A stretch of 42,094 bases of DNA, from IMG/VR virus record IMGVR_UViG_3300025009_000207, positions 1 through 42,094 of that record; one strand, given 5' to 3'. The notes under the pieces are model-generated. The model made no database searches. It was given only the letters and a program-made list of their open reading frames with translations, and was not told the origin of the DNA. Position numbers and translations under genes: made by a program. Shown here piece after piece: positions 1 through 42,094 of the stretch (its first letter is position 1; each line of letters opens with the position of its first letter). Source of the stretch: a virus.

Positions 1-315
1 GAAAGTATGCGCCCTGAAGGTATGCGCCCCGAAGGTCTGCGCCCCGAAGGTCTGCGCCCCGAAGGTCTGCGCCCTGAAGGTCTGCGCACCGAAGGTATGC
101 GCCCCGAAGGTCTGCGCCCCGAAGGTCTGCGCCCCGAAGGTCTGCGCCCTGAAGGTCTGCGCACCGAAGGTATGCGCACCGAAGGTCTGCGCCCCGAAGG
201 TCTGCGCCCCGAAGGTCTGCGCCCTGAAGGTATGCGCGCTGAAAGTATGCGCCCCGAAGGTATGCGCACCGAAGGTCTGCGCCCCGAAGGTCTGCGCCCC
301 GAAGGTCTGCGCGCT
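1..315. repeat. 15-bp tandem array, left arm (21 units)
   Basis: There are 21 uninterrupted units of gaaggtNtgcgccNc with variation at only a few positions. On the minus strand it codes for the pentapeptide repeats. The same array continues at 41923-42094, which explains why an assembly would break here. Confidence 0.95.
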
Positions 316-394
316 CGCCGCCATCTTCGTCATGCAACCACTTATCATGCACATCAAGAATTTCTTTTATTTCCTGCACTGTGTACGTTTTCAC
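1..394 (-). CDS. Pentapeptide-repeat protein, N-terminal part (split by window end)
   Basis: A GTG start at 394 lies downstream of AAGGAGGG. The first 29 residues begin MKTYTVQEIKEIL and end GGERA; then 21 tandem 15-bp units encode DLRGA/YLRGA pentapeptides up to position 1. The A(D/N)LXX pattern is the right-handed quadrilateral beta-helix of pentapeptide-repeat proteins. The gene continues at the right end of the window (41675-42094) if the genome is circular or permuted, but the frame does not join unless about 8+15n bases are restored. It lies 20 bp downstream of a small HTH gene in the same transcript. Function is unknown; some family members mimic DNA and bind gyrase, but nothing here shows that role. 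Confidence 0.85.
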   Translation of the reverse strand, partial: MKTYTVQEIKEILDVHDKWLHDEDGGERADLRGADLRGADLRCAYLRGAYFQRAYLQGADLRGADLRGADLRCAYLRCADLQGADLRGADLRGADLRGAYLRCADLQGADLRGADLRGADLRGAYLQGAYF

Positions 395-414
395 TTATCC
401 CTCCTTGGATTTTA

Positions 415-600
415 TTATGATACCAAGTCTTTAACCTTGACCCGCAATGTCACTGCTACCCTTTTGGCATTGTTGGCGGTTGTCGGCTCCCCACCCTCCC
501 AACGGATGATGGTGCGCTCATGGTAGAGCAGCGCATCCGCCAGTTGCTTTTGTGTCATGCCACGTTGCTCTCGGATACTCTTGAGATTCGCTAAAACCAC
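415..600 (-). CDS. Small HTH (XRE-type) transcriptional regulator
   Basis: 61 residues with a single Cro/C1-type helix-turn-helix covering almost the whole protein (SIREQRGMTQKQLADAL followed by HERTIIRWEGG). The GTG start at 600 has GGGAGGTG a few bases upstream. It is the first gene behind a good sigma70-like promoter (635-663) that contains an inverted repeat, so autoregulation is plausible. The pentapeptide-repeat gene follows 20 bp later. It is too short for a C-terminal oligomerisation domain, so it looks like a Cro-sized repressor. Confidence 0.85.
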   Translation of the reverse strand: MVLANLKSIREQRGMTQKQLADALLYHERTIIRWEGGEPTTANNAKRVAVTLRVKVKDLVS

Positions 601-634
601 TTATGTCACCTCCCTTTCTGTCAAACGTAGGTGA

Positions 635-663
635 AAGATAGCAGGTGCTAAAAGTCATGTCAA
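635..663 (-). promoter_or_regulatory. Sigma70-like promoter of the early regulator operon, with spacer inverted repeat
   Basis: On the minus strand: TTGACA (663-658), 17 bp, TATCTT (640-635). The spacer and -10 edge carry the inverted repeat TAGCAccTGCTA (639-650), a likely operator. It lies between two upstream terminators and the HTH start codon, so it is the natural start of a new transcript. Confidence 0.65.
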
Positions 664-682
664 CGGGAAAATTACAGAGAGT

Positions 683-717
683 GAAAATAAAAAAGCCCAC
701 TGAGTAAACAGCGGGCT
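683..717 (-). terminator. Second of two tandem rho-independent terminators
   Basis: On the minus strand AAGCCCGC, a 10-nt loop, then GTGGGCTT form an 8-bp stem with one G-U pair, followed by TTTTTTATTTT. It backs up the stronger terminator at 724-760 and insulates the early promoter from late transcription. Confidence 0.75.
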
Positions 718-723
718 TGAGAG

Positions 724-760
724 AGAAAAAAGCCCCGGCACGGGAGGAACGCGCCGGGGG
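724..760 (-). terminator. Strong rho-independent terminator of the late operon
   Basis: On the minus strand CCCCGGC and GCCGGGG form a GC-rich stem around a loop, immediately followed by CTTTTTTCTCTC. It lies about 20 bp past the HNH gene stop, marking the end of the late (structural/lysis) transcript. Confidence 0.85.
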
Positions 761-779
761 TGCCAAGTGGCTAGAGGGG

Positions 780-1427
780 TTATGCTTTTTTGCGCTTTCT
801 GGCCAAAATCATATCCTTGTTGGCCGCGTAATGCTTGATTCGCGCAGCTTGCACCTTTTGAGGGTCGCGGACAGCAAGACCGGCGTCGTAACGCCTTTTG
901 CTTTCTATGCGTGCGCACTCCTTGTGATAAGGGGACCCGCCCAATCTATTCAAGTTTTCCGGCTTATCCCATGCTTTGCAGTACGTGCACTGCCTTAAAT
1001 AAGGGTCCCCGCACTCGGCTAATGCACGTTGGCGCTGGTGAATCAGAAAATGCTCTTTTTGATCCTGGCATACCACAAGATTTTCAACACGGTTGTCTGA
1101 CTTGACACCGTTTATGTGGTGTATGACTTCTTTGTGTGTTATCCCCCTGCCCACAATCTTTTCCGCAACAACTATATGCTCATAAACGTAACCCGACTTA
1201 AGAGCGCGGGGGTGGTCAGGCATGAACAAACAAATGTAGCCATGCGATGTTTTATTCCTGCCGCCCTTCCATCCAAGGGCTTTTTCTTTTTTGCCGTTAT
1301 TGTGCCCCGAGATAAACCGTCTGTGGTCGCCTCTCTTAAATCCGCCTTTTGTAGACGACTGAGTGCACACCCCTGTTTGTTGCCCGCATCCGCACTGGCA
1401 ATAACCTGTCAAAACTGTGTTGTCCAT
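780..1427 (-). CDS. HNH homing-type endonuclease
   Basis: 215 residues from ATG at 1427, chosen because AAAGGGGG precedes it; an in-frame GTG at 1460 is possible. The N-terminus has a Cys cluster (YCQCGCG). The centre has an HNH_3-type core: YVYEHIVVAEK, then VIHHINGVKSDNRVENL with the His pair and Asn, then HFLIHQRQ. A second Cys pair (CTYCKAWD) follows, and the C-terminus is very basic. Such freestanding HNH genes are selfish elements in phages. It is the last gene before two terminators and follows the lipase with a gap of about 50 bp. Confidence 0.85.
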   Translation of the reverse strand: MDNTVLTGYCQCGCGQQTGVCTQSSTKGGFKRGDHRRFISGHNNGKKEKALGWKGGRNKTSHGYICLFMPDHPRALKSGYVYEHIVVAEKIVGRGITHKEVIHHINGVKSDNRVENLVVCQDQKEHFLIHQRQRALAECGDPYLRQCTYCKAWDKPENLNRLGGSPYHKECARIESKRRYDAGLAVRDPQKVQAARIKHYAANKDMILARKRKKA

Positions 1428-1475
1428 TTGTGCAGCCCCCTTTTGAATTGCATGAGCCACACCTTACCACTTTTG

Positions 1476-2051
1476 TCATGTATCTACAAGCGTTTTGTTT
1501 GCCACGGCCTTGACATAGGCAGACATAAAATGGTCGCTCACTTGTAACAGGTGGCAGTCGTTGTCGTGTATAGATACAGGTTTACAATGGTGCCTATACA
1601 AAAACTTCGGCACCATTGGCACGGGGTCGTCGTCGCGAACTATCCTGACATGGTCTAATACAGGTGTACTGCCAAACCGCCAATATACTCTAGGGCTTCC
1701 AAACGTGACAAGTTTGCAACCGGTGTGCTCTGCCAACAGGGTTGCCACCGCGCCTCCAAGGCTGTGGCCGGTAGCTATCACGTTGCCGCCTCTGATGGTT
1801 GGCATACCACCGGTGCAAAGTTCTCGGAATGCGCGGATAAACCCTTTGTGGGCCAAATACCCACCGCATGACCTCGCCGGGAAAGCGTGGGCGTCAGTCA
1901 GCCAGTTATCAAGATTTGCCGTACCGCGTATGGCAACAATGGTTCCATGCTCAGTGGGGAACACTCCGTACCTAAGATCGCCAACTGTGACAAAGCCCTG
2001 TGCGGAGTCGTCGTAACTGTCAAGACATAACTTGGCGCATGTCAATATCAC
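1476..2051 (-). CDS. Class 3 lipase-like alpha/beta hydrolase
   Basis: 191 residues from a GTG at 2051 with AAGGGAGGTGG just upstream. The layout matches the lipase_3 family: RGTANLDNWLTD oxyanion region, nucleophile elbow TGHSLGGA (Ser97), FGSPRV strand, Asp142 in DDDPVP, and a C-terminal catalytic His174 in SDHFMSAY. The whole catalytic triad is therefore present. No signal peptide is visible. It overlaps the preceding 53-aa gene by 32 bp and sits directly after endolysin and lipoprotein genes, so a role in lysis (membrane lipid hydrolysis) is the likeliest inference. Substrate is unknown. Confidence 0.85.
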   Translation of the reverse strand: MILTCAKLCLDSYDDSAQGFVTVGDLRYGVFPTEHGTIVAIRGTANLDNWLTDAHAFPARSCGGYLAHKGFIRAFRELCTGGMPTIRGGNVIATGHSLGGAVATLLAEHTGCKLVTFGSPRVYWRFGSTPVLDHVRIVRDDDPVPMVPKFLYRHHCKPVSIHDNDCHLLQVSDHFMSAYVKAVANKTLVDT

Positions 2052-2181
2052 TCGCCACCTCCCTTTGCGCGGCCTCATTCTTCTGCCGACAGTTCCGGCA
2101 CTCCACAGGGTTACGTTTGGCGCACTCTTGCACGGTGTTTGTGGGGCATTGCCCCATGATGTAGGAACAGTAGCGGCTCAT
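2020..2181 (-). CDS. Small Cys-rich hypothetical protein in the lysis cluster
   Basis: 53 residues from ATG at 2181 (GAGGAGGTGGCAAA upstream; ATGA overlap with the lipoprotein gene stop). Five cysteines lie in the first 31 residues (MSRYCSYIMGQCP, then QECAK and VECRNCRQ), suggesting a small zinc-binding knuckle. The C-terminal half is polar and helical. Tight coupling to both neighbours supports translation. Function not recognised. Confidence 0.65.
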   Translation of the reverse strand: MSRYCSYIMGQCPTNTVQECAKRNPVECRNCRQKNEAAQREVASDIDMRQVMS

Positions 2182-2435
2182 TTTGCCACCTCCTCGCCCT
2201 TTACCTTGTCGTAAACCTTCCCAAGACTCGCCACGCCGACAGCCCACACTGTGCCAAGCGGCCCCCGATTGTCCACCTTGATCTGCACCGCCGTGTCCCT
2301 GTAGTCCACCACGCCGTCGCTCTGACACCGGATGCGGTAAATTTGGCCGTTAGGGGCCATTACGGAGGATTCACGGGCGCCGAGGCCAACGCAGCCGGGG
2401 AGAAAAAGGGCCAATGAAATGAGCGCCCTACGCAA
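2178..2435 (-). CDS. Small predicted lipoprotein next to endolysin
   Basis: 85 residues from a TTG start at 2435 (AGGGGAGAT upstream, overlapping the endolysin end). MRRALISLALFLPGC is a lipoprotein signal peptide with lipobox LPGC, giving lipidated Cys15. The mature part is short and beta-rich with no spanin-like proline-rich tail. It could be an outer-membrane lysis factor (o-spanin-like by position), but no transmembrane i-spanin partner is visible. Confidence 0.75.
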   Translation of the reverse strand: MRRALISLALFLPGCVGLGARESSVMAPNGQIYRIRCQSDGVVDYRDTAVQIKVDNRGPLGTVWAVGVASLGKVYDKVKGEEVAK

Positions 2436-2853
2436 TGTTAATCTCCCCTCTTTTCCACATTGCTTGCCGCTCCCGCCACTTCCCAGCCTGCACATGAGGT
2501 AAATCTAAGATGCTTTTGAAATGCCCACCCCACTCCAAGCCCAACGACTCCGCAATGGCCCCCATCTGGTCAAACAACTTACGGCTAGCCCCCCAATCAA
2601 AATTCTTGCCGTCTGCTTTCATCGGCCACAGGTCCACCGCATAGCCAAAATTGTGCGCAGATTGCCCCGGCTTGGCGTTGGAGACCACCTTGCCGGGGGT
2701 AGTCCTGCCCTGTGCAAATATCGCCCGCTGTTGAGCCATTGTGCGCTTTGCGTCACTAATGCCCCATCGCCGGTTGGTTGCGGCTTCGGTGCGCTTAATC
2801 AACTCCTCAACTTGGGGCCGAAAGTCCGGCTCTAGCGTTTCTATTCGGCTCAT
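2428..2853 (-). CDS. Endolysin, M15-type L-alanyl-D-glutamate peptidase
   Basis: 141 residues. The Zn-peptidase M15 (VanY/Ply500-like) motifs are complete: SAHNFGYAVD (His67 and Asp74) and DLPHVQ (His120). An N-terminal helix (TLEPDFRPQVEELIKRTE) is typical of this family. It would cut the peptide bridge of peptidoglycan at lysis. There is no signal peptide, so release needs a holin (candidate at 7113-7373). The start ATG overlaps the stop of an 18-codon upstream ORF (ATGA) and has only a weak SD of its own, implying translational coupling. Confidence 0.92.
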   Translation of the reverse strand: MSRIETLEPDFRPQVEELIKRTEAATNRRWGISDAKRTMAQQRAIFAQGRTTPGKVVSNAKPGQSAHNFGYAVDLWPMKADGKNFDWGASRKLFDQMGAIAESLGLEWGGHFKSILDLPHVQAGKWRERQAMWKRGEINIA

Positions 2854-2906
2854 ATCACCCGCCCGTTTTGGTCAGTGTTGGCAAATATGCCGGTTAACTT
2901 GCTCAT
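2850..2906 (-). CDS. 18-aa leader ORF coupled to endolysin
   Basis: ATG at 2906 with an excellent SD (AAGGAGG) 4 bases upstream opens an 18-codon ORF (MSKLTGIFANTD...) that ends in TGA overlapping the endolysin ATG. It could be a translation-control leader or a genuine micropeptide. It is reported because the endolysin itself lacks a strong SD. Confidence 0.45.
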   Translation of the reverse strand: MSKLTGIFANTDQNGRVI

Positions 2907-2915
2907 GGGGCCTCC

Positions 2916-4955
2916 TTAAAAGTTGCGGCCAATTTCATACGCCCTACCGTAAGCGGTCACATAGAAAACAATCATCTGCCCATACTGTGACATTACTGCA
3001 TCTGCGGTGTATGCGAGCGTTCCCGTATGCGTAACGTCGTTTACAGATATTGTTGGAGATAGAGTCGGTTTGAGAACAATATTGCCGGTCCCTGAAGTGT
3101 GTTTTATTGTGACCGTGCGGGTTGTCTGATAATTCCACAAAACAAGGATGGAGTGAGGTGTCAAACCTTCAAGCGTCGTTATGGTTGTGTTAGACCCGGC
3201 AGCAGCAACCACCGCGCCGAGGGTAAGTTCCCCCATTCCTCTACAATGAAGAGTCGCAGTCGCCGTTCCGATCCCCTCAAGTTGTGCTGCTCCCACCCCT
3301 TCGATAACGTTGTCAACAAACCCATGCGGAGGCATCGAAATTATTCCAACACCTCCTTGTGATGCTGCATTGGGTCTCATGTTGCGTATGTATGGCATTC
3401 TTAGTACAACGGCGGGGTTGAAGTTGAAACCTTCGCAGTCAAGAAACTGGTTATACAGCGAATCCGCAGAATCTATTTCTACGTTAGAATCAGTGATAGT
3501 TGAGCCCGCAGCTTTACATCCTTGGAAAATATTACCAAAGCAAAGAGCACCAGAAATTAGAATTCCATCAAGACCTGCGGGGCCTTTATTTGTGCGCTGA
3601 TTTATAAATTTGTTTCCGCTTGCCCCATTGGTTAAATAGACGCTGTATTGATGGTCCTCCGTGTAGCATCCATCAAAAACAAAATCATAAGAGCGGTTTA
3701 GGTATATGGCTATCCCGCCTGTTGCACCGTAAGCGTGGTTGCTTTCCAGCAGACAACCACTAAAAACGTTACTAGATGCGTCTGTAAGCGTTCCTCCGGT
3801 GGTCCCGGCAGACTGAACGCCAGCTAGGTCATTCATGCTGATAGTCACACCATTGAAGTTGTTTGCATTTGCTGCACCGCCGTCAAAAAGCACCCCGTAA
3901 CGGTTAAACCTAAGAAACGTTTTCCCTTCGACGTGGACCTTTATTGCGCTGCGCAATCTAAGCCCTTGCTTAAACCCTTGAATAACACAGTCTCGGATTA
4001 CCGTGTTGTACGCGGTATTTACGTTGGTAGTGTCACCCGCTGCCCTCTGCATTCTTACGCCGGACCCTTGGCTTATAGTCATCTGTCCAGCGTAGTAGTT
4101 GTTAGGCCCGGTAAGCGTCAGCCCTTCAAGAGTGTGCCCACCATAGTTTTCATTTTGCGCCGTTAGGTCGATGCAATCGTGTGTCCCTGCAACGGTTATT
4201 GCGGAACCCGTTTTAGAGAACAATTTGACCTTTGTACTGGTTTCGGGGAAGTCTATGACTGCGGAAATCGGATAGTTGCCAGCCGTGAGCTCTACGGCCC
4301 CGCCGTTGGCCACCACTGCAATAGCTTTGCTTATACTAACCAAGGCGTCCTCGGCCACCGCACCAAACCACTCAGGGTAAACATGTTTCGGCCCTGAAAT
4401 GGCCCCCGTACCGTTGAAGATTTTAGCCAACGGCCACCGCGCCGGGGTGCCGGAGTAGGTTATGGTATACGCGCCATGATTAATAACCGCGCCGTTAACC
4501 GGCACAAGTTCAACGTCTGTGGTGAGGTTTGCGGCTAGCGTCTGGTCAGTGCTGTATTGGAGCGTCGCGCCGGTGCCATTGAGCGCAGCACATGCCGCCG
4601 CAAGGGAAGCGTAATCTGCCACGTCATAGGCAAGTCCGGAAGCGTCCTTAAACGCAATGTTGTCGATGTCTCCACCAGGGATTGTCGCGCCCGGTATCGG
4701 GTCTTGTCCAGGTATGATAGTTGGCGGATAGGTCAGCACCACCCTGTAAAGACCGTCACCAAATAGCTGCGCCGTGGCATTCGCCCCCAGCGTGTAAGGG
4801 TTGGCGGCTTCAGTGGTCTTGCCACGGTCAAGCCAGATGGTCTTTGGCGTTGTCGTGCCAGCGGCGTAAAAGAACGCCTGACCACCCACAACCGGCCCGG
4901 ATAGGGTGCGAACCTGTGCCAGTATGAAATCTATGCTCTGCGCGTATCTTGCCAT
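2916..4955 (-). CDS. Tailspike/tail fibre with beta-helix domain
   Basis: 679 residues. Residues 1-110 form a head-binding-like domain (AQSIDFILAQVRTLSG, AAGTTTPKTIWLDRGKTT, ATAQLFGDGLYR) shared with the paralog at 5148-7073. The middle reads as a right-handed parallel beta-helix, with repeated N-rich turns such as ANANNFNGVTISMND and SSNVFSGCLLESN, the fold of glycan-degrading tailspikes. The C-terminus is a beta-rich cap. It probably binds or cleaves host surface polysaccharide. No signal peptide, as expected for a virion protein. Confidence 0.85.
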   Translation of the reverse strand: MARYAQSIDFILAQVRTLSGPVVGGQAFFYAAGTTTPKTIWLDRGKTTEAANPYTLGANATAQLFGDGLYRVVLTYPPTIIPGQDPIPGATIPGGDIDNIAFKDASGLAYDVADYASLAAACAALNGTGATLQYSTDQTLAANLTTDVELVPVNGAVINHGAYTITYSGTPARWPLAKIFNGTGAISGPKHVYPEWFGAVAEDALVSISKAIAVVANGGAVELTAGNYPISAVIDFPETSTKVKLFSKTGSAITVAGTHDCIDLTAQNENYGGHTLEGLTLTGPNNYYAGQMTISQGSGVRMQRAAGDTTNVNTAYNTVIRDCVIQGFKQGLRLRSAIKVHVEGKTFLRFNRYGVLFDGGAANANNFNGVTISMNDLAGVQSAGTTGGTLTDASSNVFSGCLLESNHAYGATGGIAIYLNRSYDFVFDGCYTEDHQYSVYLTNGASGNKFINQRTNKGPAGLDGILISGALCFGNIFQGCKAAGSTITDSNVEIDSADSLYNQFLDCEGFNFNPAVVLRMPYIRNMRPNAASQGGVGIISMPPHGFVDNVIEGVGAAQLEGIGTATATLHCRGMGELTLGAVVAAAGSNTTITTLEGLTPHSILVLWNYQTTRTVTIKHTSGTGNIVLKPTLSPTISVNDVTHTGTLAYTADAVMSQYGQMIVFYVTAYGRAYEIGRNF

Positions 4956-4973
4956 GTTTACGCTCCGTAGTTT

Positions 4974-5147
4974 TTATTTGAGCGAAATCTGACCGTCAAA
5001 CTGCACGTCTATGTCAATCGTCTGATCAGAGTGAGAAGCCTTGGTCTGGCTCACAGGCTACTTCTGTGGGTTGGATGGCTGGGCCGTATGCCAGTACGGC
5101 CCGGTCGCTTCTCTTTAGCTTCACTTCTGAATTTTCTTCTGTAGTAA
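4974..5147 (-). other. Inter-spike gap with hairpin and two tiny ORFs
   Basis: The 192-bp gap between the two tailspike genes holds no recognised gene. On the minus strand a 26-codon GTG ORF (5054-4974, ending TIDIDVQFDGQISLK) and a 32-codon GTG ORF (5124-5026) are possible, neither with a good SD. A perfect 8-bp stem GGGCCGTA/TACGGCCC with a 6-nt loop lies at 5081-5102; with no T-tract it is not a classical terminator. Confidence 0.4.
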
Positions 5148-7073
5148 CTACTCTGTCTTCACAAATCCTTGCGTTAAAATCTCAAAGTAAAAGGTGCCAG
5201 ACGTTGATCCTATCGGCGTGGCAACCAAGGCGTTTGCCGATAGTGTCCAGGTAAAACTTGGAAATGATGCACCTGCGCCGCTGACCAGTCCTGTGCTCGC
5301 CATCAAAACTACTTGGTCGCCGCCTGCCCCTCGATTGACCAACAATTTATATAATGCCGTATTTCCCGTGTTACTATTGGCGGCATTGTTACGAGCCAAG
5401 ATCAGCACTTCACCGCCGAAAGTTCCGGTCTGGTTTTGCGGGCTTTTCAGAGTACATACCGTTGTTGCACCCGTGACAGATAAGCCGTGAATGTACTTGG
5501 TCAACGGGACGTGGTGTATATAGCCGCCGTTAGCCGAAGTCACGCCATTTGGAAACGAGTTGTACTCGTCTACCAAGTAAGCTCCAACCCCGTCAACCAA
5601 AGCGTCTACTGTCGGGTTTGCCGGACTGTGTGAGCGACACCCTTTAGCTAGGACCACGCTAGGTACGGAATCGGAGGCCTTTACCCATATTGCATTGGGA
5701 TAACCCGCATTGGCAGTGTTATTATTGAACGCCAGTAACCCGTTGATTGTAACCGGGTAGTTTTGACCAAGGGCTGTGCTCGACTCCACCGCTACAGCAG
5801 AACGACCATTGCTCTCTGCCCCGCTACCATTCATGACTATGGTTGAGCTTTTTGAGATTTTGTAACCGTGTTGACTGTTTGTGTCGGCAGCACACGCGCT
5901 CAAAACCGAATAGGTCGTGTCAAGCAGAGTGTATCCGTTACCCGTGTTGCTGGCGGCATAGCTGTTGTTCAAGTGCAGGGAGGTATGAAATCCGTTGAAC
6001 TTAAACCCTCCGCCCCCATTGTGTGACGTGAAAACCTGGTTAAAGCTGCCCATGAAGCCACGATCCGCATCCACACCGGCTCCGGTGTTGAAACTGGATC
6101 TAACTCTATCCATGTTGAAATGATTCCAACTCGGATTAGAAGGGTTGGTGTTATAGCCTACGAGTCGAACCCCAGCACCTTTGGATTCCCTTACACCTAA
6201 ATCGTTTATGCCTGCAAAGATCGGGCTGATATACTCCACCCCATTCTGCCCAGCGGGTTGACCGGCAAATGAAAGTGTTGCAGCTTGCTTCCCTGTTCCT
6301 TCTAAAGTCACCCCCAAAATATTGTAAATGGAGTCGTTGTCTATTTGCACCGTGCTATTGACCGCGTGATTGCCAGTCCCGATTGAAACCTTCCCGCCAG
6401 TATAGATATCATTGGAGGTGTCTGTGGAATCAGCGGCCTTTTTAACGTCATACCCCCACCACTCAGGGCGCGCCTCTTTCAGCCCTGTAACGGTCTGGTT
6501 TGTCCCAAAACAGCCATCTACCCCCTCAAACGGTCCCGTGATAGCCACGCTGCCGGAGCCGTTGAGTTTGCCACCGGGGAGGATCTTAACAGCTGGGGCA
6601 GACAGCGTAGCCGGGACGGTGGTGTAGACGGTGGAAATCACCAGTTGCGCGCCAGCGGAGACAGCGGCAGCGTCGGCAAGGGCAAGAGTCGCGTAATCCT
6701 CGGCGGGGATGCCGTAGGTCAGAGCGTCCCTGATGCTGATATTGTCGCGGTCGTAGACGGTAACGCCGGTGGAAGTCTTGATGACAAAGCGGTAGAGTCC
6801 ATCACCGTAAAGCTGGGCCGTCCCGTTGCTGTCCAGCGTGTAGGGATTCGCGGCGGGGGTGGTTTTGCCCCTATCGGTCCATATCGTCTTTGGGGTGGTG
6901 GTGCCAGCGGCGTATGCGTAAACCTTGCCACCAGAGAGGGGGCCGGATACCTGCCGGACTTGGGATAGAAGGAACTGAATGGACTGCGCGTTTGTCGCAG
7001 CGTTGGCCGGTTGGGGAGATCCGCAAGCCGTGAGAAAGGCGGCTATAAGGACATAGGCGAGAAAGCGGTTCAT
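5148..7073 (-). CDS. Tailspike paralog carrying a lipoprotein signal peptide
   Basis: 641 residues from ATG at 7073, fixed by AAGGAGA 5 bases upstream. The N-terminus MNRFLAYVLIAAFLTAC is a signal peptide with lipobox LTAC, predicting a lipid-modified Cys17. From residue 28 it is clearly homologous to the neighbouring tailspike (AQSIQFLLSQVRQVSG, AAGTTTPKTIWTDRGKTT, GTAQLYGDGLYR). The remainder is a beta-helix with N-rich turns. A tailspike should not be exported, so this copy may be displayed on the host surface (receptor masking, superinfection exclusion) or released on lysis. That role is inference; homology and signal are visible. Confidence 0.8.
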   Translation of the reverse strand: MNRFLAYVLIAAFLTACGSPQPANAATNAQSIQFLLSQVRQVSGPLSGGKVYAYAAGTTTPKTIWTDRGKTTPAANPYTLDSNGTAQLYGDGLYRFVIKTSTGVTVYDRDNISIRDALTYGIPAEDYATLALADAAAVSAGAQLVISTVYTTVPATLSAPAVKILPGGKLNGSGSVAITGPFEGVDGCFGTNQTVTGLKEARPEWWGYDVKKAADSTDTSNDIYTGGKVSIGTGNHAVNSTVQIDNDSIYNILGVTLEGTGKQAATLSFAGQPAGQNGVEYISPIFAGINDLGVRESKGAGVRLVGYNTNPSNPSWNHFNMDRVRSSFNTGAGVDADRGFMGSFNQVFTSHNGGGGFKFNGFHTSLHLNNSYAASNTGNGYTLLDTTYSVLSACAADTNSQHGYKISKSSTIVMNGSGAESNGRSAVAVESSTALGQNYPVTINGLLAFNNNTANAGYPNAIWVKASDSVPSVVLAKGCRSHSPANPTVDALVDGVGAYLVDEYNSFPNGVTSANGGYIHHVPLTKYIHGLSVTGATTVCTLKSPQNQTGTFGGEVLILARNNAANSNTGNTALYKLLVNRGAGGDQVVLMASTGLVSGAGASFPSFTWTLSANALVATPIGSTSGTFYFEILTQGFVKTE

Positions 7074-7112
7074 TATGTCTCCTTGGCCGGTGTTCTCCGG
7101 CAAAAGGGGTGG

Positions 7113-7373
7113 TTAAGAGGGGTGATTAGCTTCACATTTGGCTTTTATGGTAGCAAGTTCAGTTGACGTAGTGAGCGTCAACGCCTCCAAACTTGTGGCT
7201 ATCCGGTCAATTTTGCTATCGGTCTTGTTCCATATCCACGCCAAGACACCGCCGAGTAAGGTGAGTACTGCCCCCAAAAGAGCCGCCGCGCCCGCTACAG
7301 CGGCGGCTAGCAGTTGGATAGCCGAGGTTATCACATCGGGGTTGGCTACCCAACTGTAGTCGGGCGCTGGCAT
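7113..7373 (-). CDS. Holin-like small membrane protein
   Basis: 86 residues. A long hydrophobic stretch at about residues 15-47 (AIQLLAAAVAGAAALLG, then VLTLLGGVLAWIW) is followed by a charged amphipathic segment (DSKIDRIATSLEALT), a layout common to phage holins with one or two transmembrane helices. ATG at 7373 overlaps the stop of the preceding micro-ORF (TAATG). It lies upstream of endolysin with the spikes between. No sequence family is recognised with certainty. Confidence 0.6.
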   Translation of the reverse strand: MPAPDYSWVANPDVITSAIQLLAAAVAGAAALLGAVLTLLGGVLAWIWNKTDSKIDRIATSLEALTLTTSTELATIKAKCEANHPS

Positions 7374-7450
7374 TACTTACAGCCCTTCTTTTCACCCTTT
7401 TTAACAGGCGGCTTTCCTTTGATCGGCTTTCCCTTCGGCATCTTCATCAT
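7373..7450 (-). CDS. 25-aa lysine-rich peptide
   Basis: ATG at 7450 with AAAGGAGACATACC upstream opens a 25-codon ORF extremely rich in Lys, Gly and Pro (MPKGKPIKGKPP then VKKGEKKGCK). The stop overlaps the next start (TAATG). Basic micropeptides in virion modules may bind DNA, but this is only suggestive. Confidence 0.6.
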   Translation of the reverse strand: MMKMPKGKPIKGKPPVKKGEKKGCK

Positions 7451-7525
7451 GGTATGTCTCCTTTCTGGGTTGGGGTGCAAAATACATTAAAATACGCAGT
7501 TATTCAATGACAGACTTGCCCTATG

Positions 7526-9382
7526 TCAGTTACGCTCTTTCCATTCTTTACCAAGACGTTTCATTGCCGCGCCGTGTGACCCTTCTTCTTTCATATATTG
7601 GCTCATTTTTGAGCCTACAAACTCCCGCCAAGTGGACACTGGCTGTTTAGCAGTAACCGATGCCGATTTAAGCAAGTTAAAGCTAGACTGGTTGCGGGCT
7701 GGCGCGTCTAGGTTCCCACTGTTAATCCCCGCCATGCGCTGAACCACTGGCCCCGGCTGTACAATGCCACCTTGATTGACACCCATGTCTGAGCGTCTGA
7801 CCACTGGCCCCGGCTGAGTGATGCCACCCGTGTTAACCTTACCGGCCATAGGATTGACCACGCTTTGCGGCGCTTGCGGTGTAGGTGCTTGCATCTCGGC
7901 CCTTTGCTTTGGCGTGTACATCTTCCCAGCGCGGTCGAACATCTTGCCAACAATCTTGTTAGGATCGTTCAGCCGCTTGTAAAAGTTGGCAATGACCTTT
8001 GATGCAATGCCGGTTCCAACAGTCGCAGGGTTCATGCTGATAAGGCCGCTAACAACCTGCCCACCGCTGAACACATCCGAAAAGTCAAGCAGCCCCTTTG
8101 GGTTTTTCCTAGCGTCAACAATGGCGCGGCGAGAAACATCTTTCTCTATAGTCTTGAGTGCGCCGTATTGATTTTTCAACGCTTGGTATCCCGGCCCCGT
8201 GGCTTTCTCTATGGAAGCGTCAAGCCCTTTCCGTAGGTTGTTGACCACCAAAGAATCAATGTAAGCGCGAGAAGCTGTGTCATAAGAGGGGTTTTTGTTG
8301 AACGCTTCCAAACTCTGGTTGTACATCGCTATCGCTTCTTGGGCCTCCTGAGCCGTGAACGTGTTAGCCCTGCGCGAGGTGACACCATCCGTTACAGCAT
8401 TGCCGCCGCTAAACGCCTCTGCTCGTTTTCTGGCATATGCCGCAACGTCTGGAGCAGCTTTTTGCAAGGCGCGGTTGTTGGCTACCGTCATCAATTCTGC
8501 CGGTATGGGGGAAAGATCCACAACTGCCCCAGCTTCGCCGGATTGCACCGCCATTTGGTTATATTGCTCGTAGACGTTGCGCTTAGATTGGTCAATGGCT
8601 TGGCTAAACTGCCTCAAGTTCTTGGGTAACCCCGGCTGTACTTCCCCAAATTCATCGGTCAACTTCAACGCGCCTTGAGCGTGGTTATCTATGATAGTTT
8701 TAACCGCTTGCTGTGCTCTCTTGTGGTACTGCGTGGACTGCGCAAACGTGCGGTTGCCCTCGATGCCGGGGCGTATGCCTTTGTTTATGCCGGTGTCTAT
8801 AACACCTTCCAAAGTTGACCCTTTGGGTTTTGGAAGCGCCTTAACACCACTCCCCAGCGCCTTGAGAGTAGGCGCAACAGCAAGCGCACTCCCCGCAGGG
8901 TCGGTGAGCCACGCCTCCTTAGCACGGTCTGCGCCCATCAAGCCGGTGGGGGCCGTCATTGCCTCTGCAAGTCCCCGCACCGTCTGCCCCGCGTTGCGCT
9001 CCATCTGTGGCCCCGGCAAGCCCTGCGGCTGCAAAGAGGACAGCGACCTTACAAGCGGGTCTGTCTGCCCCTTGATGCCCTCATAGACGCCCTTAACCAT
9101 CTTCGGGCCGAGCTGGGTTATCGACTGCGGCAGAACGCGGCCCATGAAGTCGCCCACTCCGTCCGCTGCGGGAATCTGCACGTTGGGGTTAAACGCTTGG
9201 TTGGCTACATCCTTCACCCGCGTCTCTAGTTCCCCTGTCCCTTGCACAAACTCCCGCCGCTTGCGCTCTATCTCCGATCTGTCGGTCACGCGGTTGTCGT
9301 AGGAGGGGGTGCCGGTTGCCGCGTATGCCTCCCACGGCTTTTTGGGGGCTGTGTCAGCGTATTTTTCCCAAGGCCCGCCCAT
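7526..9382 (-). CDS. Internal virion / DNA ejection protein (P22 gp16 position)
   Basis: 618 residues. It opens with a tandem PWEKYA/PWEAYA motif often seen at the start of large phage virion proteins, followed by long Ala/Gln-rich helical regions (KRAQQAVKTIIDNH, NNLRKGLDASIEKATG). Near the C-terminus a 17-residue element is duplicated (GGITQPGPVV and GGIVQPGPVV). Size and position as third of three genes after the gp10-like adaptor match P22 gp7-gp20-gp16 ejection proteins. Function assigned by synteny. Confidence 0.65.
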   Translation of the reverse strand: MGGPWEKYADTAPKKPWEAYAATGTPSYDNRVTDRSEIERKRREFVQGTGELETRVKDVANQAFNPNVQIPAADGVGDFMGRVLPQSITQLGPKMVKGVYEGIKGQTDPLVRSLSSLQPQGLPGPQMERNAGQTVRGLAEAMTAPTGLMGADRAKEAWLTDPAGSALAVAPTLKALGSGVKALPKPKGSTLEGVIDTGINKGIRPGIEGNRTFAQSTQYHKRAQQAVKTIIDNHAQGALKLTDEFGEVQPGLPKNLRQFSQAIDQSKRNVYEQYNQMAVQSGEAGAVVDLSPIPAELMTVANNRALQKAAPDVAAYARKRAEAFSGGNAVTDGVTSRRANTFTAQEAQEAIAMYNQSLEAFNKNPSYDTASRAYIDSLVVNNLRKGLDASIEKATGPGYQALKNQYGALKTIEKDVSRRAIVDARKNPKGLLDFSDVFSGGQVVSGLISMNPATVGTGIASKVIANFYKRLNDPNKIVGKMFDRAGKMYTPKQRAEMQAPTPQAPQSVVNPMAGKVNTGGITQPGPVVRRSDMGVNQGGIVQPGPVVQRMAGINSGNLDAPARNQSSFNLLKSASVTAKQPVSTWREFVGSKMSQYMKEEGSHGAAMKRLGKEWKERN

Positions 9383-10827
9383 TAGCGTTTCACCTTCATC
9401 CAGTTGGCTTTATCGGCTGGGTTGCCACCTTTAAACCTGTAACCATCAACCACTGAGCCGGGTTTAGGGCCAGATGGTGAGGCAGGAGGGGGAGACGCCT
9501 TAGCCTTTGTTGGTGTATAACCGTATGCGGTTTCAAACGCGCTCACAGCTTCGGGGTGGTTCTTTCTATTGGCTTCAAGGTAAGAGTCCACATGCTGCTT
9601 GTACTTTTTCTCGCTGCGGTCAAGGTAGTTGATGACGGATTGCGGGTTGGTGTTGGCCGCAATAGTCCCCTGCTCAAACCGCTTGAACTCTGGCTCCATA
9701 ACTGCCGCGCCAGACCGCTCTTTGAGGATGATGTTGCGGGCGTCAAAGTACTGTGTCCACCAATCAACAGCCGCCTGATTGTTGCCAAAAATCTTGTTGA
9801 GGTTGATCTGAAACTCCCCGATATTCTTAAACGCCGTCTTTGGCATATACTCAGGCTTGAAGCCGGTTTTGAGGGTTGACCAATCATTGTAGATTTCCAG
9901 TTTTTGCGAAAGCTTGTCCTGTATGCCGGTTGGCAAGTCCCGCTCCTTCTTCTCCCCTGTGGTCACTTTGACGGTCGTGCTGTTATCCTGCAACACCGGC
10001 CTAACCTGCCCCCGGCTGCTTTTCTGCACCATCGCCTTTTTCCCGCCCACGGTCATGAGTTCTGGCGTGCCCCACGTTTCGGGCTGTTCCTTTGGCGTGG
10101 TGTCCACAATCTTAATGCTGCCGTCTGCGTCGTGGTATACGGCGCGGTTGGGGATGATCTGCCCGTTAACCTCAAGCGGCATGAAGGTCGCCCCTTCACG
10201 GTCTTGAATGTCCTCTGGATTGATCCCCGCCGTCTGGTTGGGGAACATGCGCTGTATCTGCGGCCAAAGCTGCTTCATGGCGGCGGGGTTTTTTGTGTAG
10301 GGCTTGACGGTTTCAAAAAACTGCTTCCCTTGGTCGAGTTCCTGCTTTGCCTTGTAATACCCTTGCAAATCTCCCTTGGCCTGGAGCTGTGCTACAGCAT
10401 CATCGACGCTGAACATTTTGACAGCATCATCAATCCTGCCCTGCGATAGCGCATATTCCGCCCCCGCCTGCGCTCGGGTCTGTCCCGGTGTGGTCGTGGT
10501 CTGCACCCTGCCGTCACGGTAAGCGGCCACTATGGGGGAAGATTGAACCTGCGCCAATTGAAACTGCTGGGGCTGCGCTTGTCCCGCCAACATGGACAGA
10601 CCGAGACGCGGGCTTTCAGGAATCACGCTTGTGGTGGACACCGGCCCCTTGGGGTTAGACATTGCCCCCTGCAAACCGGTCTGGTAGTCGTCCTCGCGCT
10701 GAAGCTGCTTGTATTGCAGATCGGCAAGGCGGTTGCCCCGCTCCTGCTGCTGCGCTTGCGCTTGCATTTGCCGATTTTGCATAAGAATGTTAGCAAGACG
10801 GTCAAATCCTCTGTCTAGTGCTGTCAT
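9382..10827 (-). CDS. Internal virion / DNA ejection protein (P22 gp20 position)
   Basis: 481 residues. The N-terminal helix is strongly Gln-rich (NILMQNRQMQAQAQQQERG), then low-complexity and helical regions, ending in a Pro/Ser-rich linker (KASPPPASPSGPKPG) and a short tail domain. Length is close to P22 gp20 and its order among neighbours is the same. It starts at the end of the 267-aa gene (4-bp overlap) and ends in a TAATG overlap. No direct motif proves the role. Confidence 0.6.
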   Translation of the reverse strand: MTALDRGFDRLANILMQNRQMQAQAQQQERGNRLADLQYKQLQREDDYQTGLQGAMSNPKGPVSTTSVIPESPRLGLSMLAGQAQPQQFQLAQVQSSPIVAAYRDGRVQTTTTPGQTRAQAGAEYALSQGRIDDAVKMFSVDDAVAQLQAKGDLQGYYKAKQELDQGKQFFETVKPYTKNPAAMKQLWPQIQRMFPNQTAGINPEDIQDREGATFMPLEVNGQIIPNRAVYHDADGSIKIVDTTPKEQPETWGTPELMTVGGKKAMVQKSSRGQVRPVLQDNSTTVKVTTGEKKERDLPTGIQDKLSQKLEIYNDWSTLKTGFKPEYMPKTAFKNIGEFQINLNKIFGNNQAAVDWWTQYFDARNIILKERSGAAVMEPEFKRFEQGTIAANTNPQSVINYLDRSEKKYKQHVDSYLEANRKNHPEAVSAFETAYGYTPTKAKASPPPASPSGPKPGSVVDGYRFKGGNPADKANWMKVKR

Positions 10828-11627
10828 CTAGGCGTCCCCCCATAAGCTGCGCCAGCCGATGCCGCGCCCAGCCCTATTGCCAGTGGCGAATAGTCGGTAT
10901 ACAGACCGCCCCTTGCCGTGTACAGGTTGCCAAGGGAGTTTGCTGCGTTGGTGTTGACCCCTGCAATCTGGCCCGCCGCGTTATTACCGGATGCCGCAAC
11001 GTTGCTGTTAGTACCGCTGCCAAAGCCTGCGAGAGTGGCGAGGCGATTGACGCCTCTGTCATACTCGTTCCCGGCGAAGTCGGCTTTTGCCTGCATCCCG
11101 TAGGTGCTGTTGTTTCTGCCGAGAGAACGCAACGACCTATCAAGCTGCTTGTTCCGCCACTGAAAACCGGGATCTTCTTGCAGGTTGAATTGCGCGGTCA
11201 TCTGCGGCGGCTTGTCAGTGTACGATCCATCAGGGGCGCGGTACAGTTGTAGCGTTGGCCGCGTCCCTTGTGCAGAAGGGTTCCGCAGATTGGCAAACAC
11301 GCTCCCGCTTTGGGCTGGCCTGTCACCGTACACGCTCGACATAGCGGCGGCGTAGTCGGGATCAAAAGATGTAATTCGCTGATAGCGAGGGTCGGAATAC
11401 TCGACCGGCCCGCCCAGGATAGCAGACTGGTACATAGGCAGAGCCGAGAGCGAGGGGGTAATGAACGGCATCTGGTCTTGCCGACCTGTGCTGTACATGT
11501 CCCGGATGGTCTGGTTAGACGCACCGGCCATTTCCTTTTGAGCATCAATTGCGTTCTGGTTTTGCTCCAGCGCATCGTCTTTACCGGACAGCCCTAGAAA
11601 ACTGTCAATCGCGTCAAAAAGCCCCAT
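10824..11627 (-). CDS. DNA ejection protein (P22 gp7-like)
   Basis: 267 residues. Starts MGLFDAIDSFLGLSGK, then helices with Gln/Asn, a segment FQWRNKQLDRSLRSLG seen in podophage ejection/pilot proteins, and a Gly/Ala/Asn-rich C-terminus (AASGNNAAGQIAGVNTNAAN, AIGLGAASAGAAYGG) able to insert in membranes. Position after the tail adaptors fits P22 gp7. Family assignment is from composition and synteny. Confidence 0.6.
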   Translation of the reverse strand: MGLFDAIDSFLGLSGKDDALEQNQNAIDAQKEMAGASNQTIRDMYSTGRQDQMPFITPSLSALPMYQSAILGGPVEYSDPRYQRITSFDPDYAAAMSSVYGDRPAQSGSVFANLRNPSAQGTRPTLQLYRAPDGSYTDKPPQMTAQFNLQEDPGFQWRNKQLDRSLRSLGRNNSTYGMQAKADFAGNEYDRGVNRLATLAGFGSGTNSNVAASGNNAAGQIAGVNTNAANSLGNLYTARGGLYTDYSPLAIGLGAASAGAAYGGTPR

Positions 11628-11636
11628 GTGTCACCT

Positions 11637-12635
11637 CTATTTGGTCAATATCTGTCTGCTGCCCACAGTATCCAGCTCATAGTGAAAGTGCAAAGCCCTT
11701 AAAACGGGGTCAACGGAGGGGGCCGTGCCGGTGCTTGCTACGCGCTTGATCCTTGCCCCTACAAGCCGCGCAATGGCTACAACGGTAAATGTGGTTATGT
11801 CCGTCCGCTGAACCGTGTTAACATCGCTGTTTGCCGGAATGACCGCCTCAATGCTTGCTGTGACGGTTGCAGGAAGCGCCCCGCTTCCAGGCTCGACATC
11901 GTATTCCAATTCCCATCCAACCGTTCTATCTGAAGCGTCATTGCTTCTACTTAGCCAGTGGATGTGGAATGTCGCTGTAGACCCTACCTTCGAATCGTGC
12001 TCCTGCTCTTGAGGGTCGAAATCGTGGACATCGTTAACAGCAAAGGCGTAGCCCCGAAGGTTGCCGTTGTATGTGACAAGCGTGGGATTCCCCGCTCCGG
12101 TGGTTTTTGGCGGGGCCATCGGAAACATCACGTCTTTCCAGACCGTAGCCGCACCGTTGAAAACAGCAGTCCCGTCTGCTTCAAAAGTTGTGTTGTCAGT
12201 TTCCGTGCCAAGAATCAGTGGTGTTACAGCCCTCTGACCTGCCCTCCCGGCCAATAACAGATATTGAGTGTGGTCGTCATCCTCAAGACCGTCCAACATG
12301 GCATGGTCGGTGCCGTGTGGGTTGCCATTGGTAATTTCGACGTGATCCTGCCAAACCTTTCCATCGGCGTTGGAAATGTGCTTGTTCTGAGTGGTATCGG
12401 TGCCGGAACTCCATCCGAGGATACTTTGCAACATGGCATGGGTGCGGTTTTCTATGTCCGACAGTTTTGAACTGCCTTTGTTGATGATCCCCCATGCTAT
12501 GCCACCTGAAAAAGACAGCACCCTCTGCACCTGTTGCAGCCACCGTTCCCACTGAGAAGACATGCCGCCGCGTGAGTCGATTAACGGCTCTCTGGGTACG
12601 GGCGGCAGCGTAGTTTGGGGGTTCTCTCCAGCCAT
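11637..12635 (-). CDS. Virion tail/stem protein
   Basis: 332 residues. The first 60 residues include a helical segment around QWERWLQQVQRVLSF. The middle carries DGLEDDDHTQYLLLAGR, a motif frequent in phage tail-fibre and collar proteins near a shaft domain. The C-terminal half is beta-rich (STATFHIHWLSRS, GWELEYDVEPGSG), like a jelly-roll or receptor domain. It lies where P22 encodes its tail needle, so it may plug or decorate the tail tip. Confidence 0.6.
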   Translation of the reverse strand: MAGENPQTTLPPVPREPLIDSRGGMSSQWERWLQQVQRVLSFSGGIAWGIINKGSSKLSDIENRTHAMLQSILGWSSGTDTTQNKHISNADGKVWQDHVEITNGNPHGTDHAMLDGLEDDDHTQYLLLAGRAGQRAVTPLILGTETDNTTFEADGTAVFNGAATVWKDVMFPMAPPKTTGAGNPTLVTYNGNLRGYAFAVNDVHDFDPQEQEHDSKVGSTATFHIHWLSRSNDASDRTVGWELEYDVEPGSGALPATVTASIEAVIPANSDVNTVQRTDITTFTVVAIARLVGARIKRVASTGTAPSVDPVLRALHFHYELDTVGSRQILTK

Positions 12636-12803
12636 TTACGCCTCTTTGGTCAAGGGCTTTGCAACCATTGCATCCATCTCCGCGTGGACGGGGGCTATTA
12701 TCTTGCCAGCCAATTCCCGCAAAAACGCCGCTGCACCGTCAATGGTCATCCCTTCTCCAATAAGCATGTCAATTATCTTGTCTGCAATTACTTCCTGTCC
12801 CAT
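12636..12803 (-). CDS. Small hypothetical protein in the tail module
   Basis: 55 residues from ATG at 12803 (AGGGAGG upstream). Entirely helical and amphipathic (GQEVIADKIIDMLIGEG, AAAFLRELAGKIIAP). It lies between the gp10-like adaptor and the stem protein with TAA/ATG proximity. Not recognised; perhaps an assembly factor. Confidence 0.65.
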   Translation of the reverse strand: MGQEVIADKIIDMLIGEGMTIDGAAAFLRELAGKIIAPVHAEMDAMVAKPLTKEA

Positions 12804-12813
12804 GACTGCCTCC

Positions 12814-14271
12814 CTAGTTGCTCTGCCCCTCAAATTCTTCAGTCACGCCGTTTAGCACGAATCCCGCCTTACCTCTCCGCACGTCATAGCGGTAGCAGTT
12901 GCACCGCTTCTGCCGGTGGACAGCGCCCCATGTGATATGTCCTGTCCTCACTGCTGCGCGGAATATCTCGCCAGCGTCGGAAAGGTCGGAGTAAATGAAC
13001 TCGCTTTGGCGGCTGCGGTATAGACCGTTCTGCCTAGTGACCGGAAACGTACCGTACTGCCCTGTTAGCCCTAAGTTGATAGTGCGCCCCGGCTTCCACT
13101 CCTTCTTGCCGTTGTCGCGCCACCTGTGGACGAATACGGGCTCTTCTGCCGTCTCGCTCGGCTCTACCAGTTTGTAAATCTTGCCGTCACGCCCACCAAT
13201 CAGCCGCAAACCCCACGGCTCAGCGTAGGTAAAGGAATTGCCACGGTATGCGCCATAAACGCCATTGGTTGCATCCCATTTGCCAAGGATGATCCAGGCT
13301 TTGGTTTGCAGATGGTAGAAAAGGGTGATCGTCTCGTAAAACTGTTCATCCACCACGGCGTTAGTGGTCGGGAAAGTGATTGCATAGCCGTTCTGCCCCC
13401 GAAAGGCCATGATGAAGCCGAAAGCATCGTCTACCCGCTCAAACGCCTCTATCGGGATGTCCACCGGGAAGGAAACAATTTGGGGAGATCCGCCACCCTT
13501 GAGCTGCACAACCTTACGCGCACCGGCCACAACCGAAATGTAATAGATGTTTTCACCGTCAAACGCACATGAACCAGCGGCGGGAGTACCAAACTGCTGG
13601 CTTGCATTCTTGTTGACTGAAAACGGGACAGTGCCATCGATGTATGACACCTCTACCGTCTGAGCGCCGATGTTGTAAATCTGCTCATACGCGACGATCA
13701 AGGCTTGCAAGGCGTCGGGCCGGGACTCGTTGTTGTAGACCTCCCACGTAGCGTAGCTGTTGTCTTTGTCATCGCTGTAGTGCGTGTCACCGGCAACCGC
13801 GCCCAAAGCATCGTCACCCTTTGCCATGAGATACCCGCCGATATACGCTAGGCTTGTCACGTTCACAGGGGAAGTCGCACCTAAATCTGCTGCCGTGAGG
13901 CCGGTAATCTTGTGTATCTTAGAGTTAGCGGCAAAGAACACGTTATCGCCATTCTCCGCAAAAGTTGGTATCGCATCAGCGTCAAACGTAGCGCCAGTTA
14001 TCTCCTCCAGTGCGGCATCGGGTGCAGTCTGCTGCCAGATCCTGCCAGCGGCTACCACGAACAGCCGAGTGTGATTCGTGCAGAAAAAAGCCCACGTCTT
14101 CGCCCCACCTTCACCGGTATCTGCGTACAGTTCATGCCCCGGCACAGTGCGGAAAGCCCCGCCGCGATCAAGATAGCCGTTGATGAAGGATATGGCGCTG
14201 CCGTCTTTGGCCGTGGTATCGTCAACGTCAAGCGTGACGCCCTTGCCTATGGGAAGGGGGCGGATGGTCAT
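12814..14271 (-). CDS. P22 gp10-like tail hub / DNA stabilization protein
   Basis: 485 residues from ATG at 14271 (an earlier in-frame ATG at 14289 is possible). Like P22 gp10 it is a beta-rich protein of about 480 residues with repeats resembling propeller blades (NGYLDRGGAFRTVPG, TWAFFCTNHTRLFVVAAG, VAYEQIYNIGAQTVEVSY, FGFIMAFRGQNGYAITFP). It directly follows the gp4-like gene, as in P22. It would close the portal channel below gp4 and connect to spikes and needle. Confidence 0.75.
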   Translation of the reverse strand: MTIRPLPIGKGVTLDVDDTTAKDGSAISFINGYLDRGGAFRTVPGHELYADTGEGGAKTWAFFCTNHTRLFVVAAGRIWQQTAPDAALEEITGATFDADAIPTFAENGDNVFFAANSKIHKITGLTAADLGATSPVNVTSLAYIGGYLMAKGDDALGAVAGDTHYSDDKDNSYATWEVYNNESRPDALQALIVAYEQIYNIGAQTVEVSYIDGTVPFSVNKNASQQFGTPAAGSCAFDGENIYYISVVAGARKVVQLKGGGSPQIVSFPVDIPIEAFERVDDAFGFIMAFRGQNGYAITFPTTNAVVDEQFYETITLFYHLQTKAWIILGKWDATNGVYGAYRGNSFTYAEPWGLRLIGGRDGKIYKLVEPSETAEEPVFVHRWRDNGKKEWKPGRTINLGLTGQYGTFPVTRQNGLYRSRQSEFIYSDLSDAGEIFRAAVRTGHITWGAVHRQKRCNCYRYDVRRGKAGFVLNGVTEEFEGQSN

Positions 14272-14273
14272 AT

Positions 14274-14936
14274 TCACACCACCATGCAAGAGGTCGCGCG
14301 CTGCCCCTTGGTGTAAGCTGAGTTGGCAACGAGGTATTTCTTTTCTGCGATGATAAACTGCCGCTCCAGATCCTGCCGTGTCCTGGCATCCATGCCCGAC
14401 TTGAACCCGTAGCGGTGAGCAAGACCGAATGTTAGCATCTCGATTGCCGAAGAAGGGAAATCAAAGGTCTGTTCCGGTTCGTCAATGTCCTGGTACTGCC
14501 GCACCTTGCCGTAAACCACCTCATAAACAGCATCCGGCACAGGGTGCAGGTAAAGTACTCCCGCCTGTTTATCGTGGTAGAAGTGCGACGGCCTGCCCTG
14601 CGCGGCCTTGTCCACCTTGGCATCGTATTGCTGCTTGGTGATAGGCGACACCACAGAATCACCACCCGCCGTGTTGACCGTCATGCCGTCAACCCCTAGC
14701 GCGTCCGTGGCATAGCTGCCGGTGCCTGCGGCGGTGTCAAAGGTGGTCCGCACTATGACGTTAACATCGGTCTTGTTGGCGTTAAGCGCCTTGATGAGCG
14801 TGTTGAGACTGCGCCCCGCCGATGCAAACACAGCGGGGTCGTTCTCGCCGTACACGTCCGAGCCGCACATCTCCAGCGCGTCTTGGATAACCTGCGCCCG
14901 GTTGGGCGCGTATGCCGTGGTTCCACTGGTGGTCAT
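14274..14936 (-). CDS. P22 gp4-like head-to-tail adaptor
   Basis: 220 residues. The helical N-terminal region (NRAQVIQDALEMCG, FASAGRSLNTLIKAL) and the C-terminal region (SSAIEMLTFGLAHRYG, DLERQFIIAEKKYLVA) match the P22 tail accessory factor / T7 gp11-type adaptor plan, with an inserted beta segment HFYHDKQAGVLYLHPVPD. It would bind under the portal ring after packaging. Confidence 0.8.
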   Translation of the reverse strand: MTTSGTTAYAPNRAQVIQDALEMCGSDVYGENDPAVFASAGRSLNTLIKALNANKTDVNVIVRTTFDTAAGTGSYATDALGVDGMTVNTAGGDSVVSPITKQQYDAKVDKAAQGRPSHFYHDKQAGVLYLHPVPDAVYEVVYGKVRQYQDIDEPEQTFDFPSSAIEMLTFGLAHRYGFKSGMDARTRQDLERQFIIAEKKYLVANSAYTKGQRATSCMVV

Positions 14937-15190
14937 TCGCTTTTAGCCGGACGCCCCGGCCCCCTTTTGGGTTCCTCCACGAAAACCTCGCCCGCCTCAT
15001 AGTGCGGGTGCAGTTTGGTCTGGTATTCAGCCTGGTGCGCGGGGATAGCAAAGAACTGCCGCCCGTCCTCGTCGCGCTGCACAGGTTCGCCAGCAAGGGA
15101 TACCCTGTCGTCCTGGTTGTCCAAAGGCTTGTAGAACCTCACCTTAGTTTTGTTGGAAATGGCGTTGATCTGGTCCTGAAGGTTGCTCAC
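14933..15190 (-). CDS. Hypothetical protein before the tail adaptor
   Basis: 85 residues. Short coil at the N-terminus (LQDQINAISNKTKVRFY), then a charged region, and a basic Pro/Gly tail KRGPGRPAKSE of the AT-hook-like type found at the end of several phage head-tail proteins. ATGA overlaps on both sides. Function unknown. Confidence 0.75.
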   Translation of the reverse strand: MSNLQDQINAISNKTKVRFYKPLDNQDDRVSLAGEPVQRDEDGRQFFAIPAHQAEYQTKLHPHYEAGEVFVEEPKRGPGRPAKSE

Positions 15191-15498
15191 TTTTTGCCTC
15201 CTGAAAAGGTTTGAAGATTACGCGCGAAGGTCTTGTTGACGACCTTGTATTGCGGGTTGCGTTCCAGCCACTGAAAAAACAATTGCGGGTCGTCCATGAT
15301 GCCCGAACGCTGCAACTCTAGGTACGTGGCTAAGTCGATGGTCGCGGCGGGTTTGACGGTCTGCCGTCCACCCCAGATTTCATCAGTGTATTTGCGGGTC
15401 TCATAGTTGGCTTCCAGCACACTGGCAATGTTCTGGGTGTGCTGAATCACCAGCTTGTCATCTACGTTATGAACCCCGGTAAGTATCAGGTCGCTCAA
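15187..15498 (-). CDS. Hypothetical virion-module protein
   Basis: 103 residues with a GVHNVDDKLVIQHTQNIASVLEANYETRK-type start and a helical middle (DLATYLELQRSGIMDD). The pattern is familiar from conserved phage proteins between capsid and adaptor genes. It may be a head-tail connector or head-completion factor by position. Confidence 0.7.
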   Translation of the reverse strand: MSDLILTGVHNVDDKLVIQHTQNIASVLEANYETRKYTDEIWGGRQTVKPAATIDLATYLELQRSGIMDDPQLFFQWLERNPQYKVVNKTFARNLQTFSGGKK

Positions 15499-15512
15499 CC
15501 GTTCACCTCATG

Positions 15513-15537
15513 AACAAAGGGGGCCGTTAAGCCCCCG
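15513..15537 (-). terminator. Weak rho-independent terminator
   Basis: On the minus strand GGGGGC-TTAACG-GCCCCC is followed by TTTGTT. The 6-bp GC stem with a short T-tract lies just after the secreted 140-aa gene. It likely reduces rather than stops transcription into the adaptor genes. Confidence 0.55.
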
Positions 15538-15542
15538 ATGCG

Positions 15543-15965
15543 TTAGTTTTCGGTCCAGTTGAACCAAGCCTTGATCTTTTGGCCGGTGGTTGATGCGGTC
15601 CATTTGAGCCGCACATAGGCAACGGCATCGGACCAGGTAAACTGATTGTTGGCAGTCAGCGATGCGGCGGTCTGTGCGTAATCCCCTGCGATGCAAGTAG
15701 ACCACGGTCCGGTGGATGTCGGCGCACACTGAGCCACGACCGTACCCGACATGTTTTTGTAGGTGATGGAAGATGCGTTGCTTCCCAGGGTGACGCCAGA
15801 AACGGTCATGGTTTTGGTCTTGTACCCATTGACTTTGAACGCGTCCGAAGTCTTGACTGCACCCGAAGCCGCCGAGTAGATGGCAAATGCGGTGCCGCCG
15901 GAACCAGCTGCAAATGCGGAAGTGGCAAAAGCCAGGAGGAAAAGGACAGAGAGAATCGTTTTCAT
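15543..15965 (-). CDS. Secreted beta-rich protein of unknown function
   Basis: 140 residues. MKTILSVLFLLAFATSAFA is a clear Sec signal peptide with an AFA/AGS cleavage site. The mature 120 residues are Thr/Ser/Ala-rich and beta (TKTMTVSGVTLGSNASSITY, YVRLKWTASTTGQKIKAWF) with two cysteines. It sits between capsid and adaptor genes, flanked by a strong terminator upstream and a weak one downstream. AAAGGAG lies in front of the ATG. Exported proteins are unusual in a head module; it may bind the capsid on release or act in the envelope. Confidence 0.8.
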   Translation of the reverse strand: MKTILSVLFLLAFATSAFAAGSGGTAFAIYSAASGAVKTSDAFKVNGYKTKTMTVSGVTLGSNASSITYKNMSGTVVAQCAPTSTGPWSTCIAGDYAQTAASLTANNQFTWSDAVAYVRLKWTASTTGQKIKAWFNWTEN

Positions 15966-15976
15966 ACGGTCTCCTT

Positions 15977-16001
15977 TAAAAAGAGAGGGGCCGTAGCCCC
16001 C
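15977..16001 (-). terminator. Rho-independent terminator after the capsid gene
   Basis: On the minus strand GGGGC-TACG-GCCCC, a stem capped by a cUACGg tetraloop, is followed by TCTCTTTTT. Such a hairpin after the capsid gene lets capsid mRNA be made in excess. The next SD begins inside the T-tract, so downstream genes depend on readthrough. Confidence 0.75.
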
Positions 16002-16007
16002 CCCTTG

Positions 16008-16949
16008 TTAGGCGGTGGTAAGGTTGGTGATCCTGCCCGAGGCGTTTTCTGCTTTGGCAACGCAGGTGTGCTCACCGATGAGGTGATAGATGGTAGCATC
16101 ACCGGCTTTGGCCAGCTCCTCACGTTTGACGGCGCGGAGAGTTGCCTTTTTCCAGTAGGCCATGTCGGGGATAAAAACCACATCGGTGGGCATGTTGCGG
16201 TGAGGCTTGATGGACAGCATCCCGTAATCGTCAACGTAGACGTCCACGGTGTTGGTCAGTTTCTTTTCCTCGATGGGGCGGCGGTAGTTACTGGTCCCGG
16301 CAAAGGCCGAGAAGCCGCGCTTCTGGAAGGGGCCGCAAAGAACCACTTTGGGGTCGCCGCCAGCGGTGAAGATGTTTTGGCGGACGTTCTGGATGAGCGT
16401 TTCCGACAGGTCGCGGGCTGTGCCACCGGTTACGGTACCGTCTGCGTTGAGGGTCGCGTCGCCGGCCTTGTCAAGGTTGGTAGTGGTCCAGTTCAGCGCC
16501 CCTTTCATCTTGCGTGCAGTAGCGGCGTCGCCGGCAACCTGTACACCGCGCAGGAATGCGTATTCGATATCCTTTGCCAGTTCCTTGGCTTTCTTTGCGG
16601 TCTGGTAGCCAAGCTCGGAAGGACGGCCAGCGGCACCACCGGATTTCGCGACGGCTTCCTGTGTGCCGGAAACGCTGAGCTGCTTCTTCTGGATCTGCAT
16701 GGTGTTGTTGAGGCGTACGGTGGGGGTCGCGGCGACGTTGGCCGTGGTGTCACCCTCAAGCTGTGCATTCTCGCCAGCGGCGGCGAGGCTGTCAGTCTGC
16801 CACTCTTTGGTGGTAGCCTTTGCGCCATCTTCGGAAAGCTGGCTGTAGAAGATGGTATCAACGGGGGAAATGTTGGTAATTACATCGGACAGGTCTTCCC
16901 TATTGCCGATGCTCTCATAGGTTTTAAAGGTATCCGCTGCGACGGTCAT
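16008..16949 (-). CDS. Major capsid protein (SU10/DUF5309 type)
   Basis: 313 residues from ATG at 16949 (AAAGGAGCAGACC upstream). The N-terminal part (GNREDLSDVITNISPVDTIF) and the central helix region (ELAKDIEYAFLRGVQ) match the DUF5309/SU10-like HK97-fold capsid family. It is directly preceded by a scaffold-like gene. The C-terminus ends with the usual beta tongue (VVFIPDMAYWKKATLRAV, IYHLIGEHTCV). Confidence 0.88.
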   Translation of the reverse strand: MTVAADTFKTYESIGNREDLSDVITNISPVDTIFYSQLSEDGAKATTKEWQTDSLAAAGENAQLEGDTTANVAATPTVRLNNTMQIQKKQLSVSGTQEAVAKSGGAAGRPSELGYQTAKKAKELAKDIEYAFLRGVQVAGDAATARKMKGALNWTTTNLDKAGDATLNADGTVTGGTARDLSETLIQNVRQNIFTAGGDPKVVLCGPFQKRGFSAFAGTSNYRRPIEEKKLTNTVDVYVDDYGMLSIKPHRNMPTDVVFIPDMAYWKKATLRAVKREELAKAGDATIYHLIGEHTCVAKAENASGRITNLTTA

Positions 16950-16960
16950 GGTCTGCTCCT

Positions 16961-17755
16961 TTATCCGAGCAAGGACGCCCAATCGTCAAGATTGCCGCTT
17001 TCCTTTGCTCTGTTGAGTAGTTTTGTTGGTTGGTTGTTGTTGCTGAAACCACCTGCCCCAGCCGGTTCAGTTCGGTTCGGCTGCTTCACCTCTTTGGTTT
17101 TAGCGGTCTTCCCTGCGTTGACAACCGCGTGTACCTTGTTTAGCATTTTTGCCATGCGGGCGGCGGTGTCGCCCACTACAGTGGGGTCCATCACCTGGGC
17201 GGCTTCCTGTTCGGTCAACCCGTATTCGACGGCAAGCGCGACAAGCGCGGTTTTCTTGGTGTCAAAGTCGGGGATTGACTTGTAAATCTCGCTGTTGATC
17301 TTTGAGGTGAGCGTTTCTTGGCTCTGCCGCTGGTGCTGGCTTCTAAGCCCCCTTGCCACCAGATCCACCTTGAGGTCTTTGTACCGCTGCTCGGCGTCAA
17401 CGTCGTAAGCGTCCTTTGCCGCCCTTATTTGCTGGTCGATGTGGGAAAGAGCGGCATCAGGGTTAACGTCAAACAGTTCCTCGATGGTTTCCGGTTGCTT
17501 CTGCGAGATGGGGGCGTTTTTTGTTGCCGCAAGCTGTTGCTCCATCTCCTGTAAACGCTTTTCAAGCCCTTGGCGCTTCTCTTTCTCTGCCTGGTACGCC
17601 TTGCGGGGAATGACAGGGTTTTTGCTGGTTGTCTCGGCCTCTTCCTGCTCCGCGTCAACCTCAGCCTCTTCTGCCTCTGTCTCCGGCTGTTCCTGTTCGG
17701 GTGTTTCAGCCTCTTCCTGCTCCGCGTCCAACTCTTCTACATACTCGTCTTCCAT
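16961..17755 (-). CDS. Capsid scaffolding protein
   Basis: 264 residues. The first 45 are strongly acidic with a duplicated DAEQEEAET element (residues 10-18 and 34-42). A coiled coil follows (YQAEKEKRQGLEKRLQEMEQ), and a basic C-terminal segment would bind the capsid protein. Acidic coiled-coil genes just before the capsid gene are typical scaffolds. No protease motif is visible. Confidence 0.8.
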   Translation of the reverse strand: MEDEYVEELDAEQEEAETPEQEQPETEAEEAEVDAEQEEAETTSKNPVIPRKAYQAEKEKRQGLEKRLQEMEQQLAATKNAPISQKQPETIEELFDVNPDAALSHIDQQIRAAKDAYDVDAEQRYKDLKVDLVARGLRSQHQRQSQETLTSKINSEIYKSIPDFDTKKTALVALAVEYGLTEQEAAQVMDPTVVGDTAARMAKMLNKVHAVVNAGKTAKTKEVKQPNRTEPAGAGGFSNNNQPTKLLNRAKESGNLDDWASLLG

Positions 17756-17765
17756 CTCTGTCTCC

Positions 17766-17809
17766 TTGCCCGTGGGTCGGCATCACCATTGCCCGTTAGT
17801 CGGCATCAC
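17766..17809. repeat. Two direct repeats of 21 bp before the scaffold gene
   Basis: ttgcccgtgggtcggcatcac (17766-17786) and its near-copy with two changes (17789-17809) repeat with a 23-bp period in the short non-coding stretch 17756-17864. An 18-codon ORF (MSVIDALNRFLF...) on the minus strand ends inside the repeat. Purpose unknown. Confidence 0.7.
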
Positions 17810-17864
17810 TGTGTAAAAAAAGGAATCTGTTGAGTGCATCAATTACACTCATTAGCGCCTTATG

Positions 17865-18176
17865 TCAATGCTTTTTGCTTTGCAACTCTTCACCCTTGAT
17901 AATTTCCTCAAGCTGCCGCTCTGCAAACTGCCCGTTGGCAATGAATCCGATGAAATACTGCTTAAAGTTGCGGAGCATCCCGTCTAATGCGTACAGACGC
18001 TCTCTCACGTCTACCGCCTCGTCCGGTGTAGCTCTCCACCTCTCATAAGCTGCGGCCTCTGCCTTGGCAAAGAAGTCCTGCACCAGGGGGGAATCAAGTA
18101 TCACCTTGGCCTCCGCTGATAGCTCTATCTCCTTGATACACTGTTGCTTGCGCTTAAATATGTCTGTCAGCCCCAT
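17865..18176 (-). CDS. Hypothetical protein after portal
   Basis: 103 residues, helical and charged (AKVILDSPLVQDFFAKAEAAA, VRERLYALDGMLRNF). It overlaps the portal stop (TAATG) and shares its transcript with the scaffold gene. Conserved-looking but unnamed; perhaps a head assembly helper. Confidence 0.75.
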   Translation of the reverse strand: MGLTDIFKRKQQCIKEIELSAEAKVILDSPLVQDFFAKAEAAAYERWRATPDEAVDVRERLYALDGMLRNFKQYFIGFIANGQFAERQLEEIIKGEELQSKKH

Positions 18177-20149
18177 TACATACCCTCCTGCGCCATAGGC
18201 TGTTGCTCTGTCTGCTGTGCCGCGTTCAACATATCGAACGTTGCTTTGTATTCTGCCAACTGCTGCCCCATTTCTGCGGCTTCGGCTTTTGCAAGATCGA
18301 GTATGGCAGCGGTTTCTATCTTGTTTATCTCGGCCTGTTTTTTCTGCATTTCTAACTGGGCAGCAATCATTTGCATTTGCGCTTGCATTGCTTGCATGGG
18401 ATCTTCCTGCGGCTGTTGCGGCGGTGCATTGGGGTCTTCACCCTCCTTGCCGCTCTGCACGAACTTAGAAGCATTTTTGAAGCCCATGTTTTCCCATATA
18501 GCCTTGACCATCTCGGACACATTTTCCGGTGTGACCACGCCCACCTGAATCAGCCCGTTGAGGTACAGTTGCAGCATGGTCATGAGCTGCTGGACAATCA
18601 TTTCCTTGGTGCCGGTGCCTATGCCCACGTCAATGTTGATGTCATACCGCCCGTCGATGTCTTCGGGGTTTATGGTCTGCCATTCCTCGTTGATCTTGAT
18701 GGAAGTCGCCATATCGAAGAAGTCCAGGTTCATATGTACCAAGTCTTCGTATAGCCCCTTAACGCCGGTTTCAGCAAACAGCCGCGCTATCAACTCGATG
18801 CGTTGCTGCGATGCCGACATGATCTGGCTGATGCCCGTGGCGGTCTTGTTCAGGCTATCGGAGTCAAGCCCCTGGTTGTACCGCGTGACTCCGGTGCGGT
18901 TCTCCAGTATGGAGCCGTCCGCGTAATCGAGAAACCCGAAAACCTGCGGGGGAAGGGGGGCTGTCGGCACGTTCATGATTGCATCGCCAACGGGGGTGTT
19001 TATGTCCAGCGTCCTGACCGTCCCTCCCGGCACGTTTTGTGTAAACAGGTCGTCAATGTTGATCTTGTACGGGTTGACTACCCGCTGCGCATTGTTCTGG
19101 TAATAGATGTTATCGAGAATATACCGTACAAGGGCCGTCTTGAGCTTTTGAATCTCTTCCACCAAGTCGGCAAAGGATCGACCGACTACGCGGTGAGTCA
19201 AGCGAATCGCCGACAGTTCACGGAAGGGCGGCTTGCCGTATTTGTTTTCCTCAAGGTCAATGACCTTATTGCCCATCACAACAGCCTTGACTGGTACAGG
19301 TTCGCCGTCCTCGTACTCGTTGTAATAGCACTCGTAGATGTAGACAAAGTTCTCGTCGTCCTCGTCAACAAGGAAGTTCTTGCCACCAAGGTCGCGGAAA
19401 CGCTCGTTCTCCAAGTTTTCGCCGCTCATTTCGGTGATGGTATCGGCCACATCCGCGCTTTTGACACCGTATTTTTTGAGCGTCTGGCGGTGGACCTTTT
19501 TCTTATGAGCGCAGAAGGAGTCTTTGAGGTCTTTGGCCCTCACGTCAAAAATGAACTCTTCGGGTGGCAACACCTCCACCATCGGCTTACTTGTGGTGGT
19601 CTTCACCTTGCCTTTGACGTTGTAGCCGGTAACGTCATCGCCTTCTGCCTTGTCCACCTCAAACTCTTCGGATGCAGACAGCGCGGCGTGCTCTTCCGGT
19701 GTCAGCCCTTTGTACTCCTTCGCCTTGTAGGTGGTTTCCTTCTGCCAGTAGTATTTGACCACGCCAAGCTTATACATGAGCGCGTCTTTAAACCAATCGT
19801 GGAACACGGTAAAGGAGTTGAAGCATTTGCGGCTCTGGTAGTTCAGCAACTCCCCCATGAGCTGCGCCTTCTGGTCGTCTCCCTCGCCTTGCCCCTCAAC
19901 CTGGACAACATCGGCAGACCCTGCGAATATCCGCATCAGCGACGGCATCAGCGACTCAACAGTGTTGAACACGTCCGACATAACCACCTGGGAGCGTCCT
20001 TCTACCTCGTTGCCGTATGGCTGCGACATATAGGATTTAAGCGCCCGTTCCCTTGCCGTTTGGAGTTCGGACATATCCGCACTGTAGTCCCGTAAGTAGC
20101 CGATGCACTTGGTGGTGATGTCGTCCTTGTTGAGCTTTGAAACGTCCAT
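18176..20149 (-). CDS. Portal protein (P22-like)
   Basis: 657 residues. Matches the P22 portal size and layout: wing segments (VVMSDVFNTVESLMPSLMRI, CFNSFTVFHDWFKDALMY), a crown/stem region (GRSFADLVEEIQKLKTALV, NNIYY-like DNIYYQNNAQRVVNPYK), and a long Gln/Met-rich C-terminal barrel helix (MQAMQAQMQMIAAQLEMQ). It forms the dodecameric DNA channel at one vertex. AGGAGATCTC precedes the ATG, 8 bp after the large terminase stop. Confidence 0.92.
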   Translation of the reverse strand: MDVSKLNKDDITTKCIGYLRDYSADMSELQTARERALKSYMSQPYGNEVEGRSQVVMSDVFNTVESLMPSLMRIFAGSADVVQVEGQGEGDDQKAQLMGELLNYQSRKCFNSFTVFHDWFKDALMYKLGVVKYYWQKETTYKAKEYKGLTPEEHAALSASEEFEVDKAEGDDVTGYNVKGKVKTTTSKPMVEVLPPEEFIFDVRAKDLKDSFCAHKKKVHRQTLKKYGVKSADVADTITEMSGENLENERFRDLGGKNFLVDEDDENFVYIYECYYNEYEDGEPVPVKAVVMGNKVIDLEENKYGKPPFRELSAIRLTHRVVGRSFADLVEEIQKLKTALVRYILDNIYYQNNAQRVVNPYKINIDDLFTQNVPGGTVRTLDINTPVGDAIMNVPTAPLPPQVFGFLDYADGSILENRTGVTRYNQGLDSDSLNKTATGISQIMSASQQRIELIARLFAETGVKGLYEDLVHMNLDFFDMATSIKINEEWQTINPEDIDGRYDINIDVGIGTGTKEMIVQQLMTMLQLYLNGLIQVGVVTPENVSEMVKAIWENMGFKNASKFVQSGKEGEDPNAPPQQPQEDPMQAMQAQMQMIAAQLEMQKKQAEINKIETAAILDLAKAEAAEMGQQLAEYKATFDMLNAAQQTEQQPMAQEGM

Positions 20150-20157
20150 GAGATCTC

Positions 20158-21423
20158 CTATACGCAGCCGAGCCGGGGAAGGGGCAATGGCTTATGATCT
20201 ACGGTGTCGTTGGTCATCTTCTCTGCGTTTATGCAGATATATCGAAAATTATCAGCACCATGCGAAAACTCATCATGTAACGGTGCGCCTGCTTCCCTTG
20301 TTGTCTGGTTGATAGCGCGACGGTAACGCTTCAAGCACTCGATAAGGCGTGTGGTCTTGTTCTTGTCAAAGTAGACCTGGCCGAAAGTGGTGCGCGTTGC
20401 CTTTATGCCCTCTTCCAGCCCCATTTCCACGATAAGCTCACGGCTTGCCACGTCCCACCCTAGCTTTTTAAGGATCTCTTCGGAACTCTTACCGCTTTTG
20501 AAATCCCGGCTAAACCCGTCATGAGGCAACCACACCTTGCCCCAGTTGTACCGCTTCAGCTTCAAGTCTGCGGAGTAATCGTCAAGCGTCCTGTGGCTGT
20601 CCTCAATGTACTCAATGACGCGGACCTCTGAACGTATCTTTTGCACAAGGCTAATGCTCATGCTGTCGTTCCACCCAAGGTCGAACACCACATGCACCTT
20701 TAGAAGTGGGTCATATGGCACATTGCAAATTTGGCCGTTCAACTCAGCCTTTGCCACCTCGTTGTAGTAGATCGCGCCCTCAACTGCCGGCTTGCACTTC
20801 CCCTCCCATATGTTCGGGTAGGCTATCGGGTCTTTCTCCTGACACCGCTTGCGCTCCTTCTCCAGCACTTCGGGGAACCATGGATTGTCAAGGTAATTCA
20901 CCAACACCGAAACGCAATCTTCGGGCGGGTTCACCGTGAACCGCTGGTGCGTTTCGTCCGTCTCTAACTCGGGGTTGTAACTGATCCATATCTCTGAGCC
21001 GTCTTTGCGGATAGTCGGTATCAGCACATCCCATGACCGCTTAGTGATCGCTTGGGCTTCTTCACACCATACGCGGTCGCAGCCCTCTAGAGACTTGATG
21101 CTCTCCACCGTCTGCTGAGAAAGACCGGCAAAGATGAACTTTGAGCCGTTGCGGCCCCTTATTTCTGTTTCGAGGACAGTGTAGAAACTACCAAGGCCCA
21201 GCGCCTGTATCTGGTCGCTAAGTAGCTTGTGAACGGAATCTTTTATCGACTTCTGCACCTCGCGGGTGCAGAGGACTAGGAGGGGTTGCGATGCTGCCTG
21301 GATAAGCAAAGCTCTTGCAAAACTCCAACTTTTTCCCGACCCCCTGCCGCCTCTTGCCACCTTGTAGCGTACAGAGTCGAAAAGGAACGAGAGCTTGTCG
21401 GGAAATTGCGCGTTAACCGACAT
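20158..21423 (-). CDS. Terminase large subunit (PBSX type)
   Basis: 421 residues. Walker A GGRGSGKS (residues 25-32), Walker B RVWCEEA with catalytic Glu121/122, coupling motif FISYN-like IWISYNPE, and a RNase H-like nuclease domain starting VVFDLGWNDS (Asp248) with HDGF and DEFSHGADNFRY later. It is the motor and nuclease for DNA packaging. Overlaps the small subunit gene by 11 bp. Confidence 0.95.
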   Translation of the reverse strand: MSVNAQFPDKLSFLFDSVRYKVARGGRGSGKSWSFARALLIQAASQPLLVLCTREVQKSIKDSVHKLLSDQIQALGLGSFYTVLETEIRGRNGSKFIFAGLSQQTVESIKSLEGCDRVWCEEAQAITKRSWDVLIPTIRKDGSEIWISYNPELETDETHQRFTVNPPEDCVSVLVNYLDNPWFPEVLEKERKRCQEKDPIAYPNIWEGKCKPAVEGAIYYNEVAKAELNGQICNVPYDPLLKVHVVFDLGWNDSMSISLVQKIRSEVRVIEYIEDSHRTLDDYSADLKLKRYNWGKVWLPHDGFSRDFKSGKSSEEILKKLGWDVASRELIVEMGLEEGIKATRTTFGQVYFDKNKTTRLIECLKRYRRAINQTTREAGAPLHDEFSHGADNFRYICINAEKMTNDTVDHKPLPLPRLGCV

Positions 21424-21985
21424 CGGGCTTTACAAACGACACGGTGAGGTTAAGGTCTTTGCCGTCCACCCCGCCTAGTTCCATCTTATCCGTAAATAGC
21501 TTAAGATATTTCCCCAGCCGCTCAAGGTTCTGGCCCCTATCGGCAAGCTTGATCTTCGTAGTGATCGCTACCTCGTCTGACTCGTCCCCTGTCACCTTGT
21601 GGAAGGTTTCAAGCCCTGCAATCACGTCTGCATGGTCGGGGTCCAACTCGCTAAGGGGTTTCAGCTTGCCGTTATCATCAAAGAAGTCGCGGGAGTCGTA
21701 AAAGGCAAGCTTGGCAATACCTGCCAATACCTTGTCGGCGGTGATCTCAAGGCGCTTGTTGCGCTCAAGCCTCAACTCGTCAATTCTTTGACGGATGTTA
21801 ACATCTGCGAAAGCTTTGGACGCCAACACTCTGCCGGATTCATACGTACAGCCCTTGTAGACCCTCATGTACGCCTTTGTCTGATTCTCCCCCGCATCGG
21901 ACACGAACTCACGACAAAGCCACTCCTCCTTATCGGTGAGTGGCCTTATCACAGCTTCCGTGGTGTCCTTTTTCTTCCCTGCCAT
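21413..21985 (-). CDS. Terminase small subunit (Terminase_2)
   Basis: 190 residues. N-terminal helix-turn-helix (EEWLCREFVSDAGENQTKAY), a typical Terminase_2 motif VLASKAFADVNIRQRIDEL, and a helical C-terminal oligomerisation part. AAGGGGG precedes the ATG. It recognises the packaging site; the short non-coding stretch upstream (21986-22100) has an inverted repeat worth noting. Confidence 0.9.
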   Translation of the reverse strand: MAGKKKDTTEAVIRPLTDKEEWLCREFVSDAGENQTKAYMRVYKGCTYESGRVLASKAFADVNIRQRIDELRLERNKRLEITADKVLAGIAKLAFYDSRDFFDDNGKLKPLSELDPDHADVIAGLETFHKVTGDESDEVAITTKIKLADRGQNLERLGKYLKLFTDKMELGGVDGKDLNLTVSFVKPDVG

Positions 21986-22008
21986 GCTGCCCCCTTGATA
22001 TTAAAGGT

Positions 22009-22029
22009 GCCGGTCTAACCCGTACCGGC
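22009..22029. repeat. Inverted repeat before the small terminase gene
   Basis: GCCGGT, 9-nt spacer, ACCGGC. It lies within the 5' region of the late transcript and could be a regulatory hairpin or part of a packaging recognition site. No direct proof. Confidence 0.4.
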
Positions 22030-22068
22030 TGAAGGAAGCCACGGAGGAGGGGCCATAGCTTGGCGCGG

Positions 22069-22097
22069 AGTCTACCACTTGCTAATGAGGGATGCAA
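22069..22097 (-). promoter_or_regulatory. Possible late promoter
   Basis: On the minus strand TTGCAT, 17 bp, TAGACT lies between the terminator at 22101-22124 and the small terminase. Both boxes match consensus at 4 of 6 positions. It is a weak candidate supported mainly by its position. Confidence 0.3.
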
Positions 22098-22100
22098 GAT

Positions 22101-22124
22101 AAAAGAAAAGGGGCGCGTGGCCCC
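22101..22124 (-). terminator. Rho-independent terminator between early and late genes
   Basis: On the minus strand GGGGC-CACGC-GCCCC then TTTTCTTTT, right at the stop of the 54-aa membrane protein gene. It ends the operon that begins at the promoter 26724-26752. Confidence 0.8.
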
Positions 22125-22288
22125 TAGGCTCTCCACTCCCCCAACTCTGACCACTTTGCTACCCACATTGCACCTACAGCCATGTGAAATACGCCGGTTG
22201 CACAAAGTAAAGCGTCTGTCTGCTGTGACAACGCCCATGTTCCAAAGGCAAACCACACGTACGCCAACAACTCACAAAACAGCGCCAT
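22124..22288 (-). CDS. Small membrane protein
   Basis: 54 residues from ATG at 22288 (AAGGGGG upstream). Two hydrophobic segments (LCELLAYVWFAFGTWAL-like and ALLCATGVFHMAVGAMWVA). It could be a second holin/antiholin candidate, but it is at the end of the early operon far from endolysin. Confidence 0.55.
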   Translation of the reverse strand: MALFCELLAYVWFAFGTWALSQQTDALLCATGVFHMAVGAMWVAKWSELGEWRA

Positions 22289-22323
22289 CCTCCCACCCCC
22301 TTTCCTTGCCCATAGCCACCCAC

Positions 22324-22647
22324 CTAAGCAAGTGTGATAAACAGCGCAAACGCCGCTTTGCACCCAATGTGCAGCCACTGGTCAGTGTGTATCCCTATCA
22401 GCTTTTCACACTTCAGCGTGTCTATAACAAAGTGCGCCGCAAACTCGACTAGAGATGGCACCATGCTGCCAGTGACAAGATACACAGCCACGGCGTGGGT
22501 TGCCGCGTGGCCAGACAAGGTGTAATACCACGGCACCCCATACAGGCCGGGGCGCTTCTTGCCATTGGCTATGAAATCCGACTGCAAAGGGTAATCTGCC
22601 ACAAAATGCCCTGCCAACAGTTTCAAAAACAAAATAACCATTTCCAT
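22324..22647 (-). CDS. DUF3307-type integral membrane protein
   Basis: 107 residues. Family motif LLAGHFVADYPLQSDFIA near the N-terminus, several hydrophobic helices with conserved His (YTLSGHAATHAVAVY, EFAAHFVIDTLKCEK). DUF3307 proteins are common in phages and plasmids and of unknown role. AGGGAGGAATAAA precedes the ATG. Confidence 0.8.
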   Translation of the reverse strand: MEMVILFLKLLAGHFVADYPLQSDFIANGKKRPGLYGVPWYYTLSGHAATHAVAVYLVTGSMVPSLVEFAAHFVIDTLKCEKLIGIHTDQWLHIGCKAAFALFITLA

Positions 22648-22681
22648 TTTATTCCTCCCTATGACAACTAGTTTACCGACC

Positions 22682-23029
22682 TTAGCCGGTTACTGCTTCC
22701 CATGCTTTGCTGTTTCCTCTCCTCGCCCACTCCTCCTGCGTCTGCCCGATAATCTCTTCAGGGTCTTTGCCATACCTTGCGTACACCGCCGCCCTGCTGT
22801 TCCCCGGCGACTCCATCAGCACGTGTAAATCGTGCCGTATTGGGATCTGCCGCGAGTCGCAAGCTTTGGTCCCGGTGCCAGAATGCCCTGGCCTTTCTTC
22901 GTGGTGTGGGTCTACTGCCATCCATTCAGTGGCGCGGTGACCGGTGAGAGCGCACGGCAATGTGCGGACGTATAGGCCATAGGCTTTGCACCGCCACGGC
23001 TTGACCTTCCATTGTGGGGGCGCGGTCAC
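22682..23029 (-). CDS. Putative HNH/His-Me finger nuclease (DUF968/Ref-like)
   Basis: 115 residues from a GTG overlapping the upstream stop (GTGA). Carries LPCALTGHRATEWMAVDPHH, then GTGTKACDSRQIPIRHDLHV: a Cys-His-His-rich core as in YbcO/Ref-type His-Me finger nucleases found in phage recombination cassettes. The C-terminal helix contains EEIIGQTQEEWAR. Assignment is by pattern. Confidence 0.6.
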   Translation of the reverse strand: MTAPPQWKVKPWRCKAYGLYVRTLPCALTGHRATEWMAVDPHHEERPGHSGTGTKACDSRQIPIRHDLHVLMESPGNSRAAVYARYGKDPEEIIGQTQEEWARRGNSKAWEAVTG

Positions 23030-23310
23030 AAAAGCGCCCGTAATAACTCATCCTTCATGGCGGGGTGCATCAGCAAACCCTGCGGGGTCTGTATCACTTT
23101 CTTTAACGGTACATTTCTGCGGCGGGTTTCGGTGCGCGTTTTTACCCACGGCTCAAAAGGCATCGTTATTCCGTGCAGCAGCGGTTCTATCCACCTTTGG
23201 CGGAAGGAAAGCTGCACTACCACCTCGTATTCTTCGGCCTCTGTGCAAAGCTCACTCACAAATATGCGCAAGCCTCCTATGTCACCCAATAACCCCATAT
23301 CATGCGCCAT
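23026..23310 (-). CDS. Hypothetical protein
   Basis: 94 residues from ATG at 23310 (AAAGGAGGAAGTGATA upstream), preferred over an upstream in-frame ATG that overlaps the 50-aa gene. Starts MAHDMGLLGDIGGLRIFVSEL; the C-terminal half is basic with KVIQTPQGLLMHPAMKDELL. Not recognised. Confidence 0.65.
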   Translation of the reverse strand: MAHDMGLLGDIGGLRIFVSELCTEAEEYEVVVQLSFRQRWIEPLLHGITMPFEPWVKTRTETRRRNVPLKKVIQTPQGLLMHPAMKDELLRALL

Positions 23311-23312
23311 TA

Positions 23313-23465
23313 TCACTTCCTCCTTTTCTCCCAATAGCACCACACGCACTTGGGGTAATCCCCCGCGCTGTGGCACGGTTCTTTTCTGCACGCGTCCTGC
23401 GCTGATTTCCGCCGATCCTCGTAGGTGCGCTGGGGAGTTCTTGCTGGGTCCTTGGCGGTGGTCAC
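23313..23465 (-). CDS. 50-aa zinc-ribbon-like protein
   Basis: A GTG at 23465 overlaps the previous stop (GTGA) and has AAGGGG upstream. Cysteines are spaced DACRKEPC and PKCVWCYW, a plausible zinc ribbon, in a basic protein. The stop lies 2 bp before the next ATG. One of many small Cys-pair proteins in this phage. Confidence 0.6.
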   Translation of the reverse strand: MTTAKDPARTPQRTYEDRRKSAQDACRKEPCHSAGDYPKCVWCYWEKRRK

Positions 23466-23784
23466 TCCCCTTCTACCCCGCAGCGACTGCGCTTGAGATG
23501 TCGCCCCATCCTTTGCGGAGAAGCAAAAACTTGTCCACAGATACAGATGGTTGCTTTTCGTGTATATCCTGGCCGCAATCTGCCGGCAGGATCGCGCTGG
23601 CAATCTACCGATTTCCATGATTGGTCCCTTGCCACATACCCTATGGTTGCATGACTCACTCCGAACCTTTCTGCAACCACCCTCTGAGAAAGACCCTCTG
23701 CCAACATGCTAAGCACTCAGGCGGAAGCTTCCTGTCCTCTTCACTGACCGTCACCCACCATTTTTCATATGCGAACTCGTCCAT
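23462..23784 (-). pseudogene. HTH/zinc-finger protein, apparently frameshifted
   Basis: An ATG at 23784 with GGAGG opens a frame reading MDEFAYEKWWVTVSEEDRK LPPE; the frame then runs on to a stop at 23656. A second frame, -1 relative to it and overlapping at 23716, reads MLAEGLSQRVVAERFGVSHATIG (shown here in two overlapping parts: LAEGLSQRVVAERFGVSH then ATIGYVARDQSW), a helix-turn-helix, and ends with a zinc-finger-like CICGQVF...HLKRSRC. The second frame has no SD. Together they look like one 107-aa regulator broken by a one-base indel or expressed by frameshifting. Confidence 0.6.
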
Positions 23785-23785
23785 G

Positions 23786-23908
23786 CTATCCCTCCGTGTA
23801 CCCACCACATTTCTCAGTGACCACCATTTGTTTCAGAACACAGCCGAAGCCCAACCGTGATTTCCCCGCCCAGGTGCATTTGCCGCATGGGTGTTTTGGC
23901 TCGTTCAT
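23786..23908 (-). CDS. 40-aa Cys-rich protein
   Basis: ATG at 23908 overlaps the upstream stop (ATGA). Four cysteines in two groups (HPCGKCTW, then FGCVLKQ and EKCGGY) suggest a zinc knuckle. The stop precedes the next gene's SD and ATG. Not in any family I recognise. Confidence 0.6.
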   Translation of the reverse strand: MNEPKHPCGKCTWAGKSRLGFGCVLKQMVVTEKCGGYTEG

Positions 23909-24150
23909 GCTATTGGGCCTCTCTGAGTACGCTGTGAGGTGAACCTATCTAATGTATCAAGGGCGTTGAGCACATGCGGGTCAATTAGGTATTCCCGAAT
24001 GTGGCGCATTTCATAATTTATGCAGGCGAGGATACAAGCCTCACGCAATTCGGATGGTGTAAATCTAGCTTGCTCTATGAGTGATTCAAGCGTACACACT
24101 AGATTGTGATACTCGGGGTCGTTCATGTATTTCTCTTTTGGTGTCTTCAC
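23905..24150 (-). CDS. Conserved phage hypothetical protein
   Basis: 81 residues. The central segment LVCTLESLIEQARFTPSELR followed by EACILACINYEMRHIR resembles a protein seen in many phages near HTH and zinc-ribbon genes. All-helical. Function unknown. Confidence 0.75.
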   Translation of the reverse strand: MKTPKEKYMNDPEYHNLVCTLESLIEQARFTPSELREACILACINYEMRHIREYLIDPHVLNALDTLDRFTSQRTQRGPIA

Positions 24151-24599
24151 CCTTGCCCCCTCTCCGGCACCGTCAGTGCGCGGATTTCAGCGTAGGCGGG
24201 GCATATGTCCACCAGCACGCCGACGTCAACCAAATGGTCGTGTATCGCCTCCCTGCAATCCTCGAAGCCTTGGCGGTAGGCTTTCTTGGCCTTGGTTCGC
24301 TCCTCGTGGCAGCATCCTGCTTCGATGCTAGCCCGATCCTCAGCCGCTGCCCATCCTTCCTGCGCCTCGTCCCTCTCCCTCTTGAGCTGGTCGAGTTGTG
24401 CAGCGTGGCGTTCTATCAAGGCGTTGGTTTTCTGGTTGTACTCCCTGTCTATCTCGTCAATCAGCTTGACGGACTCCCCCACCCTCTCCAGCGCCGCGGC
24501 GAGGTCGGCCTTGAGGGTTATGAGTTGCGCGGCTAAACCGTGTTGACCGCAATGGTCGTTCGGTGCTCCTGGTACACATCCATATAGGCAATTACTCAT
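24147..24599 (-). CDS. Coiled-coil hypothetical protein
   Basis: 150 residues from ATG at 24599 (GGAGATAGCGAGA upstream; TAA/ATG overlap with the next gene). A Cys/His-rich head (NCLYGCVPGAPNDHCGQHG) is followed by a long coiled coil (LIDEIDREYNQKTNALIERH). Probably structural or regulatory; not named. Confidence 0.7.
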   Translation of the reverse strand: MSNCLYGCVPGAPNDHCGQHGLAAQLITLKADLAAALERVGESVKLIDEIDREYNQKTNALIERHAAQLDQLKRERDEAQEGWAAAEDRASIEAGCCHEERTKAKKAYRQGFEDCREAIHDHLVDVGVLVDICPAYAEIRALTVPERGQG

Positions 24600-24762
24600 T
24601 CTCGCTATCTCCTCTTTTAACCAACACCACATAGCTCAGATCATCATGATCGGTTAGACTTTCATGTGTACCTGGAGCGGTCTCCCATCCGTCGAGAAAT
24701 AGCGCCGCCAACGCCTTAGCGTCAGTACCAGCATAGTCGATAACCTGCCAATCCTTGATCAT
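24592..24762 (-). CDS. Small hypothetical protein
   Basis: 56 residues from ATG at 24762 (AAGAGGTGGGGG upstream). Sequence MIKDWQVIDYAGTDAKALAA resembles a small alpha/beta unit, with a second half DLSYVVLVKRGDSENE. Overlaps both neighbours by a few bases. Unknown role. Confidence 0.65.
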   Translation of the reverse strand: MIKDWQVIDYAGTDAKALAALFLDGWETAPGTHESLTDHDDLSYVVLVKRGDSENE

Positions 24763-24941
24763 CCCCCACCTCTTACCTTGAGTGCATATTGCTTGATCCA
24801 CGGCCACTCAAGACAAACCCATCCTCCGTGTTGCATGTAGCGAAACGGACACCATTTACCTATCGAGAAGTAGAACCATTTACCGTGTTTTGTGTAGAAA
24901 TAGACCTTCACTCCCCACCTCCTGCCGCTCTTGCTTCCCAT
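24759..24941 (-). CDS. Small aromatic-rich hypothetical protein
   Basis: 60 residues from ATG at 24941. The composition is striking: KVYFYTKHGKWFYFSIGKW then GGWVCLEWPWIKQY, rich in Trp, Tyr and Phe. It overlaps the upstream gene by 34 bp and has no good SD, so it may be translated by coupling. Confidence 0.5.
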   Translation of the reverse strand: MGSKSGRRWGVKVYFYTKHGKWFYFSIGKWCPFRYMQHGGWVCLEWPWIKQYALKVRGGG

Positions 24942-25132
24942 GTTAAGCAGTCGGCTTTCCCGGTGAGTACCAGCCATGCGAGTTTGAAACGCCACAGAGG
25001 CGAAAATGCGTTGTGCGGCTCTGGTCTACTCGGCACCCATAACTCTGTGCCGAGTGTAGTTGTGATCTTCTTGCGGTTGCTCCCTGCAAATAGGCAGATA
25101 GTGTTCACATCCCAAATATCTGGCTGTCTCAT
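24908..25132 (-). CDS. Small hypothetical protein
   Basis: 74 residues with GGGGAGGAGTAGAG before the ATG. The segment FKLAWLVLTGKADCLTWE is of a kind seen in several small phage proteins. No catalytic motif. Overlaps the next gene. Confidence 0.6.
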   Translation of the reverse strand: MRQPDIWDVNTICLFAGSNRKKITTTLGTELWVPSRPEPHNAFSPLWRFKLAWLVLTGKADCLTWEARAAGGGE

Positions 25133-25134
25133 CT

Positions 25135-25596
25135 CTACTCCTCCCCTTTCGTCTCTGCCGCGAGGGCGGCTTCAAAACCACAAGAGCATTTTTTACCTAG
25201 TCCTTCGCCCATGTTGCAAGCACAACCAGAAGAATGCCAGCCGTACAGCGCAAACGCCTCCCTCAGCCCCCTCTCGCGCTGCTCGGCGGCTTCGGCGCGC
25301 GCAAACTGGATGTTATAGCAGCCCCTCCACAGCGTCACCTCCTCCCTCGCCTGCGACAGCTCCGCATCCAGCCCTGCCTTTTCTTCTGCGTGGCGGGTGA
25401 GGGCGGATTCGGCTTGCCTGTAATCGGAAGCGCGATCCTCATAGAGTTGCTTGAAATCTACCAGTTCTCTCCCCTGCTCCTCGCAGAGTTGGGTGAGGCG
25501 GTCGAGTTCATCGGCCACCTTATTGAAAAATTCGCCGCTCATCCCGTTGCCGTAGTTTGCCAACTTCTGCGCTCTGAGTTTCCCCTGCAAATCCAT
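25135..25596 (-). CDS. Coiled-coil protein with C-terminal Cys cluster
   Basis: 153 residues from ATG at 25596 (AAGGAGGCAAC upstream). Long coiled coil (NKVADELDRLTQLCEEQGREL, RAEAAEQRERGLREAFALY) and a tail GWHSSGCACNMGEGLG-KKCSCGFE that may bind zinc. Similar in plan to the gene at 24147-24599. Function unknown. Confidence 0.7.
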   Translation of the reverse strand: MDLQGKLRAQKLANYGNGMSGEFFNKVADELDRLTQLCEEQGRELVDFKQLYEDRASDYRQAESALTRHAEEKAGLDAELSQAREEVTLWRGCYNIQFARAEAAEQRERGLREAFALYGWHSSGCACNMGEGLGKKCSCGFEAALAAETKGEE

Positions 25597-25613
25597 GTTG
25601 CCTCCTTGGGCGG

Positions 25614-25817
25614 TCACTTGCCGCGCTGCATCTTCACCCTACAATGACAGCACGTAACTTTTGCGGGGTCGGTAGTCACCGTGTCACTGTCCTTGTGGAC
25701 GGATATTGCAGTCTCGCTGTAAGGGTTGGCGCATCCAAGATATCTCCATACGCTGCTGCGCTTGCTGTGCAGATAAAACGGGTCTTGCCCCGCGAGATGA
25801 ACTCTTCCCTTTTTCAC
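25614..25817 (-). CDS. Small Cys-pair protein
   Basis: 67 residues from a GTG at 25817, with a purine-rich GGGGGGGA upstream. The C-terminus VTCCHCRVKMQRGK carries a Cys-Cys-x-Cys motif after a basic linker. A zinc-binding role is plausible. The 85-bp stretch 25818-25902 before it holds nothing I can name. Confidence 0.55.
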   Translation of the reverse strand: MKKGRVHLAGQDPFYLHSKRSSVWRYLGCANPYSETAISVHKDSDTVTTDPAKVTCCHCRVKMQRGK

Positions 25818-25902
25818 ACTCCCCCCCCTTGCCCCATTCCCGCCCTGTTATCCCTCGCCCCTGCCAACGGTATGCGCTTTGGCTAGATCGTGCCCGTTTG
25901 GG

Positions 25903-26232
25903 CTATCCTTGCGCGTCCTGCGGTGGTTTCATGCCCTTGACGTTGCCCTCTGCGGTTTTAGCGGCGGCTTTTTCCTCTTTGGTCGCCAATCGGCAGTAGC
26001 CCATTGCGGACCTGATAATCAGCGGCTTGTTTTTCTTCCACGGCTCACATGCGTACCTGCTGCTGACTACGGAGCGGTTCCCGTTCCACGAATAAGTAAC
26101 TTTCCCCTTTTCGTGGTCGACTTCTAAAACCCTCACCTCGTAAAGTGACAACGTGTTTATGGTCGTGTTGCCCATGCGGTGTTTGCGAATGTCGTAAACC
26201 ACCATCCCCGGCTTCAAGCTTTCAAACTTCAT
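25903..26232 (-). CDS. Hypothetical beta-barrel-like protein
   Basis: 109 residues. Starts MKFESLKPGMVVYDI with a small barrel pattern (LSLYEVRVLEVDHEKGKVTY), then a basic tail ending KPPQDAQG. ATGA overlap with the upstream 53-aa gene. Possibly nucleic-acid binding. Confidence 0.7.
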   Translation of the reverse strand: MKFESLKPGMVVYDIRKHRMGNTTINTLSLYEVRVLEVDHEKGKVTYSWNGNRSVVSSRYACEPWKKNKPLIIRSAMGYCRLATKEEKAAAKTAEGNVKGMKPPQDAQG

Positions 26233-26390
26233 CTCCCCTCCCCCTTCTTCTTCCTCGCCTCGTTCGCCTTCTCCAAATTCGCCAACTGCGCCGCCTTCGC
26301 CTTCGGGGTCCGCTTGTTGCTCATGCTACCAAGGACGGCGGCAGGGTTTATCTCGTCTACGTGGCCGCAGACGGTGCAGGTGTGTTTCAT
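26229..26390 (-). CDS. 53-aa zinc-finger-like basic protein
   Basis: ATG at 26390 with AGGAGACCCC upstream. An N-terminal CTVCGHVDEINPAAVLGS zinc-knuckle-like segment is followed by a lysine-rich helix (AQLANLEKANEARKKKGEG). Start and stop overlap the neighbours by ATGA. Probably DNA- or RNA-binding. Confidence 0.7.
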   Translation of the reverse strand: MKHTCTVCGHVDEINPAAVLGSMSNKRTPKAKAAQLANLEKANEARKKKGEGR

Positions 26391-26689
26391 GGGGTCTCCT
26401 TTGCTCCTTTTATTTCCATGGCTAAACGAACAGCCGATTCACTAAGTTTTTCCCCCGCTCTTTTAGTTAGCCGGTAAGTTTGCCCTTTGTGGTCCAAGTT
26501 CCAGTACATGCCTCGACCGGTAAGCCCATCGCTAGCATATCGTTTATATGCACCTAATGCCTTAAGTTCACTGGCAATCTGTCTGCCACTGCGAATGGGG
26601 TTTCGTAGTTCTGCCAACTCTTTTTTTAGGGCGCAATTTTCAGCTATCAATGAATCTATCAATTTGTTATCCAGTTTTGTGCGGGCCAT
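26387..26689 (-). CDS. First gene of a regulated early operon, hypothetical
   Basis: 100 residues from ATG at 26689 (AAGGGGGACGCC upstream). A coiled N-terminal helix (LIDSLIAENCALKKELAEL) precedes a C-terminal segment GMYWNLDHKGQTYRLTKRAGE. It is the first gene behind the palindrome-containing promoter, so it might itself be a regulator. It is not an obvious HTH. Confidence 0.7.
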   Translation of the reverse strand: MARTKLDNKLIDSLIAENCALKKELAELRNPIRSGRQIASELKALGAYKRYASDGLTGRGMYWNLDHKGQTYRLTKRAGEKLSESAVRLAMEIKGAKETP

Positions 26690-26723
26690 GGCGTCCCCCT
26701 TGGTGTGCTTCATCGTTAATAGG

Positions 26724-26752
26724 AGATTACCACCGGAGCGCTCCGGTGTCAA
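26724..26752 (-). promoter_or_regulatory. Promoter with perfect 18-bp palindromic operator in its spacer
   Basis: On the minus strand TTGACA (26752-26747), 17 bp, TAATCT (26729-26724). The spacer is filled by CACCGGAGC/GCTCCGGTG (26731-26748), a perfect 18-bp palindrome touching the -35 box. A bound repressor would block RNA polymerase. The -10 is weak (3 of 6), so activation by a factor that twists the DNA is another option. It heads the operon 26689 to 22124. Confidence 0.65.
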
Positions 26753-26789
26753 CGCCTTTTGCAAATTATTTTAAACGCCCCGGCTGCGT

Positions 26790-27515
26790 TTAGATTGCCA
26801 GGGACATTTGCGGTTGATCCCAAACCGCCGCGCTGTTGTGCGACTCAATCCTTGCCGCGATAACCTCGGCCCTCTGACTTGCAGTCGGTGGGACGTACAT
26901 TCCAAATCGGGACAGTGAACCACTGTTGATAGTGGCGTTGCAAGAGTCAGCAGACGATAACGGGAGCCGGGAAAATATCAGCGGGTCCAACATCCGCAGC
27001 CCATGCAGTTTGCATTTAGGCCGCCCCTTGCTGTCACACATCGCCGCCATGACTTCGCCCATCCGGTTCCACCATGATTGTGTGCCGGGGTTCGGCCATT
27101 CACCACTTGAACCTATAGCCACACGCGGCCAGGTTTCGGCCAATTGTGCGGCGTACTCTAGCGACTCATGCAGATGATATACCGGGACGCCGTAAGGCGC
27201 TTTACGGCCATACTGAAAGTTGAGACAGCGGTTTTCATCTTCGGTGCCGCCAATCACGTCAGGAATAAGCCACCAATCAAAGCCGGGGTGTTTAGACCAA
27301 TGCTGCACCCATTTAAGGTAGGCGTCCCAATCAGGGGTTTTGCCGCCGCGCCACATGGTAAAAGCTCCGTTGTCCAAAACGAAGGATGCACAGGCATCAG
27401 CCACTATCGGCATATCTTCGGGGTTGGCGTATGAAACCAGCGCGTGACGGCTTCTAAGAAAACGTGCTGCATCGGGTCGAGTCGCCCCGCATGGTGTACC
27501 GTGATATGCAATCAT
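26790..27515 (-). CDS. TGT-like protein, candidate DNA 7-deazaguanine transglycosylase (DpdA family)
   Basis: 241 residues from ATG at 27515 (AAGGAGAGCAA upstream). A TIM-barrel tRNA-guanine transglycosylase-like pattern is visible: FVLDNGAF (Asp48, in place of SDSGGFQ), WLIPDVIGG (Asp86), PVYHLHES (His114/116), RVAIGSSGEW, HGLRMLDP (His171) and SSADS (Asp190, nucleophile position). Phage DpdA enzymes exchange guanine in DNA for preQ0-type bases and so evade restriction. No preQ0 synthesis genes (folE, queC/D/E) are seen, so host precursor would be needed. Another TGT-like substrate cannot be excluded. Confidence 0.6.
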   Translation of the reverse strand: MIAYHGTPCGATRPDAARFLRSRHALVSYANPEDMPIVADACASFVLDNGAFTMWRGGKTPDWDAYLKWVQHWSKHPGFDWWLIPDVIGGTEDENRCLNFQYGRKAPYGVPVYHLHESLEYAAQLAETWPRVAIGSSGEWPNPGTQSWWNRMGEVMAAMCDSKGRPKCKLHGLRMLDPLIFSRLPLSSADSCNATINSGSLSRFGMYVPPTASQRAEVIAARIESHNSAAVWDQPQMSLAI

Positions 27516-27727
27516 TTGCTCTCCTTGGTTTGCAAACGCCCTGGCTGCGCCCTTTTCCGCGACAAGCACGCCCGCACCTGGGCGGGGTCGTCTAGAATGT
27601 GCGAGGTATATTCGCTATTGCTCCACAGCTTGTACCTGTCCTCTGGCGGCGTCTCCGGCCATAAGCGGCGGATTTCCTCATCCGAGCATTCCCACACCTC
27701 TTGATCTAGCACCTCATGCTTAACCAT
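27512..27727 (-). CDS. Small hypothetical protein between primase-helicase and DpdA-like gene
   Basis: 71 residues. TGATG overlap with the primase-helicase stop; GGGGGG upstream. Acidic N-terminus (VWECSDEEIRRLWPETPPED) and basic C-terminus (CLSRKRAQPGRLQTK). No known family. Confidence 0.7.
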   Translation of the reverse strand: MVKHEVLDQEVWECSDEEIRRLWPETPPEDRYKLWSNSEYTSHILDDPAQVRACLSRKRAQPGRLQTKESK

Positions 27728-29628
27728 CAGTAACCCCCCGTATCTTCGTCCTGCTCAAAATACCTCTTATATTCCCCGAAATAGTCAATGGGCCGAGAAC
27801 CGTGAACACTCAAATATTGCAGCGAATCGGAGTCGTAAAAAAGCCCATACTTCCCCTCAACTCCTTCCTCGTTGCGGCTCTTATCGCAAACCAATATTGC
27901 ATCCGGCATGGTCATAATATCTTCAATCTTTTTCCCTTTCGGCAATTCCACTGCTTCCCCATTTCGGTACGACTGCATAGTTTGCTCTTTCTTTTTGTTG
28001 CGCCACACTGAAAACACGTTGAAGGCAAGGTCGGTTAATGCCCCTGTCCCCTTGATAGCCATTTTCCCAGCGGGTATGCTTTCATCTTCCTTGCGGGGGT
28101 GAGCTATCAGGTGGATATGTGCCCCGGTAGCGTTTGCCCAATCGCACAGCTTTTCCATTATGGCTTTTTGCCCGTTGTAGTCGTCCTCACTCAGCCCTAG
28201 CTTCATAAGAGAATCAATCAGGAAGTGGCGGACCCCATGCCGCTTAAACGCATATTCAAAAACATCTAGCAAGCGATCCGTTTTGCCCGTCCCTACAAGG
28301 GCAAACAGCCAAATCTTGTCAGACAGCCACTCTAGCGATTCATCTATGGTCTTTTGAGTCGGCTTCTTGTGAGCTGTGGCTTGCCTGACTATGCGAGCAA
28401 GAGTCGTTGCCGGGGCCATTTCAAACGAGGCAATACAAGCCTTTTCGCCTTGCAGCGCACCGGCAAGAATTACTTGCCCCCACATCAGGCTTTTACCATG
28501 GCCGTTGCATCCGGTAATTATTGAAACCTCCCCCCTGCGGAAACGAAAGGGTATCTTTGGCCATGGCATATCAAAGCCCGGCACCTTTCCGCCTGGTGGG
28601 TAAAATTGGTCTATTACGGCTTGCGTGTAGTCGCTGGTTCTTTTCAGCTCCTCCGGTTCGATATACCGTGCCTCCCTAAAGCAAACGGCGATCTCCTTTT
28701 CTGTAACGCCAGACTGCAAGCACTCGTTAGCATCCTTTTTGGGAAGGGTCACTATCCGACAACGGTGGACTCCTAGCCGTGATACCAATTCCTCAACGGC
28801 AACGTGTCCCTCCTTGTCGTTATCCATGCAAAGGTAAATGGTTTCAAACCGCTCCAACTCATCCCAATCATAATCAACCCACTGCTGCTTTTCGCCCTTG
28901 CCAGCTCCGAAAGGAACCGAAACGGCGGGGTGTCCATACTGGTGCAGCGTCATAGCGTCAATCTCGCCCTCGGCTATGACAATCTGCCTTGATTTGGGGT
29001 CTATCGCCTGCCAGCCAAAACATATTGGCTTGCACCCTGCCTCAACTAGCGTTTGTTTCTTTCCTTCTTTGCGCTCCAAGTGAAGGTATTTCATCGAAAC
29101 CAAGTCGGTACCATGGAATGACGGAAAGCAAACCCACGGGCCGCTCCAAGGTTCCTGCCGCTTCCACCCTGCCCATGGGCCTATCTTGTCGGCCTCGGCT
29201 ACCCTGTAAGCTGCTAGCGTTTCCGGCGACAGTTTGCGCGTGTCAAAAAGATATTTCATGACCGGCGAGGCAGCGGCAACCTTACGCGCTCCCTTCGGGG
29301 AAGGTTTGCGAAACTTCCTCTCCTTGGTTTTAAGAAATTCCGGTTCAGATACACCAAGGTATGCTTTGGCTTCCTGCAATGCTGAGGCAAGAGGCATGTT
29401 TTTAACCACGCACCACAAGTCGAGCAGGTCTCCGCCCTCCCCTGTAGCAAAGTCCGCCCATTTGCCCTTTTTGTCTCCTGAGAGGCAAAGCTTTAAACTG
29501 CGGCCCGATTCGCCGCCTGTCGATCCAGCTTCCCATTCGCGACCGACTTCACGCCCCCCAGGAAGTAGCATCTTTGCAATGGTGCTAACCTGCGAGGTTA
29601 ACGACTCTACTACCTCTGAAATTTCCAT
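27727..29628 (-). CDS. Primase-helicase (TOPRIM plus RecA-like helicase)
   Basis: 633 residues. The N-terminal region has KGKWADFATGEGGDLLDLW, as in T7 gp4-like primases without a visible zinc finger. TOPRIM: IVIAEGEIDAMTLHQYG (Glu220) and MDNDKEGH (Asp269/271). Helicase: SIITGCNGHGKS Walker A (373-380), HFLIDSLMKLG Walker B, then HIHLIAHPRK. It unwinds DNA and makes primers at the phage fork. One base overlaps the initiator gene. Confidence 0.93.
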   Translation of the reverse strand: MEISEVVESLTSQVSTIAKMLLPGGREVGREWEAGSTGGESGRSLKLCLSGDKKGKWADFATGEGGDLLDLWCVVKNMPLASALQEAKAYLGVSEPEFLKTKERKFRKPSPKGARKVAAASPVMKYLFDTRKLSPETLAAYRVAEADKIGPWAGWKRQEPWSGPWVCFPSFHGTDLVSMKYLHLERKEGKKQTLVEAGCKPICFGWQAIDPKSRQIVIAEGEIDAMTLHQYGHPAVSVPFGAGKGEKQQWVDYDWDELERFETIYLCMDNDKEGHVAVEELVSRLGVHRCRIVTLPKKDANECLQSGVTEKEIAVCFREARYIEPEELKRTSDYTQAVIDQFYPPGGKVPGFDMPWPKIPFRFRRGEVSIITGCNGHGKSLMWGQVILAGALQGEKACIASFEMAPATTLARIVRQATAHKKPTQKTIDESLEWLSDKIWLFALVGTGKTDRLLDVFEYAFKRHGVRHFLIDSLMKLGLSEDDYNGQKAIMEKLCDWANATGAHIHLIAHPRKEDESIPAGKMAIKGTGALTDLAFNVFSVWRNKKKEQTMQSYRNGEAVELPKGKKIEDIMTMPDAILVCDKSRNEEGVEGKYGLFYDSDSLQYLSVHGSRPIDYFGEYKRYFEQDEDTGGY

Positions 29629-30311
29629 CAGATTTGCACCCCCCTCATGTAGTCCGGCCTTTCTTGTGGATTATTTTCTTGCTTAGGGGTGCTGTTTTTC
29701 CGCCAGGTCCTGACTGCTGCTTTCCAATCCTTCATCTTGTTTTTGCCGATCATCCATCCCTTTGCTGAGTAGTAATCTACAAAATGTTCCCCATCTGATC
29801 TAAACCCAATCTCATCCATGTATGTTTGGACTTGTTCAGGTGTAGGCAAAAAGAATTTTACATCCCCCGTTTCTTTCTTTTCTTCTTTACCTTCTTCTTC
29901 CTTCTTTACCTTCTTGTTTGTGTTCATTTGCTGTTCATCTGTTGTTCGTTTGTTGTTCATTTGTTGTTCATTGTGCTGTTCACGCGCTTGGTATTTAAAC
30001 CAGTTAGTTATTGTTATTACACGGAATTTCCCTTTATTCTGTTGTTCAATTTGCTGTTCACTTTTGAACAATTTCAGTATGCGCTCCACCTTCGATTCTT
30101 GAACTCCCGTTCCTGCGCTGATTTGCTCCCTTGACGTAATAAACTGCCCCGGCTCAAGATGCACAACGGCACCACCTTTTGTTACCACGTCGGCGGGGTT
30201 GTAGTTGGCTCGCAGCAAGCAGTAGACCCATACAGCTACAAAGTCAGGGTGTCGGGACCAACTGCTATCCAGAATACACCGGTGAAGTTTGATGTATCCC
30301 TCTTGCATCAT
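29628..30311 (-). CDS. Phage replication initiator (DnaD/O-like), contains iterons
   Basis: 227 residues from ATG at 30311 (AAAGAGGGCC upstream). N-terminal winged-helix initiator pattern (GYIKLHRCILDSSWSRHPDF, FITSREQISAGTGVQESKVE), a repetitive Gln/Asn/Lys linker (residues 97-145), then a C-terminal domain with MKDWKAAVRTWRKN typical of DnaD/replisome-organizer proteins. The linker codons form DNA iterons, as in lambda O. It likely loads the adjacent helicase. Confidence 0.8.
   Translation of the reverse strand: MMQEGYIKLHRCILDSSWSRHPDFVAVWVYCLLRANYNPADVVTKGGAVVHLEPGQFITSREQISAGTGVQESKVERILKLFKSEQQIEQQNKGKFRVITITNWFKYQAREQHNEQQMNNKRTTDEQQMNTNKKVKKEEEGKEEKKETGDVKFFLPTPEQVQTYMDEIGFRSDGEHFVDYYSAKGWMIGKNKMKDWKAAVRTWRKNSTPKQENNPQERPDYMRGVQI
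29920..30070. other. Probable replication origin: 11-bp-phased iterons plus AT-rich stretch
   Basis: On the plus strand GTTCA/GTTCG cores start at 29922, 29933, 29944, 29955, 29966 and 29978 (11, 11, 11, 11, 12 bp), in the unit TTTGTTGTTCA. Two more lie at 30044 and 30056 plus an inverted core (TGAAC) at 30065. The intervening 29990-30043 is AT-rich. Since 11 is not a multiple of 3, the repeat is a DNA-level, helically phased signal and not a peptide repeat. Confidence 0.7.
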
Positions 30312-30691
30312 CTGGCCCTCTTTGTAAGGTTGCATGATTTGCAAAGCGTCTGCATGTTATCTTTCGTTGTCTTGCCACCTCTAGAAAAAGGGACAACGTG
30401 ATCCACCTGCAAATGGTTATCGCTTCCGCAGACGGTGCATTTATTCCCATCACGCTCAAAAATCTCATTACGTAAGCTTTCGGGAATTGCCATTCTGCGG
30501 ACGGTAATTGCTTCGTGGTTTTTCAACTGAGGGTCAACGTGATATGTTGTCAAATTAAGCAAACATTGGTGGCAAAGGTCGAAGTCCGACGCTTGCCAGT
30601 AAAGAGTTGGCCTACCATCGTCCTCTTCACAATTGTTGCAAATGTGGGCCTTCTCGTTAGTACAGCCGGGAGAGTAATATGTGCTCATTGC
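30308..30691 (-). CDS. HNH endonuclease
   Basis: 127 residues from ATG at 30691 (AGGAGCGGCA upstream). N-terminal Cys pairs (HICNNCEEDD, FDLCHQCLLN) and a C-terminal McrA-like HNH: RNEIFERDGNKCTVCG, NHLQVDHVVPFSRGG, NMQTLCKSCNLTK. Probably a mobile freestanding nuclease. The SD begins directly after a strong terminator T-tract. The frame is open upstream for another 97 codons across the terminator, but that part has no good start. Confidence 0.85.
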   Translation of the reverse strand, partial: AMSTYYSPGCTNEKAHICNNCEEDDGRPTLYWQASDFDLCHQCLLNLTTYHVDPQLKNHEAITVRRMAIPESLRNEIFERDGNKCTVCGSDNHLQVDHVVPFSRGGKTTKDNMQTLCKSCNLTKRAR

Positions 30692-30698
30692 CGCTCCT

Positions 30699-30747
30699 AA
30701 AAAAAGAACAGCGCCCCTCCAAGAGTGCAGTCTCAGAGGGGCGCTGT
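30699..30747 (-). terminator. Strong rho-independent terminator before the HNH gene
   Basis: On the minus strand ACAGCGCCCCTC, a 16-nt loop and GAGGGGCGCTGT form a perfect 12-bp stem followed by T-C-T7 (TCTTTTTTT). The HNH start follows within 10 bp, so HNH and replication genes need readthrough or antitermination if transcribed from upstream. Confidence 0.88.
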
Positions 30748-30833
30748 CAGACTGACCCCCGATAGTGGGAGTCAAATCCTTATGGTGAACACTCAACCCT
30801 GCACGGTGAGTTTTCAATGCTGTATTAAATTGT
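30699..30833 (-). ncRNA. Candidate structured small RNA (about 135 nt)
   Basis: Between a promoter-like element (30840-30868) and the strong terminator lie two more hairpins on the minus strand: ACTCA...TGAGT (about 30785-30810) and GACTCCC-ACTATC-GGGGGTC (30752-30771, one G-U). Together with the 12-bp terminator this gives three stems in a region with no separate gene. It could be an sRNA or a leader/attenuator for the HNH-initiator-primase transcript. It matches no RNA family I know. Confidence 0.45.
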
Positions 30834-30839
30834 GCCCCC

Positions 30840-30868
30840 ATACTATCACACCCGCTCAGACATTGCAA
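30840..30868 (-). promoter_or_regulatory. Possible promoter of the small RNA / replication genes
   Basis: On the minus strand TTGCAA (30868-30863), 17 bp, TAGTAT (30845-30840), right after the stop of the preceding gene. Each box matches consensus at 4 of 6. Confidence 0.4.
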
Positions 30869-30869
30869 G

Positions 30870-31238
30870 CTATGAGGGGTTAGGGGGATTGGCGGCTTTC
30901 TCATGTAGTAGGTCGAGCCGCTGTGAGAGAACACGAACTTTGCTAGATTCTGCGCAAAGCTGTTCGCACCATGCTCCTGCAACTTCAGCCAAACCTTTTA
31001 CTTGGCGCATCATTTCACGGTAAGCAAGGCATGGACCATCACCACCATCAGGTATCATACAGTCAGGGAGTACCCCTCCGGCAGTTTCTGGGTTTTTAAG
31101 GTGTTTTATCTGTCGGGCTTGATCATCACAAAGACTGTCAAGCCGCTTTATCTCCTCAAATAACCACCTAATGGCGTCATCATCGGCTATATCTGTCCGC
31201 TTAAGCTCCCACCACTCATGCACGTCTGCCACATTCAT
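30870..31238 (-). CDS. Hypothetical protein
   Basis: 122 residues with GGAGGGAAT before the ATG. Helical throughout, e.g. WLFEEIKRLDSLCDDQARQI and RVLSQRLDLLHEKAANPP. A central GVLPDCMIPDGGDGPCLAY loop has two cysteines. Not recognised. Confidence 0.7.
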   Translation of the reverse strand: MNVADVHEWWELKRTDIADDDAIRWLFEEIKRLDSLCDDQARQIKHLKNPETAGGVLPDCMIPDGGDGPCLAYREMMRQVKGLAEVAGAWCEQLCAESSKVRVLSQRLDLLHEKAANPPNPS

Positions 31239-31246
31239 ATTCCCTC

Positions 31247-31519
31247 CTACGGGTAAAGTTGCTCAATTTTGTCGTTCACGATGTCAATTAGCAGCGATGC
31301 CGCCCGCAACTCCTCCACAGAGAACACCGGCCCATCAAACACCTGCTGCGCTGCGAGGTCGGCCTTGATTAACTCTATGTAGCGGTTTACGGCGTCCACC
31401 ATGCCGTCAAGCCGGTTCCAGCGTGCGGACTTGGGCTTCTCCATCTGCATCAAGGCGTCTAGCGATCCGAGCGCGACTGAGGCGTGCAGGGCGGCGGCTT
31501 TTAGCTGGTTGGGGGTCAT
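31247..31519 (-). CDS. Hypothetical protein
   Basis: 90 residues from ATG at 31519 (GGGAGGCTATAACCAC upstream). Four helices (LKAAALHASVALGSLDALM, DGMVDAVNRYIELIKADL). It begins 5 bp after the end of the large modification fusion gene and may be co-translated. Unknown role. Confidence 0.7.
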   Translation of the reverse strand: MTPNQLKAAALHASVALGSLDALMQMEKPKSARWNRLDGMVDAVNRYIELIKADLAAQQVFDGPVFSVEELRAASLLIDIVNDKIEQLYP

Positions 31520-31523
31520 GTGG

Positions 31524-33839
31524 TTATAGCCTCCCGGTGGGTGGGAACAGGTCTTTGATAAGCGTGGGATCACCCTTGTATGCAACTATGATTTTCTGCT
31601 CACGCTTGGGGAATTTGCGGTAGTTCAGCGTCTTTTTAGCTTGTGCAAGCCGCGTAAACTCGCATTCAAGGTAGATTATTTTGTTGTAGACCGACAAGCC
31701 CTGTTCCTTGAAAAATATCTCTGTCTCGGATTCGTGGCAATGATACGACCCGTTTTTGTCCCGGCTGTCTCCGGTCATCACCACAAAAAAGCAGTTATCA
31801 TTTAAGGCTTCAATGGCCTTTTTGTAACCGGCAAAAAGGGTATTTCTAAAACCCTCGTAGGTGTCGATGGAGTTAATCTCCCCAGCTGGTGATTTGCCGT
31901 CGTAATCGATGTACTTTTCCACCTTGTAATAGGGGGGGCAACTGAAAACCAGATCGGGGCGGTTTTCGGGGGTATAAGTAGAGCTGTCGCTTTTGATCCA
32001 TTTTGCGCTATTCAAGTCCTGGCAAATAGCATTGTTGGTGTCGCACTGGTTTTGCCTGATCTCGCTGGAAACGTAGTCATACCCATACGCACCGGCAACA
32101 AAACCCATCTGTACCCCGCCGCCAAAAGGGTTGTACACGTACCGGCCATTTTTAGGCATGAAGAACCGGAGGATCACCTCACAGGCTACGGGGTCCAACA
32201 CAGAAGCGTTGCCGTTGTGAGACTTCACTTTGTCGGTCTTGATCTCTCCGTCTTCCACGGTATGGGTCGAAAGGACCACGTTAGAAAAACCGCTTTCCCC
32301 CTGCCAGCACCCTTCACGGGAAGCAAATTTAGGGTTGGGAATATTGTACTTTTCCCCAGCCGCTTCAATCTGTGCGTTCCATTCCTTTTTGAGACGCAAC
32401 CAATCACCTTTAAGCGAGTTCCACACGTTTGTCATGGTGATGTGAGCAAGAAGTTTCATTCTCACATCCTTTTCGTCGCCGTACACCATGTACTCGTACC
32501 CAGACATGGTGAGGTAAGTCTTGAACCCAAGGCTTTTAAACCGCTTGGGAGTTTCAAACTTGCTCTTCGGATCAGTGGTAATTATCATCGGGTAGCCCTT
32601 GGTATTCTGGGCTATGATCGCTTTGACCATGTTGTCGTAAATGTCAAAGTTGAACCGGTCCGGCCTTATGGTCGATTGCAACAGGCAAAACTCCCCGACT
32701 TCCTCGTTGTTTTGGAACGTGAAAAACCCGCAAAACTCGCCGTCTATTTTGAGGATGATTGCAGAATGAATCTGCATGTTTTTGCGGGCCGCACGATAAG
32801 CTATCTTATCCTCTATAGCTAATTGCGCCACATCTGCCTCGTAACCGGACCCTATAACGCTTTTGACGTACAGGTATTCTACGTTTTGATGCGGCGGTGC
32901 TATTACCTTGTTGGCCCTTGGAACGGTGACTTTGTGTTTCGGTTCGTGGCCAAATAGAATCCCCTGTATTTCGCTCATTTGTTCCCCTCTCCTTTTTTCG
33001 CTATGTAATTTTAATGCCGATCGGTTAACGCCACATTGGTCTGGACAGCTTTTGCAACAGCCCAGGTAAACATTTGGCCGGTGTAACGAAACAAACTTCC
33101 CCCCACCTATTGATTCATCTTTTCTTGTTACGACTATATCCCCGTTTATTACTCTCTTGTTGGCGCTGCTTGCTCTTAGAGGGTTGTCAATTACCTTCCC
33201 AAGCGATAGCAAATATCGTTGCTTGTCATGGCAGCTTCTAGCCCAATCAGACACCCCGTACTCACAAGTAACAACCCTGTTCACGCTTTGCACCCCCGCC
33301 GATTCCAGCCGCGTCATTTGCCCCACACGGTGAGCTATTTCGCTATCGCTGTCCATTCCGCTTGTGGAGGTATTTACAACCGCTGAAAGCTTTTGCAACC
33401 GCACTATGTGGCTGTCCAAAAGTGGCAACCAGTGCTTAGTGATAATGACCGGTGTTTTGCCTGTACCTTGCAACGCCTCACACACCGAAAGAGTGTTGTC
33501 CCAATCGTGGCAGGGATCGCCAGCCGTCCCGATCCTGTACCATGCGGCGGGGTGTCTTTTTACAGCTTGGAAACTGTCGGCAAAATGTCGGCGGCTTGGT
33601 TTCCTTGACACGCTTGTGGTAAAATCAATTCCATACCTTGACGCAATTTTGTTGGCGTAACATTCACCGTAACACCCCCCATCTGGATACGCTGCCATTC
33701 CAAGGCTACAGCCCTTTACCGTGTCAACGTCTAAAACTCCTTTAAAGTTTTCGGCAACGGTAAGAAGTGGCCGATACCTTTTTGCTCCGGGGCAATCTTC
33801 AAAAAAAGAGAGCTGGTCTTTTTTACTGGCTGATTGCAT
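31524..33839 (-). CDS. Giant DNA-modification fusion: radical-SAM-like + GNAT-like + methyltransferase
   Basis: 771 residues from ATG at 33839 (GGAAAGAG upstream). Residues 1-290 are Cys-rich: VKGCSLGM, GGCYGECYANKI (CxxxC) and GCCKSCPDQCG near the end, resembling radical-SAM-like phage proteins. Residues 320-455 look like a GNAT/Mom-type acyltransferase (LKIDGEFCGFFTFQN, STIRPDRFNF, FKSLGFKTYLTM). Residues 475-771 hold an AdoMet methyltransferase in X-I-IV order: SVLDPVACEVIL, YVYNPFGGGVQMG, LVFSCPPYY. An internal ATG at 32978 with AAAAAGGAGAGG could give a separate GNAT-MTase protein. Likely makes a complex base modification. Confidence 0.7.
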   Translation of the reverse strand: MQSASKKDQLSFFEDCPGAKRYRPLLTVAENFKGVLDVDTVKGCSLGMAAYPDGGCYGECYANKIASRYGIDFTTSVSRKPSRRHFADSFQAVKRHPAAWYRIGTAGDPCHDWDNTLSVCEALQGTGKTPVIITKHWLPLLDSHIVRLQKLSAVVNTSTSGMDSDSEIAHRVGQMTRLESAGVQSVNRVVTCEYGVSDWARSCHDKQRYLLSLGKVIDNPLRASSANKRVINGDIVVTRKDESIGGGKFVSLHRPNVYLGCCKSCPDQCGVNRSALKLHSEKRRGEQMSEIQGILFGHEPKHKVTVPRANKVIAPPHQNVEYLYVKSVIGSGYEADVAQLAIEDKIAYRAARKNMQIHSAIILKIDGEFCGFFTFQNNEEVGEFCLLQSTIRPDRFNFDIYDNMVKAIIAQNTKGYPMIITTDPKSKFETPKRFKSLGFKTYLTMSGYEYMVYGDEKDVRMKLLAHITMTNVWNSLKGDWLRLKKEWNAQIEAAGEKYNIPNPKFASREGCWQGESGFSNVVLSTHTVEDGEIKTDKVKSHNGNASVLDPVACEVILRFFMPKNGRYVYNPFGGGVQMGFVAGAYGYDYVSSEIRQNQCDTNNAICQDLNSAKWIKSDSSTYTPENRPDLVFSCPPYYKVEKYIDYDGKSPAGEINSIDTYEGFRNTLFAGYKKAIEALNDNCFFVVMTGDSRDKNGSYHCHESETEIFFKEQGLSVYNKIIYLECEFTRLAQAKKTLNYRKFPKREQKIIVAYKGDPTLIKDLFPPTGRL

Positions 33840-34050
33840 CGCGGTACGCTCTTTCCAGTTCTGGGTTCCACCTTTCGCGCCCATGTTCTAGCCTAGAAAG
33901 GTATGTCGGTGATTTGCACATGTGACGGGCGACGGCTCTTAGTGAGATGCCGAGCTTTTCACGCTGTCGCTTCAAACTCTCCCCCAGTTCTCCGTTTTCG
34001 GCCTCAGTGTTTACTTTGCCAGCGCCTCTACACCTTGGACATTCGTTCAA
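33823..34050 (-). CDS. Zinc-knuckle HTH regulator
   Basis: 75 residues from a TTG at 34050, preferred because AGGAGG lies upstream and the promoter -10 overlaps earlier starts. Begins NECPRCRGAGKV (DnaJ-like CxxCxGxG half-ribbon), then an XRE HTH (KLGISLRAVARHMCKSPTYL, SRLEHGRERW). It probably controls the neighbouring modification genes. Its end overlaps the fusion gene start by 17 bp. Confidence 0.8.
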   Translation of the reverse strand: MNECPRCRGAGKVNTEAENGELGESLKRQREKLGISLRAVARHMCKSPTYLSRLEHGRERWNPELERAYRDAISQ

Positions 34051-34080
34051 TAGTGGCCTCCTTGCTTGTTTAGTGTTTCC

Positions 34081-34110
34081 AGAATACATTACACCTTTAG
34101 CGCAAGTCAA
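34081..34110 (-). promoter_or_regulatory. Promoter of the HTH/modification operon
   Basis: On the minus strand TTGACT (34110-34105), 18 bp, TATTCT (34086-34081). The -35 abuts the T-tract of the upstream terminator. Transcription would start near 34074, leaving the SD AGGAGG and TTG start in place. Confidence 0.6.
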
Positions 34111-34152
34111 CAAAAAAAATAGCCCCTTTGTGGCAAAACAAAAGGGCTATCT
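34111..34152 (-). terminator. Rho-independent terminator after the dcm locus
   Basis: On the minus strand ATAGCCCTTTTG and CAAAGGGGCTAT (12 bp, one G-U) with an 8-nt loop, then T8. It begins at the stop of the 54-aa gene and ends at the next promoter. Confidence 0.85.
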
Positions 34153-34154
34153 TA

Positions 34155-34319
34155 TTATCTCCTACTCTTGCCGGGACGGTAACGGCTGTTATCACCGAGC
34201 CGTTGGCAGCACCGCCGCTGTATCTCCAATATCGGTGTCACCTTCACGCTCTCCCTTTCCTCGGGGGTGAGCACGCGGCCCTTGTCGAAGTGGTGGGGGG
34301 CGGGGATGGTTAGTTGCAT
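34155..34319 (-). CDS. 54-aa hypothetical protein after dcm
   Basis: ATG at 34319 with GGAGGACGCTAAC upstream, overlapping the dcm end. Reads MQLTIPAPHHFDKGRVLTPE then a basic tail (EIQRRCCQRLGDNSRYRPG). The HHFDKGR motif is distinctive but I cannot name the family. Confidence 0.65.
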   Translation of the reverse strand: MQLTIPAPHHFDKGRVLTPEERESVKVTPILEIQRRCCQRLGDNSRYRPGKSRR

Positions 34320-35029
34320 GTTAGCGTCCTCCATGCGAGCGCAGCCACTGCTGGAACCTGCCCATTGCCAATGGCTTTAGTTCGGTCCACCCTATCGGCC
34401 ATCCCATTACCTGCTCCAAGAACAAAGGGTGGGGATAAGTCGTCTTCATGCCTTGGGAAAATCGGACATGGAGCCATTCTTTTAGTTGGCTTTCCCTTTG
34501 TTTTTCGCCTCTGAAGTTCGCCCCCTTGTAATCCATTCTTACTGGTGTCGGATGCCACAATCCACATTCTGTCCCTTTGGTGCGAAGCTCCAATGTCACC
34601 GGCCCCAATAACTCCCCATTTTCCCACATACCCCAGGTAGGCAAGGTCTGCAATGACTCGTACTCCCCCCCGAATAGTGAGCGCTGGTGAATTTTCCACG
34701 AAGACGTATGCGGGTCGAACTTCGCTAATGATCCGCTGCATTTCGCCCCAAAGCCCTGAACGCTCTCCGTCGAGTCCTGCACCTTTACCCATGGCGCTGA
34801 TATCCTGGCAGGGAAACCCGCCAGAAACCACGTCAACACATCCGCGCCAAGGCTTTCCGTCAAAGGTGCAAACGTCATCCCAGACAGGGAACGGGTCGAG
34901 AATGCCGTCATTCTGTCGCTGCATAAGTATGCTAGCGGCATAGGGCTCTTGCTCGACGGCACAGACTGTGCGCCATCCGAGGAGTTTTCCGCCCAATACG
35001 CCTCCACCAGCGCCCGCGAAAAGTGCCAA
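34310..35029 (-). CDS. dcm: C5-cytosine DNA methyltransferase, 5' end rebuilt
   Basis: 239 residues if it starts at TTG 35029, which has AGGAGG 10 bases upstream; an ATG at 35101 in frame overlaps the HNH gene. Motifs are intact: I ALFAGAGGG, IV GGFPCQDIS (Cys74), VI ENS, VIII QRDRMW, X AIGNGQVP. The target recognition region is very short. The original start and first motif I codons survive upstream at 35576-35665, on the far side of an inserted HNH gene. It methylates cytosine, probably for restriction evasion. Confidence 0.85.
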   Translation of the reverse strand: MALFAGAGGGVLGGKLLGWRTVCAVEQEPYAASILMQRQNDGILDPFPVWDDVCTFDGKPWRGCVDVVSGGFPCQDISAMGKGAGLDGERSGLWGEMQRIISEVRPAYVFVENSPALTIRGGVRVIADLAYLGYVGKWGVIGAGDIGASHQRDRMWIVASDTSKNGLQGGELQRRKTKGKPTKRMAPCPIFPRHEDDLSPPFVLGAGNGMADRVDRTKAIGNGQVPAVAALAWRTLTCN

Positions 35030-35034
35030 CTCAT
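34321..35034 (-). CDS. Alternative-frame ORF overlapping dcm completely
   Basis: A 237-codon ORF in a second minus-strand frame runs along the whole dcm gene. Its ATG (35034) has the better spacing to the same AGGAGG SD. It reads MSWHFSRALVEAYWAENSS..., and ends MGWPIGWTELKPLAMGRF, a sequence type that is often annotated beside phage dcm genes. It may be an annotation shadow maintained by dcm conservation, or a true overprinted gene. The dcm frame has the catalytic motifs. Confidence 0.35.
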   Translation of the reverse strand: MSWHFSRALVEAYWAENSSDGAQSVPSSKSPMPLAYLCSDRMTAFSTRSLSGMTFAPLTESLGADVLTWFLAGFPARISAPWVKVQDSTESVQGFGAKCSGSLAKFDPHTSSWKIHQRSLFGGEYESLQTLPTWGMWENGELLGPVTLELRTKGTECGLWHPTPVRMDYKGANFRGEKQRESQLKEWLHVRFSQGMKTTYPHPLFLEQVMGWPIGWTELKPLAMGRFQQWLRSHGGR

Positions 35035-35532
35035 TTAAACCTCCTTCCTTCCTAGCAAATTCACTATTTTGTTGTCGTACTGAGCGTGGCATGATCTGCA
35101 CATCCTCCTGTAATCAGCGGGGTTATCATAATCCCCTGTCAAGTTTGCCCAATCATACGTTTTGGAACTATCTGTGGTGCCGCAAACATCACATCTTTCT
35201 GGCTGGCCAAACGCTCTATACAAACGCTTGTGCTTGCAAACCAAATTAGCTGCCGACCCTTTCCACATGTGGTTATCTGGCCCAGTTTGGTTGCGCTTTG
35301 CCGCCACCCTGGGTTTAATTCCTAACCTCTTCATAGCGTTAGCAACCACTTTCCTAGACACACCCAATGTAGCGGCACATTCATCTTGCGTCATGCCGCT
35401 GGAGTACAACTCTGCCAGTTTCATGTCATCAATCTTTGTCCTGAACTTTTCTGACGTAGCTTTTCTCCATTCGGGAGTACAACGTTTTTTTGCAGATACT
35501 GACATTTTTTGGCGAGACTCAAATTCTGGCAT
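35035..35532 (-). CDS. HNH-type endonuclease inserted in dcm
   Basis: 165 residues; AAGGGGG before the ATG. HTH in the middle (LAELYSSGMTQDECAATLG, VSRKVVANAMKRLG) and a C-terminal zinc/HNH-like region (RCDVCGTTDSSKTYDWANL, YRRMCRSCHAQYDN). It lies between a 29-codon 5' fragment of dcm and the rest of dcm, with its own strong promoter. The stop is directly followed by the recoded dcm start. Confidence 0.85.
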   Translation of the reverse strand: MPEFESRQKMSVSAKKRCTPEWRKATSEKFRTKIDDMKLAELYSSGMTQDECAATLGVSRKVVANAMKRLGIKPRVAAKRNQTGPDNHMWKGSAANLVCKHKRLYRAFGQPERCDVCGTTDSSKTYDWANLTGDYDNPADYRRMCRSCHAQYDNKIVNLLGRKEV

Positions 35533-35560
35533 AAAACCCCCTTGTTTTAAATTTAAAGGG

Positions 35561-35590
35561 TTTATACCACATTTGCTAGCACATTGTCAA
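35561..35590 (-). promoter_or_regulatory. Strong promoter of the inserted HNH gene
   Basis: On the minus strand TTGACA (35590-35585), 18 bp, TATAAA (35566-35561). The spacer contains the palindrome TGCTAGCA, whose half-sites recall TAGCA/TGCTA in the 635-663 promoter. It begins at the end of the dcm 5' fragment, so it came with or was formed by the insertion. Confidence 0.7.
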
Positions 35591-35665
35591 CCCACCTGCT
35601 CCTGCAAAGAGTGCGAGCTCTCGTAAGCCTTCATCATTGCGTTGCTGATATGCCAACTCACTCAT
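35576..35665 (-). pseudogene. 5' fragment of dcm (29 codons)
   Basis: ATG at 35665 overlaps the upstream stop (ATGA) like a normal gene. It reads MSELAYQQRNDEG then LRELALFAGAGG, the start of motif I, then LTMC and a stop where the HNH insertion begins. The same LxELALFAGAGG restarts beyond the HNH gene with different codons. Confidence 0.85.
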
Positions 35666-36159
35666 GCACCCCCCATCTGCTGCACCATCCAGCTAGGCGC
35701 ATACCTTGCCGCCAATAGCAGTGGTGGTAAACTCTCCCGCACCTTCTCCAACCGCCGCTCTTCCTTCTTGCACTCCTTCTCAACCTGCTCGGCGGTCTTT
35801 GTGATCTTCGCGTACTTGTACGGCTTAGGCTTCTCTGGTACGATGCTGCACTCGTTAGACTCAAGCAGCGACCTCAAAGCCTCTTTGCTTTTTTTCTCTG
35901 ACTCCCGCTTTTTGGTCTTGTCGTACTTCTTCCGCGCCTTCACGCTGCCTTTGCAGCCGGCGCAGATCATGTTCTTCGCCTCGACAATGGCACCGCAGCC
36001 GGAGCGACAGCGAAAGGGGTTCTTTGCCCGGTACGCTTCCCTCACGGCCCTCTGTCGGGCATTTGCGCGGTCGGTGCACGCTTTCTCGGCGGCAATGCGG
36101 CAGGGTTCGCAACGTTTGCGCTTGGCGGGGGCGGGCTTGCCGCAGTCTAGGCAGGTCAT
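35662..36159 (-). CDS. Zinc-ribbon protein with basic coiled coil
   Basis: 165 residues from ATG at 36159 (GGAGGCCTGCCC upstream). Two CxxC pairs (MTCLDCGKPAPAKRKRCEPC) and further CRSGCGAIVEAKNMICAGC, then a Lys-rich coiled coil (EQVEKECKKEERRLEKV). Probably nucleic-acid binding. Ends in ATGA with the dcm fragment. Confidence 0.7.
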   Translation of the reverse strand: MTCLDCGKPAPAKRKRCEPCRIAAEKACTDRANARQRAVREAYRAKNPFRCRSGCGAIVEAKNMICAGCKGSVKARKKYDKTKKRESEKKSKEALRSLLESNECSIVPEKPKPYKYAKITKTAEQVEKECKKEERRLEKVRESLPPLLLAARYAPSWMVQQMGGA

Positions 36160-36515
36160 GGGCAGGCCTCCCTGTATGAGCACTTATCAACCGCGTCCGG
36201 CTTATAGGACAGTCCGCAAAAGGTGCGGTTGCAAGTCCGGCAAACTTCGGGGTAGCTTGCAAACTTTGCCACCTCCCCCTCCGTGAGCTCCGCGTGGATC
36301 TCTTCGTAACGTGCGCTGCCGGGGAGGGGGATCTCAGCAAACATGCGGTTGCGCTCGTCCTCAACTCCGTGGCCGTAACCGTGAGCCATGGCGGTTCTGT
36401 AGTGAAATCCGACAATATCGGCAAAATCACCTTCTATGCAGTGGACCGCCAACAACCCCTTGACGTAGCCCCAATGGGCGGCGGCTAACTGCTCTGCGCG
36501 TTCTTTCTCGGTCAT
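36156..36515 (-). CDS. Conserved phage protein with Cys-rich C-terminus
   Basis: 119 residues; GGAGGAGT before the ATG. The N-terminal helix AHWGYVKGLLAVH, the motif IVGFHYRTAMAHGYGHGVED and a C-terminal zinc-binding part (EVCRTCNRTFCGLSY, DKCSYREACP). It recalls conserved proteins near VRR-NUC genes. Function unknown. Confidence 0.75.
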   Translation of the reverse strand: MTEKERAEQLAAAHWGYVKGLLAVHCIEGDFADIVGFHYRTAMAHGYGHGVEDERNRMFAEIPLPGSARYEEIHAELTEGEVAKFASYPEVCRTCNRTFCGLSYKPDAVDKCSYREACP

Positions 36516-37048
36516 ACTCCCTCCTGGTTTGGCTCATAGTAAGGGCAAGCCACATTCGGGCCTGCCGCACAATCATCGCGGGGGCAATCATCCTTGGCAA
36601 CGCAGGGAAGCGGCCCCCCTATCCTCCACCCTAGTGACCGGAGCCACGTGATAGCATCGTTGGCCCCCTCCATCACCTCAGCCATCCAACCGCGATGCCG
36701 CAGATCGTCAAGCCATTGGCGCTGCTCGTCTGAAACCTTTCCGCCCTTCTGCCGCTTTAGCTCGATTGCCACGCCTTTGCAAGTGTGGTTGTAAGGCGGC
36801 GCGTCCAGTATGAGGAAGTCGGGAAAACCCGCTTTCATCCCCATTGCCTTGAGCCGCCCCCCTGCCGCCTTACTGCGCTTTCCTTCGTTCGGGCAATGGA
36901 CCCAAAGGACGCCTAGAAGGTTGAGGTATCGCGCCACCGCCAGATGCTCCACGTCCTCAGTCGGATTGAAGCCCTTGCTCTCTATGAGCTGCTGGAAGGT
37001 GTCCTTCCCGCGCTTGGCCTGGTAGTCGGCTAGTTCTTCCTCGGTCAT
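36512..37048 (-). CDS. VRR-NUC domain nuclease
   Basis: 178 residues from ATG at 37048 (ATGA overlap with the UGA-containing gene; an ATG at 37054 is also in frame). PD-(D/E)XK core: HCPNEGKRS, GMKAGFPDFLIL (Asp77), VAIELKRQKGG (Glu96, Lys98), SDEQRQWLDDL. VRR-NUC phage proteins cut branched DNA. The C-terminal 30 residues add a Cys-rich tail (DDCPRDDCAAGPNVACPYY). Confidence 0.88.
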   Translation of the reverse strand: MTEEELADYQAKRGKDTFQQLIESKGFNPTEDVEHLAVARYLNLLGVLWVHCPNEGKRSKAAGGRLKAMGMKAGFPDFLILDAPPYNHTCKGVAIELKRQKGGKVSDEQRQWLDDLRHRGWMAEVMEGANDAITWLRSLGWRIGGPLPCVAKDDCPRDDCAAGPNVACPYYEPNQEGV

Positions 37049-37419
37049 TCGCATCGGAAGCTCACAGACTCGTTATAATATCCGTTGCTCTCCCCGTACC
37101 AGCTAATGGTGACGTAGCCCTTGACGGTTGCCAGTTTGTAAAAGGTCCATGTAAAGCTGTCTTGATATTCCGGCACGGTCACGCCTTCGGGGGTTACGTC
37201 GTGGTCGCTAGTCACTTCCTCAGCCATCAAAAGCGGGGTGCCTATCAGATCGTTCAGATCGCCCACGATGTCCACGACATCGCATGAGGCGCATCAATCC
37301 TGTTCGTAATACAGCGTCGCCTTTTGCCCATCAGTAGTGACGAAAACCATAGTTCCGTCGCCCACCCCGCCAACTATCTCAACGAGCGTCTTGCCTTTCA
37401 AATCCTCAAACTTTTGCAT
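37045..37419 (-). CDS. DUF7448-like protein interrupted by in-frame UGA (possible selenoprotein)
   Basis: 124 codons plus stop from ATG at 37419 (AGAAGGAGAGTAGAT upstream). Codons 1-41 read MQKFEDLKGKTLVEI ... LYYEQD, codon 42 is TGA (37296-37294), and the frame continues CASCDVVDIVGDLNDL ... TWTFYKLATVKGYVTI to 37045. The family normally has QDCC at this point, so UGA stands for the first Cys with no gap in the alignment. A 9-bp hairpin begins 12 nt from the UGA. It may encode selenocysteine, use readthrough, or be a nonsense mutant; 37045-37275 alone is open but has no SD. Confidence 0.7.
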
Positions 37420-37421
37420 AT

Positions 37422-37586
37422 CTACTCTCCTTCTGCAGCCTCGCGCCACATCGGTTTTGGGTTAGCAGAGCATCCGAGCCGCAGGCACTCCTTGCAGTCG
37501 GGGTGACGCAGCGTGCGGAAGAGGGCGCAGGAGGCGCAGTTGCCGGCTATGAAGCGGGGGAGCTTGGCTTTTGTGGGCGCTCTCAT
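37422..37586 (-). CDS. 54-aa zinc-ribbon protein
   Basis: ATG at 37586 overlaps the ERF gene stop (ATGA). Reads MRAPTKAKLPRF then GNCASCALFRTLRHPDCKEC, two well-spaced Cys pairs, and LRLGCSANP. A small zinc ribbon, perhaps DNA-binding. Its end holds the SD of the next gene. Confidence 0.75.
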   Translation of the reverse strand: MRAPTKAKLPRFIAGNCASCALFRTLRHPDCKECLRLGCSANPKPMWREAAEGE

Positions 37587-38233
37587 GATGCCGCCGCCGT
37601 TATCGCCTCGTCAAGCCACTTGATAGCATCGTTGACCTTCGACATGGGCAGATCCTCCACATGGGCAAGGGCGTACTTCGCCTTGAAATCATCGCGGGGG
37701 ATGCCGGACTTGGTGATCTTGCCATTAAGTAGCTTAACCTGCCCTTCCGTGGCTTTCTTCTCTCCCCCTTGCGGCTGTGTGCCGGTGGTGCTTGTTTGCC
37801 CCTGTGCGGCAGATTTGGCGGATTCTTGCTGCCTTTGCTGCTTCGGCTTCTCTTCTTTGCCCTGTGTGCTGTCCAGCGCGTCATGCTCCACTATGTCAAA
37901 AGCGGCAACGTAGAGGTATCTTCTCAAATAGGTCTGAATTGCGCCCAAGTTCTGAACAGGATGGCAACCTTTCAAATCTGCGGTTGACATCGGAGAGGCA
38001 AAAACAAGGACTTCTTCCTGCTTTTCCGCATTGACGATGGTCAACGTCGCCTCGTCTTTGGTGAAAGAAATCATAGTGCAGAGATTGTGCTTGTCGCAAA
38101 GGTCCACGATGTGCGGCAAGAAGTCGCCAAGCTCCATGTACTGGTAACCTGCAAACTTGTTATTGCCGCTCTCCTTAATCTCCAGCGTTTTAAGTTCCAC
38201 GCGGCACTTTTGCAGCTTCTGGTAAACGTTCAT
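37583..38233 (-). CDS. ERF/Sak-type single-strand annealing protein
   Basis: 216 residues. Starts MNVYQKLQKCRVELKTL with the ERF pattern SGNNKFAGYQYMELGDFLP, then VQNLGAIQTYLRRYLYVAAF, the conserved helix of the ERF/Sak superfamily. A Gln/Ser-rich linker (residues 125-160) and a C-terminal helical domain follow. It pairs complementary ssDNA in phage recombination. Neighbouring VRR-NUC and ribbon proteins fit this role. Confidence 0.88.
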   Translation of the reverse strand: MNVYQKLQKCRVELKTLEIKESGNNKFAGYQYMELGDFLPHIVDLCDKHNLCTMISFTKDEATLTIVNAEKQEEVLVFASPMSTADLKGCHPVQNLGAIQTYLRRYLYVAAFDIVEHDALDSTQGKEEKPKQQRQQESAKSAAQGQTSTTGTQPQGGEKKATEGQVKLLNGKITKSGIPRDDFKAKYALAHVEDLPMSKVNDAIKWLDEAITAAAS

Positions 38234-38242
38234 TATCCCTCC

Positions 38243-38377
38243 CTACCAGTTGATCCTAAAATCAATATTGCGTCCTGCCCAGCATATCGCTAAGAATGCC
38301 ACCCCTAGCAGCATCAGCACCCCTGCAATGGTACCGCCCACTGCCCACAGTACCCACGTTGGTATCACTATGCTCAT
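38243..38377 (-). CDS. 44-aa single-pass membrane peptide
   Basis: ATG at 38377 with GGAGGGGAAGAA upstream. One transmembrane helix (VLWAVGGTIAGVLMLLGVAF) and a short basic tail. Purpose unknown. Confidence 0.65.
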   Translation of the reverse strand: MSIVIPTWVLWAVGGTIAGVLMLLGVAFLAICWAGRNIDFRINW

Positions 38378-38556
38378 TTCTTCCCCTCCTTCCACTTGCG
38401 GCTCTTGCACTCAGGGCATTCAACAGGAGTTTTTCCACTGTTTTTAGGAGTCCAGTGATACCCGCATGTGGGCCTTTGACACAAATACTCCCATGTGTCT
38501 TTAGGTCCAAGATCAGGCAGATGGTTAGAGTGATGTTCCCCGTTGATAAGATACAA
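38374..38556 (-). CDS. 60-aa zinc-ribbon protein
   Basis: TTG start at 38556 with AGGAGGTGTAAT upstream. Two Cys pairs: YLCQRPTCGYHW and VECPECKSRKWKEG, the latter a rubredoxin/ribbon-like knuckle. ATGA overlap with the membrane peptide. Confidence 0.75.
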   Translation of the reverse strand: MYLINGEHHSNHLPDLGPKDTWEYLCQRPTCGYHWTPKNSGKTPVECPECKSRKWKEGKK

Positions 38557-38566
38557 ATTACACCTC

Positions 38567-38905
38567 CTATTCGATGTATTCTACTGCCATGTTTGGGTTG
38601 CCAAAAAACTTTATTACTTTGCCAGTGTGCCAGTCAATAGCGGCATACTCGCAGTTGATAGAGTTCTCGGCGCGGTTGATTACTATACGGGGGTCGCGGT
38701 TGTCGCCATACGTACCGATAACAGAAAAATTGCACTTACCCCAACCTTCTAAGATGCCGTCCCATGTGTCCATTTCGCCACGGGTAAACAACTCTTTGGG
38801 TTGGAACTGGGAGTACGTCCCGCTTCTGTCACATTTGTTCCACACTTTCTGTGAAGCGCAGCACTTGCCTTCCCATCGTTTGCAGTTGTGGCATGGTGGT
38901 TTCAT
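38567..38905 (-). CDS. Cys-rich hypothetical protein
   Basis: 112 residues with PPCHNCKRWEGKCC at the N-terminus (two Cys pairs) and a later WNKCDRSG, then beta-like C-terminal half (RIVINRAENSINCEYAAID). Zinc-binding is likely. Function unknown. Confidence 0.75.
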   Translation of the reverse strand: MKPPCHNCKRWEGKCCASQKVWNKCDRSGTYSQFQPKELFTRGEMDTWDGILEGWGKCNFSVIGTYGDNRDPRIVINRAENSINCEYAAIDWHTGKVIKFFGNPNMAVEYIE

Positions 38906-38914
38906 GTAATCCCC

Positions 38915-39166
38915 CTAGAATTTGACTACCCTTGTAGCAAGCTGCAAAGGGCTTTTCTCCTTGCCAACATAAGTCTGATTGAAATCAGCCTTAGCAAAAG
39001 CGGAAATAGTGGCCGCTGCCGTTTCGGAAGGTTCGCCACAGTTCCAGTAAAGGGAAATACGGCTATCATGTTTGCCAAGCCATGCCATGTCAACCTGCGG
39101 GACAGACTTTTTAACCAAAGTCATGATGCTGTCTTTGTACAGGTGGTACGGCTCGGCGTGGCACAT
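38915..39166 (-). CDS. Hypothetical protein, first gene of its operon
   Basis: 83 residues; AGGGAGTCATT before the ATG. A beta-rich centre (DMAWLGKHDSRISLYWNCG) and C-terminal NQTYVGKEKSPLQLATRV. It lies 30 bp behind the hexamer-repeat promoter and leads into ERF and VRR-NUC genes. Confidence 0.7.
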   Translation of the reverse strand: MCHAEPYHLYKDSIMTLVKKSVPQVDMAWLGKHDSRISLYWNCGEPSETAAATISAFAKADFNQTYVGKEKSPLQLATRVVKF

Positions 39167-39194
39167 AATGACTCCCTCTATAAGTGATGGTGTA

Positions 39195-39222
39195 TTTATA
39201 TCATAGTCATAGTCATAGTCAA
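39195..39222 (-). promoter_or_regulatory. Promoter built on TGACTA hexamer repeats
   Basis: On the minus strand TTGACT (39222-39217), 16 bp, TATAAA (39200-39195). The spacer consists of tandem TGACTA units (3.5 copies) that also form the -35 box. It follows a terminator and precedes the 83-aa gene. Confidence 0.7.
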
Positions 39223-39248
39223 CAGGAAAGTGGAAATTATTTTATGCC

Positions 39249-39282
39249 ACAAAAAAAGAGGCCCGATACTGGCACCTCTCTT
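39249..39282 (-). terminator. Rho-independent terminator of the first early block
   Basis: On the minus strand AGAGGTGCC, loop, GGGCCTCT then T7, with a small mismatch inside the stem. It lies about 60 bp past the 52-aa gene and just upstream of a new promoter. The rest of 39167-39341 holds nothing else I can name. Confidence 0.7.
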
Positions 39283-39341
39283 TTTATCCTATGCCTATGC
39301 CTGGCCGTTCATCCACCGGCAGTCAAAGCGGCCTGGAAGTG

Positions 39342-39500
39342 CTAGTAAATCCCCCCTTTCTCTAACTTCCGCTCTATCTCCTGCACCCTGTCTTCCATGT
39401 CAATGACTCGGCGCACAGCCTTTGCACCTAGCACTATATCAACCACGCGCAGGGTAGCCCAAATAACCGCTGCTGCGAAAATACCTGTACCGATTTCCAT
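39342..39500 (-). CDS. 52-aa membrane-anchored coiled-coil peptide
   Basis: ATG at 39500 with AAGGGGGAAGGGG upstream. A hydrophobic N-terminal helix (GTGIFAAAVIWATLRVVDIV) is followed by a charged coil (DMEDRVQEIERKLEKGG). The plan resembles small phage membrane regulators. Unknown role. Confidence 0.7.
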   Translation of the reverse strand: MEIGTGIFAAAVIWATLRVVDIVLGAKAVRRVIDMEDRVQEIERKLEKGGIY

Positions 39501-39533
39501 CCCCTTCCCCCTTATGCCGCCCTCAAGGGCGGG

Positions 39534-39821
39534 TTAGTCCTCATCCTTCTGAGGCAGACACAGCCAGTATTGGTGCTGCTCGTCCACCCGCTCGTAGGGC
39601 TTCATACGGTCAATATCCCATGTGGTTTTGGCCTCAATCAGCGGGTAATCTGCATCGTTGAATCCGTAGGCGGTTTCCATGCGGCCACGCTGCCCCCCAC
39701 CGCCGAACATGGTCCCGCTCGGATCGCTGAAGCTGCTAAACACGGTAAGCTGGCTGCGGTGCGCCGCCATGATCGCATCCCACACCGCGCCAGTTGTTTC
39801 AACTTTTTTGTAATCGCTCAT
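39534..39821 (-). CDS. Hypothetical protein
   Basis: 95 residues from ATG at 39821 (GGAGGAACCT upstream; ATGA overlap). A Gly-rich loop TMFGGGGQRGRMETAYG sits between helical N- and C-terminal parts (VWDAIMAAHRSQLTVFS, DIDRMKPYERVDEQH). Not recognised. Confidence 0.7.
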   Translation of the reverse strand: MSDYKKVETTGAVWDAIMAAHRSQLTVFSSFSDPSGTMFGGGGQRGRMETAYGFNDADYPLIEAKTTWDIDRMKPYERVDEQHQYWLCLPQKDED

Positions 39822-39952
39822 AGGTTCCTCCACCCCGCGAGCGACATAGCCTTAAACCCCCTCGCCCTTGCTGGCCCGATAGCCCTCATCCGCGCCCAAT
39901 GGCGAAGGTAAGGCTCGTGGCCGGTGATGATGCCGCTGTAGATTTCATCCAT
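39818..39952 (-). CDS. 44-aa basic peptide
   Basis: ATG at 39952 overlaps the Gp157-like stop (TGATG) and its own stop overlaps the next ATG. Reads MDEIYSGIITGHEPYLRHWA then an Arg-rich tail (RMRAIGPARARGFKAM). Tight coupling supports translation. Function unknown. Confidence 0.6.
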   Translation of the reverse strand: MDEIYSGIITGHEPYLRHWARMRAIGPARARGFKAMSLAGWRNL

Positions 39953-40434
39953 CAACGTATCCTCAGTGAGCGGCCAACAGTGAGCACCGCGCCGGGGATT
40001 TCAATCCCGGCCTTGAGGTCAGCCTTGATGCGGTCTTTGTCGGGCGTGGTGGTAGCCGGAATGACGATCTTGTAAGCGTTCGGGATTGCCGCTTCGTCGG
40101 TGATTTCAAGAGACGGCGGGTTGTTCTGGATGCCGAGCGTGAACGTGCCGGCGGTAATCTTCTCCGCGCCCATCAGATCCATGCATTCCTTGGCGTACTG
40201 CTTGACGCGGGTGATGGTGTTCTCAAAGGCTTTCCGCCGCGCTGCGATGCGCTTCTCTTCGGCCTTGAACACGTCAACCGTGCTCTCCATATTTTTGATG
40301 AAGTGGCAGACGTTCTCGCCCTTCTTTTCGATGTCGCCGATTGCCGCAGACAGCAGCTCATCGCTTACCTCGTCGGTTTCGATCAGCTCCATCATTTCTT
40401 TGCTCATTGCATACAGCGTCAGTCCCTTGCTCAT
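39952..40434 (-). CDS. Gp157-like phage protein
   Basis: 160 residues. Central coiled coil with the family pattern (IGDIEKKGENVCHFIKNMES, FKAEEKRIAARRKAFENTI, VKQYAKECMDLMG) and the C-terminal beta part FTLGIQNNPPSLEITDE. Siphovirus Gp157 proteins are widespread early phage proteins; a link to phage resistance is reported for one member, but the activity is unknown. Confidence 0.85.
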   Translation of the reverse strand: MSKGLTLYAMSKEMMELIETDEVSDELLSAAIGDIEKKGENVCHFIKNMESTVDVFKAEEKRIAARRKAFENTITRVKQYAKECMDLMGAEKITAGTFTLGIQNNPPSLEITDEAAIPNAYKIVIPATTTPDKDRIKADLKAGIEIPGAVLTVGRSLRIR

Positions 40435-40668
40435 TTACTCCCCCTTTTGTGCCAGTATCAACCGGCGTATCTCGGATATGGTGCTATCGTCCATGAAGCA
40501 CAGGATTTCCCACCCTTCGCAGTAAACCTCCACAATGTCCACCTCTTCGGGGTAATCTGGCTCTTCGGGCGCTCCAAAGCTGTTTCTGTGTCCCTTCTCT
40601 GCGCGTGTCCCTTCGAACTCCACCTCCAGCGGGACGCCGCGCACGGTGACGGTCATTTTCTCAGGCAT
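40435..40668 (-). CDS. Small hypothetical protein
   Basis: 77 residues. Begins MPEKMTVTVRGVPLEVEFEG, an acidic beta-rich protein with DIVEVYCEGWEILCFMDD. Overlaps the MazG-like gene by 8 bp. Role unknown. Confidence 0.75.
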   Translation of the reverse strand: MPEKMTVTVRGVPLEVEFEGTRAEKGHRNSFGAPEEPDYPEEVDIVEVYCEGWEILCFMDDSTISEIRRLILAQKGE

Positions 40669-40942
40669 TATCGGCCCTCCTTGCGTTGTCGGCTAGCATG
40701 GCGGCAAATGCACTGAGGTCTGCGGCCTCTTCTGCCACTCTTTGGGCTGTTCCTTTGCCGCTTTTTAGCTCCCACAGCGCCACAAAGAGTTCTTCGTACT
40801 CGATCATGAGCAACCGCAATAGTTCATGCGGAGTTTGGTCCCCCCAGTCACCTTTGGCAACATTGCGCGGGAGGGTGAGGTTGCGGTACATCTGCCAAGC
40901 ATGGCGGATCACTAGCATTGCGCGGGATATGTGGGCGCTCAT
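40661..40942 (-). CDS. MazG-like all-alpha NTP pyrophosphohydrolase
   Basis: 93 residues from ATG at 40942 (ATGA overlap). The helical sequence carries the MazG metal motif E48-x2-E51, 20 residues, E72-x2-D75 (IEYEELFVALWELKSG and VAEEAADLSAFAAML). Such enzymes hydrolyse nucleotides, e.g. (p)ppGpp or non-canonical dNTPs, in infected cells. Given the base-modification genes, a nucleotide-pool role is possible. Confidence 0.65.
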   Translation of the reverse strand: MSAHISRAMLVIRHAWQMYRNLTLPRNVAKGDWGDQTPHELLRLLMIEYEELFVALWELKSGKGTAQRVAEEAADLSAFAAMLADNARRADNA

Positions 40943-41391
40943 TGCGGGTCGGTCCATGTGAAGGTGAGAGTGCCGCGCTTGTCCAGAAACTGTTTCAAAT
41001 TTAAAGCCGCTGTCGGGTCATACGGGTAGATAATGCTGCAACTGCCGGGGCCTTTCGTCTCATGCCAGCCGCACTCCACCGTCACGCTCTTATCCACCGG
41101 CTGCGGAATGGCGCGGCGGTAGGTGCCTACAAGACAAACGATGTGCTCACCTTCGGCAATGCCGGGGGAAGACCCTGCACCGTACCAACGCTCCGTCCCT
41201 TGGGCGTCAATGACGATGTAGCGTTTTTCCTTCACCTCCTCGTACTGCGGTTCGGGGTGCAGGATGGCGTTGATGCGGTCAAGATCGCGTTGCGCGGCTT
41301 TGCTGTAGTTTTCCGGCATATGCCGTGTGCAAACCGTTAGCGAATCTACCGCTACATCCAGTGCCTTCTTTGTCCTCTCCAACTCCGTCAT
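40939..41391 (-). CDS. Hypothetical early protein
   Basis: 150 residues. N-terminal coil (LERTKKALDVAVDSLTVC) and a C-terminal beta region (KRYIVIDAQGTERWYGAG, IVCLVGTYRRAIPQPV). Not recognised. Coupled to both neighbours. Confidence 0.75.
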   Translation of the reverse strand: MTELERTKKALDVAVDSLTVCTRHMPENYSKAAQRDLDRINAILHPEPQYEEVKEKRYIVIDAQGTERWYGAGSSPGIAEGEHIVCLVGTYRRAIPQPVDKSVTVECGWHETKGPGSCSIIYPYDPTAALNLKQFLDKRGTLTFTWTDPQ

Positions 41392-41555
41392 ACCCTCCCC
41401 CCTTGTCCCATCTGTGATAGCGCGGCGTCAACCTGCGCCTGTGAAAGTGTGATGTTGTGCAAATTGGCAATCTCGGCGCGTAGGCGCTCGTTCTCGGCGG
41501 TGATGCGGCGGTAGTTTTCCTCAACTATGGCGTCTAGCGTGGCGCGGATGGTCAT
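41388..41555 (-). CDS. 55-aa coiled-coil peptide
   Basis: ATG at 41555 with GGGGGGCTGAA upstream; ATGA overlap. A single coiled coil (VEENYRRITAENERLRAEIA) and Gln/Ala-rich tail (SQAQVDAALSQMGQ). Unknown. Confidence 0.7.
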   Translation of the reverse strand: MTIRATLDAIVEENYRRITAENERLRAEIANLHNITLSQAQVDAALSQMGQGGRV

Positions 41556-41653
41556 TTCAGCCCCCCGTATGCGACAGCAATCGCCATGATGAAAAGAATG
41601 GTCGCCCATGCCATGAACCCGGTGCTGCGGTACTTGCGCATTTTGTTGCTCAT
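41552..41653 (-). CDS. 33-aa single-pass membrane peptide
   Basis: ATG at 41653 with GGAGGGCAAC upstream. MSNKMRKYRSTG then a transmembrane helix (FMAWATILFIMAIAVAYGG). Its stop overlaps the next start. First gene after the pentapeptide-repeat gene. Confidence 0.65.
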   Translation of the reverse strand: MSNKMRKYRSTGFMAWATILFIMAIAVAYGGLK

Positions 41654-41674
41654 GTTGCCCTCCAAGTCATTGAA

Positions 41675-42094
41675 TTATGCCGCCTTGGGTGCCACCATGG
41701 TCTTGATGAACTCCACAGCCGCAAGATAGCTCTGGCGGTGCTCTGCAATGATGTGTTCACTCGCCTGTTCGGTGAACTGTTCCAAACTACCACAGAAACA
41801 ACCGGTTTTCAGTTCAACGCGCTTGTCGGTAATGAACACTTGCAGGTAATCGGAACGACTTCCCATGGGACCAATGCAAAAGTATTTCACCAACATTTCT
41901 TCGTCAGCGTATTTTGCGCCCTGAAGGTCTGCGCCCCGAAGGTCTGCGCCCCGAAGGTCTGCGCCCCGAAGGTATGCGCACCGAAGGTATGCGCCCCGAA
42001 GGTCTGCGCCCTGAAGGTATGCGCGCTGAAGGTATGCGCCCTGAAGGTATGCGCCCTGAAGGTATGCGCCCTGAAGGTCTGCGCCCTGAAGGTA
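41675..42094 (-). CDS. Pentapeptide-repeat protein, C-terminal part (split by window end)
   Basis: The minus-strand frame enters at 42094 with YLQGADLQGA-type repeats, continues for 11 full units, then leaves the array at DLQGAKYADEEMLVKY and ends with a globular domain: FCIGPMGSRSDYLQVFITD, TGCFCGSLEQFTEQASEH, a C-terminal helix and stop. The ATG at 41896 inside it is not a separate start; the frame is open through the array. This C-terminal domain is shared with other phage pentapeptide proteins. Confidence 0.85.
   Translation of the reverse strand, partial: YLQGADLQGAYLQGAYLQGAYLQRAYLQGADLRGAYLRCAYLRGADLRGADLRGADLQGAKYADEEMLVKYFCIGPMGSRSDYLQVFITDKRVELKTGCFCGSLEQFTEQASEHIIAEHRQSYLAAVEFIKTMVAPKAA
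41923..42094. repeat. 15-bp tandem array, right arm (11 units plus 7 bases)
   Basis: The same gaaggtNtgcgcc unit as at 1-315. Joining 42094 to 1 gives gaaggta followed by gaaagt, short of 8 bases to restore the period and frame. Confidence 0.95.

What the first reader, a model, noticed from the sequence alone, without database searches (positions are those of the whole stretch)
34310..35665. HNH gene splits dcm but carries a recoded motif I that rebuilds the methyltransferase
A 29-codon 5' fragment (35576-35665) ends in LRELALFAGAGG. A promoter (TTGACA-18-TATAAA) and an HNH gene follow. Then dcm resumes as LNELALFAGAGGG, the same 12 residues (one change) encoded by mostly different synonymous codons. 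The insertion thus keeps dcm motif I while destroying the nucleotide identity of the presumed cleavage site. This looks like a homing element that repairs its own target with a resistant copy. I know of no named precedent.
Basis: seen in the sequence. Interest (0 to 1): 0.85.

Follow-up and report, generated by a model that had tools for sequence, protein, structure and literature searches.

The report
Homing gene carrying replacement methylase start
A phage gene for a DNA-cutting enzyme sits in the most conserved spot of a DNA-methylating enzyme gene, with a second, differently spelled start of that gene behind it, so that here the methylase gene stays complete; the same arrangement recurs in many different phage methylase genes.

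Summary
In detail: a 29-codon dcm 5' stub ending in SAM motif I, a TTGACA-18-TATAAA promoter, an HNH gene, and a dcm whose 5' end repeats motif I in other codons. It recurs: relatives of this HNH lie directly upstream of a C5-methyltransferase gene in 33 non-duplicate loci, the window included. In 17 of these a stub ending at motif I lies on the other side; of 136 stub/copy codon pairs 41 are identical, 83 synonymous, 12 different. The clearest case is an empty/occupied pair of Gordonia phages: Lton and CheeseTouch match on both sides, but the first dcm codons are replaced by HNH plus a 5' end with 0 of 8 codons kept and the same peptide. I read it as a homing cassette bringing a replacement 5' gene end; fungal mitochondrial mORFs bring 3' ends. 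Unexpectedly, 18 of 33 downstream genes have a stop or frame break in or next to motif I, a feature also seen without the HNH; how they are translated is unknown.

The parts
35576..35665 (-). 5' stub of the resident dcm, ends in motif I LFAGAGG then LTMC-stop; its ATG overlaps the stop of the upstream gene (ATGA), the native gene position
   Evidence: 78% over 88 bp to L031
35561..35590 (-). sigma70-like promoter TTGACA-18-TATAAA beginning right after the GGTGGG of motif I
   Evidence: TTGAC within 4-6 nt of the stub core in 5 of 17 loci
35528..35568 (-). predicted hairpin pairing the -10 box region with the RBS and AUG of the HNH gene; transcripts from the local promoter would lack its 5' arm
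   Evidence: z -3.14 for 42 nt, -2.66 for 49 nt, but -1.08 when 94 nt are folded
35035..35532 (-). HNH endonuclease, 165 aa: N-terminal helix-turn-helix (about 26-77), C-terminal HNH (about 96-163)
   Evidence: phrog_8446 HNH endonuclease E 2.5e-17; 18 of 18 aligned members, 17 of them distinct, match it; model pLDDT 84, pTM 0.46; HNH nickase 4h9d Z 5.0
35040..35046 (-). AAGGAGG Shine-Dalgarno for dcm inside the 3' end of the HNH gene
   Evidence: similar sites before the copy in many relatives
35000..35038 (-). second copy of the dcm 5' end, LNELALFAGAGGG
34310..35029 (-). complete dcm (C5-cytosine methyltransferase) from the likely TTG start
   Evidence: PF00145 E 9.9e-28, phrog_363 E 2.3e-58

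Best explanation
An HNH homing-endonuclease cassette occupies the motif I codons of a phage C5-methyltransferase gene. Besides the endonuclease (in some loci with its own promoter) it carries a ribosome-binding site inside the HNH 3' end and a replacement 5' end of the host gene. The native 5' end stays upstream as a stub, or is lost as in Lton, where the HNH begins at the native dcm ATG. The methylase is made from the new start. Because the replacement keeps the protein but changes most codons, it should no longer match the presumed target; so an essential motif can be invaded without losing the gene. Shown: anatomy, recurrence, protein conservation with codon divergence, and an empty/occupied pair. 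Inferred: that the HNH cuts motif I of empty alleles, that the copy is immune, that the cassette homes. In the window the replaced stretch may be the whole dcm (co-conversion with a natural allele), not only its first codons.
For: Recurrence: a methylase directly downstream in 37 of 60 rows, 33 after removing duplicates; L117, L126 and L127, which lacked the PCQ pattern, match PF00145. Stub at motif I in 17. Of 16 methylase bodies compared only L114/L121/L122 exceed 0.58 identity, median 0.40. Codons: 136 pairs, 41 identical, 83 synonymous, 12 nonsynonymous. Empty/occupied pair: Lton 2295-2446 matches CheeseTouch 1315-1475 (86%) and Lton 2939-3146 matches 1501-1708 (94%), so about 25 native nt are exchanged for 492 nt; the HNH ATG aligns with the dcm ATG. 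With Gudmit as query 23 of 30 listed records begin to match at the same base, ACGGCGG of motif I. L121 and L122 fuse the HNH in frame to the stub. L136 shows the layout in a YqaJ recombinase gene.
Against: In the window, stub and copy are no more different than two natural alleles, and the copy is 96% like L054 and L015. Codon divergence in the 17 pairs may be age and not selection for resistance. 18 of 33 downstream genes have a stop or frame break at or next to motif I, so in about half the rebuilding is not obviously complete; that includes Lton and Gudmit. No relative of the window with an empty site was found. 16 of 33 loci show no stub (some contigs end too near; look-alikes upstream in L126 and L130 were not counted). 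Lton's body matches CheeseTouch closely only for about 200 nt.
Confidence: 0.76

Rival explanations
1. For this window only, and not excluding the cassette reading for the family: an HNH plus a complete foreign natural dcm replaced the resident dcm downstream of motif I by ordinary or homing-driven recombination. No short recoded patch was involved.
For: Copy 96% identical to L054 and L015, body 86% to L054; stub nearest to other natural forms (L047 93%); stub-copy identity within natural range.
Against: Does not by itself explain why the junction falls at motif I in 17 loci nor the short exchanged patch in Lton.
Confidence: 0.45
2. The HNH region is an intron; the stub is exon 1 and is spliced to dcm after motif I.
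For: Would explain stubs with good start sites and frame breaks in many downstream copies.
Against: No intron family in Rfam for the window or 18 element loci, one of them the window again; about 60 nt outside the HNH gene here; Lton has no 5' exon; frame-broken genes also exist without stub or HNH.
Confidence: 0.03
3. The methylase is dead: the stub is debris, and downstream genes persist only because insertion is recent.
For: Stop or frame break at or next to motif I in 18 of 33 loci; open frames of only 204 codons in L128 and 186 in L101.
Against: The window's dcm is intact and in frame; in the 10 loci of the 5-nt class the body frames stay open for 268 codons or more; in 8 loci of one subtype the codons before the stop differ 130 times synonymously and 24 times not (over all 25 distinct loci of mixed subtypes 925 to 1024).
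Confidence: 0.12
4. Recent tandem duplication of the dcm 5' end around an inserted gene.
For: Two copies of one peptide flank the HNH.
Against: Only 41 of 136 codon pairs are identical; L113 is the closest pair with 6 of 8.
Confidence: 0.02

Closest known systems
Fungal mitochondrial mobile ORF elements (Allomyces atp6; Glomus atp6, atp9, cox2, nad3; PMC3630166, passages read)
   Same: Endonuclease ORF inserted in a gene, carrying a divergent duplicate of a gene end that largely keeps the protein; the native end is displaced and left behind.
   Different: There the 3' end (C-terminus) is replaced and fused to the upstream gene; here the 5' end with its own RBS and start. LAGLIDADG/GIY-YIG in mitochondria versus HNH in phages and bacteria.
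Phage T4 mobA with the gene 60 bypass (PMC5009743 and PMC2988022, passages read; the Bonocora 2011 cassette paper recalled, not seen)
   Same: HNH-type endonuclease splits a gene; a coding gap beside it is thought to protect against the nuclease; a stop codon follows the take-off codon.
   Different: The T4 gene stays split and the gap is 50 nt with matched landing codons; the window has no gap, and the gaps of relatives are 4-6 nt, with matched codons seen only in L131.
Aeh1 mobE in nrdA (PMC2988022, passages read)
   Same: HNH endonuclease inserted in a critical region of a phage gene; hairpin over the RBS with a promoter placed so that local transcripts lack it.
   Different: nrdA is expressed as two polypeptides; here a full-length gene is rebuilt.
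Synthetic home-and-rescue gene drives with recoded target (recalled; listing only)
   Same: Nuclease carried with a recoded copy of its target.
   Different: Engineered, in animals; here natural, and the rescue is inferred.

Membership tests
HNH homing endonuclease (free-standing) | HNH nuclease domain with separate DNA-binding domain | tested here: met
   phrog_8446 in 18 of 18 members, 17 distinct; HTH plus HNH in the model; 4h9d Z 5.0, rmsd 4.3, 66 residues, a middling score; no Pfam HNH family matched
HNH homing endonuclease (free-standing) | constant insertion site in or next to the presumed target | tested here: met
   stub ends at motif I in 17 loci
HNH homing endonuclease (free-standing) | alleles with and without the gene at one site | tested here: met
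   Lton and CheeseTouch; none found for the window
HNH homing endonuclease (free-standing) | cleaves the empty allele, spreads in mixed infection | not testable with these tools
   needs biochemistry and crosses
Mitochondrial mORF type (endonuclease plus replacement gene end) | divergent duplicate gene end beside the endonuclease | tested here: met
   for the window only at the level of two natural alleles
Mitochondrial mORF type (endonuclease plus replacement gene end) | replacement of the C-terminus | tested here: not met
   the 5' end is replaced
T4 mobA/gene 60 bypass cassette | untranslated coding gap at the target site | tested here: not met
   window has none; 14 of 33 loci have a 4-6 nt insertion with a stop or frame break
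Group I/II intron | catalytic RNA core | tested here: not met
   no Rfam match at gathering score

The most novel reading that the evidence does not exclude
In many relatives the replacement 5' end stops inside motif I: LFSG-I/Y, then TGA, TAG or TAA, two more bases, then GG and the methylase body in another frame (27 tabulated loci, 11 with no HNH recognised). The stop is kept while the three stop codons interchange, and within one subtype the peptide before it is under protein-level selection. Ribosomes would cross this gap by a programmed hop or frameshift of a new kind, and the gap would make the gene immune to the endonuclease: a miniature counterpart of T4 gene 60.
Probability: 0.3. Interest if true: 0.92.

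Novelty: new variant of a known kind. Interest (0 to 1): 0.8.

Why it matters
A selfish nuclease that targets a codon block too important to lose must sit in an intron or intein or spare its host gene some other way. This family appears to do the latter by bringing a differently spelled start of the target gene, a natural form of the recoded rescue used in synthetic gene drives. It recurs in different methylases and once in a recombinase gene, so target choice and immunity can be compared and tested. The genes with a stop inside motif I pose a concrete question about translation.

Tried and rejected
Intron: Rfam at gathering threshold on the window and on 20 loci; one match, int-alpA RNA in L116, no intron.

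Recoding in the window by codon statistics: not beyond natural variation. The first count included the window's own contig among the natural forms; one search repeats it without. The two agree (35% and 37%).

Empty-site relative of this phage: the upstream gene found only the two identical contigs and L088, which ends in that gene.

-1 frameshift product FSGI-L-T-GG as a natural in-frame motif: 0 of 10 pattern matches lies in a methylase. Conserved RNA structure at the gap: none on 26 sites. Re-pairing of the last tRNA at the landing codon: no good match in the 27 tabulated sites (reasoned by eye).

Endonuclease insertions in Gordonia phages Keitabear and Ailee lie elsewhere in dcm. Nearest uninterrupted relatives of L124 and L117 among phages were too distant to place a boundary. 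Foldseek gave no match at E 0.001 or below.

Literature: 9 searches listed no paper that I recognised as describing this arrangement; they cover open-licence PMC papers only. Listings were seen for all, passages for PMC2988022, PMC3630166, PMC5009743 and PMC3711429; no paper was read whole.

The empty/occupied pair was found then, and raised my confidence from 0.72 to 0.76.

Full report
What is there. On the minus strand of a 42,094-base IMG/VR virus record, the dcm position opens with an ATG that overlaps the stop of the upstream gene. A 29-codon frame (35665-35576) ends in LRELALFAGAGG-LTMC. Directly behind the GGTGGG of motif I come TTGACA, 18 bases and TATAAA, then a 165-aa HNH gene (35532-35035), and directly behind its stop a dcm that begins LNELALFAGAGGG. 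Contigs L002 and L003 carry 8.7 kb of this without a mismatch, so an assembly slip is unlikely.

What the downstream gene is. It is a full-length C5-methyltransferase (PF00145; phrog_363). Of 78 relatives L004-L081, 77 gave a motif I hit, 70 begin (M/L/V)NE at this point, and none of the 77 has a stop in the next 40 residues. The codon at the natural start is TTA in the window; TTG at 35029 with AAGGAGG ten bases before is the likely start. The stub has another 5' end, QQRNDEGLRE, also found in L031 and some other contigs.

Is the codon change special in this window? No. Stub and copy are 74% identical over 27 nt; 36 distinct natural forms of the same peptide average 79.5%, and 37% of their pairs are as low. 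The copy is 96% identical to natural L054 and L015, the stub 93% to L047; the closest body is L054 (86% over 70 codons). So in this window an ordinary-looking allele of dcm with its own 5' end stands behind the HNH, and the stub belongs to another allele.

Is the anatomy special? Yes. The first HNH search found, besides the window's contigs, only L084 and L085, and both showed the same layout in unrelated methylases. Gordonia phage isolates Gudmit and Lton have the HNH directly upstream of a methylase, without a stub. An alignment of five HNH proteins found 56 viral and 4 genome loci. Of 60 rows examined (two of the 56, L099 and L105, left out as repeats; the two Gordonia loci added) 37 have a methylase directly downstream; removing L132, L139, L154 and L156 as duplicates leaves 33, the window included, printed. 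L117, L126 and L127, which lacked the PCQ pattern, match PF00145. In 17 of the 33 a stub ends at motif I on the other side of the HNH and resembles the copy, for example GSLCTGY with GSLCSGY or IISFCTGYG with IISFCTGYG. Any motif-I-like pentapeptide occurs in 255 of 2000 random 700-nt windows. Of 16 comparable methylase bodies only L114, L121 and L122 exceed 58% identity to each other, so the site has been entered in many different methylases. The HNH may have a promoter starting at the junction (TTGAC at 4-6 nt in 5 of 17), may be fused in frame to the stub (L121, L122), or may begin just behind the stub's glycine codons (L117).

The empty site. Gordonia phage CheeseTouch has an uninterrupted dcm. 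Lton 2295-2446 matches CheeseTouch 1315-1475 (86%) and Lton 2939-3146 matches 1501-1708 (94%): about 25 native nt, the first codons of dcm, are exchanged for 492 nt with the HNH and a new 5' end. The HNH ATG lies where the dcm ATG is in CheeseTouch. Over TGSLFSGY the copy keeps 0 of 8 codons and all 8 residues, both serines switching codon family, while the next 150 nt are 97% identical; Gudmit keeps 1 of 8 with 83% behind it. Behind about 200 nt Lton and CheeseTouch diverge again. Controls: against Fitzgerald, Keitabear and ReT1v-1 the copies keep 1-2 of 8 codons with bodies 65-75% identical; uninterrupted phages of different type share 2-3 of 8 with bodies 65-75%. So the copy is about as far from every native sequence as native sequences are from each other, and the striking fact is the sharp step at motif I. 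With Gudmit as query, 23 of the 30 listed of 464 phage records begin to match at the same base, ACGGCGG of motif I.

Codons over the family. Across the 17 loci and 8 codons each, 41 pairs are identical, 83 synonymous and 12 nonsynonymous: the same protein in divergent spelling. By itself this does not separate selection for resistance from age.

Second target. In L118, L129 and L136 the HNH lies upstream of a YqaJ recombinase gene (PF09588). In L136 the stub NRETFLLERKL is fused to the HNH, and the copy reads NREQWLLERKV directly before YLGGSE.

How it probably works. Inference: the HNH nicks or cuts motif I codons of empty alleles; repair from the donor copies the HNH and the replacement 5' end. 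The gene is then read from the new start, with the ribosome-binding site in the HNH 3' end. The changed codons protect the donor. Expression may be held back as in T4-type endonucleases: the window's leader can fold into a hairpin over RBS and AUG (z -3.14 for 42 nt and -2.66 for 49 nt, but -1.08 for 94 nt), and transcripts from the local promoter would lack its 5' arm, as described for I-TevI, segB and Aeh1 mobE (PMC2988022, passages).

The unexplained half. Of the 33 downstream genes, 13 keep motif I in frame; L120 and L130 have two extra residues in frame; 14 have a 4-6 nt insertion with a stop or frame break, mostly right after GGC-ATT or GGC-TAT; L107, L112 and L125 have one extra base after GIGGF; L116 breaks a little later. 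A pattern for the main kind found 25 stretches and a second pattern 3. L179 and L191 showed no methylase and were dropped; L170, L184 and L189 repeat other rows. With L096, L097, L157 and L103 this gives 27 tabulated loci, 10 of which are also among the 33: stop TGA 17, TAG 8, TAA 2. Behind 23 of the 27 a PC motif was seen; L166, L172, L175 and L180 are methylases by their first residues only. TGG, which the first pattern allows, was not seen. Among 8 loci of the LTH(L/F)SLFSGI type the codons before the stop differ 130 times synonymously and 24 times not; over all 25 distinct loci, of mixed subtypes, 925 and 1024. So within a subtype the peptide before the stop is selected as protein, and in the 10 loci of the 5-nt class the body frames stay open for 268 codons or more. 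In 11 of the 27 I recognised no HNH upstream (523 nt or more held): L174 and L175 keep a stub and about 100 nt; L167, L173, L176, L182, L188 and others have neither; L169, on the contig of L151, has a stub and only a partial HNH match. This looks like stages of HNH loss that leave the protected gene. L172, L177 and L178 have HNH genes that look like other families (by eye). I could not find how the stop is crossed: no shared RNA structure and no natural in-frame form of the -1 product. The window itself has no such break.

Comparison with the known. Fungal mitochondrial mORFs bring a divergent replacement C-terminus and displace the native one (PMC3630166, passages); the present family is the 5' counterpart in phages. 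T4 mobA/gene 60 combines an endonuclease with a bypassed gap thought to be protective (PMC5009743, passages). Nine literature searches of open-licence PMC papers listed no description of this arrangement in methylase genes.

Verdict. New variant of a known kind.

Noticed in passing
window 34321-35034, minus strand: A second long ORF overlaps dcm on the same strand in another frame and holds MGWPIGWTEL; many relatives show an LMGWPxGW motif in the shifted frame 38 nt before IGNGQVP. The dcm family seems dual-coded.
   Followed up: partly
27 loci, e.g. L097, L134, L166, L174: In-frame stop plus two bases inside methylase motif I, also in genes without a recognised HNH.
   Followed up: partly
L136 2944-3780; L118, L129: Same HNH family before YqaJ recombinase genes (PF09588); L136 with a fused stub and a copy before the GGSE motif.
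   Followed up: partly
L117 3483-4127: Behind motif I the methylase frame runs into a second HNH-like stretch that ends in VDLICGGFP, just before motif IV: perhaps a second insertion in the same gene.
   Followed up: no
L172, L177, L178: HNH genes that look like other families lie before stop-containing methylase genes; L178 has a stub as well.
   Followed up: no
L107, L112, L125: One extra base in GGN-TTT just after motif I; in L107 the site reads TTT TGA C, like the RF2 +1 frameshift site (recalled).
   Followed up: no
L116 2878-2949: int-alpA RNA family match between stub and HNH gene.
   Followed up: no
L160 (Keitabear), L162 (Ailee): Other endonuclease genes lie in a Gordonia dcm at a different place; the Ailee record joins dcm across one.
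   Followed up: no
L088 (IMGVR 3300025000_000461): Contig identical to the window from 41183 to 36046 ends inside the gene upstream of the stub, possibly because the region varies in that sample.
   Followed up: partly
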